From: Datnioides undecimradiatus
Taxonomy: Eukaryota; Chordata; Actinopteri; Lobotiformes; Datnioididae
Direction of reading: 5' to 3'
Length of the DNA: 64,000 bases
Assembly (NCBI GenBank): GCA_008933995.1
Contig: WARS01000044.1
Span: forward strand, 1,446,866-1,510,865
The notes below the pieces were generated by a model that searched no databases, was not told where the DNA came from, and saw only the letters and a program-made list of their open reading frames with translations. The position numbers were made by a program, and so were the translations under genes. Below, in pieces: positions 1 through 64,000 of the stretch (position 1 is its first letter; the number at the start of each line of letters is the position of its first letter).

Positions 1-1299
1 TTTGCAATTGATTCAGTCAGATGGAAACCAACAGAAAATGCACATGCTACACTTTGACCTCAACACATGAACACACATGCACACACATGCACTTAACTCA
101 TCCCACCCCTTTATTACTGGGTAATCTCTCAGCTGTGTTGTGACAGCAGTGATGATCTGTGCCTCCTTTGGGAACAATTACAGTTCCCAGTTCCTGTTCC
201 CGCTGCATCGAACTCATGACTATTCAGTAACAGGACAATCTGTTACAGCTCAGAGCTGCTTTGACCAGTTGAGTTATTTGGATTTGCGCGGACAAGTAAT
301 GAGCCAATAAGCTCAAGAAAAAAAAAAGTGACCTAAGAAACACCCAGAGTGTCACACAGCTGCGATCAAAGTGAGAGTTCACCATCAGGTCACTCAGTTT
401 ACAAAAAGCATCCCATAGTAGGCAGCTCACGCATACTTCTGACATGTTGCTCCTTTGAAGTACATAAAAAAAGCACTTTTTGTTTGTGAGGGTGAAAAAG
501 GGGTTAATGCATCTTAATGCATCAGAGCAGAGACTGGTTTGACTCTGTTAGGTTTACATCACTTTAAATTATCAATAACACACAGGGTTGGATTCTCACC
601 ATAAAAGATCAGAGGGTTAAAAAAAAAAAAAAAAAAGACCTGAAGGAATACCGACGCTAAGCTACCCTACCGATGTTGAGCTCACTATGACTGCCAAGAT
701 TGATCATTAAAACATCAGGGTTGAGACATAAGATGTAATAAACCTTTAGATCCCTCACTCTCATTAGAGAGACCCTGCGAACTCAAATTGACCCCTGCCC
801 TGCAGCAATGGTACCTAGTCATTATGAGAGATCAGCTGATTGGCTCGTGGTCACCTCAGGAGCAAAAACTTGACCTGGATCTGACCTCACTCAAAAAAAA
901 CCCCAGGTAAACATGCACATGTTGTGTTTCCATTACTTTAGAGGACATTACCTTCACTTGCATTCAACTTTAAACAGTCTTCACCCTAAATTTTAATGAT
1001 GGGCACTTGCATTTTGTCTCGTCTTTGTCAGTGTGATTGTGTAAACACAACATGAGTAATACATGTCTTAACACATGCGTGCACACACTTGCAACAACTT
1101 AAAAACTCACCCACCAGCCTTTCAAACAACTTTGGTGCAGCATAAAAGTTGTTTGCAGCTCCCATAAATGTAAAATAATGTTAATAAGGCCTGATTTTCC
1201 TCAAAGAAACACTGTGGTGTTGACATTTGTGAGCTGAAACAAACATCCAACAGATCAGCGATCTCATAAATGTCTCAAATATAAAAAACAAGGCAAATC
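1..1299. other. Intergenic DNA downstream of cdca7l
   Basis: No open frame here looks like a gene. The stretch is AT-rich and unique in appearance, with a poly-A run near 620-636. It lies beyond the inferred polyadenylation site of the CDCA7-family gene on the minus strand. Confidence 0.5.
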
Positions 1300-1747
1300 T
1301 TTCAGATAATGCCATTCTTTATTCAAATTTACAGTAAACTAACAAGAATGCTGCAAAAGTACTCACTTTTAGAAAAGTTGTTGGTAAAATGGCCCCTTTT
1401 GCATCTGTAACACAAAACATTTATCCTTACATTTGCTCGATTGAACATCAAGAGAAGAAATATTCAAATGAAAATATACAACTCAAAATGGAGTACAGAC
1501 TTTAAAACATAAAAACATCCCTGCATCTTATGCAGCCTTGAAAAACACATATAGAAAACATATTAACAGTGTATGTGCCTCATGTTAAGGTGACATTAAA
1601 AACATCATCTTGCTTTTGTTTCTCTAGTTTGAGAAGAAGCCGATCTAAACCTAAAAGTGTGCGTTAAAATGGGTTCTACAGTACTGTGCAGCACATGAGG
1701 TACCAGCTGTACGAGCAGGTTCTCCTTTCTGGTCTTCTCTCTGGACT
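1300..1747 (-). other. cdca7l: 3' UTR of cdca7l with AATAAA signal
   Basis: This region follows the TAA stop of the last coding exon on the minus strand. A canonical AATAAA (minus strand, 1323-1318) is the first good polyadenylation signal downstream of the stop, so the 3' UTR is inferred to be about 430 nt. The exact cleavage site is a guess. Confidence 0.55.
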
Positions 1748-1769
1748 TTACTTCAGTTCCTTCTGAATG
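1748..1769 (-). CDS. cdca7l: cdca7l exon 10 (C-terminus, stop)
   Basis: This is a 22-nt coding end, too short to stand alone. After a CCATCACAG acceptor it supplies one nucleotide to a split Ser codon, then IQKELK and TAA. Human CDCA7L ends in a comparable LQKEL helix, which supports the join. Confidence 0.85.
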
Positions 1770-4700
1770 CTGTGATGGAGACAAAACAGGACATGAGCTC
1801 CATCTGCTGTCAGTATAGTTCTCAGTGCAACTCATGGTTATTCTTCATTCTTCATCTGTCAGTAGTTTTTACACATAATATACAATACAACAGTCAAAAA
1901 TGTTATAATAAATAAGCTTTGCAATTTCCAAGAGCTCAATTTTACTTCATAAAATTGATTGTTTTGTCCTTACTGTCCAAAACATATATTCCATGTCCAT
2001 TAATGGACAGTGTAAAAGACTGAATAATGTCAGTCAGTTGACACAGATGATCAAAAGTCATCAGTAGTAATTCTAGTTAATCCTTACACCACGTTCAATA
2101 CGGGAGCAAACAGCTTTTTCCAACAGTGAGTGTATATATGGCTTTCTGTAACATGAAGCTGTACAATGAGACTGAGGCGACGTACCTCTTTAGATACTCA
2201 TGGACATTGTCATGGCCGTTGTAGCGGGCCAGTCCCACCAGGATGCCAGTAGCACAGCGGCCTTCCTTCTTACGACACAGACTGCAGTTACACATCCCTC
2301 GGCAGATGGGACACGACCAAGTCTACAAAGAAAAAAGTACAAATTTAATGTGTGGTGTTGCCCTACCATACAAGTGACTCCTTGTACAGGTTTTATTGTC
2401 TATTCACCCTCAAGTCTTCAATATTTTAATGAAGACCTCGGTTTGAGTTGCGACAAAATCTGTACAAATGTTACATCTGTCAGTGTTTTATGTTCACTGA
2501 CATGGTGCTCGGCAGTGAGTCTTCCACAGTGTCGAAAACAAAAGCTCCCAGAAAGACAAACAGGTGCTGTTTATTGTTTCGCCTGGAAAACTATAACCAA
2601 TGAACAAGAAGTACTGCAAGCAATGAATAATGTAGTATGCAAATGCACATTTCTATTTTAGTCACAGTAGCTTTATCTGTCCTTTTCTTTAATTCTGCAT
2701 TATCTTATTTGGATTTTCTAATAGTTAAGTTGAAGTTTCTGTAGGTGGTGCTGTTTGCTCTGTGTATTCACTGCTCCTGTTCACTACTCAGTTTAAATTT
2801 ATTTAAAAACAAAGAATATATGGTCTGGATTCCCTGAAAAACTAAACTAAATCCCACTAAATTTCTTAACAAATGCAGGATGTTAAAAAACTGTAAAGAT
2901 TTTATACCTTGATATCAGTCAGTGTAACAGATAATGTATCTATTCTCACTTTGTCACTGAACATGTCACCCCAGTAGACTGACAGAAACAGAAAATCAAG
3001 TGTTTAACTAACATGCATGAGAACTGACCGGGTCAAGCAGCACAGAGCGTACGTCCTCTCCATAGCGGTTCTTCAGGCACGGCCCACAGAACTGACCTTT
3101 GGCCCCCACACAGAAACCACTGCGACACACTGTCTTGGTGTCCAGAGTCTTCTGTCTGCACTGGTGACAAGAGCTGCCCTGGAAGAGACACACACACACA
3201 CACAGTTAAGAGGACCCGCTATATACCTGACAGCATTAAACAGTAGTAACAGCACTAAATGAGTAAAGGCCTGATGTGACTCACATTCTCCTTGTCCCAG
3301 ATCTTGTCTTTGCTGCGGTAAGCTATGTTGTCCAGGTCTTCTTTGGTGATCTCATCGACTGACCTCACGTCATACTGGCTCCTCCTGGAGCTGTGGCGCC
3401 TCCTTTTCTTCTTCTTCTGTCCATCACTTACATGGTCCTCATCCACCTGTCCAACCACAACAGACAGATTGCAGGTACTACTGAGTGGGCCAACAGGTCA
3501 CTGCTCGATAGCTAGTAAGGTTATAATACAAAGATTATTTATGATATCATAATTAAAGTTGCACTTTGCTTGACCCTAGTAACTGCAATGTTGGGTTTTA
3601 ATTATAAAACTGAATACTGCTCTGAGACAGGTCTCAAAATTTAAGAACATCTATGAATTTAAAGTAGAAAAATTGATGAAACAGAACGAAAGTTGTCTCA
3701 TTTGAATCAAAGCACTTTCCTGCAATGACTGTGCGTACTCTATTAACAGTATATTTGGAATATAATGAAAGATGTTAAATAATAACCTCCTGTCAAGTTC
3801 CCCTATTCCTATAAAGTTGATTCCACACATACACAACAGCTGTGTAGGATTGAGTGTATGCTGTACAAGTCAGCACTCATCGTGCAGTGTGTACCTCGAC
3901 CAGCCTCCTGATGTCTACAGTCCTGGGGCTTCTGGAGGTGAGTGGCTCGCTCTTTTCCTCCACCGCAAAGTTCTCAGGAGGACGGGCCTTACGGGACGGG
4001 TTCCTCCTTTCGGACCCCATCTCTGGTTCAAATTTGCGTTTCCGTGGCGTCACCTTCTCTGGTGCTCGCTTCTTCTTCTTCTGCAGAAATTAAGCAAAGA
4101 AAGAGTTTGCGAACCAGGAGCTGCAGAAAATCCAAAAATATCTTATTCATATTTATATTTAAAACTTAATACATCATTACTCCTAAAAAAGGGTCATCTG
4201 ACTTACATTCAAAGCTCTCCTTTTAAACCACTTGTTAACATGGGTTTGACACTTTTAAACTCTGCTTCAAAGAGTGAAATGTGAGTTATTAGAATACTAA
4301 TGACCCAATAAGTTAATATCGGTGCCTGCTGGCATCACAGCCATGTTATTAGATCTTCCTGATCACAGGTTTTCTTATTTTTGTATTTTCATATTTGTAG
4401 AGTTGCTATTGAATTAAGTTTTTATAAAGTGTCATTTACAGCTGAGTGCATGTTTATGTCTCTGTCATATGGTTGTGTGAAACAGGTGATAGTGTGTATA
4501 CTCACTTGAGGGGTGGTGGTCAGAGTCACGTCAGCCATTGTGCTCAGATCAGCAAACAGCTTAGCCAGCTGAAAGTAAACAGAAAAAGAGGTCAAAGGAC
4601 ATGTGACAAGAGATGGACTGATGTAATTGTAGTAAACAGACTGTAAAGTCAGAATAAGTCATGAACGCGCATCACCATGGCCTTGTTTTCCTTGATGTTT

Positions 4701-7301
4701 TTGTCTCGTTTTCTTAAGCTCTGGGAGAGAACCTCCTCTTTGTCTTCCTCCTCCTTCTCCATTTCATTTTCCTCCTCCTGCTGCTGCTCCTGCTCCTCCC
4801 CTTCTTCCTCTTCATCCTGTTGCTGCTGTCGCTTCTGCTGCTTCATCCTCCGTCTTCCTCTGGCTCTCTGTGAAGGAGCTTCTTTCTCTGTTTTTTTTAA
4901 ATTTTTCTCTTGTGGTTCCTGTTTGGGTGTAGACAGTCTTTTGACTGGAAACCTGGGAAACATATTAAAAAGATCCTAGTTAAATCAGTTGAGAGCCAAC
5001 ACAATCTGTTTGTGTGCTTCCTCAAGTCTATTGTATGGCTGGCCAGGAAGTCAAATACAGTGGGAAAGAAAAGAAAATAATATAAAATGAAATAAATACA
5101 TAAATTGATGATGACGACACACTGAGATGTTGACAGTAACATCTTTAGGTTTAAAAATAAAATAAATCCATAAATAAATAATGTGCAGCAACTACTCCTA
5201 TGGTTATTAGTAATTAACACACACACCTACCGCAGAGCTACTAAAAGACTCCTCCTCTTTAAGGGTGGTGCATCCTCGACATCAGAATAGAAGCCAGTAT
5301 CAACGTCACTGTCTTCATCTGAATACATCATCTGTAGAAAAGCAGAGAGAAACATCCTTAAGTCTGATGCTTTGGCTGTGGTACCACCAATATGATTAAA
5401 ACATCGAATAATAAAGCCAACATGTAACATTTCATACCTTTGTCTTTAGACATTTGTTAAAACATCCTCCATCCTCTTCTCCCTCATCCTCACTGAACCC
5501 TTCAAACTCCTCCTCACTGTCCGAATGGCTGAACAGATGAGCCAGCTCTGCAGTGATAAACTTGGATTTGAAGCATGGAGCCTGTAGGCAGACGTGTCAT
5601 TTTAAAAAACAGTTTGGGTGAATAGGTGACATGTTCCACTTATAGTCCTGTGACATAAGATGGACAGCTCTAAATTCAATTAAACAAATTTTTGTGACTG
5701 TGAGGCTGTGAATATGTTGGTTTTCTGTATATGTGTGAATTACAGCAGTGAATTTGCGGCAGATATAGGTAGAAACATGGTAGTAAATAATGTGCAACTT
5801 TTAAATATTAAAAAAACCACTTTCCGAATGATTTATGGAGTAAGGAAATGCATGCAACAAGTTTAATGACAAGGATACAATCTAAATGTTTTGATAAGTA
5901 CCACTGAATGTAGCAGAACTTTAGTTCAAAGGGCACTTTGAAGCCAAGGAAGAATTTGTTATATCGTTTTTTTCCATTTTACACCAGAGGAAACACCATT
6001 TCATCAGTGGATGCTGTGGGAACAATAAATCTTGCTGCTGTGTCACTAAGCACCTTATCAGGAGCACCAGACCTGAGTCTGGCTGTCACTGAAATTAACT
6101 TGTCTTTTGGAGTACATGTTGGCAGATACCAAACTGAGACCATGATGTCCTTATCACTACAAGCCTGTGCAACCTCTGTGCCATGGGCAGGGCAATACCA
6201 ACGACAAAGTGAAGCAGAAAAGCGGAAACACACACTTAACCCCCATTTTATGTTGACACTGGATTTACTTCCTCATTGTTTGTGCTTTCACCGGCCCCAA
6301 AGCTGTATGAGTAACCAGCTTTTGTGCCCAAGGTAAAATGCCAGGATTTTTTTTTACAAAATAAACTTCTTCAATTATCAGCAATAGTATTATGCTTTAG
6401 CGTACATATATTTATTTGACGTTTGTTTGGTGTTTCACTGTTTGAAAGTGCCTCCTGGGCACCACAGATGGGGATCATATAAAAATCTATTTACAAATTT
6501 TTATAGCTGAAAAGGACGAATGCATAATTTCTGCTGCCAGCTTTATACAAACGACATCAGTTCACACGCATTATATAAGTCTATTTAGTAGATAGTAAAA
6601 GCCATGTTGGATCAAGCTGATAAAATAATGTTTATTTTATTTTTTGAGCTGCACCCACTTATGACGTCAATGTACACGCCTTTATAAAAGGGTCAAAACT
6701 TCGTTTTAGGCCTTTAATCTTTAACAATTATGTTGAATATTGTTATTTTAAGAGCGTTTAAGGGAGTGAGGTTGTGTCTGTTGCATGTGGCAAGTCCCTG
6801 GTCACACAACCCCTCCGTTGACCTTTGACCTTCCAAGAAGAAGGCGACACCGACTGGACTGGACAAAACCCTGACCCTCCATCTTTTACCTGTAGCATTA
6901 TCCATTATTACTGTCCTGGCACTTAGCCAAAATGCTAACTATGGTCACCTAAAGTGGAATATGAAGCACCTCACGTGCAAGCGAGCTAGTTAACCAGGTC
7001 AAAACAAAGACAAATTGTGTTCAATACATGGCACTGTACACGATGCTTCGGTTGGAAATACACAACTGGACCAACTATAGCTTCAGCCACAGAAACTCCT
7101 TCTTAGAATAAAAACTGTGTAACTCTGTCTTTACCATGGAGCAGACTCAGGACGGCCAAGCCAACGGCGCTCACTTAGATGTTAACAATGGTGCTCATTT
7201 TGACTCACTGTGACTTTTCTTGAAAATAAAAATAAACCTGAGGATTAGACAGCTACAACTAGACGCACTCTTCCTCCGCTTACCTTTGACGTGAGGGTCA
7301 T
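1748..7301 (-). CDS. cdca7l: CDCA7-family zinc-finger protein, CDCA7L-like (10 coding exons)
   Basis: CDCA7-family proteins are nuclear. They recruit the chromatin remodeller HELLS to support DNA methylation at heterochromatin, and CDCA7L (JPO2/R1) is also known as a MYC and LEDGF/p75 partner. Coding exons in gene order are 7301-7284, 5581-5438, 5331-5231, 4952-4676, 4568-4506, 4080-3895, 3446-3285, 3178-3029, 2322-2186 and 1769-1748. All junctions have GT-AG ends and compatible phases, giving 1260 nt and 419 residues. From N to C the protein has an acidic EEEFEGF motif (about residues 27-33), a Q/E-rich stretch, the NIKENKAM helix, K/R-rich segments and a 12-cysteine zf-4CXXC_R1 domain (about 318-412). 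The LEDGF-type motif and the rapgef5 neighbour favour CDCA7L over CDCA7. The first exon is the least certain part. Confidence 0.9.
2186..2322 (-). CDS. cdca7l: cdca7l exon 9 (zinc-finger domain, second half)
   Basis: The exon encodes [16 protein letters not shown], then KKEGRCATG and a helix ending HEYLK. These are the second set of cysteines of the zf-4CXXC_R1 domain. The acceptor is CTTTGTAG and the donor is AGAG/GTACGT. The length of 137 nt leaves phase 2, matching exon 10. Confidence 0.93.
3029..3178 (-). CDS. cdca7l: cdca7l exon 8 (zinc-finger domain, first half)
   Basis: The exon encodes [17 protein letters not shown], followed by GQFCGPC and NRYGEDVRS, the signature of the CDCA7 zinc-finger domain. 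The Arg of CRQKT, the Gly of GPC and the Arg of NRYG are in the motifs hit by ICF-syndrome mutations in human CDCA7. All are present, so the domain looks functional. Length is 150 nt, phase 0 at both ends. Confidence 0.95.
3285..3446 (-). CDS. cdca7l: cdca7l exon 7 (basic linker before zinc finger)
   Basis: The exon encodes an acidic VDEDH start, a KKKKRRR cluster that may act as a nuclear localisation signal, and [19 protein letters not shown], matching the conserved segment just before the zinc finger in human CDCA7 and CDCA7L. Length is 162 nt, phase 0 at both ends. Confidence 0.92.
3895..4080 (-). CDS. cdca7l: cdca7l exon 6 (basic region, [11 protein letters not shown] motif)
   Basis: The exon starts with KKKKRAPEK after a CTGCAG acceptor and contains [17 protein letters not shown]. 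This is the counterpart of the NPTRSARPPEKFALEN stretch of human CDCA7L. Length is 186 nt, phase 0 at both ends, and basic throughout. Confidence 0.92.
4506..4568 (-). CDS. cdca7l: cdca7l exon 5 (second half of conserved helix)
   Basis: This 63-nt exon encodes [14 protein letters not shown] and a Thr-rich end. It continues the NIKENKAM helix of the preceding exon. The corresponding leucine-rich helix of CDCA7 has been linked to HELLS binding; I apply that here by homology only. Confidence 0.88.
4676..4952 (-). CDS. cdca7l: cdca7l exon 4 (Q/E-rich low complexity, NIKENKAM)
   Basis: Starts with [13 protein letters not shown], matching FPTKKL in human CDCA7L. It continues through a run of Gln and Glu codons (about 4740-4850) and ends with [11 protein letters not shown] before a GTGATG donor. 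The CAG/GAG/GAA tract looks expanded compared with the human protein and may vary in length between individuals. Length is 277 nt, phase 2 in, phase 0 out. Confidence 0.9.
5231..5331 (-). CDS. cdca7l: cdca7l exon 3 (acidic Ser/Asp region)
   Basis: The exon encodes [20 protein letters not shown] and a basic KRRS segment ending LVALR. The acceptor is TTTCTACAG and the donor CG/GTAGGT. It corresponds to the acidic, serine-rich region before FPTKKL in human CDCA7L, with many potential CK2 sites. Confidence 0.88.
5438..5581 (-). CDS. cdca7l: cdca7l exon 2 (LEDGF-binding-type motif)
   Basis: The exon encodes [14 protein letters not shown] and then [20 protein letters not shown]. It matches human HSKYFTEEL and the acidic DFAGF motif. 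The E-x-E-x-F-x-G-F pattern in an acidic setting is the known LEDGF/p75 integrase-binding-domain-binding motif. Length is 144 nt, phase 0 at both ends. Confidence 0.88.
7284..7301 (-). CDS. cdca7l: cdca7l exon 1 (start codon, MTLTSK), proposed
   Basis: An 18-nt coding exon, MTLTSK followed by a perfect AAG/GTAAGC donor, leaves phase 0 and joins exon 2 in frame. It lies 320 bp below a strong E2F palindrome, as expected for a cell-cycle gene's first exon. A different or additional 5' exon cannot be excluded. Confidence 0.6.
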
Positions 7302-7619
7302 TTTATGTCCGTTTTAAGGTGACTTTCAGTCCAACACAAAGTTTTGTATCTTAACATGAAACCCAGTGAATAGAGTGGAGGTGGTTTTAATGACCGCTGG
7401 GGAAATCCGGTGATTGTAAAAGTAGGGGGGTTGTTGTCGGTGGGCTTCCACATACATTGGTATTAAATTTCAAAATATGCTATTTTGAGATTTTACTTAC
7501 GGTAAAACTATATAAAAAGCAGTCACTCACTTGAGTCTTTAAAAAAGGTGATTTTAAATATATATAAGTATAGTCTTTCCTCAAATTCAACCCCGCACTC
7601 ACGATGGTACAGTCCGGAC

Positions 7620-7631
7620 TTTCGCGCGAAA
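7620..7631. promoter_or_regulatory. E2F palindrome in cdca7l promoter
   Basis: The sequence TTTCGCGCGAAA is a perfect two-sided E2F consensus about 320 bp upstream of the proposed cdca7l start codon. CDCA7 is a known E2F target, and a cell-cycle gene is a sensible place for such a site. No clear TATA box is seen nearby. Confidence 0.65.
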
Positions 7632-7639
7632 ACGTTATA

Positions 7640-9430
7640 TGGGCGTAGTTATCCTGGAGATCCAGAGAGCCTGCCTCTGTGTTACTACAGCTAGTTTTGC
7701 TGTAAGGTGTGTTGACAAATATGTATTATGTTTCAGCTAACACTTAGCAATGTAAGTGTCTAACAAAATACATTTAGTATTCAATTTCATGCCTTTACTT
7801 CACTATGTTTTGTAGTTTATAGTTATTTGTTACTTTGCAGATTAAGATATGATTAGTTTGTAACAACACATGGTGTGTTACAGTTAATCTACCCAGTTTT
7901 CCAAACTTTCTCTGTTAATAATCAGAGAGAAAAAAAGCCCCCTCATAATTTCTCACGGTAAACTGTAACAATTTCTAGTGGACAATATGCATACAATAGT
8001 GCATCAGTAACAAAATATAGTCACGCAATTTTCATTTATATAATAAATTGCAAAAAAGAAATAAATACTTTTACTCATGATACCTACACAAGTTTAAAAG
8101 TTAATTTTGCTGATGATGTATTTATCTAAGTCCTATTTAAGTCATATTTTCACACATATTTTCAAACAGTATTTCTATAAGCCTGGCTGTGACCCTGCTA
8201 CTCAATGTCTATTGTTAGCCTTTCTGTACAATTTGCCAGAACTGACAGATTGGCAATGACACAGCACCTACATCAGACCAAATCTGTTTTAACCTACTTC
8301 CTTTATTTCTACTTTATCCTCCACGGTTGTTCAGTTGTCAGAGGCCTGCTGGGTAAAACGCTCATCAAGATGACTGCAAAATGATGGGTGTTAGCAGCAT
8401 CAGGAAGCTGTAGTGCAGCACCCTGGGTCTAAACCACCACTGACCATACTGTCCCCCCCTCGTACACACACACATAAACACACACACGCACACATATATG
8501 TACAGAGCACATGGCAGGGAGTGCTCACCCCTTCTCACAGTTCATGCCAGCTGAGACAAAGGCGGATGTTAAATCCACAATTAGTCTTTCAAACTGAAAT
8601 GGTGTACCCTCCTTCTGTCGTTCCCTTTCATTGCTCCTCTCTTAATTTAGCCCTCTCTCACAAAAAGCATGTTTGACACCTCAAATTTCGACAATAGTCC
8701 TAAAATTGAAGCTGTTTAGGGCCATTTCAGGAATAACTACATATTACTACATCAATAGTTGCAACATTTCTGTTTACCAAATAATTTCTTGTTTCTGCCT
8801 CACACTGTAAACCTTAATAATCGCCTGCTTCAGTGCACACTTTTTGCACAAAATTTCAGGTTGAGCCTTTCCTTGTGTCTGTTCAGCCTGCAGAGAGAAA
8901 GAAGGCCCAGATTAAAAAAAGATAATGGTAGACCATGGGGTGGACTATGAAGACATGTCTTTTGAATGCATGTTTTCAGACATTAATGTCAGAGCTCAGT
9001 AAATGCAATATTGCAGGAACACAAACAGCTGCATGTGGCAGTTTAATCATTTGTACACCAAAATCAAATGCAAAGCTTACAGGACCATGTGACCAGCAGA
9101 CCAAAATCCAGGTAATTCCATAACAGGAAACAGGAAAAGAACAGATCGTATGTCACTGACAGGAATTCAAAGGTACTTTGAGTTGTAGCTGCTTTATGGT
9201 CAGTTCTCCACTTGTCCCACTGTTACTGCTCTGTTTATACTGAAATGCTGAATTGCATTTTAGATAAATGCTTAACAGCAAAACAGCATAAAAATGTATA
9301 GGTTCATATTACCTGATAGTTGTTAAGCATTACTTTCTACTGAAAGATAAATATATTTGTCCACTGAGCATCAGGGGGTATTGGGTAAAACATTAAAACA
9401 ATAGACAAGCAATAAATGTTCACTAAAAAT
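7640..9430. other. Intergenic DNA upstream of cdca7l
   Basis: I see no convincing gene. Short open frames here lack family features. The sequence is AT-rich with a short CA-rich stretch at about 8464-8503. Confidence 0.45.
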
Positions 9431-9640
9431 CTACAGTTGTTGACTTCTGACATGTTTATAATCCCTAAATTACTGCATGAAATATACAGTCTACCTTAGA
9501 TCAATCCATGGAAATAACAGGAACCTTTCAATCTAACGTGCCCTTCAACCTTTTGGACCAAGTCACAAAGTGGGCAAATGATTTACCAGAAGCTGCAATT
9601 AAGCCTTAAAGATGTGGTCAGTTCCTTCGGTTTTGACACT
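9431..9640. repeat. Duplicated lectin-flank block, copy 1
   Basis: The segment about 9511-9640, including TTGGACCAAGT and AAAGATGTGGTC, is clearly related to 12511-12640. An upstream piece near 9431-9495 resembles 11490-11560. These are copies of the DNA around the C-type lectin genes and indicate past tandem duplication. Confidence 0.5.
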
Positions 9641-9734
9641 GAGCCTCATTCAACCTCCATTCAATAAAAGGAAAACTGGAAAACTGTGATTTTTCAGCAG
9701 TTTTGGAAATTTTGAATGACTGAATTTAGCTGTG

Positions 9735-9920
9735 TTACTGTCCGACAGTCATGAGAAGAAAGGTTAATGTAAACATCAAAGTGTTCCTGCAAAGCAACAC
9801 TGAAATTGTGTGAAATGTAAAAAAATCTGTGCCAAGGTTTTTGTGTACACAGAGTTCACATCCTCCATAGCTGTCTGGCTGTTTTGCAATGAATGAGATT
9901 AGCAACAAAGATAACAACAC
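9735..9920 (-). pseudogene. C-type lectin gene fragment (QPD region)
   Basis: The minus strand reads KQPDSYGGCELCV, corresponding to the sugar-binding SQPDNNGGNEDCI segment of the intact lectin at 10759-11247. Nucleotides 9845-9885 align with the intact copy, for example GTTGTCTGGCTG against GCTGTCTGGCTG. The flanking domain parts are unrecognisable, so this is a relic of another tandem copy. Confidence 0.6.
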
Positions 9921-10147
9921 ATATCCACCCTTTTCCCCTTTAGATCTACATTAACCTGCAGGGCACAAAGGTATGTACATTGAAATGTCATCCTGTTCAA
10001 TTCTAATTCTCTCAATTAAGACTATTAAAAAGATGTGGAAATATGCCCTTTGATAAACCACCAGAGTTACCAGTATAAATGAAATGAATTAACATGAATG
10101 AAAATGAGAAATGACTTCTATTACACACATAAAATTGAACATGTGTC

Positions 10148-10561
10148 TTTATTGTAAAGGCCTTAAAGCATGTCAACAGACCAACAGTTGTAAATTCACC
10201 AGGTCTAATCAGACATCATTTGTTAAGGACAGGCATTGCGAGATGCACAAATAGAGGGAAAAGCTGAAGAACATCGGGCATCATTCCATTTGCTATCAGT
10301 GTTCAGATCCTGCTCCGTTGTTTGGCTCTTGTGTGCCCCAAAATACAAAGTCCAATGCAGACCCATCAGACCACATCCATCTGCCTTCTTTGTGGACGTC
10401 ACTGAGTCCGAGCCAAGTGGATCCCACAGTATGGTCAAAGTTGTTGCTTTTCTACAATGTCTACGAAGCATTTTTGACTTGGTTTCACAGAGAGCATCTA
10501 TTAGGACAGACTGGTTAACTCTGAAAAGGAGAAACAACAGCTTGAAATCAAATGCGTTCAA
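10148..10561 (-). pseudogene. C-type lectin-like pseudogene, truncated copy
   Basis: The C-terminal part is well kept: SKWNDARC, then PSICASRNACP and a stop, close to LKWNDKPC and PSVCASRITCP in the intact gene. Further 5' the DNA still aligns (WSDGS and WIGLSD regions) but is frame-shifted, the QPD sugar-binding loop is lost, and nothing matches the signal peptide. An AATAAA signal (minus strand, 10153-10148) sits at the same relative place as in the intact gene. It is about 555 bp downstream of that gene. Confidence 0.75.
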
Positions 10562-10682
10562 AGGGTGTGTAAAAATTCCCTTTGGTCAACCACTGGAGTA
10601 ACGTGTCAATGTCAAATATTCATTAAAATAAAGGTTACTGAAATCATATCTGTAAACACACAGAAAGGTGCATATTTGTGTC

Positions 10683-10688
10683 TTTATT
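10683..10688 (-). terminator. Polyadenylation signal of the intact lectin gene
   Basis: AATAAA on the minus strand, about 70 nt beyond the stop of the lectin frame. The truncated neighbour has the same signal in the same setting at 10153-10148, so it belongs to the ancestral transcription unit. Confidence 0.6.
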
Positions 10689-10758
10689 GTACAGGCTCAA
10701 TACATGCTATCAGAGCAACAGCTGAACAGTGACCAAAATTACAGTAATATCTCACTTG

Positions 10759-11247
10759 CTAAGGACAGGTGATGCGAGATGCACAGACAGAGGGAAGACC
10801 GAGAGAACATGGCTTATCATTCCATTTCAAATCTCCCTCAGAGTTTGTTTGAATACAGTCTTCATTTCCCCCATTGTTGTCTGGCTGACTGTTAGACCAA
10901 AATCCAAAGTCCACTGCAGAACCATCGGACCACATCCACCCTCCTTCCTTCTGGGTGTCACTGAGTCCGATCCAGGTGAATCCCATAGAATGGTCAAAGT
11001 TGCTGATCAGGGATTTGACGAAATTCTGTTCCTCCAGACTGTGGATGGACACCAGGTTGGCTCTTTCGGACACACAGAAGAGCTCTGCATCAGCCCAGCT
11101 TAGATGTGTGGCGACGTACTTGTAGCAGCGGCCGTTGAAGTTGAACCAGAACGCGGGACAGTTGCCACGCTGGAGCTTCACTGGAAGGTCATCTGCAGGA
11201 GTCACGGCACCAAGAGCCAGACCAAGCAGGAAGAGGATGAAGAGCAT
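10759..11247 (-). CDS. Secreted C-type lectin, QPD type, intronless
   Basis: A single 162-residue frame encodes a whole secreted C-type lectin-like domain. A signal peptide (LFILFLLGLALG) is followed by CPAFWFNFNGRCYKY, an ELFC segment, WIGLSDTQKEGGWMWSDGS, the sugar-binding SQPDNNGGNEDC and WNDKPC, and the closing Cys near the C-terminus. QPD usually selects galactose-type sugars with calcium, and WND supplies further calcium ligands, so binding looks possible. Size and layout match the fish ladderlectin/lactose-binding l-2 group of mucosal or plasma lectins. Most animal CTLD genes have introns; this one has none, but it has its own TATA box and poly-A signal. The exact subfamily and ligand are inferred. 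Confidence 0.85.
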   Translation of the reverse strand: MLFILFLLGLALGAVTPADDLPVKLQRGNCPAFWFNFNGRCYKYVATHLSWADAELFCVSERANLVSIHSLEEQNFVKSLISNFDHSMGFTWIGLSDTQKEGGWMWSDGSAVDFGFWSNSQPDNNGGNEDCIQTNSEGDLKWNDKPCSLGLPSVCASRITCP

Positions 11248-11330
11248 GTTGCTGTCAGTCTCTTTTTGAGTCTGTGGGGAATCTGATCTGCAGTGTTGGA
11301 TGTTATTAAGAATCTTTCACTTTCCACTTT

Positions 11331-11338
11331 CTTTTATA
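11331..11338 (-). promoter_or_regulatory. TATA box of the intact lectin gene
   Basis: TATAAAAG on the minus strand, 84 bp upstream of the lectin ATG, implies a start of transcription near 11305 and a 5' UTR of roughly 55 nt. A decayed counterpart is found at the partial copy near 13240. Confidence 0.65.
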
Positions 11339-11479
11339 TGTTTCAGGGAGGGTGGGGGCTCTGCTGCAACCTACAATGTAAAGTTATTGCCAACAACTGG
11401 AACAAAACATCATTATCCAATTAGCATAGAGGAGGGTCTGGATAAAAATTAACCAGGACACCTAAAGGCAAAGAAGTTA

Positions 11480-13010
11480 CCATCAATCAACAGTCGTTAA
11501 ATTCTAAAATTTTTATAATCCCGAAATGACCACATGAAACAGTCATATCTACCACTGATATCACTCCCACAGAAATGCTGTGTAACACAAGACGTCCTTT
11601 AGCTCAGTAAAAAGAAAAGCACAAATAACAAAAACACAAATGCTTATGTCAGAGTAAGTACAAAGGAAGTCTGGAAAAGTCAGTATTTTTATTTTATACT
11701 CACTAACATCCCCATTGCCATTCATTTGAATAAAAATGAATTTAATATCCTTACAAAGAACAGACGGCCTGTTTGACAGACATTAAGGCTGCTGCCGATT
11801 TAGAAGTTAGTAATCAATAATAAGACATTGTCGGCATACAGTTCAGTCTTAAAAGTCAGTGACGCAATTTGGATGCAGCTGTGCCTCCTTGTGGCCTCAG
11901 CTTTCTGTTTAATGGCATCTACATGAATAAGTAGGGATATAGGTTCCTGCTGACTGGTGGATCTCCTAAAAAACATATTTTGATGATTGTATGCTATTAA
12001 TCAGTACACCGATAAGGGAATTAACACCGCATCAGCTTAAATTAGTAAAGAAAACCCTCCCAAAGACTACACCTTTCTATGATGCTATAATACAACTATT
12101 GTATTTCATCAAAAGTCTTCTCAGAGAAAAAGACACAGGCTCTTCTACAATGAATGTATGCTGCAGGTCTAAATGTGGCAATATGCCCTCATTATTTACA
12201 CTACAATGTAAATCTGACATTATTATCCACTGGAGTTAAAATATTATAGTCCAATGAGTAACGTTCATGAGGAGTGCTGAGGATCTGCACAAGGATGAAA
12301 ATGAAGCAGGAAATAAAAGATAAGCAATAACTGTTAACTGTCATTAAACAGCTGTTTGAACTTTGGCTCACTGAGAAAAGATCCAGTGTTTGCATATCTA
12401 TGTTACATTTATATTGAACTTTACCATAGAAGGCAAAAGAAAAACAGACAGTTTATCCACTGTCCATTTATGGTTATATGATAGTGGTAAATCCTCTGAT
12501 ATCTGTTCTGCACAAATCATTTTAATCTAAGATGCCCATTGCACATTGGACCAAGTGCTCAAATCACTGGGCAAGTGATTTGTGAAAGCTGCCATATATC
12601 CATAAAGATGTAGTCCATTCCTTTTATCTCAGCAGCTCTTGATGCCAGTGTGTTGCAGTGCAGTCATACTGTTCAATAGTACAATTTTTTTGCACAGAAA
12701 AGTAGTTTTGCTAGCTTACATTTATGTAAGTCCAGAGTGCCTTCTTTAGATGGCCTTAACACATATTGTGCATTGGGTTGGCAATAAATGGACCAGAACT
12801 GTACAAGCAATGTAGGTATGATGCAGCTGTCAATTTACATCTAATACACATAAAAAAGACCCACTTGGAATAACTTCTGTTGTTGTCTATAGAATGTGCT
12901 ATGTTGTATCTCTTTGAATTTATTACAAAGAAATTAGAAAACCAGACTCAAATAAATTCTTACTAAACATCTTCATCATAAAAATGATGATGTTTCTCTT
13001 CCCACTAAAC
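11480..13010. other. Spacer between lectin copies with duplicated blocks
   Basis: There is no intact gene. The block 12511-12640 is related to 9511-9640, and 11490-11560 to 9431-9495. The rest is AT-rich and not recognised. Confidence 0.45.
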
Positions 13011-13019
13011 TACAACCTG

Positions 13020-13265
13020 GAATCCAGGTGCTTAGCTGGGTCAAAGTTGTTGACCAGGGACTTGATGAAATTCTGTTCCAGACTGTGGATGTAATGGATG
13101 ATTTTATGAGTGAAGTCAAGTTATTAAAACAAAAATCCAAAGACCAAACATCAAAGCACCTCAGGAGTTTAGTGTTTGTTTCCAATTTGCACTGTTGGAT
13201 GTTATCGTGAATCTTGCAGAGTCAGATGAAAGCACACTTTCTTATGCCTTAGAGGGGCTGTTTGC
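13020..13265 (-). pseudogene. C-type lectin relic (5' part and promoter)
   Basis: Bases 13028-13090 align with 10990-11045 of the intact lectin (for example TCAAAGTTGTTGACCAGGGA against TCAAAGTTGCTGATCAGGGA). Bases 13188-13265 align with its 5' UTR and TATA region at 11290-11350 (GTTGGATGTTAT shared). The coding part between is deleted, so only a scar of another copy remains. Confidence 0.65.
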
Positions 13266-13269
13266 ACTG

Positions 13270-16200
13270 TTGGTGTGATATTATTGGTCTAAATGGGTGT
13301 TGGAAACACTTTGGTTCATACACAACTACACATTAGCTAAATATCAGTCAAGTAAAAAAAAAAAAAAACACAAGCCAACACGGAGATGTCACATAAAACC
13401 TATAATTTATTCATTTCAGTCATATTTTGACATAGTAAAACTCAGCTTTAGAAAAGACATGTGGCTTCAGCTGTCAGAGGGCTGAGGGGACACGAGGGGA
13501 GACGTATTGCTTTGTGGTTGACTAGTTTTTTCTTTTACAGCTGATAAATAACAACATACCAAACATGGGCATGTATTTACACATCAACAATATTACAATA
13601 GTACAAAGCCTTCAATGTGTCCTCTCCTGCATTGTGAACTTTGTGGGGTTTTTTTTGTTTAAACATGCAAACAGCTTTTAAAGAACATTGTTTAAAAAAA
13701 CCCATAACTTTACACAGTCATGACAAATGTAGATAAAACACTAAATACTCCTTCCGGTTGGTTTCCTGTCTGTTACAGAGTTTGACGCCAGAGGACAGAG
13801 ACTTGTCCTTTTGCCGCCCTCAAGTGGCCACAAAACATAACAACAAGTACTTTTACATTCCAGTGCTGCAGCTTCTAACCACAAACGTCTTTTCTTCTCA
13901 TGAATGCACTTCCAACATTGTCGAACCTCTGAACATGGCACATGAACTTCTGTCACCTCAAAAATACATAAATAAACAATATGTTACAATAAATAACCAG
14001 TATAGCAGTTATTCTGCCCTTTGAACACATTGAGCAGAGGTGTGTTTGTGCATGTGTGCGTCATGTACAGGTTAATAGTAGAAATGACAACCACGAGGCC
14101 TTTTATGTGACACTGAATATAAACTGACCAGGGCTCTGCAGTCAAGAGAATAACTGCATGTGTGAACAGCACTGCTTAACAGGCCCAAAAAGCTTTAGAT
14201 CAGAATTTGGGTGACTGTAACAGTGTCTGCAAAACAGGCTCCACATCCAGTGTCAGATCATCTACAAGAAATGTTGGTGACAGGTTTGAGCTTGTCTTTA
14301 AAAGAGTGTTTTATAAACAGATGATGACTAAGCTGCTCATAACATGAGAAGTATGGTTAAAAGTGAGTTATCACCTTGATCTTTTTCTTGTAAGAAGCAA
14401 GAAAGAAGAAGAAAGCAGCTCTGTGCTCGGAAAGCCTCAGTACTGAAATGAACACTTGTGGCAACGGTATTTCTACTGTATTGCACTTTACCCCCCATGT
14501 TATTATAACTATCCAAACAATGCAAGACATGCATAGCTACATAACGTTAAAGAATCTCGCCTTTGGATGTTTCCTCCTTCTACTAAGAAATGTAGCACTG
14601 AAATGACTGGCTATGCACAAACAGTTACAGAGCGAGGACAAAATAACAAACACAATTCAGGTCTGTGAAGACTGGATGATTTCCCTTATCACATGCTGCA
14701 GTTCCTCTGTTGGGACCAAGGTGAATTTTATTAACAAAATGAGCTGATCCCAATTTGAATAACAAATATATGTTTTTCACGTGTCATGGCCACAGGAAAA
14801 TGTCAGAATTGGAGCATTTATTTAGTTCAAAGGATCTTTTTTCCAGCAAACCAATATGACATTGATAGCTTTGATCAAAGGCTGAACCAAAGCTGTAAAA
14901 ATCCTAAGTACTATAATGAAAAAAGTCTGTGACCTTGTGTCTCCATTATTCTGTCTGCGCCCTGTGTTGGTGTGGACAGTTTATAACAGACCATGTTTGA
15001 ATCAAGTGATCTTTTCAGTCAGTAAGAAAGAACCATCAATGGCAAAATCTCCCCATGAACATGATTTTGTTGCTACTTCCTAACAAAGGTCTGTGGTGCA
15101 GTGCTTTGACTTATCTGTAATATCACTGAGGGATTTTTTTTTTAAAAAAAAACAGAAAAATAGCTCTGTGATGGGACTGTGTTTCCATAGCAACCACCCG
15201 GGGTGAGTGGAATACCCCCGCACTCTGAAATTAGTCATCGTAATGTCAGAAAGCTCTGTGAGGAGTCAGATCTGCTTTACATGATCAAGGACGTCATTGC
15301 GGGGCTCATTCAAGGAAATCTAATTCTCTGACATGTTAAAAAAAAAGACACTGATTTTACTGACTTTAACAAACCAAGAGCTCTACAGTACATCTAGGCT
15401 GCAGGACTCAACGTGACATTTGGCACTGAAAAATGTATAGGTCCATACTATATACAATGTAAAATTATCATTATCTATTCACACAAAAACATTGGAGAAG
15501 TGTGCGTGAGGAGTGTTTGGCTAGAAAAACAGAAAGAGCCAATAACTGCTCACTATTCACCAACAGTGTTTGAACTCGGGCATGTTCAAGACAGCTTTAG
15601 TGTTTCAAGCGTCACAGTCAATCAATAGAAACCTCTCACAGTGCTTCCTTCATATACCACATACAATACACAGTTAACATTACACCTTTTGCCTCTCACT
15701 GGTGATAAAACAGTGATAAAAGGTGAAACGGTGTGGATGTGTTAGTGTCGGACTGCTTCAGCACTGGCTGCTGCTGCTTGTGTTACAGAAATTGCTAGCA
15801 CACAATGACAAGAAAAGCTCCACATCACACACCTTACACTAACTATTGCATGTATCCTGGAAATACATGCGTCACAAGGCAGGTATGTGTAATCATAAAC
15901 AAATCTAACTCTTCTATAGATGGTTTTTGTTTTTAAATGAAATGATGAAGAGGCTTTGTTGACCTCTGATGGAGAGCTGGGAGACAAAAATAAAGGAACA
16001 TTCCACCTGCTGCACAGGCTCATAAATAACCAAAAGCTCATCACAGGAACAAAAATAAGGGCATATTCAGTCCAATAGATACTGTACAAGCTAATTACAG
16101 CTTCCTTTACCCTCTTTCTCAGTTTGGCAAATCTCCATCTTGCTGCGCTGAATCTCTTCTTGTAGGCAGTTCAGAGAGCGTTAATGGACTTTTTAAATCC

Positions 16201-16448
16201 TTTATAAACACGTGTTTGGTGTCAAAGCCTTTAGAGAACAGGTGGCTCTATGTCTTTGTGGGGTTTTGTCAGAGAACACATGGCACCTTATTGTCCACTT
16301 GGCACCTCTGCTGGTACTGTGATTTTGCTGCAGTGAATGTGTGAGTGTGTGACATTTTGGTGTACAAAGCATCTCCTCTGTCACACGTACTCCACTGTTT
16401 TTGTGCGTGTGTCTACGAGGGAACGTGTGCACATGTTTGTGACAGGCT
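13270..16448 (-). other. Probable long 3' UTR of rapgef5 / intergenic
   Basis: This region directly follows the rapgef5 stop codon and has no coding signal. Candidate AATAAA signals on the minus strand occur near 14823-14818 and 13411-13406, so the 3' UTR may be 1.6-3 kb long. I cannot say which is used. It contains an X-box-like motif at 15181-15194. Confidence 0.4.
15181..15194. promoter_or_regulatory. RFX X-box-like motif
   Basis: GTTTCCATAGCAAC fits the imperfect palindrome bound by RFX factors (GTTNCCATGGNAAC type). It lies in the probable rapgef5 3' UTR or just beyond. Function is not shown by sequence alone. Confidence 0.35.
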
Positions 16449-16567
16449 TTATGCACGTGGCTCCAGTTTGTGCGACAGCTCGAAAAGCGTCTGCTGATTG
16501 TCGATAATGTGCAGGTAGTGAACGCTGGCCCTCACCTCTGCACTGTCGACCCCGATTACCTCGTTGC
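16449..16567 (-). CDS. rapgef5: rapgef5 exon 26 (C-terminus)
   Basis: The exon encodes [20 protein letters not shown], then PRA and TAA. This is the conserved tail of the Epac/Repac catalytic domain (human HLYVIDSQQALFELSHRIEPRV). Acceptor is TCTCTTAG; phase 1 in. Confidence 0.95.
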
Positions 16568-19500
16568 CTAAGAGATGGAGACAACATGCGCACATTAGTC
16601 AGACAGAAGAGCATTCTGCTGGACACACACATTCACACACATCTGGTACAAACACAGACTGTACTATGGCCATGAGGAGACTAAAAAGGCTGTCTGGAAC
16701 TGGTTGCTTGGAAACTGTTAAGAGAAAACAGCAGGAGAGACACCAGACTCAGGTACAGGTGCAGTTCACACACTCAGCTGCAGATGGCAGTAGAGTCCTG
16801 AAGGTCTTGTAACCAAGACCATGACATTAGGACAACTGCAGCAGCTGAATTCACTCAAGAGGTGAGAGGACTCACCTGGCTGGTCACTCTGGCAGTGGCG
16901 AATCATTCTCACTGTGTCTGCAATCATATGCTGTTGGTTTAAGAGAAGACATGTTGCATCAGTGCAATATGGAAACAAGCAAGTCCTTATTAATTTGAGG
17001 TAAGATTTGTACAGTAACTCAAAATAACAACAAATAATATCTGAACCGTTTTTTTAATTAAAATGAGACAAAGCTTAACCGCAGCTGTCCTCTATTGCAC
17101 GTTACCCCTACTATTATTTCTTTAATTGAAATGTACCTGTAAACGTGTGACAATTTCACTTTTTGTAACAATGCAACGGGTTGAAATTAAAAACATAAAA
17201 TTTTAAATAGTTTGGTCTCAATGAATTTCCTCAGTATAGATTTATGTGTCAGTCAACCTGGTGAACTGTCACAAACGGCACTCTTTCTTCTATTCCCTCC
17301 ATCACTGGTCACTGCCTCAGACATTACAAATGTACCCCTTTCCACTAACATGATTATCACTAGCTCTCTCAAAGAAGGCTTGATTATCTTTGAAATAGTT
17401 TTAGTTTGAGGCAACGAGGAATTTAGGCAAACTGGCTGCCATTAAATTCTCCCTAGAGGGTAAACCCTGTGAAGTAACTACAGTAGGGAATGTCTTGGAT
17501 ACGTGGTTGCGGTGACTGGCTAGTGAGTTTTTTCCTTACGTGACAGCACCTGATGGTTACTGATGTTTGTATTTTCCATTCTTAACTTGTAAAAAACTAA
17601 AAAAAGTTTCTTCCTTTCAGGCGAAGTGGTGCTGATTAATTACTGTGAAACAAACGGATGATGGGAGCAGCTGTTGCTCAGTACTGGCTGTCGACTAATC
17701 ACACGGTTGGCAGTTGGATCCCTGGCTCATCCTGTCCACTTATCAATGTGTCCTTGGGCAAGAAACTGAGCTTTAAATTGTTCCGACTGCTTGGGCCAGC
17801 ACCTTACATAGTAGCTAGCCGTCATCAGTGTCTGAGTGCCTGTGTAAAGCACTTTGGATTAAGATGCTATACAAATAACTGCAGTGATATCCCATTTCCC
17901 CTATGACATGACATATCTGTTGACGTATCTCATGTACTTGCTGACAGTGTAGCAGTTGCTCCACTCATTTAATATGTTGCCTCTGCTGTGTGACAATTTT
18001 AAAACATGAACACTGACAGACTTCACAGAACTGTCTCAACTCACCAGCTTCTCAAAGTTGACCAGGTTGTCATGGAAGGTCTTATTTCCCTCGTGGATAA
18101 AGGTGATATCTAAGAGCACGGGGCAAGTTTATTAAAGGCCCATTCACTAAAAACAGTGAAGTGTGTTTGTGTGTGTGTGGAGGGGTTAGAGGTGATACCT
18201 TTCAGGAGAAGCGGCATGAAAGGGATCTTGGGAGGTTTCATCCTCTTAAAAGCTTCCCTGTAGGCTTTATGGTTCAGAGATGGATCCTGAAGAGAGACAG
18301 AGAAGGGGAAGATGGAGAAAGATAGAAAACAAAGTGAAAGGACACGATTAAAAAAAAAAAAAGAAATGTCAAGATTTGATTTGGACATCAAAAGAGAAAC
18401 ATATAAAGCTCTGCATCTGTTTCTACGTCTCACCGTTATGAGCTCCAACTCTGAGAAGAGCTTCTTGAACTTCCCGGGACATTTCTGAAAGGAAGATGTT
18501 GGGTAAGACTTTGATGTACACACATGTATAACCAAACAAAACAACAACAACACGCATGCATACCTCCCATGTCTGGTTGAGTCGGCTGACAGCTGCTGTG
18601 TTCAGACCCATGATGATGGCAAATGCAGAGTTCAAATTTCTTTGGGCTTTACAACTACAAATACACAAAAAATGTAAAAATGAAAGTTATTAAGTACAAA
18701 GATCTTGATGCATTTGTGTGTATTTATGTGTGGGTTCTTACTGAGCTGCGATCTTGATGAACTTCTTGAGTAGCTGTACTCGCTTGGTGAGCGACACACA
18801 CATTAGCACCTCAGACATGACCCACTGCTGAACCTCGTTGCAGCGCTGGAGCAGGACAGAGAGCGCTGCCGTGTGGCCCGTACCAGGAGCACGGCTGAGG
18901 GTGTAGTACACCAGCTCCTGCTGCATGTGGAGACAGGGATGAGTGTGAGTAACAACGTCATTGATTAATCATTTAGTCAATACAATATCAAGTTGCACAT
19001 TTTCTCAGCCCAGGGTGACATCTTCATAATGCTCCTTTTGTCTAACCCACAGTCCAAAACACAAATCAAATAAAGACAAAAGCAGGAAATGCTCACATCC
19101 AAAACCAGGCTCAAGCGCCAAACGTTGCCTAGATTTAGATACCATAACATCCACACAACTGTAAGATGCAGCCTGTGCTCCTTCCTCTGTTTCTCCTTTT
19201 TTACATTTTCCAAAATACTCAGCTCTTCCTGGCAGCTGCTCAGCTGCAAAAAGACTTTCTGTTCCCATGATCCAGCAAGTCTTGTACGGTATTTGCATCT
19301 TTAATGCTTATGTTCCAGCAATCATGAATATAAATTTATTATAAACTATGTGCACACACCACATGAATTTATTTGTGTGTGTGTTTGAGAGTACATACCT
19401 CATGGATGGATTTGAAGAGGCTCCAGTCCAGGTGTGTGAGAGCAGCTGCCACATCCCAGGTGTTTATACCTAAGAGCCGCACCGGCCTCCTGCTTAGCTC

Positions 19501-22500
19501 AGCACTGTCTGTTAAAGGAGGCTGCACACACACAAATGAAAGTTAAGAAAATAGAAAAACATAAAAAATAAACAGTACATACTGTGGACACACCCAGGTA
19601 CTTACTATCTGCAGACATGGGGTATTTCTAAGTAAACTAAATAAAAACAATATCTAACATTCATAATACACTTCAGAAAAATGAGCCCATATGGTGATTC
19701 AGCCAACATGATATACAACAATATAGCACAGAGTCATTAGAGCAAGTGCCTCCAGCCAACACACAAGCAGAAGTGAAAGCTGAGAGGGGAGTGGTGATTC
19801 CTATAACACAATTGTTCCGTCCAACTCTGGTTACAGGTCACAATATTAACAACTATTGTGCTTTTGTGAGCCTGACAATGGACTCAGCAGACAATATGCT
19901 AAATAAAACTGAATACTTCCTGCCTACCAGCCTAATAAATGGACAGTAGACTTTTAAAATCGGTCCCATTTAGAGGACCTGCTGGTTTGTTTATGACAGA
20001 CAGCTGAATATATGTATCCAAACAAACCAAACATCTCCAGGGATGCAGTTGTGAAATGGCCAATTGCAAAATTATTCAAAACTGAGGCTCTTCCGTGAAA
20101 AACACTTTGACCTGATACAGCACTTTCCAGTCCAGCTGTCACAGTTGGGCAACAACAAAGTAATTGTGGCTCACACTATTTCTCTCCTTTTGAGTCAGAG
20201 TTAATAACAATCACCTGGCCTGAGTCCTTTTCGGCTTGCTTATAATGCATGACTCATCGTAACACTGTGAAAATATGTCAGGTGGGGAATAAGGATATTT
20301 ATTTTCATGCCTGATTTAGCTAGATGATGATACAGAGGCGACCAGCAATATCAGAGGCAGCCAATGCCCATATGAGCAGAGTTGGTTTGCTATAGTCTCT
20401 ATCAACAGTTGTGAGAAAGATTGAGGGTTTTGAACAGAGGCATGCACAGAAGAGAGAATTTACCAAGATCTCAGTGAGATCCCTGCGACAGGCCATGAGC
20501 TTTCCCTGTGGGGTCAGAGATTCTGAATACACACAGTCACTGGGCTGCAACACCCTCCGTTCTGTGGAGACAATACATGCAGAAACAAAGAAAGAGAGAC
20601 TATGATTATAACTTCCAAACCAGGGGTGCTTTTTCTTTTTGAGCTGTCAAGAGGTTACGACTGAATCTAATTTCAATGAACAGAAATTATGACGTGATGG
20701 AAAAAGTGCCCGGCATTTTGAGTCAGCTTCAACTCTGCATGGACTAGGTATCTAAGTAATGAGGGGACAGTTGAAATGGTTAACAGTCGCAAAATTGTAT
20801 TAATACCTTATATACTAGCTTCAGGTAATAGATAAGCGGATCAATAGTTGGGTAAAAGTGTTCCATAAATGGCTGAAAGAACCAGTTTCTTGTTTCTACG
20901 ACTTCAAAGCATGACTGCAACCTTGATCAAATGGATGTGAACACTGAATATTTAACTTAAAAAAACATTGTAACAATAGACACATATCTAAACAATACTG
21001 TTAAATAACATCAAGCGTATAATCTTATTATAAGAACATTTGCTTGTATTGTATGGAGTGTGTGACTATCTGTTGTGTGTATTTCTTTGTGTGCTTGTGT
21101 GTGTGTACCTCCAGTGTGTGACACCACAGCGAGCACCATGTCCTCCTCTGCTCTGTCCATTTTCAGAGCTACAATTCTTATCAGCTCATGGGCCTCCATG
21201 GAGGGGTGTGTGTGGACACTCAGGTAGGAGTCGGCACTCACGTACACACAACAGATAACTGAAAGATACAAAGAAAATGGCTAGCACACAAATACGGAAA
21301 TGCTGTGAAATCACAATGAAGCAGATGCAGACACAGCTCAAGTATTTCGAGCGAGACTTCAGCTAATTTTTGTCAAGTACTAAAGCAGCCGAAATAACTG
21401 AACACACTGTATTTAAGCAATTTGCATGTGCAAAACTCACAGACTATCATTATGCATAATTTTGCTCAGTAGTGGGCAGTGTGTTTTTGCTGTGTGTAAA
21501 AGTAAAAGTGCGAAAGTGTTTGTTACTTACCCTCCCTGGTCTCAGCCGGTGGACTTCGGAGCTGCAAACAGTTCTCCTTCAAACTCAACTGCTGGTACAT
21601 TTGTTTACTCTGACAGAGAGAGCAGAAGACACATGGTGATGTATAAAACTGTATTTATTCACTGCACACCTAATATTTACCTAATTGATATTTTTATTTA
21701 TACAATAGTATAATACAAATGGCAGTATCAAGCAGCATCGTCCTCCCTCTGACTTACCTTTTGGTTTGGAGGACAATCATCCACAGTGCTGAAAGACAGA
21801 GACAAGCACAGGAGTGATGATGGATGCAGATAGGCTTTTAAACAAACAAAACAGTGAAAAGCAGTCATTTAATACAGCAAAGTCATTGTGCAAAGACAAA
21901 CACGCTTACTGTCTCCGACGTAGAAGTTTCTGGAACTCCTTTAGGTCTTTTTCCAGTGTGGGGAACTCATACAGATCTTCTAAAACACACCTGTACAGGG
22001 TCTGACAGAGAAAAGAAACCAAATCCGTAAGATCACACTGACGATCCCAGGTTGAGGATGCTGGCTGATGATGAGAAAGGGCAAATAATTAAATAAGTAA
22101 CATTTAAATGTCTCTGTCTTTGGTCTGTTGATGTTCTCAGACCTTGGCTCAGTTTCTAACCATCATTCTACTCTGGCTCCATATCAAACAGATGTTGGCC
22201 TGACTGTCTGCTTGAACAATCTTGGAGGACAGCACATAAATGTATTAAGCCGAAAAAAGGAAGGAAAGAAACATCACAAAATCGAATGAAATTGTATAAA
22301 CCAAAAATGAAATCTGCAAAGCCACATATAATGAGAGGGACTCAGAATATGTTTTAATAATAGTACTGGGCTTCCATTGAAAGCACATTTTAAAAAGTGT
22401 GTTGTTGACAGAGGTGAGTGAGAAGAAAATGGTGAGTGAGAAGAAAATGTATCTGTTATCCAATGTTATTCAATCAAGGTTACCTTCCATTAACATTGCT

Positions 22501-25500
22501 GTTCACTGGTAAACAGGGCAAGACAAGAGGGAGGTGTGTGCAGCTCACTTACTGAGTATCATCACAAGTAAATTATGCTACATGGGTAGATTACATTAAA
22601 GAAACATCACACAAATTCTGTACCATGTACTTAAATCAGTGACTAGGCATGCTCTGTAGTCTCTGTGTGGCAGAGAATTAGTATGTAGCATGAAAGCTCA
22701 GGAGGCAGTAACAGTCATACACACACACACACGCACACCTGCTTATCGCTGTCATTGACCCGCCGTAGCCTCCCATCCCAATTCCCCCCTCATTCCTCTG
22801 TTACTAGGCAACTATCACCTGGGTTACGCACTCCATATGAGATTATACCCATGCCAACCCTCGCACTTTGGTATCCATGGCAACCAGCATCGAGCAATAG
22901 AGCCGTCAGATTACCGAGGGACAAGTGATTGGTGAGAGTGAGTGTGTGTCTGTATGTATGTGTGCTTGTTTTGGTTGAGTGTGCGGGGACGTCCGCATGT
23001 GGGACTGTTGTTTGTGTGTGTGTCTCTTCTCTTTCAGTGTCATGGTTGTCGCAGGGATTCGTTTCCAATTCAACCGACCATGCCACAGTATAGCAGGAAC
23101 ACGGTGGATACACACAGGATTTGTCATGAGTAACGTGATAATGATGTGAGACAAAGAATCGGCATATGCGTTTCTTTTTATGTGCTATGTGTCTTTGTGT
23201 TTTAAAATGGATGTAATGGCTTGTGTGGATACTGCATTATGCACATAAACTAAGTGATAGGTTCTGTTTTCAGTTTCGAATATTCAGCCTTAGGGGGAAA
23301 AAATGCCATACGTCACAAAATCAAGTAGATGGTAGTAAAGGTCCAGAGTGACAAAACATACGAACAATCCTCCTGGTTAACTTTAATTAGTCTCATAAAA
23401 GAAATACCTCCACACAAATGTTTTGATTATACCCCGCATACGTCATATGATACACCAGCCTGTAAGTGCCTGTATTTGTCTGTTTCTTATTAGCTTGTTT
23501 TGTCAGAAGGATAAGATAAAAACATCAACTAGGTTCCCCTGTGGGAGGAAGATGAAACACAGATAAATGTGAGAAAAGATAAATGAGTCTTCTCATGTTC
23601 TTCAGTAACACAAGTAAAAGGACTCCAGAGGATCAGACTCATTAAATCACTGAACTACAAGTGAATGAGTGAGAAGAGAGATTAGAAAAAATAAACAGAT
23701 GTGGTGATGAAGGCAAGTTGTACCATACCTTCATGAAGCTCCTGACGTGCTCCTCTTCCTTGAGGAAGTCCTTGTAGAGCCTGCTCCAGTGGGACACCAG
23801 CTGCAGCACCTTACGCTTCCTGAAGAGGGCATCTTTGCCTTCCTCCTGGCCCCTGCAGCGGGCACTGCTATAGGTGAGGGTGGTCAAGGAGACAACAGAG
23901 GACAGCGTGGAGACTGAAAGGATGTGTACAAGAGTGTGTGTTTGGGCTAATGTGTGTTTGCCAGAAAGGATATTGTCCCAGCAGAGCCTGACAGAGATCA
24001 TGGGTGGACATGAACACCAAATAGGTCAACAGGAAGTCATCCAGCAGCATTTCTGAAACACAGGAAACATATCATCTGTCATTTTCAACGCCTGCACTGC
24101 ACTCTGTGGTCTGCTGGGGGAGCAACACTGGAGTCAGTGACACCAGCAGAATTAATAAACTGATTAGGAAGGCTGGCTCTGTCATTGGCTGCAGACTGGA
24201 GACTTTTGAAGCAGTGGTGGAGAGGAGGACACTGAACAAACCGTTATTGATCATGGATAACCCTGACCACCCTCTCCACCATGTTTGGGATCAATCAAGT
24301 CTATCTATCTATCTTTAACTTATTTGTGGAAGGAAGATGTGGAGAATCACACTAAATGTGTGTGTTTTGGTTTCCCCCTTTAACTTCCCATATCACTTTT
24401 TTAAGGGGCCCTAAGTTGCTTGAAAGTAGTCCAAATCATTAATTATTTTTAAGCAAAGTATTAAATGAGTAAAATGATCAAATATGTGATGTGAAAGGGG
24501 CTCCTCATACGGACTCTACACAGTTCCTCTCAGGTCAACAGAGCTTTATATCGCCTTTGAGCTCACTCTTTTGTTTTTCTGGCCCACAATTTTCATGCTC
24601 TGGTTCACTGTCATGGCGACACGTTGTACACTATGTGCAGGGATGATCAACAGACAGAAAAAATTATAGGATAGTAAATATTGTACCTAAGTTGTGCACC
24701 AAGAAACTCCAACATTGCTCCATGTCTGTTGGATGTGTATATACGTCTGTTAATACAGTCATCAACTTAAAAAATGATAATGTGTTTCTTCTGGCTGAAT
24801 CATCCCATCAATTACATCAATATCTGGTTTTTGATTTAATTCGCATTTCCTGAATTCTCAGCCTGACAGTACCTTTGGAGACTTTGGGATCACCACTAAA
24901 GGTTTTGTGGGTTTGACCAAACTTTGGTTGTACACCATGAGAACGGATTTTAAAAAGGTTAAAAGGTCAGTTGCTGATGTTACCAGGTGGTGAAAATCAA
25001 ATTAACTACACCAACACATCCTTATGAAACAGAGCTGAGATTACCTGATTTTTCGATATGTTTTAAATGAACTTAATACCTTTGTATACCTTTGTTGTTT
25101 TGGAGAATTATTTAGGATTTGAAACATTTGAAAGTTTAAAGAAAAAGTTAACTTTTGCCAGATCAAAAAGGTACAGGTTTTTCTTTCTTGGCTCATAATC
25201 TCAAGAACTTCAAAAACTAAAATTCATCAGTGTGGAGCGGCTAATGTGCAATTGAGACAGCGAGCGTGAGTGTGTGAGTGTGTGTGTGAGACTCAGCAGG
25301 TGTTCAATGGGTAAGAACTGAATATAAACAGGCCTCGTGGCAGATGGGTAATGAGCCATTGTTGGTGGTTTGAGGGAGCTGTAATGTGTGTGTGTGTTTG
25401 TGTATGAGAGTGTGTGTGGTGTCAAACTCTTGCTCTGAGAAAATGTGTGACCCAAATATGGCTCTGTCGGGCAGAGAGCAAAGAAATCAATTATAGAAGA

Positions 25501-28500
25501 CTGAGCAGAGGCCGTGGCATTAATATTTGATCAACCATCTCCTCTTTAGAAATAAAAACACAACTTTTCTCAAGAAATATTTTTAGGCAGGTCTGACTGA
25601 ACTTATTGCTTTTTCAAAACCCTTGACTTACTTTCATTTTCCATTTTCTTTTTTGTGCTGGTTTTCAATCTGGGTGTGGAGCTCCATCTTGACCAGCTAT
25701 CAGTCTTTTTTTCCTGCTCCCCAACCCCCTGTTTTTTTTCATTCTTTCTGGTTTTTCCCGCTTCTCCTCTCCTCCTACGCTCACCCTCTCTCGGCTCTCT
25801 GTGATGATAAATATCCATTTTCATCTTTAACATATGCCCTCTGCGTTTGCCCGTTGGCACGCACAAAGTCAAACACATTCACTCATAGACACAGCAACAC
25901 ATATCCAAACACACGTGCGCACACACCGATACACACAGAGCAGGCTGATGAATAACTCATTCAGTTCTGACCTTGGGGACTTTATCTCTTGTGGGAGAGA
26001 CAGGAAAAGGAGAGAAAGTGTGTGTGTGTGTGTGTGTGTGTGCGTGTGTGTGTGTGTTGAACTAATCGTGGTAATCTGCTGCTATGTTTTTTTGTTGTGT
26101 GTGTGTTTTGTGTGTACGTGGGGAGGGGTGGTTGGGGTAATCACTCTCCCTCTGTGGAAGCGTGTTCGAGCCTGTTCAACATGCTGCGCGGCTAAGCCCG
26201 CTAAAACGGCACACTGATGCTCAGCACCACCCCAGAGGGCCTCCACACACACACACGCTCAACCTCATGCTTATTCAACGCACATAGACCGAAAGATGCA
26301 TGCACACAGATACGGAGACAAAGACAGCCAAACAAGCACATACACTCTTGATCTGCATCCCTGCTTCTGCCTCTCCCTCTGCATCCACCAAATAAATTGT
26401 GTCTTTTCTCTTTTGAGTGAATAAATATCAGGCGGTCTTCTCCCACAAAGACCATCTCAGTTCTGACTCTCTCTCTCCTACATTCATCTCGCCCTCTTTC
26501 TTCGTTCGCTTCCTGCAATTCAGTGAGATGGCTCCCTGTGGACTGCTGGGAACTGGTGGTGCTGAGGAGTTGATACATAAAGACGCCTTGTCTTAATGCG
26601 GCACAAACAGGCAAGAGCAGCTCTTATAAGATACAGGTTGGGACCCAGATGTCCCTGTGTAATAAAATTATTATTTTATAGGACCAGGAATATATTGTCA
26701 AGCTCAATTTCACTAAAAGAAAAGAATTTAAGATCCACTGAGTAACAAATGACATGGTACATTTTTGACATGTTTTTTTTTCTTAAAGAATGACTCATTA
26801 TCTGACTTTCCCTGCATGTAAGGGATAAAATGTTCAACCAACTCTGATCAAACAGTTTCAAATAATCACAAAACAATTAACTGATCAATTTAAAATTAAA
26901 AAAGACACATGAAAAGACTATTTTGATTTGACTATCAATCTTTTTGTCTTTTTCATTTTTTCTAACATCTTACAAACAAAATGATTAACTGCTTATGTGC
27001 AAAAAACATTTAAGATGAATCAAAGTGAAAATAATTATTACATGCAGCCCTGCTATCAATGTGGTCTGTGCACCAACTACACTGCTTCTAAAACAAATGG
27101 CAAAACATTTCCTGAGGTAAAACAGTAAAGTTGTATTGTACCTGCTGCATTGTCAAAGACCCCAGTAGTTATAAGGTAGACTTGAGGATTGTAAAAATGA
27201 CATATGACAGTTAACAAACCACTGAAACAGTCCGCAGCAGAAATGCCTACACCCCGAGGGAATCGTTTCACAAACTCATTAAAGCATTTAACCCCTTGAA
27301 TGTTCCTCATATTTGCAGGCAGTCACATGGCTGAATGAAGCCACACACGCACCTGGATATGGTGTTAAGCGGTGACTGACTCACGCAGCAACACAAAGAG
27401 GCACATACACACACACACACACAGGTTGTATGATCAAGGGGAAGAGCATACCTCTGTGGTTTTAACCCACATCAGGAAAAATGTAAGAAGACAGAGAAAG
27501 GTCCAGGGCTGTGCTGTAACTTGTTGTGTGGCACTGAAAATGAAACTCCTTTGAATGAGAGGGTGGGGAGTTGGGGAGTTGCTTAGTTTTACCTTGGGTC
27601 AAACAGCAGAGGAAAAAACATCTCAACTGCTTTATTTTTAAACCAAATTTTCCTCCAACTTTTGTTTCACAATGATTTGTTATCTATAATATGGAGATTC
27701 AGCCACATTCATAGATGTGTACAGTGTTTTTGAGACGTGTGTTCACCTGCATGCATGTCAACAAACTTACCGCTCTCCCTGCTCTCTGGCGCCCCTCTTT
27801 GGTCGTCCAACCGTAGGTCACTTAGCAGATGCTCCAAGATCTTGAGCGGTGTCCCTGACACCACCACATACCTATAAGACGAAGAGTCGCAACAATCTTC
27901 CTCATTAGAGAACGAACACCAAGTATGATCACTTCCATGCCTCCAACCTCCTTCCCTCTCTTCATGTTTATTCTCTTCCACATCGTCGTCATCGATGTAG
28001 CGAAAATGAGGAACATCAAATGTACAGATTTCTGAGCGGCTACCATCATCTTCATGAGTGCTTTCCTCATCATCTACGTCCTCCTCATCTTCATCATCTA
28101 CGTCCTCCTCTGCCTGTGCAAGCGTGGCTAGCACAGTGGTCATCTTCATATCTGAACACTTCCAGTTGATCAGACCTCATCTACAGCTTTGCATAGCCAG
28201 GAAGAGTGCGCCCCTGCGGGGTAAACTGCCTTGTCTTCTGCCCCTGTCAGCTAAGAGCTCCACGGATTAAAACCCTTTCTCTGACAGCTCCTACAGTAGC
28301 ACTCGGAGAGAACCGATTGGTAGTGAAGATGCTGTACACACACACACACACACACACCCACTTAACCTGCCTGTCACTGACACTCCCTGCATTGTGCCTT
28401 AGGTCTTGGCACACACTGGCTTAAATACACACAAACACAGACTATGCACAAAGAAACTAAGAGGAAGTGCACAAGTACACACATGCAAAAGCGCGCACAC

Positions 28501-31500
28501 AAATACATACACAATCCTAAACCCATACGCTGATTTGTAGAAAGAAGTAAACCAGTCTTGGTTTCATCTTTGTTTCCCTTTCAGCCAAAAACAAAAAAGC
28601 CATTCTCTTCTTCTCACTGTGCACCAGAAGCTAAAGCATATATTATCTTAGACAAACCACACAGTGTTGACAGCACTACCATTATTTTGCATGAAGGTGC
28701 GTGTGTAGTTGCAACTTGTGATCCAGAAGTTAAAAAAAAAAATTAAAAAAGAGGGAGGAGTATGATGATTGTGTTTTCTGTTGCCACTGTTGGTTTGGCA
28801 GGCTGTTATTATGTAGGAGGAGTGACTGACCTCTTGTCGCAATCCTCCTCTCTGGAACCACCCCCTGACGATGTGGGTGAGGGCCGGTCCGACGGCGACG
28901 TCACTGCTGAGGTCACTCTCTGCAACACCAATACGTCCCGTCCTCTCTCCTTTAGGCAGACCCTCCCCACTGCCTCCTGAAAGAGGGTAAAAAACAGAGG
29001 GACAACCTGTCACAGACTGAAGCAAGGACAAAGCCGCTTGAGGAAGACATGTTTTTATAACAGGAGACAGTTTTAACATCAACAGGCAATAAAATAAATT
29101 CTGGTGCATCTGCCCACATTATCTGTACAATCACGGTGTGTGCAATACAGTGCAGACTGGAAAACCTGACCAACACATCAGCCACATACAAATATCAGTT
29201 TTAGTCATATGTTTTAAACTCTTAACAAATCGGGCCCTTTAATTCAAGATTGAAACATCTGTCTGACACATAGGCAAATACAGTTCACACTCTTACTCTC
29301 CTGTCCAGACACAGATTCTGCTGGCACCATCAAAGGGAAGTATTGCACTTCCTGCATTCAGAAGAAATGGTATTGTGTAATAAATAACAATGGGGACAAC
29401 AAGGGAATGAGGCCTGGCACTTGAAATGATCTCCTGCTCCAAAAATGAACAGCAACTTGATCTGTGACTCCAGGACATTACACACACACACACACACACC
29501 TGCAGTGTGAGTGCCGTGGCAACAGAGCTCCAGATGGACAAAGGAGCATAATAAGAAACAACCTGAGGAGGAGAGAAAAAGGAGAAGAGAGAGGGACATC
29601 AAAGACAGAGGACAGGAGGAGGAGGAGAGATAAAGAAGCAATGTCTCTCCTCCAGCTGCTTGCTGCAGTCTCTGTCGCAGCCAGAGGGATCAAGCAGCAA
29701 TCACAACTGACAGAGAGCTCTAAAAGCAGGGCTGTTTTTCTGTTGCACCGTTTCTCGCATGTATACATGCACGCACACACGCACGCACGCACGCACGCAC
29801 ACACATACACACAAAAAGGACTGCATGCAACAACATGCCACAATGACATAACAGAGTGATGTTAGCAAGTCTAAGGTTGTAACAAAGCGCCAACAGATTG
29901 TAATCAATAACTGTGACAGCAATATTTAGAACTTCAATTTTATTTTAGACATCATGGGGCCCCAATGAAGAGCACTACTGATAAACAGATAATTCTTAAA
30001 CATGCAAAAACAAGTCAATAAACAGGCCAGCAGGGACAAGTAACCACACACCAACACACACTCTGTCTGTGATTGTCTGATGAAAGGAGTTGTCTGATTC
30101 TGAGAGACTGCAGGTGGGGTCTGACTAGAGTCAGACAAAACAATATGCCCCAAGTGCTGTGTGTGCGTGTTTGCGGACGTGCCCTGATGACTCACATACT
30201 ACTCGAGCAATATCCAGATGTTCAGTGCACTTAGGTCACTGAATTCTCTCCCTCAGGTGTGCTGCTGCTGTCAAGGTCTCCTCAAAAAACTAATCTAATT
30301 GAACATCATATGATTTTTGTGTTTTTCTAGAGTTATACAGAATATTTCTATTTATTTCAACACTTTAAAGAAAGAATCTTTATTTGGGGATCTTTACTGA
30401 TAGTGACTCAATCTTGGCTGAGCACTTGAAAAGACAAAACTGGAAGTGTTCAGGACACCACAATCCAACTCAGTTGCAGCTTCTTGTATTGTAAGTTGAA
30501 TTTTGCAGAAACTTAACTGAAATTAAATATTAAAATGTAATCATGCGTTTAGGCCTTCTATCTAGCTCACCTCTGTTTATCCTTTCAATGTGAATAAAGC
30601 ATAAGGCAAAAGATAACACTGCATTACTACCCGGCCCTTAGCTGACCCACGGACTTCAAACAGCCCAAACTCTGAAATCCACATAAGATTTACAAAAGAC
30701 TATGAAGGTTTTCACTGTGAACCCACCTGTAGACAAAGTTTATTTTGAAAGAACCATGGCCATTACATTATGTAACAGGCTGAAATCCAATGTCCTTAAG
30801 GATTTGCAAGACAGAGATGCTTACAGCTGATAAATAAGGCAGTGATGGCTGATGTAAAGAGATCTGACACTGCATGCCATTAATTACAATTTAAGCTGGC
30901 ACCCAGACCACACCCAGCGGCCCAGATGTGATGTCAAGATAACAAGCTTGGTGGTTAAGTGGTCCAAAGCAGACCTGACATTAGACCCCATCATCCAGGG
31001 TTCAAATATGAGCCAGGAGTCAAACCCTTAATCTCCTCTGACCTTTCCTCTCTCTTCACCATTGACTATCTTATAAAGCATTACAAGTACTGTGAAAATA
31101 GGAAAATCAGACAGATTATGTAACCAATTATACAGTAATCACTATCATAACAAAGGGGAAGAAAATGTTGCACTGTGTTCCTGATACAGTAGCAAACTGT
31201 TGATCTTTCCGATAACACACTCACTCTCTTTACACAGATGCCAAGAAAAACAACTCAGAGCCAAGAGTGGAGCAACACAGCCTCGTAACACAGACTGAAG
31301 ATCAGACAGCTTCCAGAAAAATTCCCAAAGCAATGGTAACTTACCCACAATGGTTATGTTACAATATGTTAATACTCCTGAATACACACAGAAATAATCT
31401 GTATAAAATTTAAGTGCAAACAACTGCTTACAAGAACACCATTCACCATTTAGCTTGAGAAAGAATGCAAGTCATGTAAAATAAAAATATACAAAGAGCG

Positions 31501-32413
31501 CACTTGGACACTGGAGAGGAGGGGTTAGAACAGTTATGCAACACAGAAGGAGAGAGAAAGAATAAAAATAAGAAAAGAAAGCAGGATGGAAGCAAGAGAC
31601 CGGGACAGAAAGTGAAAGACACGGAGGAGTGTGAGAAACAAGAGGCAGTAGAGAAAGAGACAGACAGAAGTTGTGTTACTCCAACTGTCATATTGCTTTT
31701 ATCCTAACGTTTCACTATCAAAGAGCATTTAAATCATTGGAAAATTAACTAATACACCTTTGAGAAAAAGAGAAATATGAAATAACTGATTTATTAGTTT
31801 CTTTAGTCTCTGCCAAAGATGGCGATATGTGCAGCCTTGGTTTAAAGACAAAACAAATTGGCTATTATGCAACAGACTCTGCAATGGTGTAAAACAATCA
31901 TAAGTGGGTTATAGTTTGGGGGGAGACATGGTGGGATATGGGCAGTTATGGCCAACAAGCCTGTATAACTCAGTTCTCAGGAAAGCCACTTGTTCTCAGT
32001 TGACAGGTGTGTCAGTCTTTTTCCTTCCACTTCTTCCCTTCCCTTCCTTCAATTCAACCATCTGTGCTTCCACGTCGTCTCCACCCTTCCCTCCACACTG
32101 TCTCTACTTAACACCTCTGGAAACTCTTTTTCTCTGCCTCATCACACTCAAACCAAGTTTTTCTCAGTCTTTCAATATTCAGACTTCATGCTCTAGAGGT
32201 TTGAGATTTGGGAAAAGAGAAATAGAGACCAGAGGACATGAACTTGCTGAAGCCCAAACGGGGTCAAACGCTGCAGACACACATCTCTCTGTATCTCAAA
32301 CACACACACAAATTCAATGTGTGCACAAGAAATAAGACAAGGCTTACACAAATATCTTCGGCCTCTAATGAAAGCTTGTGTGAATTTCTCTCTTCTCTGC
32401 CTACCTTTGTCTT

Positions 32414-32445
<32 letters not shown>

Positions 32446-34620
32446 TCACAAGTGCATGCATTTGCGTTCGCACGCGCAGGCACACACGTGCGCACACACA
32501 CACTTATACAATATAATGAATTGCACAAAGGAAAGGTGGGCCTCATGGACAGCCTAAAAGGAAGCACTCCATGTTCCCTTCCCGTTCCTGTGTGTGTCTG
32601 TTTGTGTGCGTGAGTATGAATGTGTGTTGGTGTCTGTGCTGATAGTGACCAAGCCATATCTGTGTTGTGATAGCTCTGGGCCTGATTCCTGGAAATAATG
32701 GATAAGAATATGAAAACACAATGCTTTTAGGTCAGCAGCAAACATAGATACGTACAACCATATGCACACACACGCAGCACAACTATTAGAAAGTAACAAG
32801 TTTGCCAAAAAGCCTGCCTGTGTGCATGTGTGTGTCATGGATGCTGTGACCTTGTATAATTCCTTATGCAGACTGACCTCAAGTAAACTCTGAGGACTAA
32901 AACAAATGCGAAAGAGTAAAAATGCAAGTCTAAAGGCAAAGATGCATCGAACACACTGGACTGACATACAAGTTAGATCACTATGGAAACAGCCCACATC
33001 AGTTTGTCAGAGCTCGTCTCTCATGGAAAAAAAGGAAACTTAAAAAAAGAAAAATTCACCATGACAACCCAGAAAAAGGATAGAGGTCTTTGTGGTAAGT
33101 CGAGCTGTTTGCTTGGTTTTGGTTTCTGCCACATTTCGCAGCCTGGACTGGACAATGAGCTGGCAAGAACCTGTTACACATCTCTTTTAATATTTGTAGT
33201 GCACTACTGAAAAGCACCATCCATGTGATCAAAATGATATGCTTCCCCCATCTACTTTGAGACGACTTAGGGGCTCTTATCAAGTCCATGAAGCTGCAAG
33301 TATCACTTGGTTCACTCTGTGAATTTAAGCGGTGCTTGATGCAAGATTACTGTCATCTAATCATGACCACTCAGTACCTGCTGATGTTATTCAGTGCTTT
33401 TATTTTTTGATTTATTTTTTTTTTAAAAGTGACAAAAAATGAAAAATCTGCATGAGCTTCTGATGCTGCCTCTGTAAGAAAATAAGCAGTTTGATTTAAT
33501 GTTAGTCAATATTTTGTCTGACCTAATAAATGATACTCTCAGCTGTTTACTTGACTCAACTGGGCATCTGTATGCTGAGAGATCTTTGACCTACGTGTGT
33601 TGTGTCATTAACCTCTTAACATATGTTCATCAACACTTTTCACAATGCTCCCAGCAAATCTCTCTTTAAGTAGGTTATAAGTTAAGGGTAACATATCCTC
33701 ACACGACAGTAACTATTTGTATGCAAAGTTCTGTGGATCAGAACTCTGCACGACCTCTGTAAGAACAATATGGCTACTGCAATACAATTTATTTACATAT
33801 AGGTTGATCTTAGTGAACTGAGATATTTATTTACTAATAGAATCATTATGGACAGTGAGTAAACATCAGAATTTTTAAAATTCATATTAATTGCTATAAA
33901 TAAAACGTTTCAGTATGTTGTGTGAGCAAAGAAATCTAGTTGAACCTTCTGTTTGTATTCCCACTTTAATAAATACAACATAGTTCTGTATAGTTTCATA
34001 CAGCAGTAATGTTGTTATAAAAAACAGTATGTTCCTACTTTTATATATTAAAGGATTAAAGTGAAATGTATAAGCACTGTGAAAATTCCCCAAGACTGTA
34101 TTCAGTCAAACTCACCAAGCTGATGAGATATATGGTACATTTCTCAAACACATGCATCGTGATGTAGGATGAGATCAGACTGCATTCGCTTGGTTTCCTG
34201 CCCTCAGGTGTACTGTAGAGCAGGATTATACAGTACAGTGCTTCAATAACACCCCACTCATTATGTGCACACACTGACTCAACCCGCCACAGCACCAACA
34301 GTGCATGAACAGACACACACACAAGCTCCTACACAGGATTACAAGCTGTAGCCAGCGAACTCTCTCTCACGCACACACACACACAAATCAAATGAACATG
34401 GACACACACACAGTACTTGACAGACTGTAAAAAGAGTGTGAGATCACGTTGTTTAAGCCATTATTAACACCCACATTAGACAAGCTGTAAAACTGCTGGT
34501 GATTTAATCTGAAGTGATCTGAATAAAGTGAAGCTCTGTGTATCTTCGGTTTGTGTTGTTGTACGTGCGTGTTCTTATGTACTCAGATGATGCACAAAAG
34601 TGAGCAGGCATGATGTAAAG

Positions 34621-34665
<45 letters not shown>

Positions 34666-35980
34666 TGTCTGTCTGTCTGTTTGACAGCAACACAAATCAG
34701 GATGGGCCTGATTGGGATTTACTCACATTATCCCTTACCTGCATCCATGAGCAGCTCTCACCTGAAGTGTGTGTGCTTACATGTGACGACAATAATGACG
34801 GGATTTACCACATGATGACGTCCGTTACGCTATACTCACACTAACCATATAGCCACAACTTGTTGTGCAGATTACATGGTGAAACAGCAGTGAGTTTGCA
34901 GAACTTCATCAGCACCGTCAGATATTCTCTAGGATATTAATGACATTTCAAAATATAAGTGTCATTGTCAGGCTCTCTACTCACCGCCTGGTTCCTGTCA
35001 GGCAGCCGGTAATTGTGGTTCTGCAGCAGCCGGCAGCCGTCCTTGGCCAGCCGCTGAACGGCCTCCAGCCCCAGCCGGCTGGTCAGCTCTTCACGGCCAC
35101 ACGGCCCAATTCCTCCAATGCCACCGCCACCGCCAGTGCTGCCACCACCGCCCCGCAACGCACACACCCCGCCCAGCTGCAACACAGGAGGCATGAAAAC
35201 ATATTTCAACCCGCAATCCCAGGACATGGTGTCTGGAGTCAAAAAGTGTTTGCAGGACAGAGGGCAAGAAAGTTCAGTGTTCTGGTCCGTGGGAGAGTAA
35301 AATCAGCTTGGGCATAGTCCAGGAACATGCAATGACAGGTTTTCAGCTGCCCTGTTATTTCCATGTGAGGAGAATGAGATGAAATCCTGGGTCTGACTGT
35401 CTCTCTTATTCTATCTATTACAGTCTGTAATTCCCTTTATCTGTTGCATTTCTCTCTTTGTCTCAGTCTGACTGCTCTGTGTCAGAGGATCTGGCGGAGA
35501 AAGAGTGAGTGTGTGATTACTAGTAGAAGTGGGCGGGAGTGTGTATCTGTGTGGGAAGAGTGTGTGCTGGGGTGTGCGTGTCTGTGTGTGTGCTTGTGTG
35601 TGTGGAGTCTCCTCCTCTCCATAGTTGAGACTTGGAAATGTGCTAACCATCCTTGTAGTCCAAGTGAAGGAGATAGAATATGAATATCTAACAGTGAACT
35701 AAAGTGAAATGAGAGTACATTTCTTTAAAGGCACTGCAGGATGCCAGAAAAACTAATAGCTTTGTCCTCGGATAGACCTGATGACAGAAAACATGACCAT
35801 GTGTGTGTCTGTGTGTGTGCTCCCTAGGGTGCTGATACTATGATGGTTATCACCAGTGTTGGGCAGCCTGGTCTGTTTATTTTCCTTGGAACCGGGAGAG
35901 AGGGGGATTTCATTTGGCTCAGAGCTGGTTAACCCTTCCTGTGAGCTCAACTATCCCACGGTGCCATGCTCCAGCAGAGG

Positions 35981-36052
<72 letters not shown>

Positions 36053-39000
36053 GAGAACACAGTGCCATACTCCCACGCTTCATTTTGTTTACTAGGCACA
36101 CTCCCCCCCAATGACAACTCTTATCTGGTAGAATAGCCACGTACACACAAAGACATTAGATCAGCGCCACAGCCCCGTCTCTTGCTGCTTCCTGTTAACC
36201 TGTTTTCAGCTTCCTGTCCCAGACGCAGAACATACCAAGATAAACCTGTCTGTGACTGTGCGTCTTTGTATTGTATGGCTGTCTCCATCTATCTCCTTTT
36301 CTCTCCCATGGTATCCTTAATTTTTCGTTGATCGCTTGTGTTTCAGATCTACAACAAGCTGAAACTTTAGGTTTCGGGGTAAAGAACAATTGAAACTAGA
36401 CTCCAAGTTAACTTGAGTTGGACTAGTGAATTATTTCAATTGTTTTTTTAAACCCATGACTCCACTCTGTGCATCAAGGACCACAGTGGAAATATGTTTT
36501 AGACTTCAGAGTGACATCTGGACATTCTGTATTGTAGTGGTGTGTGGTTTATTGTGCTCCCTCTCATTATGCAAGATAAACTAAACAAGCATTCATGTTA
36601 CCACTACAATCTGCAGTGGTTCCCAACCCCCCGAAAGGACTGTAACATCCCACTGACGGGTCATGCACAGTTCTCTTCTCCCCTCTGTGTGTATGTGCAA
36701 CTGGTCTCTGAAGGATGAAATTCACTTGTTAATGTACAGTATATGTATGTTGCCTGTATTTACTGTCAATTAACATAACAGTGCTTTTAATAATGCAATT
36801 AATTTGATATTTTGACAGACAATGTATTATATTGTTATAAAATTTTCTTATAACTAGCCCGCTACATTTACAAGCAGGTCTTCCCAAGCTGCTGAACAGC
36901 AGACAAAATCATTACTCTATGATCATGACATCAACAGACAAAATGCATAAATGTAAAGGTTGTGACGGCAGCTCTGTGTGAGATCAGCTGTATCAACATC
37001 ACAGTGAAGTGCAGCCACGAGGCATCTGTTACCACATCTAAATGAGCTTCAAACGTGGTTTTCATATGCTCGTAAAACAAGAAGCAAATGTCAGGAAAAC
37101 AACTGAAAACTGTATTATAAATGTGGCGGAAGAACAGATGCTCGTGAAACCTTTCCATTGAACATTGAAACCAAAGCGGCAGTATGACTGAGCCATGGTG
37201 AGAGCAGTCTAGATGCATCCACTGGACATGATGTGTAAGAGGCCTCCAAATGATTATTGACAAAAAAAAGTAACCTAATTGTCAAACTTTTCAAACATTG
37301 CAGGCCTCTAACATTAACCAAATATACTATAATATGAGAGGGGAATTCAGTTTCACAAACTGTGATAATCACCAGAAGCCATTTCTTTGCATTAATGGGG
37401 TCAAAAACCAATAACACTGATCTATAGTAATGTTTGCGTTGCTGTGTTTAAAAGTATTTTTTTCCTGGTTCTCCTCCTCTCCCCCCATCTCTGGTGTAAT
37501 CAGTAAATGAATAATTGATAGAGAAAAAGAGGTTTCCACTGTACAGAGATGGGACCAGAGAGCAACCAGGCCTACCACTGCACTCTCTTCTGACCCCATT
37601 TTCTATGTTCAACCGACTCATGGAGGTATACACATTCACATGCATGCACACAACTTGCACTCAGTGACCTTTAAAAGGGAGCTAGGTATTCAGAATAAGC
37701 AGCTGTAATCTGTTACTATGGACGTCCTAAGCCAATCTGTGTTGTGATGATTAAGTTATATTTTTAATTGGCCAGGTCTATTTCCAGTCGTTTGATGGTA
37801 GGAATCTGGTTACAACAGCTGTCAAAAAGCTTTACTCTGCCCTGTAAAACAAAGACAACCTTTCCCAAACACACTGTGGAGCAGCATGAACAAGTAAGCA
37901 GCATCCCAGTTTTGTCATATAAATGGTATTCACGAGGGCAGCGTGTGTTTTGTCAGTACAGTGGCTTTTGCATTTCCCTCAGTGACATTTCATAGACTTA
38001 CCACAACCCTAAAAAACAGGATTTGACCTTTAGTTAGTTGTTAGTAATAGTTTCTCCAAATATATTACACCAAACTATCAGCTTGACTTGAAACCAGCTA
38101 TTTTTTCTCAATGCAGATATATAATGAATACTTCTATGCTAAATTGGATTGGCTTACTGATTTCGATCGATTGATCGATAGATAGATCGATAGATAGATT
38201 TTTACACACTGTATTATGTATGTGTATTACCGGGCTGCTCTCCTCGCTAGGTGTGCGAGGCTCCTGTTGGCTCGTCTCCGTTGTCTCAGAGTCCTGCTCT
38301 GATACTGCGACCAACCACAAACAGAATCAGGTTATTAATGATAGTGTTTCACACTCATTATGTAACGCTGTCTTTGTCACTTTTTTGTCACTCCATGTTC
38401 ACATAATGAGATTGGCAAAAAAGAGAAACACATTAGGAGAAAAGTAACCACGCTGTATACTTACAAGCTTTGCGAGTCTTTCGGGCGAGAGCAGCCGCCA
38501 GCTCACTTTGTACCTGTTAGAAAAAAGGTTCCAAAAAGTGAGACCACACCAAAATACAAGTTTATTTGATGATATTGTGTTTTTCAATTTTCAATCTCTA
38601 GACACCCACACCAGCACACACACACACACACACTGACCGTAGACGTGAGCCTCTCAAGAGCTTTCATCTGGAGAATCTCACTGCAGATGTCCCGGTTGCC
38701 CTCAGAGTCTTCCTCTGACCTAGGACAGACACAAACACACACACACAGGCATAAACACACACGCATTACAGAGCTTTACTTATGACTGACAAGTGCATTA
38801 TTCTGATCAAAAACTCTCCAGGGAGAGTCCTTTCTATACTGCCCCCTGGTACACCTTGAGAAGAACTACAGCCTGGAAACACATCTACTTCTCAGCTGGA
38901 TGTTCACACTGGTGCAGCTGAACCTTTGTTCTTTATCCAGTCTACTGATGTAGATGGATGGCGGCAACTTTTCCATTTTCACTCTTTGTGTGAAGAAACT

Positions 39001-42000
39001 TTCTTATCTTATCTAATATCTAATTCTAATGGTGGCTTAACAGTGGCTGCTCACTGGTTTCTCAGAGACCAAACGAGCTGGAAAAATCTGATTGCAAAAT
39101 TAATTAAGACTAACTATTTAATTTATCATATTTATTTTGAAAATGATATGGAGACTTTTAACTATTTTTTGACATTGTAATCGAAAAAAATCAATTACAA
39201 CTTTGCATCCATGATAAACATACAGCAGATGAGTGTACAGTATTCTTTGTGTGAATATTTTATATTCAGCAGTTTTATCTGCCAGTTTTATTTTCCCTCC
39301 CATCTGTCTTTCTAGTTCTTCACTGCTTGCATGTCTTTGTATGGAGAATCTCTCTCTGCACCCCCTTCACCCTTTCATGTGGTTTCATTTTAAATAGCTC
39401 CCAGACACACCCTTTCTATTGATGTTAGTGATGCTGTGTGTGTGTGTGTGTGCGTGCGAGTGATATTATGAGGTGGCTGAGCGTACATGTGTTCAGAATG
39501 TATATAGATGGGTGACTCTCAAGGATTTTTGTTTCAAGCCTGAGTGCATCTGTGAATACATTTGTGTATAACTTCATTTGTGTGTGCATGCGTGTGCATT
39601 TGCTGTATAAACAGGTGGTTGTTTTGGGGTAAACTCTGTATTATTCACACAGCAATAATACAAGGTTGTAGAGTTTGTCTTCAACAGCAGTGCACTGCAC
39701 CCGAAGGCCCCTCATTTAATATGTTCTCTTACAAAATCACTGTTTGGATTGGTCTCCCACACACTGCCTCACCCCCGCACAAGACTCAGACACACGCAAG
39801 CACACATACACTTACACACTCTTTCTCAAGCATGCACATTCACACACACAGACCAATTTGCATACAATTTGGATTTTATCAACACATCCCAGTGGCATTA
39901 GTAATAGTTGTCAAGGAAAGAAGATGAGGCCCAGCATGTGTCTGTGTGTGTGCACGCACCCACTGTAATCTGATAAGGGAATGATAGATGCAGAAGTGAG
40001 AGGGATGGTGATAACATGTAGCCCTCAGCCTGACACCTTAGCTATCTGCTCTGACACAGACAGAGAGAGAGGGAGGCAGGTAGACCAACAGATGCCTTCA
40101 AGCTTAAAGGAGTGTGAAAATACCATATTTTTACTGTCGCAGCAGAGGCAGAGGGTGGTTGTGCTTTTCATTGAGTATTTATGTCTTGTCTTTTAAAATG
40201 AGATAACCAATACTCAAACTTCTGATGGACCTGAATGAACATGTGGAAATTACTGAGTAGCCACAGTGCTTTCATGGGGATATTTATGCTTGATTATTGG
40301 ATCATGAGATATACAATGTCTTTTCTAAGGAATCATGCTAAATTTATTCTCGTCCAGCTCATTATGCTTTTGCAGCCAGTGTGCATTTGGCAATTTGGTG
40401 ACTCACCATGAGCCTGAATATACCAAAGCTGGGAAAGAGGCACAGTGGGAGGTGTGTCACCAATCATTAAGCAGCACAGAGCAGTACTGATAGAAGATTA
40501 ACATGACTGGTGTTTGCAACAACTTCCTGTTCTTACCACGTCAAAAATTCCTGCTGCAAGATGTAGACATGTACTGCAGTGTTTTGTGATTTACTGGAAC
40601 ACATCCTACTCAAAGGCTTGCCAATTCTTCTTGTGGACAATATGCCAACCTATGTTTGATACAGAATCTTAAGAAGAAAATAAGTACACAGTTGAAGCTA
40701 CCAGATTTGTGGAGGACGACATACCCTCTGCAGAAATCCCAGTGACTGTTTGGTTGCCCTTTTCACTAGCCAAAATGGTCTGTCAGTATTCTGCTCCGTC
40801 TGTTGGGCTTTTTACTCTTTTTAGACCAGAGCACCACGCAAGCATGTGTCAGAAGCTTAAGTGTTACATTGTAGCTCCTGGCAATTCTGCACACTGATAT
40901 ACAAAAAGCACTATACTTCAGAGGCAGGAATACAGGCAAATTATTGTTACTGCCTGGTGACACCATCTACTCCACCAACAACAGAGTATATATACAGATA
41001 ATGTACTATATAGTCAGAGTGTTTTACAGCATATACACTGTACTTTATACAGTACAATATGGGAGCAAAGAGAGACAGATTTGTGCATTAATTGTTGTAA
41101 ATGATCACTATAAAAAATAATTCTACAATAAATGTAACTTGTGTTGTAATTCAGAATGCTGTTGTAGTGCATTGCATAACATTACACACACAATGTTTAT
41201 ACAAAAGATTGAACATTCCCAACATAATGGGAACATACAGCTTTAAATGCATTTGTTGCAGGGTTATTGAATTGGAAAACATTATACTGTATATACAAGT
41301 GTATACACAGGTGTTACGGTGTCAGTCCCTTGTGTTTGTCTGTATGGAAGTTGTATGTGACTGATACACAATAAAAGACTGGAAGTACTCGATAGGGTGG
41401 TGTTCATATCTAAACATGAATTTCTCCATAATCAGTTCACACTTTGACATGGCTAAACTTGATGAAGGCTGAACTTCAGATGAACACATGCAGTGACTTC
41501 TGCTGCAGGCGCAGAGTGCAGGACACCTTTTCATAGTTAATCTTTAATGCCCTGTCCTTACACAGCTCTTCTAAAAAGCACTATATATGCAAGTTTGGCC
41601 CTAACTGTAATGTGAGGCAAAGTGGAAGTCTGGCGAGAGAATAAGACAGAGAGACTTTCCTCCCAATGAAGATCGTTAAATTGAAACTGAAGTGGACATA
41701 GATGGAGATGGAGAGGCATGTTTTTTGTATAACTTACATATTTGACTCTCACTTAAGATAACAATTATTGCATTTTTAAGATTCACCTGAGGAAATATGA
41801 TGCATGAAGCTGATGTTCAAAACCTGTTTCATATAAGATTATGGTTTAATGTGTTCCAGAAAACAGCATTTATGTCTGCTGAGCATTGCAGTGAACAATA
41901 AACAATAATCAACTTTAATGACCACAATGTTCCTGCTAGCAAATATTATTGTTCAGACACAGCAATCCCTGGAGGCACACTGACAAATGTTGACACAAAC

Positions 42001-45000
42001 TGATTAATAACTCACACTAAGAAACATCTCCTACACATGATTCAGAGAAGATAACCCATTTAATTACTAGCCTGTTGTTATTCAGCCTCACTAAAGTAGA
42101 AATTAATGAATGGAGGCATAGCAGTTAATGCTGCCTTTTCAAGTATCAGTATCAATTTAATACTTGCCTCATTAGATTAAACTACAGTAAGAGATACAGA
42201 GCCATAATTCATGAGCATCAGTTACACCTGGCTGCATATACAATCTTGCACCAGCGTCTTCAAAAATAGTGTAATTCTCCAATTAAAAATCTGGTAAAAA
42301 CACAGGCCGAGGTAAACGGGACAAAATGCATGAACATTTGCTTTTGATGCATACTCTGGCCGAATAGGAGATGACCTTTTGCAACACCTATTTATGCATT
42401 AATACTTCTTTGAAGATAAGAAACACCCTAAAGGAACAGATACACCATATCAGACCCATTCAAAAACTTAATGTAACTATTATATTTGAATTACTGCAGT
42501 TTTTATGCCTTCCAGTAATTCTTTTTGCAGTTACACCAATAACAATTAACATTAACTAATGGATTCATGTATAAACCTATGCGACTTAAAGTCTCCTACA
42601 AGCAGCCAGTGGAGTTACATCAGGTGTTTCCCCTCACAGCAACAAGTATTCTCCTTTACACCAACAAGACAGAGTGAGAGAGTAACAAATAGGGTAGGAG
42701 AGAAGGAGGAAGGTGACAGACTGAGAAAGACAGGAAGGATGCCTGCAGAGAACAGTCAAAGAGAGACACAGACAGCAGCAGGGTCAAAGTGACAGACAGA
42801 ATATATAACCTCGTCTATGTCACATCTGCAAAGGTGGAGTGAAGGTCCTAAAATGTCGTCAGTATCTCAATAACCCCCCTTACTCTTCCATACATTCCTC
42901 TGTAGGTACTCTAACGCATGTCATCTGCTACAATGCACATAAAGCAAGTGATGGAGAACATAAGAGTACATCCAGCATGAAACATAAGATTTATTTGACA
43001 TTCAATTCCCCTTGCTGTCGTGTGCTCTCCCTGGTGTCTGTAAAAACCCTTTGAAGTTGACACACAGATGAATGTGTTGACGTGTGCTCTTGTTCTCTCA
43101 CTCTCCATATATACACTGTTTTTTTTCGTTAGCCCCAGCCCCCTACCTCACTCTGTCTCTTTCTCTGAGTGACAGATTGAGTTCAGTAGCAGCCTCAGCA
43201 GGAATCCCACACACAGGAGCAGAAAAAGCAGGGAACTCTGGCTGACACCACTCCGCATGTGAGTGTTTGTGTGTGTGACTCCATCTCGTGTCTACGTGTG
43301 ATGGCATCATGTATGAGATTTGTGTGTGAGTGTGTTTCCTTAATGGATGTGGAGGTGCGTTCGCCTGCACATGAACGTGTCTCTCACATAAGCAGATTGA
43401 GGATTTAAAACACTGAATAGAGATTAAGGTTCTAGCTGGGATTTGAGGAAGATCTTGCAGTGTGTGTGAATGTGTGAGTGTATATCGTGTTCAAAACAGT
43501 AACTGTACTTGCAGGCTCACACTTCCACCAAATCAAACACAGTCACTTGTCACTTTTCAAAGTAAATCATCAGACAGACAAATGACCTACATCGTACTTC
43601 TAAACGGGACTGCTGTCACTTCAACTTTGAAATTTCACCAGAGCAGTGAGCTTCTACTTCAGGTCAATGGAGATCATCTAGTATTTTGCAATTGAGTCAG
43701 AGTCTCCAACAACTATGATCTACATTCTGCAACAGTTTATTATGTTGGCATGAATAACACAGAGCCAGTGACAGTGCAAGCCTCTAACTTGTCAAAACAA
43801 CAGATAAATATGACTGATATCAACTTTAATAGCTTTTTATTTAAAATTCAAACTGGCATTCAAAGTTGGGAAAAAAATTAAATATTCAATGTGGTATGAT
43901 CTTTCTGAATTTAAAATCAGTGTATGAGCATTACGTTTTGTAGTCTTGTGAGAGCTGCTAAAAAACATTTGTTTCACCCAAAATGATGGAAACTACATTC
44001 AGGTTTTTAACAAAAGAAAAACAATATTCCACCTAATTATATGAGATGTAACAGGTGTGAACACTGAACATCAGCATTAAGGTGGGGCTTTTTTTTAAAT
44101 AAATCTGAATTTTCCTGTTAGCTTGTAACTCAAGTCAGGCAGTGAATCAATTATCAGGTTAGGTGAAGATCAGATTACAGGCTGGTGTTCTAATGTATTC
44201 TAACTAACTAAAGTGTTAACTCCTATTTGTTTCAACCTACCTTCTATCCATCAGAATCAGATTTTAATGGACACTTACGGGCTGTTGTCCCCGCCTCCAG
44301 AGCGAAACTGGACATACGGGGCAAGTTGTAGGAGCAGCCTAACTGCTTCTGGCCACTCCCCCTCATTGGAGCGAAACTCGCAGGAGGCAGAGTCACACTC
44401 CTCAAAGCTGAACTGGTAGTAAGAGTTGGAGTCTGAAAATACCACCCGCTGGTCCACTGGAAAAAACAAGAGACACACAAACACACAAATGTTAGAATTA
44501 ACAGCTTTCTCTCCAGTTGTGCGTTAGAATTTTGTTTTTTCAACTTTTCAGTGTGTGACTATATCATTAGATATTAGGTATCTATATTATTAGAGACTAT
44601 ATTATGGGTATTTTATATATTATATTATACATATATTTAGATATGAATACAAAACAGTGCCTGAGCTTACATCAAAAGAGTTTGATGCTAAATTTTAAGA
44701 GCTAGCCATGGTAGCTCACTTACCTACATCACAATCACTAAGTGACACAAAAAGGAAAGGCTACATATTATTTTATTAATAGATGAGGAATGAAGTGTTA
44801 GAGATATCCTTCAATTTGTTCTTCTGAATTAGCCGTAAAATATGAGATGATGAGTTTTTTAAGCTGTGTTAATTACACCGCCCTTACAAACTGAATGTGG
44901 GTGAAAACCCATTCATGTAGATTTGAGGTGTATCTTGTCTTTGCCTCACTTGCATTTCTATTGGTGCACCAAAACAGGGACCTGAATTAAACAAGTTATG

Positions 45001-45689
45001 TAAATAAATGTACATTTGTGATTTATAGTAAACACCTTTTTAGTTCTAGAGTCAGAGTAAAAACATGATGACAACAATAAAACGTGGATCAACTCTTTAT
45101 GGTCAGTTATAGTGGATTAGTCAGACCAATGAACTGCACTGAGCAAATGTTCAAAAGCAGGAAGCCTCAAGAGCATCACGATTGCTCATTCTTTCAAAAA
45201 GCACCAACTGCTTTTGAATATCAAAAGTTCTTTACAAAGATGTGTCATCCATAGCATACTGAGTGTAGTTTCAACACAACACAGGGTAAAAGTAATGTAA
45301 CACAATTTCTACATTTTCTTTTTCGTTAGCTTTATGAAATAGAAGTATGAATCACATCCAGGTGTAGGTGCTTGAAAAGAGATTCAGAATTTTTTAGTTT
45401 AGTTTATAGTAGAATGTTAGTTATTAACATGGTCTTTGGCAAACAATGAAAGATAATGTCTGGGATTAGTTTGGGGGCTTGGATGCACAGAGACACACTG
45501 TCATTTTACCTTGTGGAAAGTTGAGCAAGTGAATGAAGGAGTAAATTCATTTCTTTATTTTGCTCGAAATCTCCATGTGAAATGCTTCATTGTTTATCTT
45601 GTTTTAGATCTGTAAGATTGTTGTCGATGTCACTGTAAGTGTACGATAAATTTTGAAGCACACTACAACCTCCCGGCATGTTAGAGGGC

Positions 45690-45720
<31 letters not shown>

Positions 45721-48162
45721 TACCAGACAGCAGGACTCCCAGCTCCAGCAGCACCTGCCAGACACGCACAGCGGTAGTCCGACAGCGCACGTACACACAC
45801 TGCTCACACAGCCACTGCACCAGCTCCACACCCACATAGCTACGCCTGTTAAAATACAACACATACATTTTCAGCACACACGTACAGCCACGCAGTATTA
45901 TGATACACATGGATACACGCACGCATGCACTTCTGCCCTCTGCACAAGGCTTGTCTTTTTTATATAATCAATATCCATTGATTATTCATTAGTTCTGTGT
46001 AAGCCTTTTCCTCTGAAACACTAAATACTTTCCGTCTGCTTTCCCCCAGGATAAACTCCTTGTGTAAGTGTGTGGTTGTGCGTTTGTGTGGGTGTGTGTA
46101 CAATGACGCTTAAGCGTATCTATTTATATTCTTGCCCAGATGTTCACATGGTTTTTGCATGCATCTGTATGTACACTATATATGCATGAGAGTACATGTA
46201 TTCCCAACTGATCATGTGCTCAGCTATATAATGGCTGCATCACGTTTTGCTCATCTTACTACATAAACAATTTGACTGGCCAATCAGGATGGGGCACAAC
46301 AGTGACTGGTGAGTCAGTGCGTATGCTTCACCGGACACATCGATCCGGCCCTGTGCACAGACAGATACACAAATGCAGAGACAAGTGTACCGTATGATTC
46401 TGGCCAGGTGTATCTTGTCTTTAGCTGGGTATGGTCCGTGAGAGAGGAAGGCATTCCTGACAGTCCGACCAGCACATGGAAAACTCTGGGAACAAGACTG
46501 ACACACACACATACACAAAATGACATTAGATTAAAATGTGCTTTTTAAAAAAAAATTAAAAATAAAAAAATAAATCTGAACACTTAAAAAACTCTGAATA
46601 TAACTAAATTCACAAAAAGCGTTTCTCAACGTGCTTTTGGATTGAACATTAGGACAGCACACTGCTACTGTGCCTACATGAGGCTGTCATTGACCGGCTC
46701 ACAAGGACAGCTCGATTTCTTTCCCCCTGAGGAACGAAGCATTGACTGTGTCTACACGCTCTGCAATAATCCTGCTATCGACGCTATGTTGAATAAGACC
46801 GTATTTCAATTAAGCTCTTTACATGGGCTGCTTGTTCTACTCCATTCATATTCACGTTTACATGCCACAGATCAGAGCCAGCTCAGTGACAGATGAGGCT
46901 CGATTCAAATTATATTTAAATATGAGAGACTTCCTGCAATGTGAATTTAAGTTTTATCCTGTCTTTGCCTTCGTGTCCTAGCCTGTACCTATATGTGAGC
47001 AGATGACTACACAGAACTAGTATAGCAGGATGGTAAAGTATGTGTTAGATAAATGGTCCCATGTACTGATACATTAAAGGTTCCCTGTGAATTTTTGACA
47101 ACTAGCAGCACTATGGTGTAACACTTCTAAAAGTAGGGCAAAGTGTTCAAACAAGTAGCTTTGCAAATGTTTTGCAAAAATGGAAATGCATTCAGCATGC
47201 TAGCCCTAAAAGATTTCCACACTGTGTTTTAGTGAGAGATATTGAATGTAAATATACACATACAAACATACAAGACAAAATCAGCAGGGCACAGGTATGT
47301 TAAGGCAGTGTTTATTGTCATCAGTCTGTGTGTGCTGCAGTATATGACAGACACAGTTTAGTCTTGGGCCAAAGAAGGGGGTGACTGACCTACAAGCAGA
47401 CTTACTGCCTTTACTGTGGCACCAAGGTGCTGTCATTATTAGCTCTTAAATAAAGAACCGCTGTTTAATCAGACTCACACTGGTGGCTTTCACATTGTAC
47501 TTAACACACTGTCGTATGCTGAAGCTTGATTGGCATTTTTTCAGTTATGGGTGTTGCTGATAAAACAAAATTACTTGACTGGCAAATGAACCAGGTGTCA
47601 AAAACAGGCTGTGCAGCTGTATAATCATATTTAATGTTGAAGTAATTAATCACAGCAGCTCACTGTCGCCATAATACAACCTAATCCCTAGTGTTTATTG
47701 ATTGGTTCAGCTTTTGATGACCAGGTTCAATCAATTTTCCTCTGGTTATACTATGGTGGTTATAATATTTAAACTAGCTTCAAGTATCTCCCTGCTAAAG
47801 TGCAAGTTTTTATCAGCGTCATACTGCTTTGGGTACCATATCATTGTTAGGTTCCAACAAGGCACGACATAAAAGAAAATCTAGAGAAGTACAACCAATA
47901 ACAAAAACACGACAGTGCTGAGGGACAAACCACCAAGCAGACACAAAGATGTTTTTTGGCACAGTAACAGCAGTGCAAATAAATAAGCAGCGTCTAAGCT
48001 TCAGATGTTGATTTCTTTCATTTTATTTCTTTAGCTAATATTTTCAATGTTCAAAGAAAACTATGCTCACTTGAGATATTTAAGCCCCGAGGTCTTTTCA
48101 GAGTGCAGTGCTGAAATATTTGCCAAACCGCATTATAATGATGCATGACAAATGAAGACTCT

Positions 48163-48216
<54 letters not shown>

Positions 48217-51200
48217 AGTTGGTAAAACCAGCTTGGAAAGAGCTCAAGGTGATAACACCACTGATGTCATCTGTATTGGGGCAAAACAAACACACTTTCA
48301 CTTCACAGCAAAACGGAGGGGATGATATCACCTGTGTGTGTGTTTGTGTGTTTCTTTACCTTGTGTACTGTAGGTCCAGTGCTCGGTCCAGGGATTGTGT
48401 CAGGTGATTGCTGTTGAAACAAAAAAAAAAAAACCACACGGAAGCCATCAGAAACACCCCACACACATACACACAGTAAATACACTGAACAAACACTCTG
48501 ACATGAGATCAGTTTTACCCTTTGGGAAATATTAGTCAGGTTCTGTCTAAACCATCAGCATTAACAACCAATACCCCATGACAAACATCTTAATATTTAT
48601 TACCATCATGCCATCATTTTGTAGCCTTTGCCCTGGGCATATTCACTGCGCCTTTACTTCCCCTATCAGGAAATAAACTCTTAATCTTTATGGATTATTA
48701 TGGTGCTGGAGCAGCCAGAAGACAGCACTGACACTGTGGTGACACACTCAAAAAAACAGATTAAAAATGGTAGTAAGTGTTAGATCTACTAGAGCAGAAA
48801 CAGTGCTACATGCAGCCATCTGTTTTCAGATCTCATTACAGTGCAATACACTGAAAAGTAATTTCCTAATACCTTGTCTTGGCTCCTCTGCTCATCCATG
48901 TTTCCTAGCTCCATTTTCAAGCTCTGCTAATTATTTCTAAAGACAATTGTTCTAAACAATTGTTCTGAAGACAATTGTTCTATAGCTTAAACAAATAGCA
49001 TTTAGCTTAAAGGAAATGAAATGACTGCCTTGATCCTGAAGATTTACCCAGTTAACAATTAAGACTTAAATTGTGTTTATTTAAGAATGTGTCTCGCACT
49101 AGTACACAATATTAATGATATCACAAGACAGTCATTAAATAATCTTAAAAACATTTTTTGGTAAGATACCACTGTTACAGCTAAATATGTCCAGCATTTA
49201 ATTAATTTTGTAATAGCATTTCACTTTCTCAAGATGGGCATATCTAGAAAGTTTAACCTGTTCTTTCAGCCCACTCAAGGGAATCTTTACAGCTTCTGTA
49301 ACAGTAGACACTTCCCTGAAACATTATAATGGTTTATGCTGTATCACAGAGGTTCGAGAGGGATTTTTGACACTGGTCAACAAACAAGCTATTATGTGAA
49401 AGTGAACTACCTCCATAAATTGAACTAAAGAGAGAATGTTTGAAGAAATATTTATCCCCTTTACACTGACACACCTCAAATTATCAGTGGCGTAGCTGAG
49501 TCTTTTATTTATCTCCTTTGTATGTTTAAGGTGTGACAAGTGATTTTAGGTTCTAATACAGCTGTGAAATCTGTGGAAAGGTTGTTTAAAATGCCAAACA
49601 AGGGAAGGAAAATTTCCATGTACAAGTAGGAAGCACATAGTAAAGTCAGAGGGAGGCCATTAAGAGGTTCATAGACACTCTGAGGAAATTTTAAGTTTTA
49701 TAGTTGAAAAGGACAAACAACTAAAAGTAAGTGGAAGAAGTTTCTTGGTCTGATGAGACCACAATTGCTTAATGCTCAGTCAAAGCAGCACCATTAGAGG
49801 GGATGCTTTTCTGCAACAGAGGACTTTGAAGATTGAGGGTAATATGAATGCAGCAAAACACAAAATAATCCTGAATCCTTGCTGGTGTCTGCAAAGGAAT
49901 GTTGATAGGAAGGAGGCTTTTTTTCAGCTTCAAAACCAAACCAAGGTGAAAAGAGTTTGCAAATAACAATGTGCAAGTCAAGTGACCAATTTAATGCAGG
50001 AGCCCGAATTCACTCTCAATGCAACTTGACACAGTTTAAACGGTTTTGAAAAGATTAGAAAAAAAATGTCCAGTGCCCAGTTGTATCCATATCGAGTCAA
50101 AGATTGTGAATGTGCCTATAACAATCTACACAGGTCTGTTTTTAAGAGTATTTTCTCTGTTGATCATTGTCAAGGATTCCCAACATGCAAAAGTCCAAAA
50201 TGGTGAATATACTTTGCAGAGTTTATTCATATCTGATTCGTTTGTATCTGCATTTGTACTCAGCCTTAAACCATACAGCATCATTATCAGCAGATATGCA
50301 TGAGAGAATATCAAATACTGTTATAGGCTGTGAAATCCCAGCTAAAAATGCAAATCATGTAGAACTGTGGAATTGTATTATAATATATGTATTGTATTAT
50401 ATCTCATTGCCAGCCTTCGTTAACGACCTCCTGCAATACAAGTGCAACCAGCCTGTGAGTCAAGAAAGCAGGATCACTGATAGAGCTGTGAGTTTGATTC
50501 CCTCCGGAAACCTTCACAAAAAAATGAGCCAGTGCTGGCAATTGCTGCTGCCCTTCCCCTCTCACTGGCTGACATTAACAAACCACTGGATGATGACGAA
50601 TAGAGAAATAGAGATCAAATGGTGGAACAAATGAAAAGTACCTAAGCAACTGTGCAAGATGGATGTAGCTGAAGAAATATAAAGGAGTTGACGTGCAAGA
50701 GGAGAAAGAGAAGAGAGGGAGGCTGGACAAATCACAACAGTCTATGAATATATGACGGGGGTATATGAGCATGACAGATGGAGAGGTAGCGAGATGAGGC
50801 AGTGAGAGACGAAGAGATCATTTTAATTGTAATCGTGAAAGGGAGAACAAGTGAGCAAGACAAAGACGGAGAGGGAGAGAAATGCACTGCTGTGGCTTTG
50901 AGTTGTAAGAAAATGAAATAGAGGGATGATTAGAGGGATGTAGAGCAGTGTGTGTGATCCTCATTATAGCAATAATACTGCCTGAGATGTTTCACACACA
51001 AGTGAGTATACACACTCACATACACAACTGATGCAAAGCAAGTGGCTGCTCATCACGTCTCAGCTCATCTTCTAAAGGAATAGTTGGACATTTTGGGGAA
51101 TACACATATTTGTTTGCTGGCAATGAGAGAAGATCGATACAGCAGTAAACAGTCAGCTACAGTAAACCTTGATTTGATTGGCTTGGAATTAAGACCAGAA

Positions 51201-54200
51201 ATCAAGAGCCTGCCTCTGCCCACAGGTAACAAGATCCACTTTCCTGGACCAAGAAATGGGGACGGGGTGGGAGTTAATTCATAACTATTTTAATGACAAT
51301 AACAAATTACTAATGACAAGCACTAATTGACATAATTGTCAAAGTAAGTAAAATAAAGTAATAAAGTAATGTTAAACCAAAATACATATCTTTAAGCCCA
51401 AGTTAAATTTCCTGATTTCCTGCTTGGCAATTATATCTCATAAATAAATATCTTGGGTTCTGTTGGTCAGGAAAAGCAAGCAATTAAAAGCAATGTGAAG
51501 ATGTCATCTCGGGATTCAGGACACTGTATTGGGTCATACATTGTACAGACCAAACAATTCATTGTTTAATTGTGCTTAATTTAATCTGCAAATGAGTTAA
51601 GATGAAATAAACTGGATTTATAAGATCAATCACTTGCAGAACTATTGCAATATTGACACCTAAAATGAGCAATTATAAAGAAAGCTGGAGGTGACAGAGA
51701 GTCCAAAAAGCACAATTTTCTCCATTCACAAGAGAAGGCAAAGCCCGGAGTTCCAGATTTACCCACACTACAATACATTTTCAAAAGATCTTCAAAAGAA
51801 CTTCAGTATCAACGTCCTCTGGAGAGATCAGTAAAGATGAGTTTTTTTATTGTGTTTGTGTCTGTGAAGACATGCAGTGTTTGGACTGGGGGTTAAGTAG
51901 AGCACACCAGCCAGCCAAGCACACAGACTAAATAAATTGTTTCTGACTCTCTCGATCTCCGTCTTGCTCCCTCTCTCCTCCTTTTGTCCTGGTCGCTCTA
52001 TCTTATCTCTCCATCTCTTTTGTTTCCCTGTCTGGTGAATACAGATCTCTCGAGGGGTCTTTGTTTCTCCACCGTCATCTCTTCTCAGAAACACACTCAA
52101 GACACACACACTGGGGTGTGTGTGCACTAGAGGTGTTTCATTCATACAGTATCACACAGCAGGAGAAATGTCTGCTGGTCATGTTCCTGTGAGTCTCTTT
52201 GTCTGTGCCTCAGTTTCTCACAAACAGGGGTGTACAGACCAATGCTGTCAAGTACACTAGAGAGAAGAGAGAAGTGAGGAGAAGAGAAGATGAATGAGGA
52301 GGAATGAGAGCTATAAAGAGGGAGCACATGCTGACACGCTTATCTGTGTGATGACTTCAAAGTGTGTATACAGAGGGGGAGAGAGAGGGAGCAGCAGAGA
52401 GCGAGGTCATTATCTGCAAGAAATGGATTACTCTCAGATTAGATTGCTGAGCACAGTGAAGAGCTGCAGCACGGTATGCTTGGCAAGCCCTCTCTCACAC
52501 ACACAAACACTAAGCTCCTGTCGACTCCTCGACAGATCCGTCATACAAGGAGGTCAAAATGGAGACATCAAAGCAACTACAGCTCAATGCACACACAGAC
52601 AACACATATACAAACATCTACACAGTGAAGCTGCTAAGAAACCCACCTGCCAGCCCATACGACCTTTGGCTTACCAACACTAAGTTTATTTGTTGATTAC
52701 AAATTACTTTTAGGAGTTATCTATCAACAGAAAATCCATCAGCAACAGTTTGATTAATTAATCAATCAAAAATAATCAAAAACAATGACCGGTTCAAGCT
52801 TCTTAAAGTGTGAATATTTTCTGGTTTCCTTCAGTCACAGGAAACCGCTAACTTAAGGTTTAGAGTCAGCAAATGTCATTTTTGGCTTTAGAAAATTGTG
52901 ATGAACATTTTTCACAATATTCTGACATTGTATAGATCAAACAACATTTCATCGGTCCAAAAGGTTGTCTGTAGATTAACTGCTAGTGTTTGTATGCCCA
53001 GTATGACAACAGGTATGAAAACAGGTTTGAGTTTGAAAATAGATGTATTCCAATACATATTACTTCATATTTAATTTTAAAACTGTAATGTGGTGCTGCA
53101 GTGATGCATTTTACATCAACCAGAAAACAGTGGTGTGGCAGAGCAGAAGGGTGATACAGTCGTAGTTACGCACAGCAGAGCCTGTAGCTCATGATGTTTG
53201 TGCAATTATTCACACTGCTAGAGTAGAACAACAAAAATGCCGCACTGTAGCTTTTAAAGACAATGTTTCAACATTTTCTGCCTTGATGGAGAATGAATGT
53301 GCAATTTACTTGCATAAAAGCACCGGCGTCTTTTCTTGATTTTTGGCATTGATGTCCTCTATTGTCTTTCATGTATTATCAGCATTTGCCAAATCTACAT
53401 ATACACTTGCATTATTGTGCATTTTTTCTTGTCTTTATGACCTCAAATGCACATTCAAATACGTTCAGAGGCATCGAGTGGCTCTGGTATTAGTGTGTGT
53501 AGGTTTTTCGACTGCAAGTGTGAATGCATATTAAGTCTCTCTCTCCACCCCTTGCTTGCCCTTTCATCTCTCTAATCTCAATGTATAATGCAGTTATGGA
53601 TGTGAAATATTGCTGGCAGACATAAAAACACATCACAAGTTACTGTTTTGCTGCATGTATAACGCAGAAATGAGATCATAAAGTCACTGATCATAAAGTC
53701 TGTTAGCTTACATTATGACTGATAATCTCATTTTACAGTCTATATATATTTTTGAGTATCATACTATGTGTACTGTACTGGATATTATATGCCGGGTTTG
53801 TGGGTTTAAATGTGGCAAATGGTTTTTAATTCACAAGGTTTACCTTCACCAGCAGGGGTCACATAAAGTATATATTTTTTTATAATACACATTCAAATGT
53901 TTCATTTAAGAATGTTGTTTTGTGTGCAGCAAAATATATATTCATTCCATTTATTTAATAGAAAGGAAAGAAACAAATACAAAGAGGCTGTGAGGTGCAC
54001 AATGAATTAATTGTGCCTTAGGTTACTTCCTGAAAGATATGCTGTTGTACATTTCCATCGCCTCTACCTTCAACATGCAGAATTATCATTGCCTACAAGC
54101 AAACACATTAAATGACAATTGGAACAGCACATACACACTTGCATGTATATCAAACTGCCTATTATTATAATATGTGGCATGTCTTTGTTTTAATAAGTTC

Positions 54201-57136
54201 CTCTTGATTTTAATATTCTATTGGTCTGTCATTTAGTAGGAATCCTTCAGTCACTGTAATGCAAATGACTAAGGTTGCTACACCAAAACCTCAGCAATTA
54301 TCTTTACAAAACAATCAATATTAAGACATTGCTGAAAGTTAAGAAACACGGAGTTAGGGTCAGGAAATCCTTATTAATCAGCTGTTTTGTGGTTGTGGCT
54401 AGCTGTGTTATATTTGTTTCATATCTCTTGTTGTCATACACACTAGTTCCTCCTCTGTTTTGGTGTCAGCAACAAAATCCAACCAAAACTAACAGTCCAC
54501 AGTAAATCTATCTACAGAAAACTGACTGGGAGGTATTGGTGAGTAACATCACCAATAAATAGAACCAATGAGCTTGATCTTGATCTTTCTAGCTCATACA
54601 GTAGAGCTGCTGAACCGCTAAAGCAGTGGTAGCCTGAACCTATGATTTGCATTTCAACATTCCCACACTAGCAGGTTCATACTTTTATGTTTTACTGTGA
54701 CCGCATCAATCTAGGCATACATTGCTATTGCACAGCACAACCTGGCAAGAGCAATGAAAGCTGTAAAGTTGGTTAAGTGCTCCTTTAAGGAAGTCTTGTT
54801 ACTCTAGTTACTCTCTTTTAATATCATAGCAAATAAAGGACTAATAATTGAATAGCAGAACAAGTCACAACAGAGAATAATAAGACAGGATTCTCAAAGG
54901 TGAGGCTGCTGCAGGCTCGGACCAAAGGCAACAGATGGCTCTGTGCAACACAACAGTTTCAATTTACTTCATAAGCTGTTGACAAACATCAAAGAAGCAC
55001 ATGGGGAAATGTGAAATACAGCTTAGGTCAGATGTCTTTGCACTTTCACATGTTTTGCACTTTAAGTCCCTGATTAAAAATATAGCTGAAGCTGGATCTT
55101 AAAAAAAGGTGTGCAGAGGTGTCCACCTGGGAGAGATGCTGTGATTTGAGATCATCTCACACTTTTCTTTTTAGCATTTCCAAGTTTGAATGCTTTGTGT
55201 AGCGCAGTACAAAAACAATGCATGGTAGATCTGCTCTCACATCTTTCTGAAGTTTTTAAGTGTACGTATACAAACAACTGTGCATCTATCTGAGTGTGAG
55301 TGTGCCAGGTGAAGCATAGCCAACTGCCAGTGTCGAAAGGGAACCAGTCTGCACAGAACAGCCATACCTTTACACTACTTACCCACGCCTCATCACACTC
55401 ACCCACACATGCATGCATGCACGCGCGCACACACACACCGAGTTAGATGAAGACAGAGGGAGGCAAACTCTCCATTTTTTCTTTGTCTACTCAGTACTCC
55501 CTTCTTCCCTTCCCCTCTGCTCCATCACAGGGAATGAACAACAACACAAAGATGATACGGTGCACACTTCGGTTAAATGACTGACACACAACACAGTGTG
55601 CTATTGATGTCATCCATTCTTTCATCCATTCTCTGTGGTTTCATGATAACATTTTTGTCCAAGCTGAATTCTGTTCGGGAAAACGTTATAGGATTTGCTA
55701 TCATTCATTTGTAACCTCAAGAAAATTGAAATGTATTAATCAGATAATAGGAACCCCCGAGCAGCCTCAAAATGTAAGTGTTTTAAACACATTTAAAATA
55801 ACAAGATGGAACATGACATAACCAGTTCATCTCCTCGGTTGAGAGTGGCATTACACTACAAATGTTGCATATCTTTATCACATTTGGCACCAGGGGGGAG
55901 TGGAAGTCCTGGCACTGTGTCCCTGAATCCCACAGAGGGAATCAGGGACACATTTTCTCCTGGCTGCCACCAACGATGAAGATGAGCAGAGCTGACACTT
56001 TGAGCAGATATCTGGCTTGTCAGGTGTGTTCGTTCCACATCAGGGCACACCGAGTCACACACATTTACTGCTTAGTAGACCGATCATCACAAAACAGAAC
56101 CAAAGGACCCATGAGATGAATTTTAGATGGCTGGCCTACAGATCTGCCCTATTTGGACTAGGGATGTTATAATGCCAATAAAAATAACAGATTTGTTTAC
56201 TTTCTGTCATATATAACTGAAATAATAAAATTAATAATCACTGGGAACTTAATCAGCAACAATTCTGATAGTCACTGCATCACTGACATCATTTAATTGA
56301 ACAAAAATGTCAAATGTTTGCCCATCCTAGCTTCTCAAATGTCAGGAACTGTTTTTTTCTCTTTCTTCATCATCTTACACTGACACTATCTTCGAGTTGG
56401 AGGTGGCTGTACGGGAAAGACGAGACCTTTCATGATATCACCTCTCAGAACTTATGATGGAAATTTTTACTAAATGCACATCTTATAGACTACATAATCA
56501 ATCTATTAATTGAACACAACAATTGACAATTTAATCAATAATGACAACAGCGGTTGTGTAGCTACACGCTTGTCTATCGCTACGTGTGCGTGAGTGTGTG
56601 TATTTTAGTGTAGCTATGCAAGTAGGTGTATGTAGTGAATCAGTTGGGGGGGTGGTTGTGTTGCCTTGACTACCAGAGTGTGAAGGTATGATGTCCAACA
56701 GCAATTGGTTATTATGGATGTGGCACACACACACACAGTGTATACACGCGCGCGCGCGCGCGCACGCACACACACACACACACACACACACCCTGCCTCT
56801 GCGACAGTAATGCCTGTAACAAAATAAAACACCTGAGTCGTGACGGGGTTACGAAACAGCCCCACAACACAGAGCGGTGTCGGGAAGACTGACGGTTGAA
56901 ATTATTTAACCGTCAGCCGTTGGTAATGTCCATCAAAAGCATAAAACACGGAAGGACGGACAGACAGACAGCGGTTGGTTTGAAATACTCACGCTCTTCT
57001 TCCGCAGGTGCAGCCCGTGCTTGAGTAGTCCTGGCAGATCCCGGATTTTGTGTTTGAGCTGAGCCTGGTCTCGTGCGCTCCGGTTCCATCGCAAGCCCGC
57101 GAGTAAGCCGTCCTCTGCGGGCTCGGAGTCCTCCAT
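16449..57136 (-). CDS. rapgef5: Rap guanine-nucleotide exchange factor 5 (26 coding exons)
   Basis: RAPGEF5 (Repac, GFR, MR-GEF) loads GTP onto Rap-type small GTPases. It is the Epac relative reported not to respond to cAMP, and has been linked to beta-catenin nuclear import and left-right patterning. I place 26 coding exons, listed separately, whose phases all match: 2859 nt, 952 residues. The order is a DEP domain (about 75-165), a linker with remnants of a cyclic-nucleotide-binding domain (200-360), REM/RasGEF-N (395-580), a ubiquitin-like RA-type domain (610-700) and the CDC25 catalytic domain (715-950). Catalytic-domain signatures such as [31 protein letters not shown] and HEGNKTF are intact. 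One intron is AT-AC. The long DEP-containing form is inferred; a shorter form may start inside exon 11. Confidence 0.93.
16876..16930 (-). CDS. rapgef5: rapgef5 exon 25
   Basis: The exon encodes [18 protein letters not shown] and the first base of a split Gly codon, matching [17 protein letters not shown] in human RAPGEF5. Acceptor AACCAACAG, donor GTGAGT. Confidence 0.95.
16931..18044 (-). repeat. rapgef5 intron 24 with a dispersed fish repeat (about 17660-17890)
   Basis: Bases 17675-17885 contain GTCCTTGGGCAAGAAACTGA and a 3' end with AAGCACTTTGGATTAAGATG followed by CTATACAAATA. I recognise this pattern as a very common short non-autonomous repeat of teleost genomes, probably derived from a DNA transposon. 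The rest of the intron shows nothing. Confidence 0.5.
18045..18109 (-). CDS. rapgef5: rapgef5 exon 24
   Basis: The exon encodes (D)[20 protein letters not shown], part of the catalytic core near the helical hairpin. The split Asp codon from exon 23 restores the family motif LLKDxTF. Donor CTG/GTGAGT. Confidence 0.96.
18199..18286 (-). CDS. rapgef5: rapgef5 exon 23
   Basis: The exon encodes [19 protein letters not shown] and IPFMPLLLK, a structurally conserved region of CDC25-type exchange factors. Almost identical to human RAPGEF5, with Ala-Phe-Lys-Arg in place of Ala-Phe-Lys-Lys. Confidence 0.96.
18434..18484 (-). CDS. rapgef5: rapgef5 exon 22
   Basis: A 17-codon exon encoding [17 protein letters not shown], against [17 protein letters not shown] in human. 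GT-AG, phase 0 at both ends. Confidence 0.95.
18564..18654 (-). CDS. rapgef5: rapgef5 exon 21
   Basis: The exon encodes [19 protein letters not shown] and [10 protein letters not shown] after completing a split His codon. This is a conserved region of the catalytic domain. Acceptor TATTTGTAG, donor GTATGC. Confidence 0.96.
18742..18920 (-). CDS. rapgef5: rapgef5 exon 20 (catalytic core)
   Basis: The exon encodes [27 protein letters not shown] and [15 protein letters not shown]. RCNEVQxWV and [13 protein letters not shown] are hallmark segments that contact the GTPase. Phase 0 in, phase 2 out. Confidence 0.97.
19399..19521 (-). CDS. rapgef5: rapgef5 exon 19 (start of catalytic domain)
   Basis: The exon encodes a linker ([13 protein letters not shown]) and [19 protein letters not shown] followed by KSIHE, matching GMNTWDLALELMNFDWSLFNSIHE in human. 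It marks the N-terminal edge of the CDC25 domain. Confidence 0.94.
20464..20561 (-). CDS. rapgef5: rapgef5 exon 18 (end of RA-like domain)
   Basis: The exon encodes [20 protein letters not shown] and [12 protein letters not shown], equivalent to LQPNDLVISKSLEASGRIYVYRKDL in human. It closes the ubiquitin-like fold before the catalytic domain. Donor is the weaker GTAAAT. Confidence 0.9.
21109..21258 (-). CDS. rapgef5: rapgef5 exon 17 (RA-like domain)
   Basis: The exon encodes [20 protein letters not shown] and [20 protein letters not shown], then VVSHTG, matching FCHVYITEHSYVSV and EDLALVAITFSGE in human. This is the Ras-association-like ubiquitin fold found in Epac relatives. Confidence 0.92.
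21531..21609 (-). CDS. rapgef5: rapgef5 exon 16
   Basis: The exon encodes [18 protein letters not shown], matching KKNKALFHQFSLKENWLQHR in human, and a Pro-rich linker. Phase 0 in, phase 1 out. Confidence 0.9.
21758..21788 (-). CDS. rapgef5: rapgef5 exon 15 (31-nt microexon)
   Basis: Only 31 nt, encoding (H)[10 protein letters not shown], against HTVDEYSPQK in human. GT-AG ends and phases fit both neighbours exactly, which supports such a small exon. Confidence 0.85.
21910..22001 (-). CDS. rapgef5: rapgef5 exon 14 (end of REM domain)
   Basis: The exon encodes [20 protein letters not shown] and [10 protein letters not shown], the counterpart of TIYRNVLDDVYEYPILEKELKEFQ in human. It ends the RasGEF N-terminal domain. 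Confidence 0.95.
22002..23728 (-). other. rapgef5 intron 13
   Basis: No coding signal. It contains CA-rich repeats near 22720-22740 and two RFX-like motifs listed separately. No transposon was recognised. Confidence 0.45.
22800..22884. promoter_or_regulatory. Pair of RFX X-box-like motifs
   Basis: GTTACTAGGCAAC (22800-22812) and GTATCCATGGCAAC (22871-22884) both match the X-box palindrome recognised by RFX factors and lie 71 bp apart in rapgef5 intron 13. Two good sites this close are unlikely by chance but not proof of function. Confidence 0.4.
23729..23873 (-). CDS. rapgef5: rapgef5 exon 13 (REM domain)
   Basis: The exon encodes [20 protein letters not shown] and [17 protein letters not shown], against YSAKKYQGKEENSDVPRRKRKVLHLVSQWIALYKDWL in human. 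It begins after an AC acceptor (see the AT-AC intron). The first base completes the His codon CAC, restoring the human LLxHYS sequence exactly. Confidence 0.93.
23874..23973 (-). other. U12-type AT-AC intron of rapgef5
   Basis: A 100-nt intron on the minus strand begins ATATCCTTTC, the U12 (minor spliceosome) 5' splice site, and ends CTCAC. A TCCTTGAC branch-site match (minus 23890-23883) places the branch A 10 nt from the intron end. No GT-AG choice keeps the reading frame and the LLGHYSS sequence, whereas AT-AC does so perfectly. Confidence 0.85.
23974..24052 (-). CDS. rapgef5: rapgef5 exon 12 (REM domain)
   Basis: The exon encodes (E)[19 protein letters not shown] and CQALLG, matching [25 protein letters not shown] in human. 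It ends in CA before the AT-AC intron. Confidence 0.94.
24080..24317 (+). mobile_element. L2-type LINE 3' end fragment
   Basis: The plus strand encodes a piece reading [15 protein letters not shown], then [18 protein letters not shown] and HPLHHVW. I recognise this as the C-terminal end of fish L2/Maui-type non-LTR retrotransposon ORF2. It is followed by GGGATCAATCAAG and a (TCTA)n tail, typical of the 3' end. It is 5'-truncated, as usual for LINE insertions, and lies about 30 bp from exon 12 in the opposite orientation. Confidence 0.75.
24320..27770 (-). other. rapgef5 intron 11, rest
   Basis: There is no gene evidence. It holds GT/CA-rich low-complexity stretches (25260-25420, 25860-25940, 27408-27422) and a GT microsatellite at 26018-26057. 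The overlapping open frames are by-products of these repeats. Confidence 0.5.
26018..26057. repeat. (GT)n microsatellite
   Basis: A dinucleotide GT run of about 20 units with one GC interruption, in rapgef5 intron 11. Confidence 0.95.
27771..28039 (-). CDS. rapgef5: rapgef5 exon 11 (start of REM domain)
   Basis: The exon encodes [15 protein letters not shown] and [20 protein letters not shown], matching TFDVPYFKYIDEEDED and [20 protein letters not shown] in human RAPGEF5, with an acidic variable middle. The 3' end (GAGAGCG/GTAAGT) is firm. The 5' boundary is not: an acceptor at GGTAG gives the correct phase with exon 10 but has a poor pyrimidine tract. The open frame continues upstream to an ATG at 28149. 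Confidence 0.85.
28040..28149 (-). CDS. rapgef5: Possible alternative rapgef5 N-terminus, acidic repeat
   Basis: The frame of exon 11 stays open to an ATG at 28149-28147, with an in-frame stop 30 bp above. It encodes [20 protein letters not shown] and an internal 24-nt duplication giving two EEDVDDE units. Human RAPGEF5 has a short form starting just before the TFDVPYF motif, so this may be the fish equivalent. No promoter was recognised. Confidence 0.45.
28336..28357. repeat. (CA)n microsatellite
   Basis: A short CA run of about 11 units in rapgef5 intron 10. Confidence 0.9.
28831..28976 (-). CDS. rapgef5: rapgef5 exon 10 (end of fossil cNMP domain)
   Basis: The exon encodes [20 protein letters not shown], matching [21 protein letters not shown] at the end of the second cyclic-nucleotide-binding domain of human EPAC2. 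A Ser/Pro-rich linker follows. Acceptor CTTTCAG, donor AGAG/GTCAGT; 146 nt, phase 0 in and phase 2 out. Confidence 0.85.
30942..31060 (+). repeat. tRNA-like SINE fragment, tentative
   Basis: GGTGGTTAAGTGG (A-box-like) and, 45 bp later, CAGGGTTCAAATATG (B-box-like, GGTTCAAAT) resemble an RNA polymerase III promoter, followed by a pyrimidine-rich body. The arms do not fold into a full tRNA, so a decayed tRNA-derived SINE is the likelier reading. Confidence 0.35.
34623..34681. repeat. (GT)21 then (CTGT)n compound microsatellite
   Basis: A perfect GT run of 42 bases followed by four CTGT units. It lies about 300 bp from rapgef5 exon 9. Confidence 0.97.
34985..35176 (-). CDS. rapgef5: rapgef5 exon 9 (glycine-rich linker)
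   Basis: The exon encodes [19 protein letters not shown] and then [20 protein letters not shown] and YRLPDRNQA. It is GC-rich and low in complexity. The last part lines up by position with the end of the cyclic-nucleotide-binding barrel in Epacs, but the barrel itself is missing. GT-AG, 192 nt, phase 0 at both ends. Confidence 0.78.
35177..38230 (-). other. rapgef5 intron 8
   Basis: I see no gene. It includes a long CA microsatellite (35984-36050) and GATA/GATC tetranucleotide repeats at 38163-38199 close to exon 8. Confidence 0.5.
35984..36050. repeat. (CA)n microsatellite, about 33 units
   Basis: An uninterrupted CA run of 67 bases, the longest in the window. It should be highly polymorphic. 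Confidence 0.98.
38231..38304 (-). CDS. rapgef5: rapgef5 exon 8 (acidic Ser/Thr linker)
   Basis: The exon encodes [20 protein letters not shown] and ESSP, a disordered acidic linker with phosphorylation-type sites. Recognised mainly by GT-AG ends and phases (1 in, 0 out) that fit exons 7 and 9. Confidence 0.72.
38465..38513 (-). CDS. rapgef5: rapgef5 exon 7 (start of fossil cNMP domain)
   Basis: The exon encodes [16 protein letters not shown]. The first part matches VKRELAGVL, the helix that opens the second cyclic-nucleotide-binding domain of Epacs. The beta-barrel sequence that should follow is replaced by a basic stretch. Donor GCTT/GTAAGT. Confidence 0.75.
38638..38719 (-). CDS. rapgef5: rapgef5 exon 6
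   Basis: The exon encodes [20 protein letters not shown] and LERLTST, equivalent to the Epac segment [22 protein letters not shown] between the DEP and cyclic-nucleotide-binding domains. 82 nt, phases fit both sides. Confidence 0.83.
38720..44278 (-). other. rapgef5 intron 5
   Basis: A 5.6-kb intron with GT/CA tracts (39430-39452) but no coding signal. The stretch 41900-42370 is complex, AT-rich and full of homeodomain-type TAAT cores, and looks like a possible conserved enhancer. Confidence 0.4.
44279..44456 (-). CDS. rapgef5: rapgef5 exon 5 (end of DEP domain)
   Basis: The exon encodes [20 protein letters not shown], matching DQEHHFQDKYLFYRF at the end of the EPAC2 DEP domain. Then [18 protein letters not shown] matches LQDTMLLLSQMGPDAHMRM. 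Acceptor TTTTCCAG, donor GTAAGT. Confidence 0.87.
45691..45717. repeat. (GT)n microsatellite at a splice donor
   Basis: About 13 GT units ending only a few bases beyond the donor site of rapgef5 exon 4. Confidence 0.95.
45724..45845 (-). CDS. rapgef5: rapgef5 exon 4 (DEP domain core)
   Basis: The exon encodes [15 protein letters not shown] and [19 protein letters not shown]. These match CCVGTELVDWMMQQ and RTQAVGMWQVLLEDGVL of the EPAC2 DEP domain, which targets such proteins to membranes. Acceptor TTTTAACAG, donor TCTG/GTAAAA. Confidence 0.92.
46391..46497 (-). CDS. rapgef5: rapgef5 exon 3 (start of DEP domain)
   Basis: The exon encodes [20 protein letters not shown] and KIHLARIIR, matching [28 protein letters not shown] of EPAC2. 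Two in-frame acceptors exist: one at 46498 after a GT-rich tract, and one 12 nt further in (at 46485), so four residues (SCSQ) may be optional. Confidence 0.88.
46498..48359 (-). other. rapgef5 intron 2
   Basis: No gene evidence. The open plus-strand frame at 46642-46896 has no family features. The GT microsatellite at 48167-48214 lies within this intron. Confidence 0.45.
48167..48214. repeat. (GT)n microsatellite, 24 units
   Basis: Uninterrupted GT run of 48 bases, about 145 bp from rapgef5 exon 2. Confidence 0.97.
48360..48410 (-). CDS. rapgef5: rapgef5 exon 2
   Basis: A 17-codon exon encoding [17 protein letters not shown] between a T(T)CAACAG acceptor and GTAAAG donor. It has no clear family counterpart. 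Support comes from phase 0 on both sides, which joins exons 1 and 3 in frame. Confidence 0.6.
49735..49880 (+). mobile_element. Tc1-like transposon relic
   Basis: TTGGTCTGATGAGACCACAA and, after a gap, GGGGATGCTTTTCTGCAACA followed by ATTGAGGGTAATATGAATGC match the middle of Tc1-like transposase genes common in fish (around the WSDE catalytic segment). The frame is broken and terminal repeats are not visible, so it is inactive. Confidence 0.65.
51060..51245 (+). repeat. Dispersed teleost repeat
   Basis: AAAGGAATAGTTGGACATTT with TTGGGGAATACAC, then GAGAAGATCGATAC and later GGTAACAAGATCC, follows the consensus of a very abundant non-coding fish repeat I recognise (AAAGGAATAGTTCGACATTT type). 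It is degenerate and incomplete. Confidence 0.55.
56738..56790. repeat. Alternating purine-pyrimidine tract with (CG)8 core
   Basis: 53 bases of strict purine-pyrimidine alternation: GTGTATACA, then a CG run at 56747-56763, then CA repeats. It is in intron 1, about 200 bp from exon 1. Confidence 0.9.
56993..57136 (-). CDS. rapgef5: rapgef5 exon 1 (start codon)
   Basis: The exon encodes [20 protein letters not shown] and continues to GLHLRKKS before a GTGAGT donor, 48 codons, phase 0. The ATG sits in a CpG-rich stretch with CTCC/ATGG context close to a Kozak sequence. The N-terminal segment has no recognised domain; it precedes the DEP domain. Confidence 0.78.
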
Positions 57137-57390
57137 GGTTCCCTTTCCTTCTCCTGTCTGTCCTCGAGCTACCGCCTGCCTCCGCTCCGGGTGTCTACTG
57201 TATCCTCACGAGGCGCACCGCCGCCCGCGCCTGTTCGCCATTTCCCCCCGCCTCGCGCTCACACTTCGCGACCTGCATCTGCAACCAAACCGCGCGCAGC
57301 GTTAACGACCTACTGAATGTATTCCGCAACACGCGACGTTGCTGCTCCACCCTAATGGCTCGCGCGTCCTACTCGCCAGTACCCCCAGGT
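57137..57390 (-). promoter_or_regulatory. CpG-rich promoter and 5' UTR of rapgef5
   Basis: GC-rich DNA with many CpG dinucleotides (for example 57205-57260 and 57285-57370) directly upstream of the rapgef5 start codon, in a window that is otherwise CpG-poor. No TATA box was seen, as usual for CpG-island promoters. Confidence 0.65.
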
Positions 57391-57399
57391 TGATGTGTG

Positions 57400-60330
57400 T
57401 TTGTGTGTCGTGGTGGGGGAGAGAGGGTGGGGGATCACAGGTGCATAGAAACATTGCATCACTTCCACCTTTGATTCTCTGACCAGTCAGACAAAGGAAA
57501 GTAGCGAGGTACATTTAAAAAAAAAAAACATAACACGACATGGCATTTTAACTGTGGCACCGGTGCAAATGACAGTTCAGAATCATGTTAATGTTTATTT
57601 ACGTCCTACATGTAATTATAATATATAAAAGTAAAGAACTGTCTGAGGAGGGAAAGGGGGAGATCAGAAGCAGGAGGCACTCAGTCGGACTACGTCACCA
57701 CATTACCTGGCTCAAATTTCCATAGGTAAACAAAGAGCAGCCACGGTGTATACCTGTGAGTGGGAGGGTGTGTTGTGGTACATGGCAAAGTCTATTTTTC
57801 AGGTTTGAAGCTGTGTTTTGTGCTGACAGGGACTGGAATTTTCTAATCCAGCCTAACCTAAGGCAGGGGGCAGGTGAGCTGAAACATGAGAGGGTCTCAG
57901 CGCTCAGCTTAAGATGAGACACAGTGTCTCTCACGTGGTTCCCCGCTCTATAATTTTTCAAAACAAGTCATCATCAGACAGTAATTCAGACAGCGGTAAC
58001 TCGTCCCCCTGTCTTTGTTAGAGGCAGTATATTTTATCATAAAACAGTGGTTATAGTGGAGCTTTAAAACTGGCCCTGGTGTGTCCCTCCTGAGCCTGCT
58101 GTTAAAAGCAGCAGAGCAGTATTATGTGGCACCTGGTATGCAGAGAACTGTGTTTTCAGGTCTCTCATAGGCTGTATTTTAAAAGTAATTTTGCCACTGA
58201 AGCCTCAATTAATAAAACTGCAAGTGCCAGGATGCGTACTACCTTTTTTTTAAAATGAGTGCCTGATTCTGCCATTATGTTTGTCCAGCAGAGAGCACTG
58301 ATGAGTTTATTTTTCAAATGTGAAATGCCCTGTTAAGTTCATATCTCAATCACAGTTATCTAAGAGCTACTGTTATTAACAGTGTTTGCTATGTTAATAA
58401 TCAAAAAATTGAACTTAACAATGTGAAACAGTGTGAAGTGCTCTATTTTGCATGTTACATTTGAGTCACAGAGTTTTAAAAAAGTCCCAGCAATCTTTAA
58501 GAAGCCCTTAAAGTCATTTGACCATATCTGACAACCTTTTCCACTGTCAAAATGGTATTTTCAGAAACCTCCAAGACTCCTCCAAGAACCTGTATGGAAA
58601 ACTATTCTCTCCACCATAAAATTAATTTTTAACTTGCCTCCAAAGTTGCAGCTACTGCTTTTCCTTCTGGAAGCCAGAAATGACATATGGCTGAATTTGT
58701 CATCTTCTGTCTAGAGTGGTTTATATTCATATTGGTCATTTCTATAATTTTCTGTTTTTCTAGAGTATTCCTTGTATTTTCTTGCATCATACAAAGTGAG
58801 CAGGAAGATATGGCTTGATAGGATTGTTGGGATAAAAGTCCTTCTTGTTGTGCAGTGGACAGTATATTTTTGCAATAGTAGTAAACAGAAAGAAAACTGT
58901 TAATCTGAAACTAACTGTAAAATGAGTGCATTTCCTTTGCATTACAATAAGGTCTTATTCTACAGAAATTCACTGTATGGCTTGTAAAAAGAACTCAGTC
59001 CTCTCGGGAAGTTCTGTAGTTTTGAAGTAAAGTGCATTAAATGTGATTAAAGATTTCTAGTGAATATGATCTGAAAGATAATTAATTAGAATTCGGCAGA
59101 TCCAAGAGGATCTGAGAATGATATTCACAGAGGACATACATCTGAGCAGAGTTCAGCTTGAGTGCAGTGAGTTCAATTGTATAACTCGGATGTCGAGGCT
59201 GCTTTCCTGATAGGACTTGTAATCTGGGATAATTGGCCCCTTTCAGGGACTCAGATTATACCAACAGCATTGCTGTCAGAAGTAATGGGCCGACATTGTC
59301 AGCTAAATAACACACACAAACACATTTGAGGAATAACTCTTTTTTTTTTTTAGCTAGCTGTAACATTTAATCCATTACCATGTTAAACTCAAGTTTGGAG
59401 CAGAATCCAGATGCGAATGAGGAAGAGGAACAGTAAAGTGCTCTACAATCCTTAACACAGACACTCAATTAGGATTTATTTATCCACTGTTTCCGTTTCC
59501 ATCCATGCTTGTGCAGTGTTATCTTTCCTCTGGCAGCACTAATGATATGTGAAAGTCCAAACAGACTCAAAGTAAAGAGGTGCCAATTTTTACTTTTTTT
59601 TTTGACCCTGGTATATTTTTCTGCCTGAGTTGTCAGAAGGCTGCATTACTGTAAAAACAGATTTAGCTCAGGAGTTTTCTAAATTTAAGAACTTTGATTA
59701 AATCAAGTTTTTGTGGTGTGTCTACTTTGTTGTTGTTTGAAACCCATCATTTTGGGGTGAAAGGTGCAGTGGGTGAAGAGAGGGGGTAAACAGTGATAGC
59801 TGTATATTCTATAACAATAAATGCTCATGATTAAGTCAGAAACTTTAAGTTAAAGTAAAAGTCCCAACCAGTACACTGAGATTCTTCTATGATCAAAAAT
59901 GAGCAAACAAATCTGGACTGATAGATGCAAAAATATGTCATCATCTCCCCCCACCACAAAGCAGTGAGAAAAGCATGCAAAAACCGAAACGCAGAAACCT
60001 CTCATGCAAAACAACCAAAACTGTTCTAACTTTGGCAGAAAATACTGTGTTCACGTAGGGCCCCAATCACTCATTGTAAGAGGATGATTAAGAAAATGGA
60101 TTTTCAAGCCCCAGAATTTTAGTATTGAGATAAAATATTGGTTTCACAATGCAAATGTGGTTCCACATGCTCTGCGGAGAGCTCAGTAAGCTTCATGTTG
60201 CATAGCGAAATATACAGCCAAAAGCGGCATTGATGTCAGTTAGTTGAATGGGTTTTGTTTTTTTTTTTGTCCAATTGAATTGTTTGTGTTTGTGATCTGC
60301 TCTGTGGTAAAAAAAAAATCTCCTGCCTGG
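57400..60330. other. Intergenic DNA upstream of rapgef5
   Basis: No gene was seen. The stretch 59090-59310 has non-repetitive, balanced composition and could be a conserved non-coding element, but this cannot be judged from one sequence. Confidence 0.4.
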
Positions 60331-61296
60331 CCACATGTGTGCCATAATCTGCTAAAGAGGAGCTAAACACAATTACTGAGAGCACAAAACAATCATTCCT
60401 TTATTCAGATCATTATTCAGATAGCTGCTCTCTGAGATTTAAAGATGTGAAACTGTACAGTCGGCTGTGAGGAAGATTTCAACCATTACAGGAAATACTG
60501 CCAGAGATGCCACTGATTTTGCACTTGCTAAATAAACAATCAGACATTTGAACATGATTCCTGCAAATTGGCATTTACATGGGTAACTGTGCCAGATTGG
60601 ACAAGACTGATGAGAAGTATGACGATGAGCATCCATTCTCCACTGAAGTGCAAAAGCTTAATCTCACTGGACCTCAGTGCAGGCTTCAGAACATGATTAT
60701 GAACTTAAATAGTTCTATTTTTAATGTGAAAAGGCAGTACAATTTGTATTTAGATCGATAGCACTATAGTAGTCACCTGAAAGTGAAAGAAGGAAATAAG
60801 GAAAATACTCAGTGTTTGCAAAATTGCTGAAGAAGCAAAAGAAGAGAAGGGGACTTTGGGCTCTCTTGTGCCGAGTCTTGAGGATGATGAAATATGCTGC
60901 TCTGCAGTCCCAAGAGACCACTGAGACCAGCCGCTGATACACATACACACACTAACATGTGCTGGCACATATGTACACACAGCAAAATCAAATAAGCCTG
61001 ATTGTATAGGATTTGAATGAAGGAGCCCTGTATAGTAGTGTACATACAGTACTATACAGTACACCAGGGTTATGTGATGATGCGCTGGGAGAAGCATGGC
61101 TTATAGGGGGAGGGGAAGTGGAGGAAACGAGGAGAAGGGGGTAAGAAAGAGCGAGGGGAACAAGGGGGCCGAAGCAAGGAGGGCGAGATAGTAAACCAAT
61201 TACCATAGGACTGGAGAAAGCCTTTCATCCCGAAACTGTCACCACACACACAAATATACACACTTCTATCTGCCTCTCTCCTGCATACAAATACGG

Positions 61297-61299
<3 letters not shown>

Positions 61300-61329
<30 letters not shown>
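61300..61329. repeat. (CA)n microsatellite
   Basis: CA run of about 15 units, ending at a CG. Confidence 0.95.
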
Positions 61330-61331
<2 letters not shown>

Positions 61332-61479
61332 TCAGACATCTCTCTTTATCGCTCACTCACACACATATTCAGAGCCCTCTTCAAACAAATGCACTCTTGA
61401 TTAAATATTGAGGAGTGCCTGTGGCGAACTGAGCGGAGATACAATTCCTCTCGTCTCTTATGGAGCTCTCCGTCTATGG

Positions 61480-61690
61480 AAGAAGGAGAAAGAAGTGCTA
61501 AAGGAAAGGAGAGAGAGAAAAGAAGAGGCAAGAAAACAGTGGCCCGAGAAACAGACACAAAGGGAAGGAGAGGATGAAGAGGAATGGAGAGAGTGAAGGA
61601 CTGGAGAAGGGATGGCAGGAGGGATGAGAAAACCAGCTGGGCAGCAATGAAAAGACAGGAATAGAGAAACTGAGAGCAGACAAGAGTGAG
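61480..61690 (+). repeat. Purine-rich tract
   Basis: About 200 bases of mostly A and G on the plus strand. It generates spurious Arg/Glu/Lys-rich and Ser/Leu/Phe-rich frames on the two strands. Confidence 0.75.
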
Positions 61691-61929
61691 CATAATCAGA
61701 AGGGAAAGAAAAGTAAGGACTGTCATACTTAGATAAACTAGAACCTATAGTACAATATGACAGATAAGGTCATGTATAAAAGAACAAAGTCAAGGCTCAT
61801 ACCATGAAAGAGCTGATACTGTTCTGTGCACTTTCAAGTATCTGCACTGACCTTTAGTCCATGACAAACATTATAAAAAAACTTTTTTTAGCCACACTAG
61901 CTAGCTGAGCATTCAGCACTTTTGTCCAG

Positions 61930-62250
61930 ATTAAAATAGCTGCCACATGGATTGTCATGAAATTTTCTACAAATATTCATGGTCTCCAGAGGAGGAATCC
62001 GAATAACTATGGCGATCCCTTGACTTTCTATTCAGTGTCGTCATCAAGGCAAAATTCCACTTTGTGCAACACCAGCAAAGGTAGTGATACCCCTGCATCC
62101 TCAGCTGTACTTTGTAAAGACAGGCCTAATAATTATAAAATGTTAGCATCCTGCTAAGCTAAAATAAAATGGGCATGTTAGCATTGTCATTGTGACCATT
62201 TTTAGCACACCAAAGTTAGCATTTAGCTCAAAGCAACACTGTGACTTTAT
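61930..62250. repeat. Dispersed teleost repeat (TTAGCAT family)
   Basis: Elements such as GGATTGTCATGAAATTTTCT, CCTCAGCTGTACTTTGT and several TTAGCAT/GTTAGC words near 62140-62225 match, in reverse orientation, a common fish repeat that I recognise. Its exact ends are not clear. Confidence 0.5.
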
Positions 62251-64000
62251 AGGCTCATGGAACCCCTAGCAATACTGTAGACTCTAAGCATTGCTCAACT
62301 CAACTTGAATACAGGCTTATCTAATGCCTTTAAAACACAGATGAAAAAAAAATAAAAATAATGTGAATTTGCCCTATGGGACTTCAAAACTCTTGCATCC
62401 AAACACATGTGATAGACACTCTTAATAGACTTAAGGGCTGATCCTGCTGATATTCCCGCTGAGGCAGTTAAAAAGCCATTAGATGATGAATATTGCACAT
62501 ACTCCACAGCAATCCACACACACATCCATGTATGATGACACTCACTCATTTTGCACGTGTACTCAAACTCAAGTCCAAGCACACACGCGTCCATGTCCAC
62601 AAGGCCCTCAAGCAATTTCTGTTCAATGTGGGGGTCATTTATTATTGCTGTGGTTTGTGGGCAAAGCACAGAACAGTCTTTTCCATACGGTTGCCTCAGG
62701 ACATCAGAGAGGACTGAACGTACCTCTCATCCTAGATGCTGCGTGGTTGCCATCTAGCAGTGGCCATAGTGAACAGCAGACTGGACCAAAGTTCACTGTG
62801 ACGGATGCTACTCTAACCTCTTCGCATTGTTTTGTGCAAACCTTGAATAGTGATTTCAGGCAATATGACTAGGGATGCAGGCTTTGAGCAGTTCGATGTT
62901 TTTTAAGATCAGATACTGTTGTGCATAACAGAACACCTAGGGAAATGCGGGAGTAAAGAGCTCAGAGAGAAGCCACTGCTCACACACTGCAAGAGGAGTC
63001 TTATCTGCAAAGGTATCTCGAAGGAGCACAGAAAACAAAAAAAGTACTGTTTTGGTCCCGTGGGAAACTTTTGTGCAACACTTTCGGATTCAATTCTCCA
63101 GGTCTACTTTTAACTACAGAAAGGTATGTACAGCTGTGTACTACACTGACATATTTTTTTAATGATTACTGTCAAGAACCATTTTGAAAAAAGTAAAATA
63201 TATCGAATCTGTTAAATCTAATGACTCTTAAGGGTGATCCTTTTGTTTCTTTTTTATGGTACATTGCACAAGTCATAACCCCTACACACTAATAAAGCAA
63301 AAGTGTTATCAAGAGCAACCACATACTAAATATTACCTAATTACTTATTTAAAAAAAATAAGAATTAAACTATTTCTATTGACATAAAGGTGAACTTGTT
63401 GCTTTGCTTATTTACGTAAATATTTAGTCCATCACCCTGTTACATGATGAAGTATGTTGATATCTCAGATTTTGTCAGTGCATCTCTCTAAGCCAGAGAA
63501 AGATACTGTATGCCCATCTGGTTTGTCACTATAAATTACAGATAATATTATGATATACAGTATATCAATAGATAAAAATACATAAACTGAAGATTTTATT
63601 GATACTATTATACTGGGAGGGGTTACACTTCATTGTAAAATTTAATTACACATGGCACTGGAAACACATACAGACCAATGGATATACAAAAATATATATT
63701 CATGCAGACATATATTATGTATATTTATGTAAACACGTATTGGGCAGCCTTATTTTGCCAGATGACATAGATAATTTAAACTTCAGGTCACAGATATATT
63801 CACCTCAACAGTAGTTAGGATCAGTGCAACAGGAAACGTGAACTCTCTGGATTTTTGTATTGTTTAAAATGAAAGAACAAAAAGAGGATCTGACCAATTT
63901 TGACATTGGGTTTTTTGGTTTTTATGGTGCAACTAAGGTGAAATGGTCTCGTTGAAGAAACTGGAGATCATTAGAAAAGAACAATGGGGACATTTGATGG

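What the first reader, a model, noticed from the sequence alone, without database searches (positions are those of the whole stretch)
23874..23973. A 100-nt U12-type AT-AC intron inside the rapgef5 REM domain
On the minus strand the intron starts ATATCCTTTC and ends CTCAC, with TCCTTGAC 10 nt from the end at the branch position. All three are minor-spliceosome hallmarks. Joining at these sites restores LLGHYSS, parallel to LLRHYS in human RAPGEF5; no GT-AG alternative keeps the frame. AT-AC introns are a small minority even among U12 introns, and this one is very short. It would make rapgef5 expression depend on minor-spliceosome activity.
Basis: partly seen in the sequence, partly recalled or inferred. 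Interest (0 to 1): 0.72.

Follow-up and report, generated by a model that had tools for sequence, protein, structure and literature searches.

The report
Minor-spliceosome (U12) intron in rapgef5

Summary
On the minus strand, 23973-23874 is a 100-nt segment with the U12 5' splice site ATATCCTT, a branch site TCCTTGAC whose A lies 10 nt from the end, and an AC terminus. Removing it restores the REM domain. Of 8650 open-frame excisions scored, it ranks first against EPAC2 from the PDB (136; next 135) and against recalled human RAPGEF5 (246; next 238). Of 15 introns in my gene model it alone looks U12-type; the other 14 are GT-AG.

Three parts are overstated. 58 of 254 GT-AG pairs do keep the frame, but with weak donors and worse REM matches. 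At 100 nt it is fourth shortest of 15. AT-AC ends make up 12-22% of U12 introns in three fish genomes.

A U12 AT-AC intron shared by fly Epac and human RAPGEF3 is in print, so this is an ordinary new member of a known kind. Not shown: splicing in RNA, the same intron in other RAPGEF5 genes, or whether the RAPGEF3 intron has the same position.

The parts
23874..23973 (-). U12-type AT-AC intron, 100 nt, phase 2
23965..23973 (-). U12 5' splice site ATATCCTTT, 9 of 9 matches to the script's consensus RTATCCTTT
   Evidence: ATATCCTT is given as the nearly invariant site in PMC2831892 (passage)
23883..23890 (-). U12 branch site TCCTTGAC; branch A at 23884, 10 nt from the intron end
   Evidence: PMC2831892 gives TCCTTAAC (passage), so 7 of 8 with G for A
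23974..24052 (-). upstream exon, part of the REM (RasGEF_N) domain
23729..23873 (-). downstream exon, next part of the REM domain, followed by a GT donor
23868..23870 (-). TAG that ends the frame if the intron is kept; no stop lies inside the intron in that frame
23865..23869 (-). two AG dinucleotides ending 6 and 9 nt past the AC end; as acceptors they would drop YS or YSS in frame
16449..28149 (-). rapgef5 gene model used here: 16 coding exons, 607 aa, REM and RasGEF domains; the start of the first coding exon is a guess

Best explanation
It is a minor-class (U12-type) AT-AC intron in the REM domain of a vertebrate rapgef5 gene. By established knowledge of the class (recalled), U11 and then U6atac would pair with the ATATCCTT 5' site, U12 would pair with TCCTTGAC leaving its A as branch point, and the AC 10 nt further on would be the 3' end; the two exons then join in phase 2 as GGA CA|C TAT (GHY). 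If the intron is kept, translation runs through it and stops at TAG 23870-23868, giving 187 aa in this model, with an incomplete REM and no GEF domain; 13 introns of the model lie downstream, so decay of that transcript would be expected. Shown here: the sites, their spacing, the frame, the restored homology and the retention stop. Inferred: that the minor spliceosome removes it in the cell, and the effect of retention.
For: Site letters and spacing. First of 8650 open-frame excisions against EPAC2 and against recalled RAPGEF5. The spliced segment hits EPAC2 at E 1.6e-10 and Pfam RasGEF_N at 36.5 bits (cut-off 28.3); read through, the upstream exon with the intron gives 24.5 bits (below cut-off) and the intron with the downstream exon hits no family. 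The full model gives RasGEF_N 42.8 and RasGEF 189.6 bits. U2 donor score -11.4 bits at this site against 3.1 to 12.5 at the other 14 introns; 5' U12 match 9 of 9 here and 3 to 6 of 9 elsewhere; best branch-motif match in the last 40 nt 8 of 8 here and 5 to 7 of 8 elsewhere (donor frequency table recalled). +5 is C, not the G of U2-spliced AT-AC introns. Literature: the defining motifs, a bias against phase 0 in U12 introns, and a U12 AT-AC intron in Epac/RAPGEF3.
Against: No RNA data. No RAPGEF5 gene of another species could be compared. The branch A has 10 nt after it, slightly under the published optimum of 11-13 nt (how that paper counts was not seen). Against EPAC2 the margin over the next excision is one point (136 against 135). 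One GT donor in the downstream exon (23814, 4.6 bits) outscores three of the model's own donors (3.1, 3.8, 3.8), though it lies beyond the retention stop.
Confidence: 0.95

Rival explanations
1. An AT-AC intron removed by the major (U2) spliceosome, as described for some sodium-channel introns.
For: AT-AC ends alone do not define the class (PMC2831892, passage).
Against: Those sodium-channel introns all carry G at +5 (passage); here +5 is C and the rest of the site is the U12 consensus. U2 donor score -11.4 bits. A near-perfect U12 branch site lies 10 nt from the end.
Confidence: 0.02
2. A U2 GT-AG intron with nearby weak sites that deletes or adds residues in the REM domain.
For: 58 of 254 GT-AG pairs leave the frame open; 34 of these leave at least 50 aa and were scored.
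Against: The 11 GT donors from 24030 to 23865 score at most 0.5 bits; the best of all 16 in the region is 4.6, at 23814 in the downstream exon. The best GT-AG product ranks 237 of 8650 against EPAC2 and 2432 of 8650 against recalled RAPGEF5.
Confidence: 0.02
3. No intron: a damaged gene or an assembly error, with the segment an insertion in a dead copy.
For: No transcript evidence was available.
Against: The 16 exons of the model keep one open frame and the 14 other introns have GT-AG ends; two Pfam domains score above cut-off. A blastn of the segment against the window found no other copy, only short weak matches (best E 0.055, 19 nt).
Confidence: 0.01

Closest known systems
AT-AC U12-type intron of fly Epac (CG3427, tabulated as intron 11 of 16) with a human U12 orthologue in RAPGEF3 (Table 2 of PMC2831892; section 8 read)
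   Same: Same subtype and same gene family; the GEF domains of EPAC1, EPAC2 and RAPGEF5 cluster together (passage of PMC8534922).
   Different: Different paralogue; whether the intron lies at the homologous position in the REM domain could not be tested.
A-type (AT-AN) minor introns that depend on CENATAC (PMC8280824; abstract passage and other passages seen)
   Same: AT-AC ends.
   Different: That set was measured in human cells; nothing is measured here.
U12-type AT-AC introns of fish genomes (Table 2 of PMC7367187; sections 17 and 18 read)
   Same: AT-AC is 22% of U12 introns in zebrafish and 12% in Takifugu and in Tetraodon.
   Different: Whether this very intron is listed in such databases was not checked; databases and supplements were not available.

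Membership tests
U12-type intron, AT-AC subtype | 5' splice site ATATCCTT at +1 to +8 | tested here: met
   8 of 8
U12-type intron, AT-AC subtype | Branch site like TCCTTAAC close to the 3' end | tested here: met
   TCCTTGAC, 7 of 8 to the printed motif, 8 of 8 if either purine is allowed (recalled); A 10 nt from the end; published optimum 11-13 nt, so slightly short
U12-type intron, AT-AC subtype | AC 3' terminus without a distinct polypyrimidine tract | tested here: met
   Ends TTGACCACCCTCAC; the absence of a tract was judged by eye, and the stretch is rich in C
U12-type intron, AT-AC subtype | Excision restores a conserved coding sequence | tested here: met
   Rank 1 of 8650; RasGEF_N above cut-off spliced, below it or absent in the two read-through pieces
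U12-type intron, AT-AC subtype | Removal depends on U11, U12, U4atac and U6atac | not testable with these tools
   needs RNA data
rapgef5 (RasGEF family) | REM and RasGEF domains on one model | tested here: met
   Pfam RasGEF_N 42.8 and RasGEF 189.6 bits; no RA domain was reported at E 0.001
rapgef5 (RasGEF family) | Closer to RAPGEF5 than to EPAC paralogues | tested here: inconclusive
   tblastn with recalled sequences gives higher identity to RAPGEF5 in three GEF exon stretches (55.0 against 42.7, 52.5 against 43.3, 85.2 against 70.4%) and equal in one (57.1%) (the aligned stretches are not identical in extent); the N-terminal [11 protein letters not shown] matches recalled RAPGEF5; no tree was made
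Conserved Epac/RAPGEF3 U12 intron | Same position in the protein | not testable with these tools
   no animal genomes held; no supplement look-ups allowed

The most novel reading that the evidence does not exclude
The intron could have tandem acceptors. The AC end is followed 6 and 9 nt later by AG dinucleotides, and using either would remove YS or YSS in frame from the REM domain (AT-AG splicing). Together with a retention product that stops within the first six bases of the next exon, this would make one minor intron a three-way switch on Rap exchange activity. Nothing here shows such use, and mixed AT-AG pairs are reported as disfavoured (PMC3584512, passage).
Probability: 0.05. Interest if true: 0.35.

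Novelty: new member of a known kind. Interest (0 to 1): 0.15.

Why it matters
If spliced as predicted, rapgef5 joins the genes whose expression can fall when the minor spliceosome, and by analogy CENATAC (its depletion affected 92% of A-type minor introns in human cells, PMC8280824, passage), is impaired. It would also fit an old U12 intron shared across the EPAC/RAPGEF5 paralogues, which is testable by comparing gene structures. The practical point is annotation: gene finders that allow only GT-AG ends would mispredict this exon pair (inference).

Tried and rejected
GT-AG, GC-AG, AT-AC, AT-AG and GT-AC pairs in 24052-23729 were enumerated (its listing was cut in the middle, so not every row was seen). 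Excisions of 30 nt or more that leave the frame open and at least 50 aa were scored whatever their ends (shorter products were dropped before the count). None beat the reported one.

A nested U2 intron (twintron, as in prospero) was considered and rejected by eye: the acceptor-like CTTTCAG (AG ending at 23914) has only one GT upstream of it inside the intron, about 15 nt before it, scoring -1.4 bits.

Five further RTATCCTT motifs lie in the window. None has TCCTTRAC followed by AC or AG within 50-3000 nt: the only such pair found is the reported one, listed twice because an AG also falls in range.

Rfam at gathering thresholds found nothing in the window. The sigma-70 promoter and terminator scan is irrelevant to a vertebrate gene.

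Literature: searches for RAPGEF names with U12 or minor-intron terms showed no paper on a RAPGEF5 U12 intron; two papers with passages on Epac/RAPGEF3 were found (PMC2831892, PMC2952598). Searches listed only 15 of 100 and 20 of 57 papers. The two hits look incidental by title and were not opened. Intron databases and supplementary tables were not available, so none of this shows that the intron is unlisted.

Full report
What is there. The minus strand from 28149 to 16449 holds a 16-exon coding model for a vertebrate rapgef5 gene. Exons were found with tblastn using recalled EPAC2 and RAPGEF5 sequences and their ends read from the sequence. The model translates to 607 residues without an internal stop and hits Pfam RasGEF_N (42.8 bits, cut-off 28.3) and RasGEF (189.6 bits, cut-off 23.1); no RA domain was reported at E 0.001. 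The start of the first coding exon is a guess. The species is not known; a fish is a guess from the gene's compactness and was not tested.

The intron. Between exons 24052-23974 and 23873-23729 lie 100 nt that start ATATCCTTTC and end TCCTTGACCACCCTCAC. PMC2831892 gives the class's 5' site as ATATCCTT, its branch site as TCCTTAAC and its acceptor as AC (passage). The match is 8 of 8, 7 of 8 (G for A, where I recall either purine being common) and AC. The branch A at 23884 has 10 nt after it; PMC3584512 gives an optimum of 11-13 nt (passage), so it is slightly short by my count. The intron is in phase 2, and U12 introns are biased against phase 0 (PMC7367187, passage).

Frame and homology. Removing the 100 nt gives LLGHYSS. 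The spliced 74-residue segment matches EPAC2 (PDB 3cf6, E 1.6e-10, 43.9 bits; four EPAC2 chain sequences among 7 hits at E up to 1, the other three at E 0.5 or worse) with no gap at the junction, where EPAC2 reads ALVAHYHA. Pfam RasGEF_N scores 36.5 bits spliced; read through, the upstream exon with the intron scores 24.5 (under the cut-off) and the intron with the downstream exon hits nothing. Of 8650 excisions of at least 30 nt that leave the frame open and at least 50 aa, with any end letters, the reported one ranks first against EPAC2 (136; next 135) and first against recalled human RAPGEF5 (246; next 238).

Alternatives. The statement that no GT-AG pair keeps the frame is wrong: 58 of 254 do, 34 of them leaving at least 50 aa. 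They are poor. The 11 GT donors from 24030 to 23865 score at most 0.5 bits, against 3.1 to 12.5 for the 14 other introns of the model (donor table recalled). The best of all 16 in the region scores 4.6, more than three of the model's own donors, but it lies at 23814 in the downstream exon, beyond the stop that retention would expose. The best GT-AG product ranks 237 of 8650 against EPAC2 and 2432 of 8650 against recalled RAPGEF5. A U2-spliced AT-AC intron is unlikely because the +5 G of such introns (PMC2831892, passage) is absent.

Chance. The 5' motif alone is unremarkable (RTATCCTT 6 times on both strands; mean 3.7 in 60 simulations, 11 of 60 reach 6). The motif pair alone is not very rare either: 22 AT-AC pairs 50-3000 nt apart in 200 simulated windows, both strands. 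At the junction that the protein requires it is: 0 of 200,000 mononucleotide shuffles with the end dinucleotides fixed had both motifs; in a second set of 200,000, 163 had the 5' motif and 231 the branch motif.

How special. Intron lengths in the model are 79, 87, 89, 100, 121, 147, 148, 272, 308, 478, 547, 942, 1114, 1727 and 3718 nt, so 100 nt is ordinary here. AT-AC ends make up 22% of U12 introns in zebrafish and 12% in Takifugu and in Tetraodon (PMC7367187 Table 2). Table 2 of PMC2831892 lists for fly Epac an AT-AC U12 intron (number 11 of 16) with a U12 intron in human RAPGEF3, and its text says the human orthologues are of the same subtype (section 8 read). The GEF domains of EPAC1, EPAC2 and RAPGEF5 cluster together (PMC8534922, passage). 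The likeliest history is one old U12 intron shared by these paralogues. That is inference: the position in RAPGEF3 was not available, and no other RAPGEF5 gene could be read.

Consequences. If the intron is kept, the frame stays open through it and ends at TAG 23870-23868, giving 187 residues in this model. Retained minor introns were shorter than unretained ones in mouse tissues, and shorter ones were also more often retained in human (PMC6717393, section 8 read); 92% of A-type minor introns responded to CENATAC depletion in human cells, by retention or by use of major splice sites (PMC8280824, passage). Dependence of rapgef5 on minor-spliceosome activity is thus a fair prediction, untested. 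Two AGs ending 6 and 9 nt past the AC would give in-frame variants lacking YS or YSS; nothing shows that they are used.

Verdict. A real and well-formed U12-type AT-AC intron by sequence; a new member of a known kind, and perhaps already listed in intron databases that could not be consulted.

Noticed in passing
window 10762-11316 (-): A 185-residue stop-to-stop frame that holds a C-type lectin domain over nearly the whole profile (Pfam Lectin_C, 84.9 bits, positions 3-106 of 107) with no intron inside it; PDB relatives include LY75, mannose receptors and fish type II antifreeze proteins. It could be a single-exon or retrocopied lectin gene.
   Followed up: partly
window 24101-24314 (-): Just upstream of the exon at 24052, a short GATA run (24313-24302) and a TTGATTGATCCC segment resemble, from recall, the end of a fish LINE; blastn found no second copy in the window.
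   Followed up: partly
window 28831-28978 (-): A stretch ending at a GT, upstream of the model's first exon, is open in two frames, one ending in [28 protein letters not shown]; it may be an upstream rapgef5 exon. One frame around it, 28651-29118, hit no Pfam family.
   Followed up: partly
window 20298 (-), 5878 (-), 11745 (+), 36311 (+), 44804 (+): Five further RTATCCTT motifs without a TCCTTRAC branch site in range; the total of six is within chance.
   Followed up: yes
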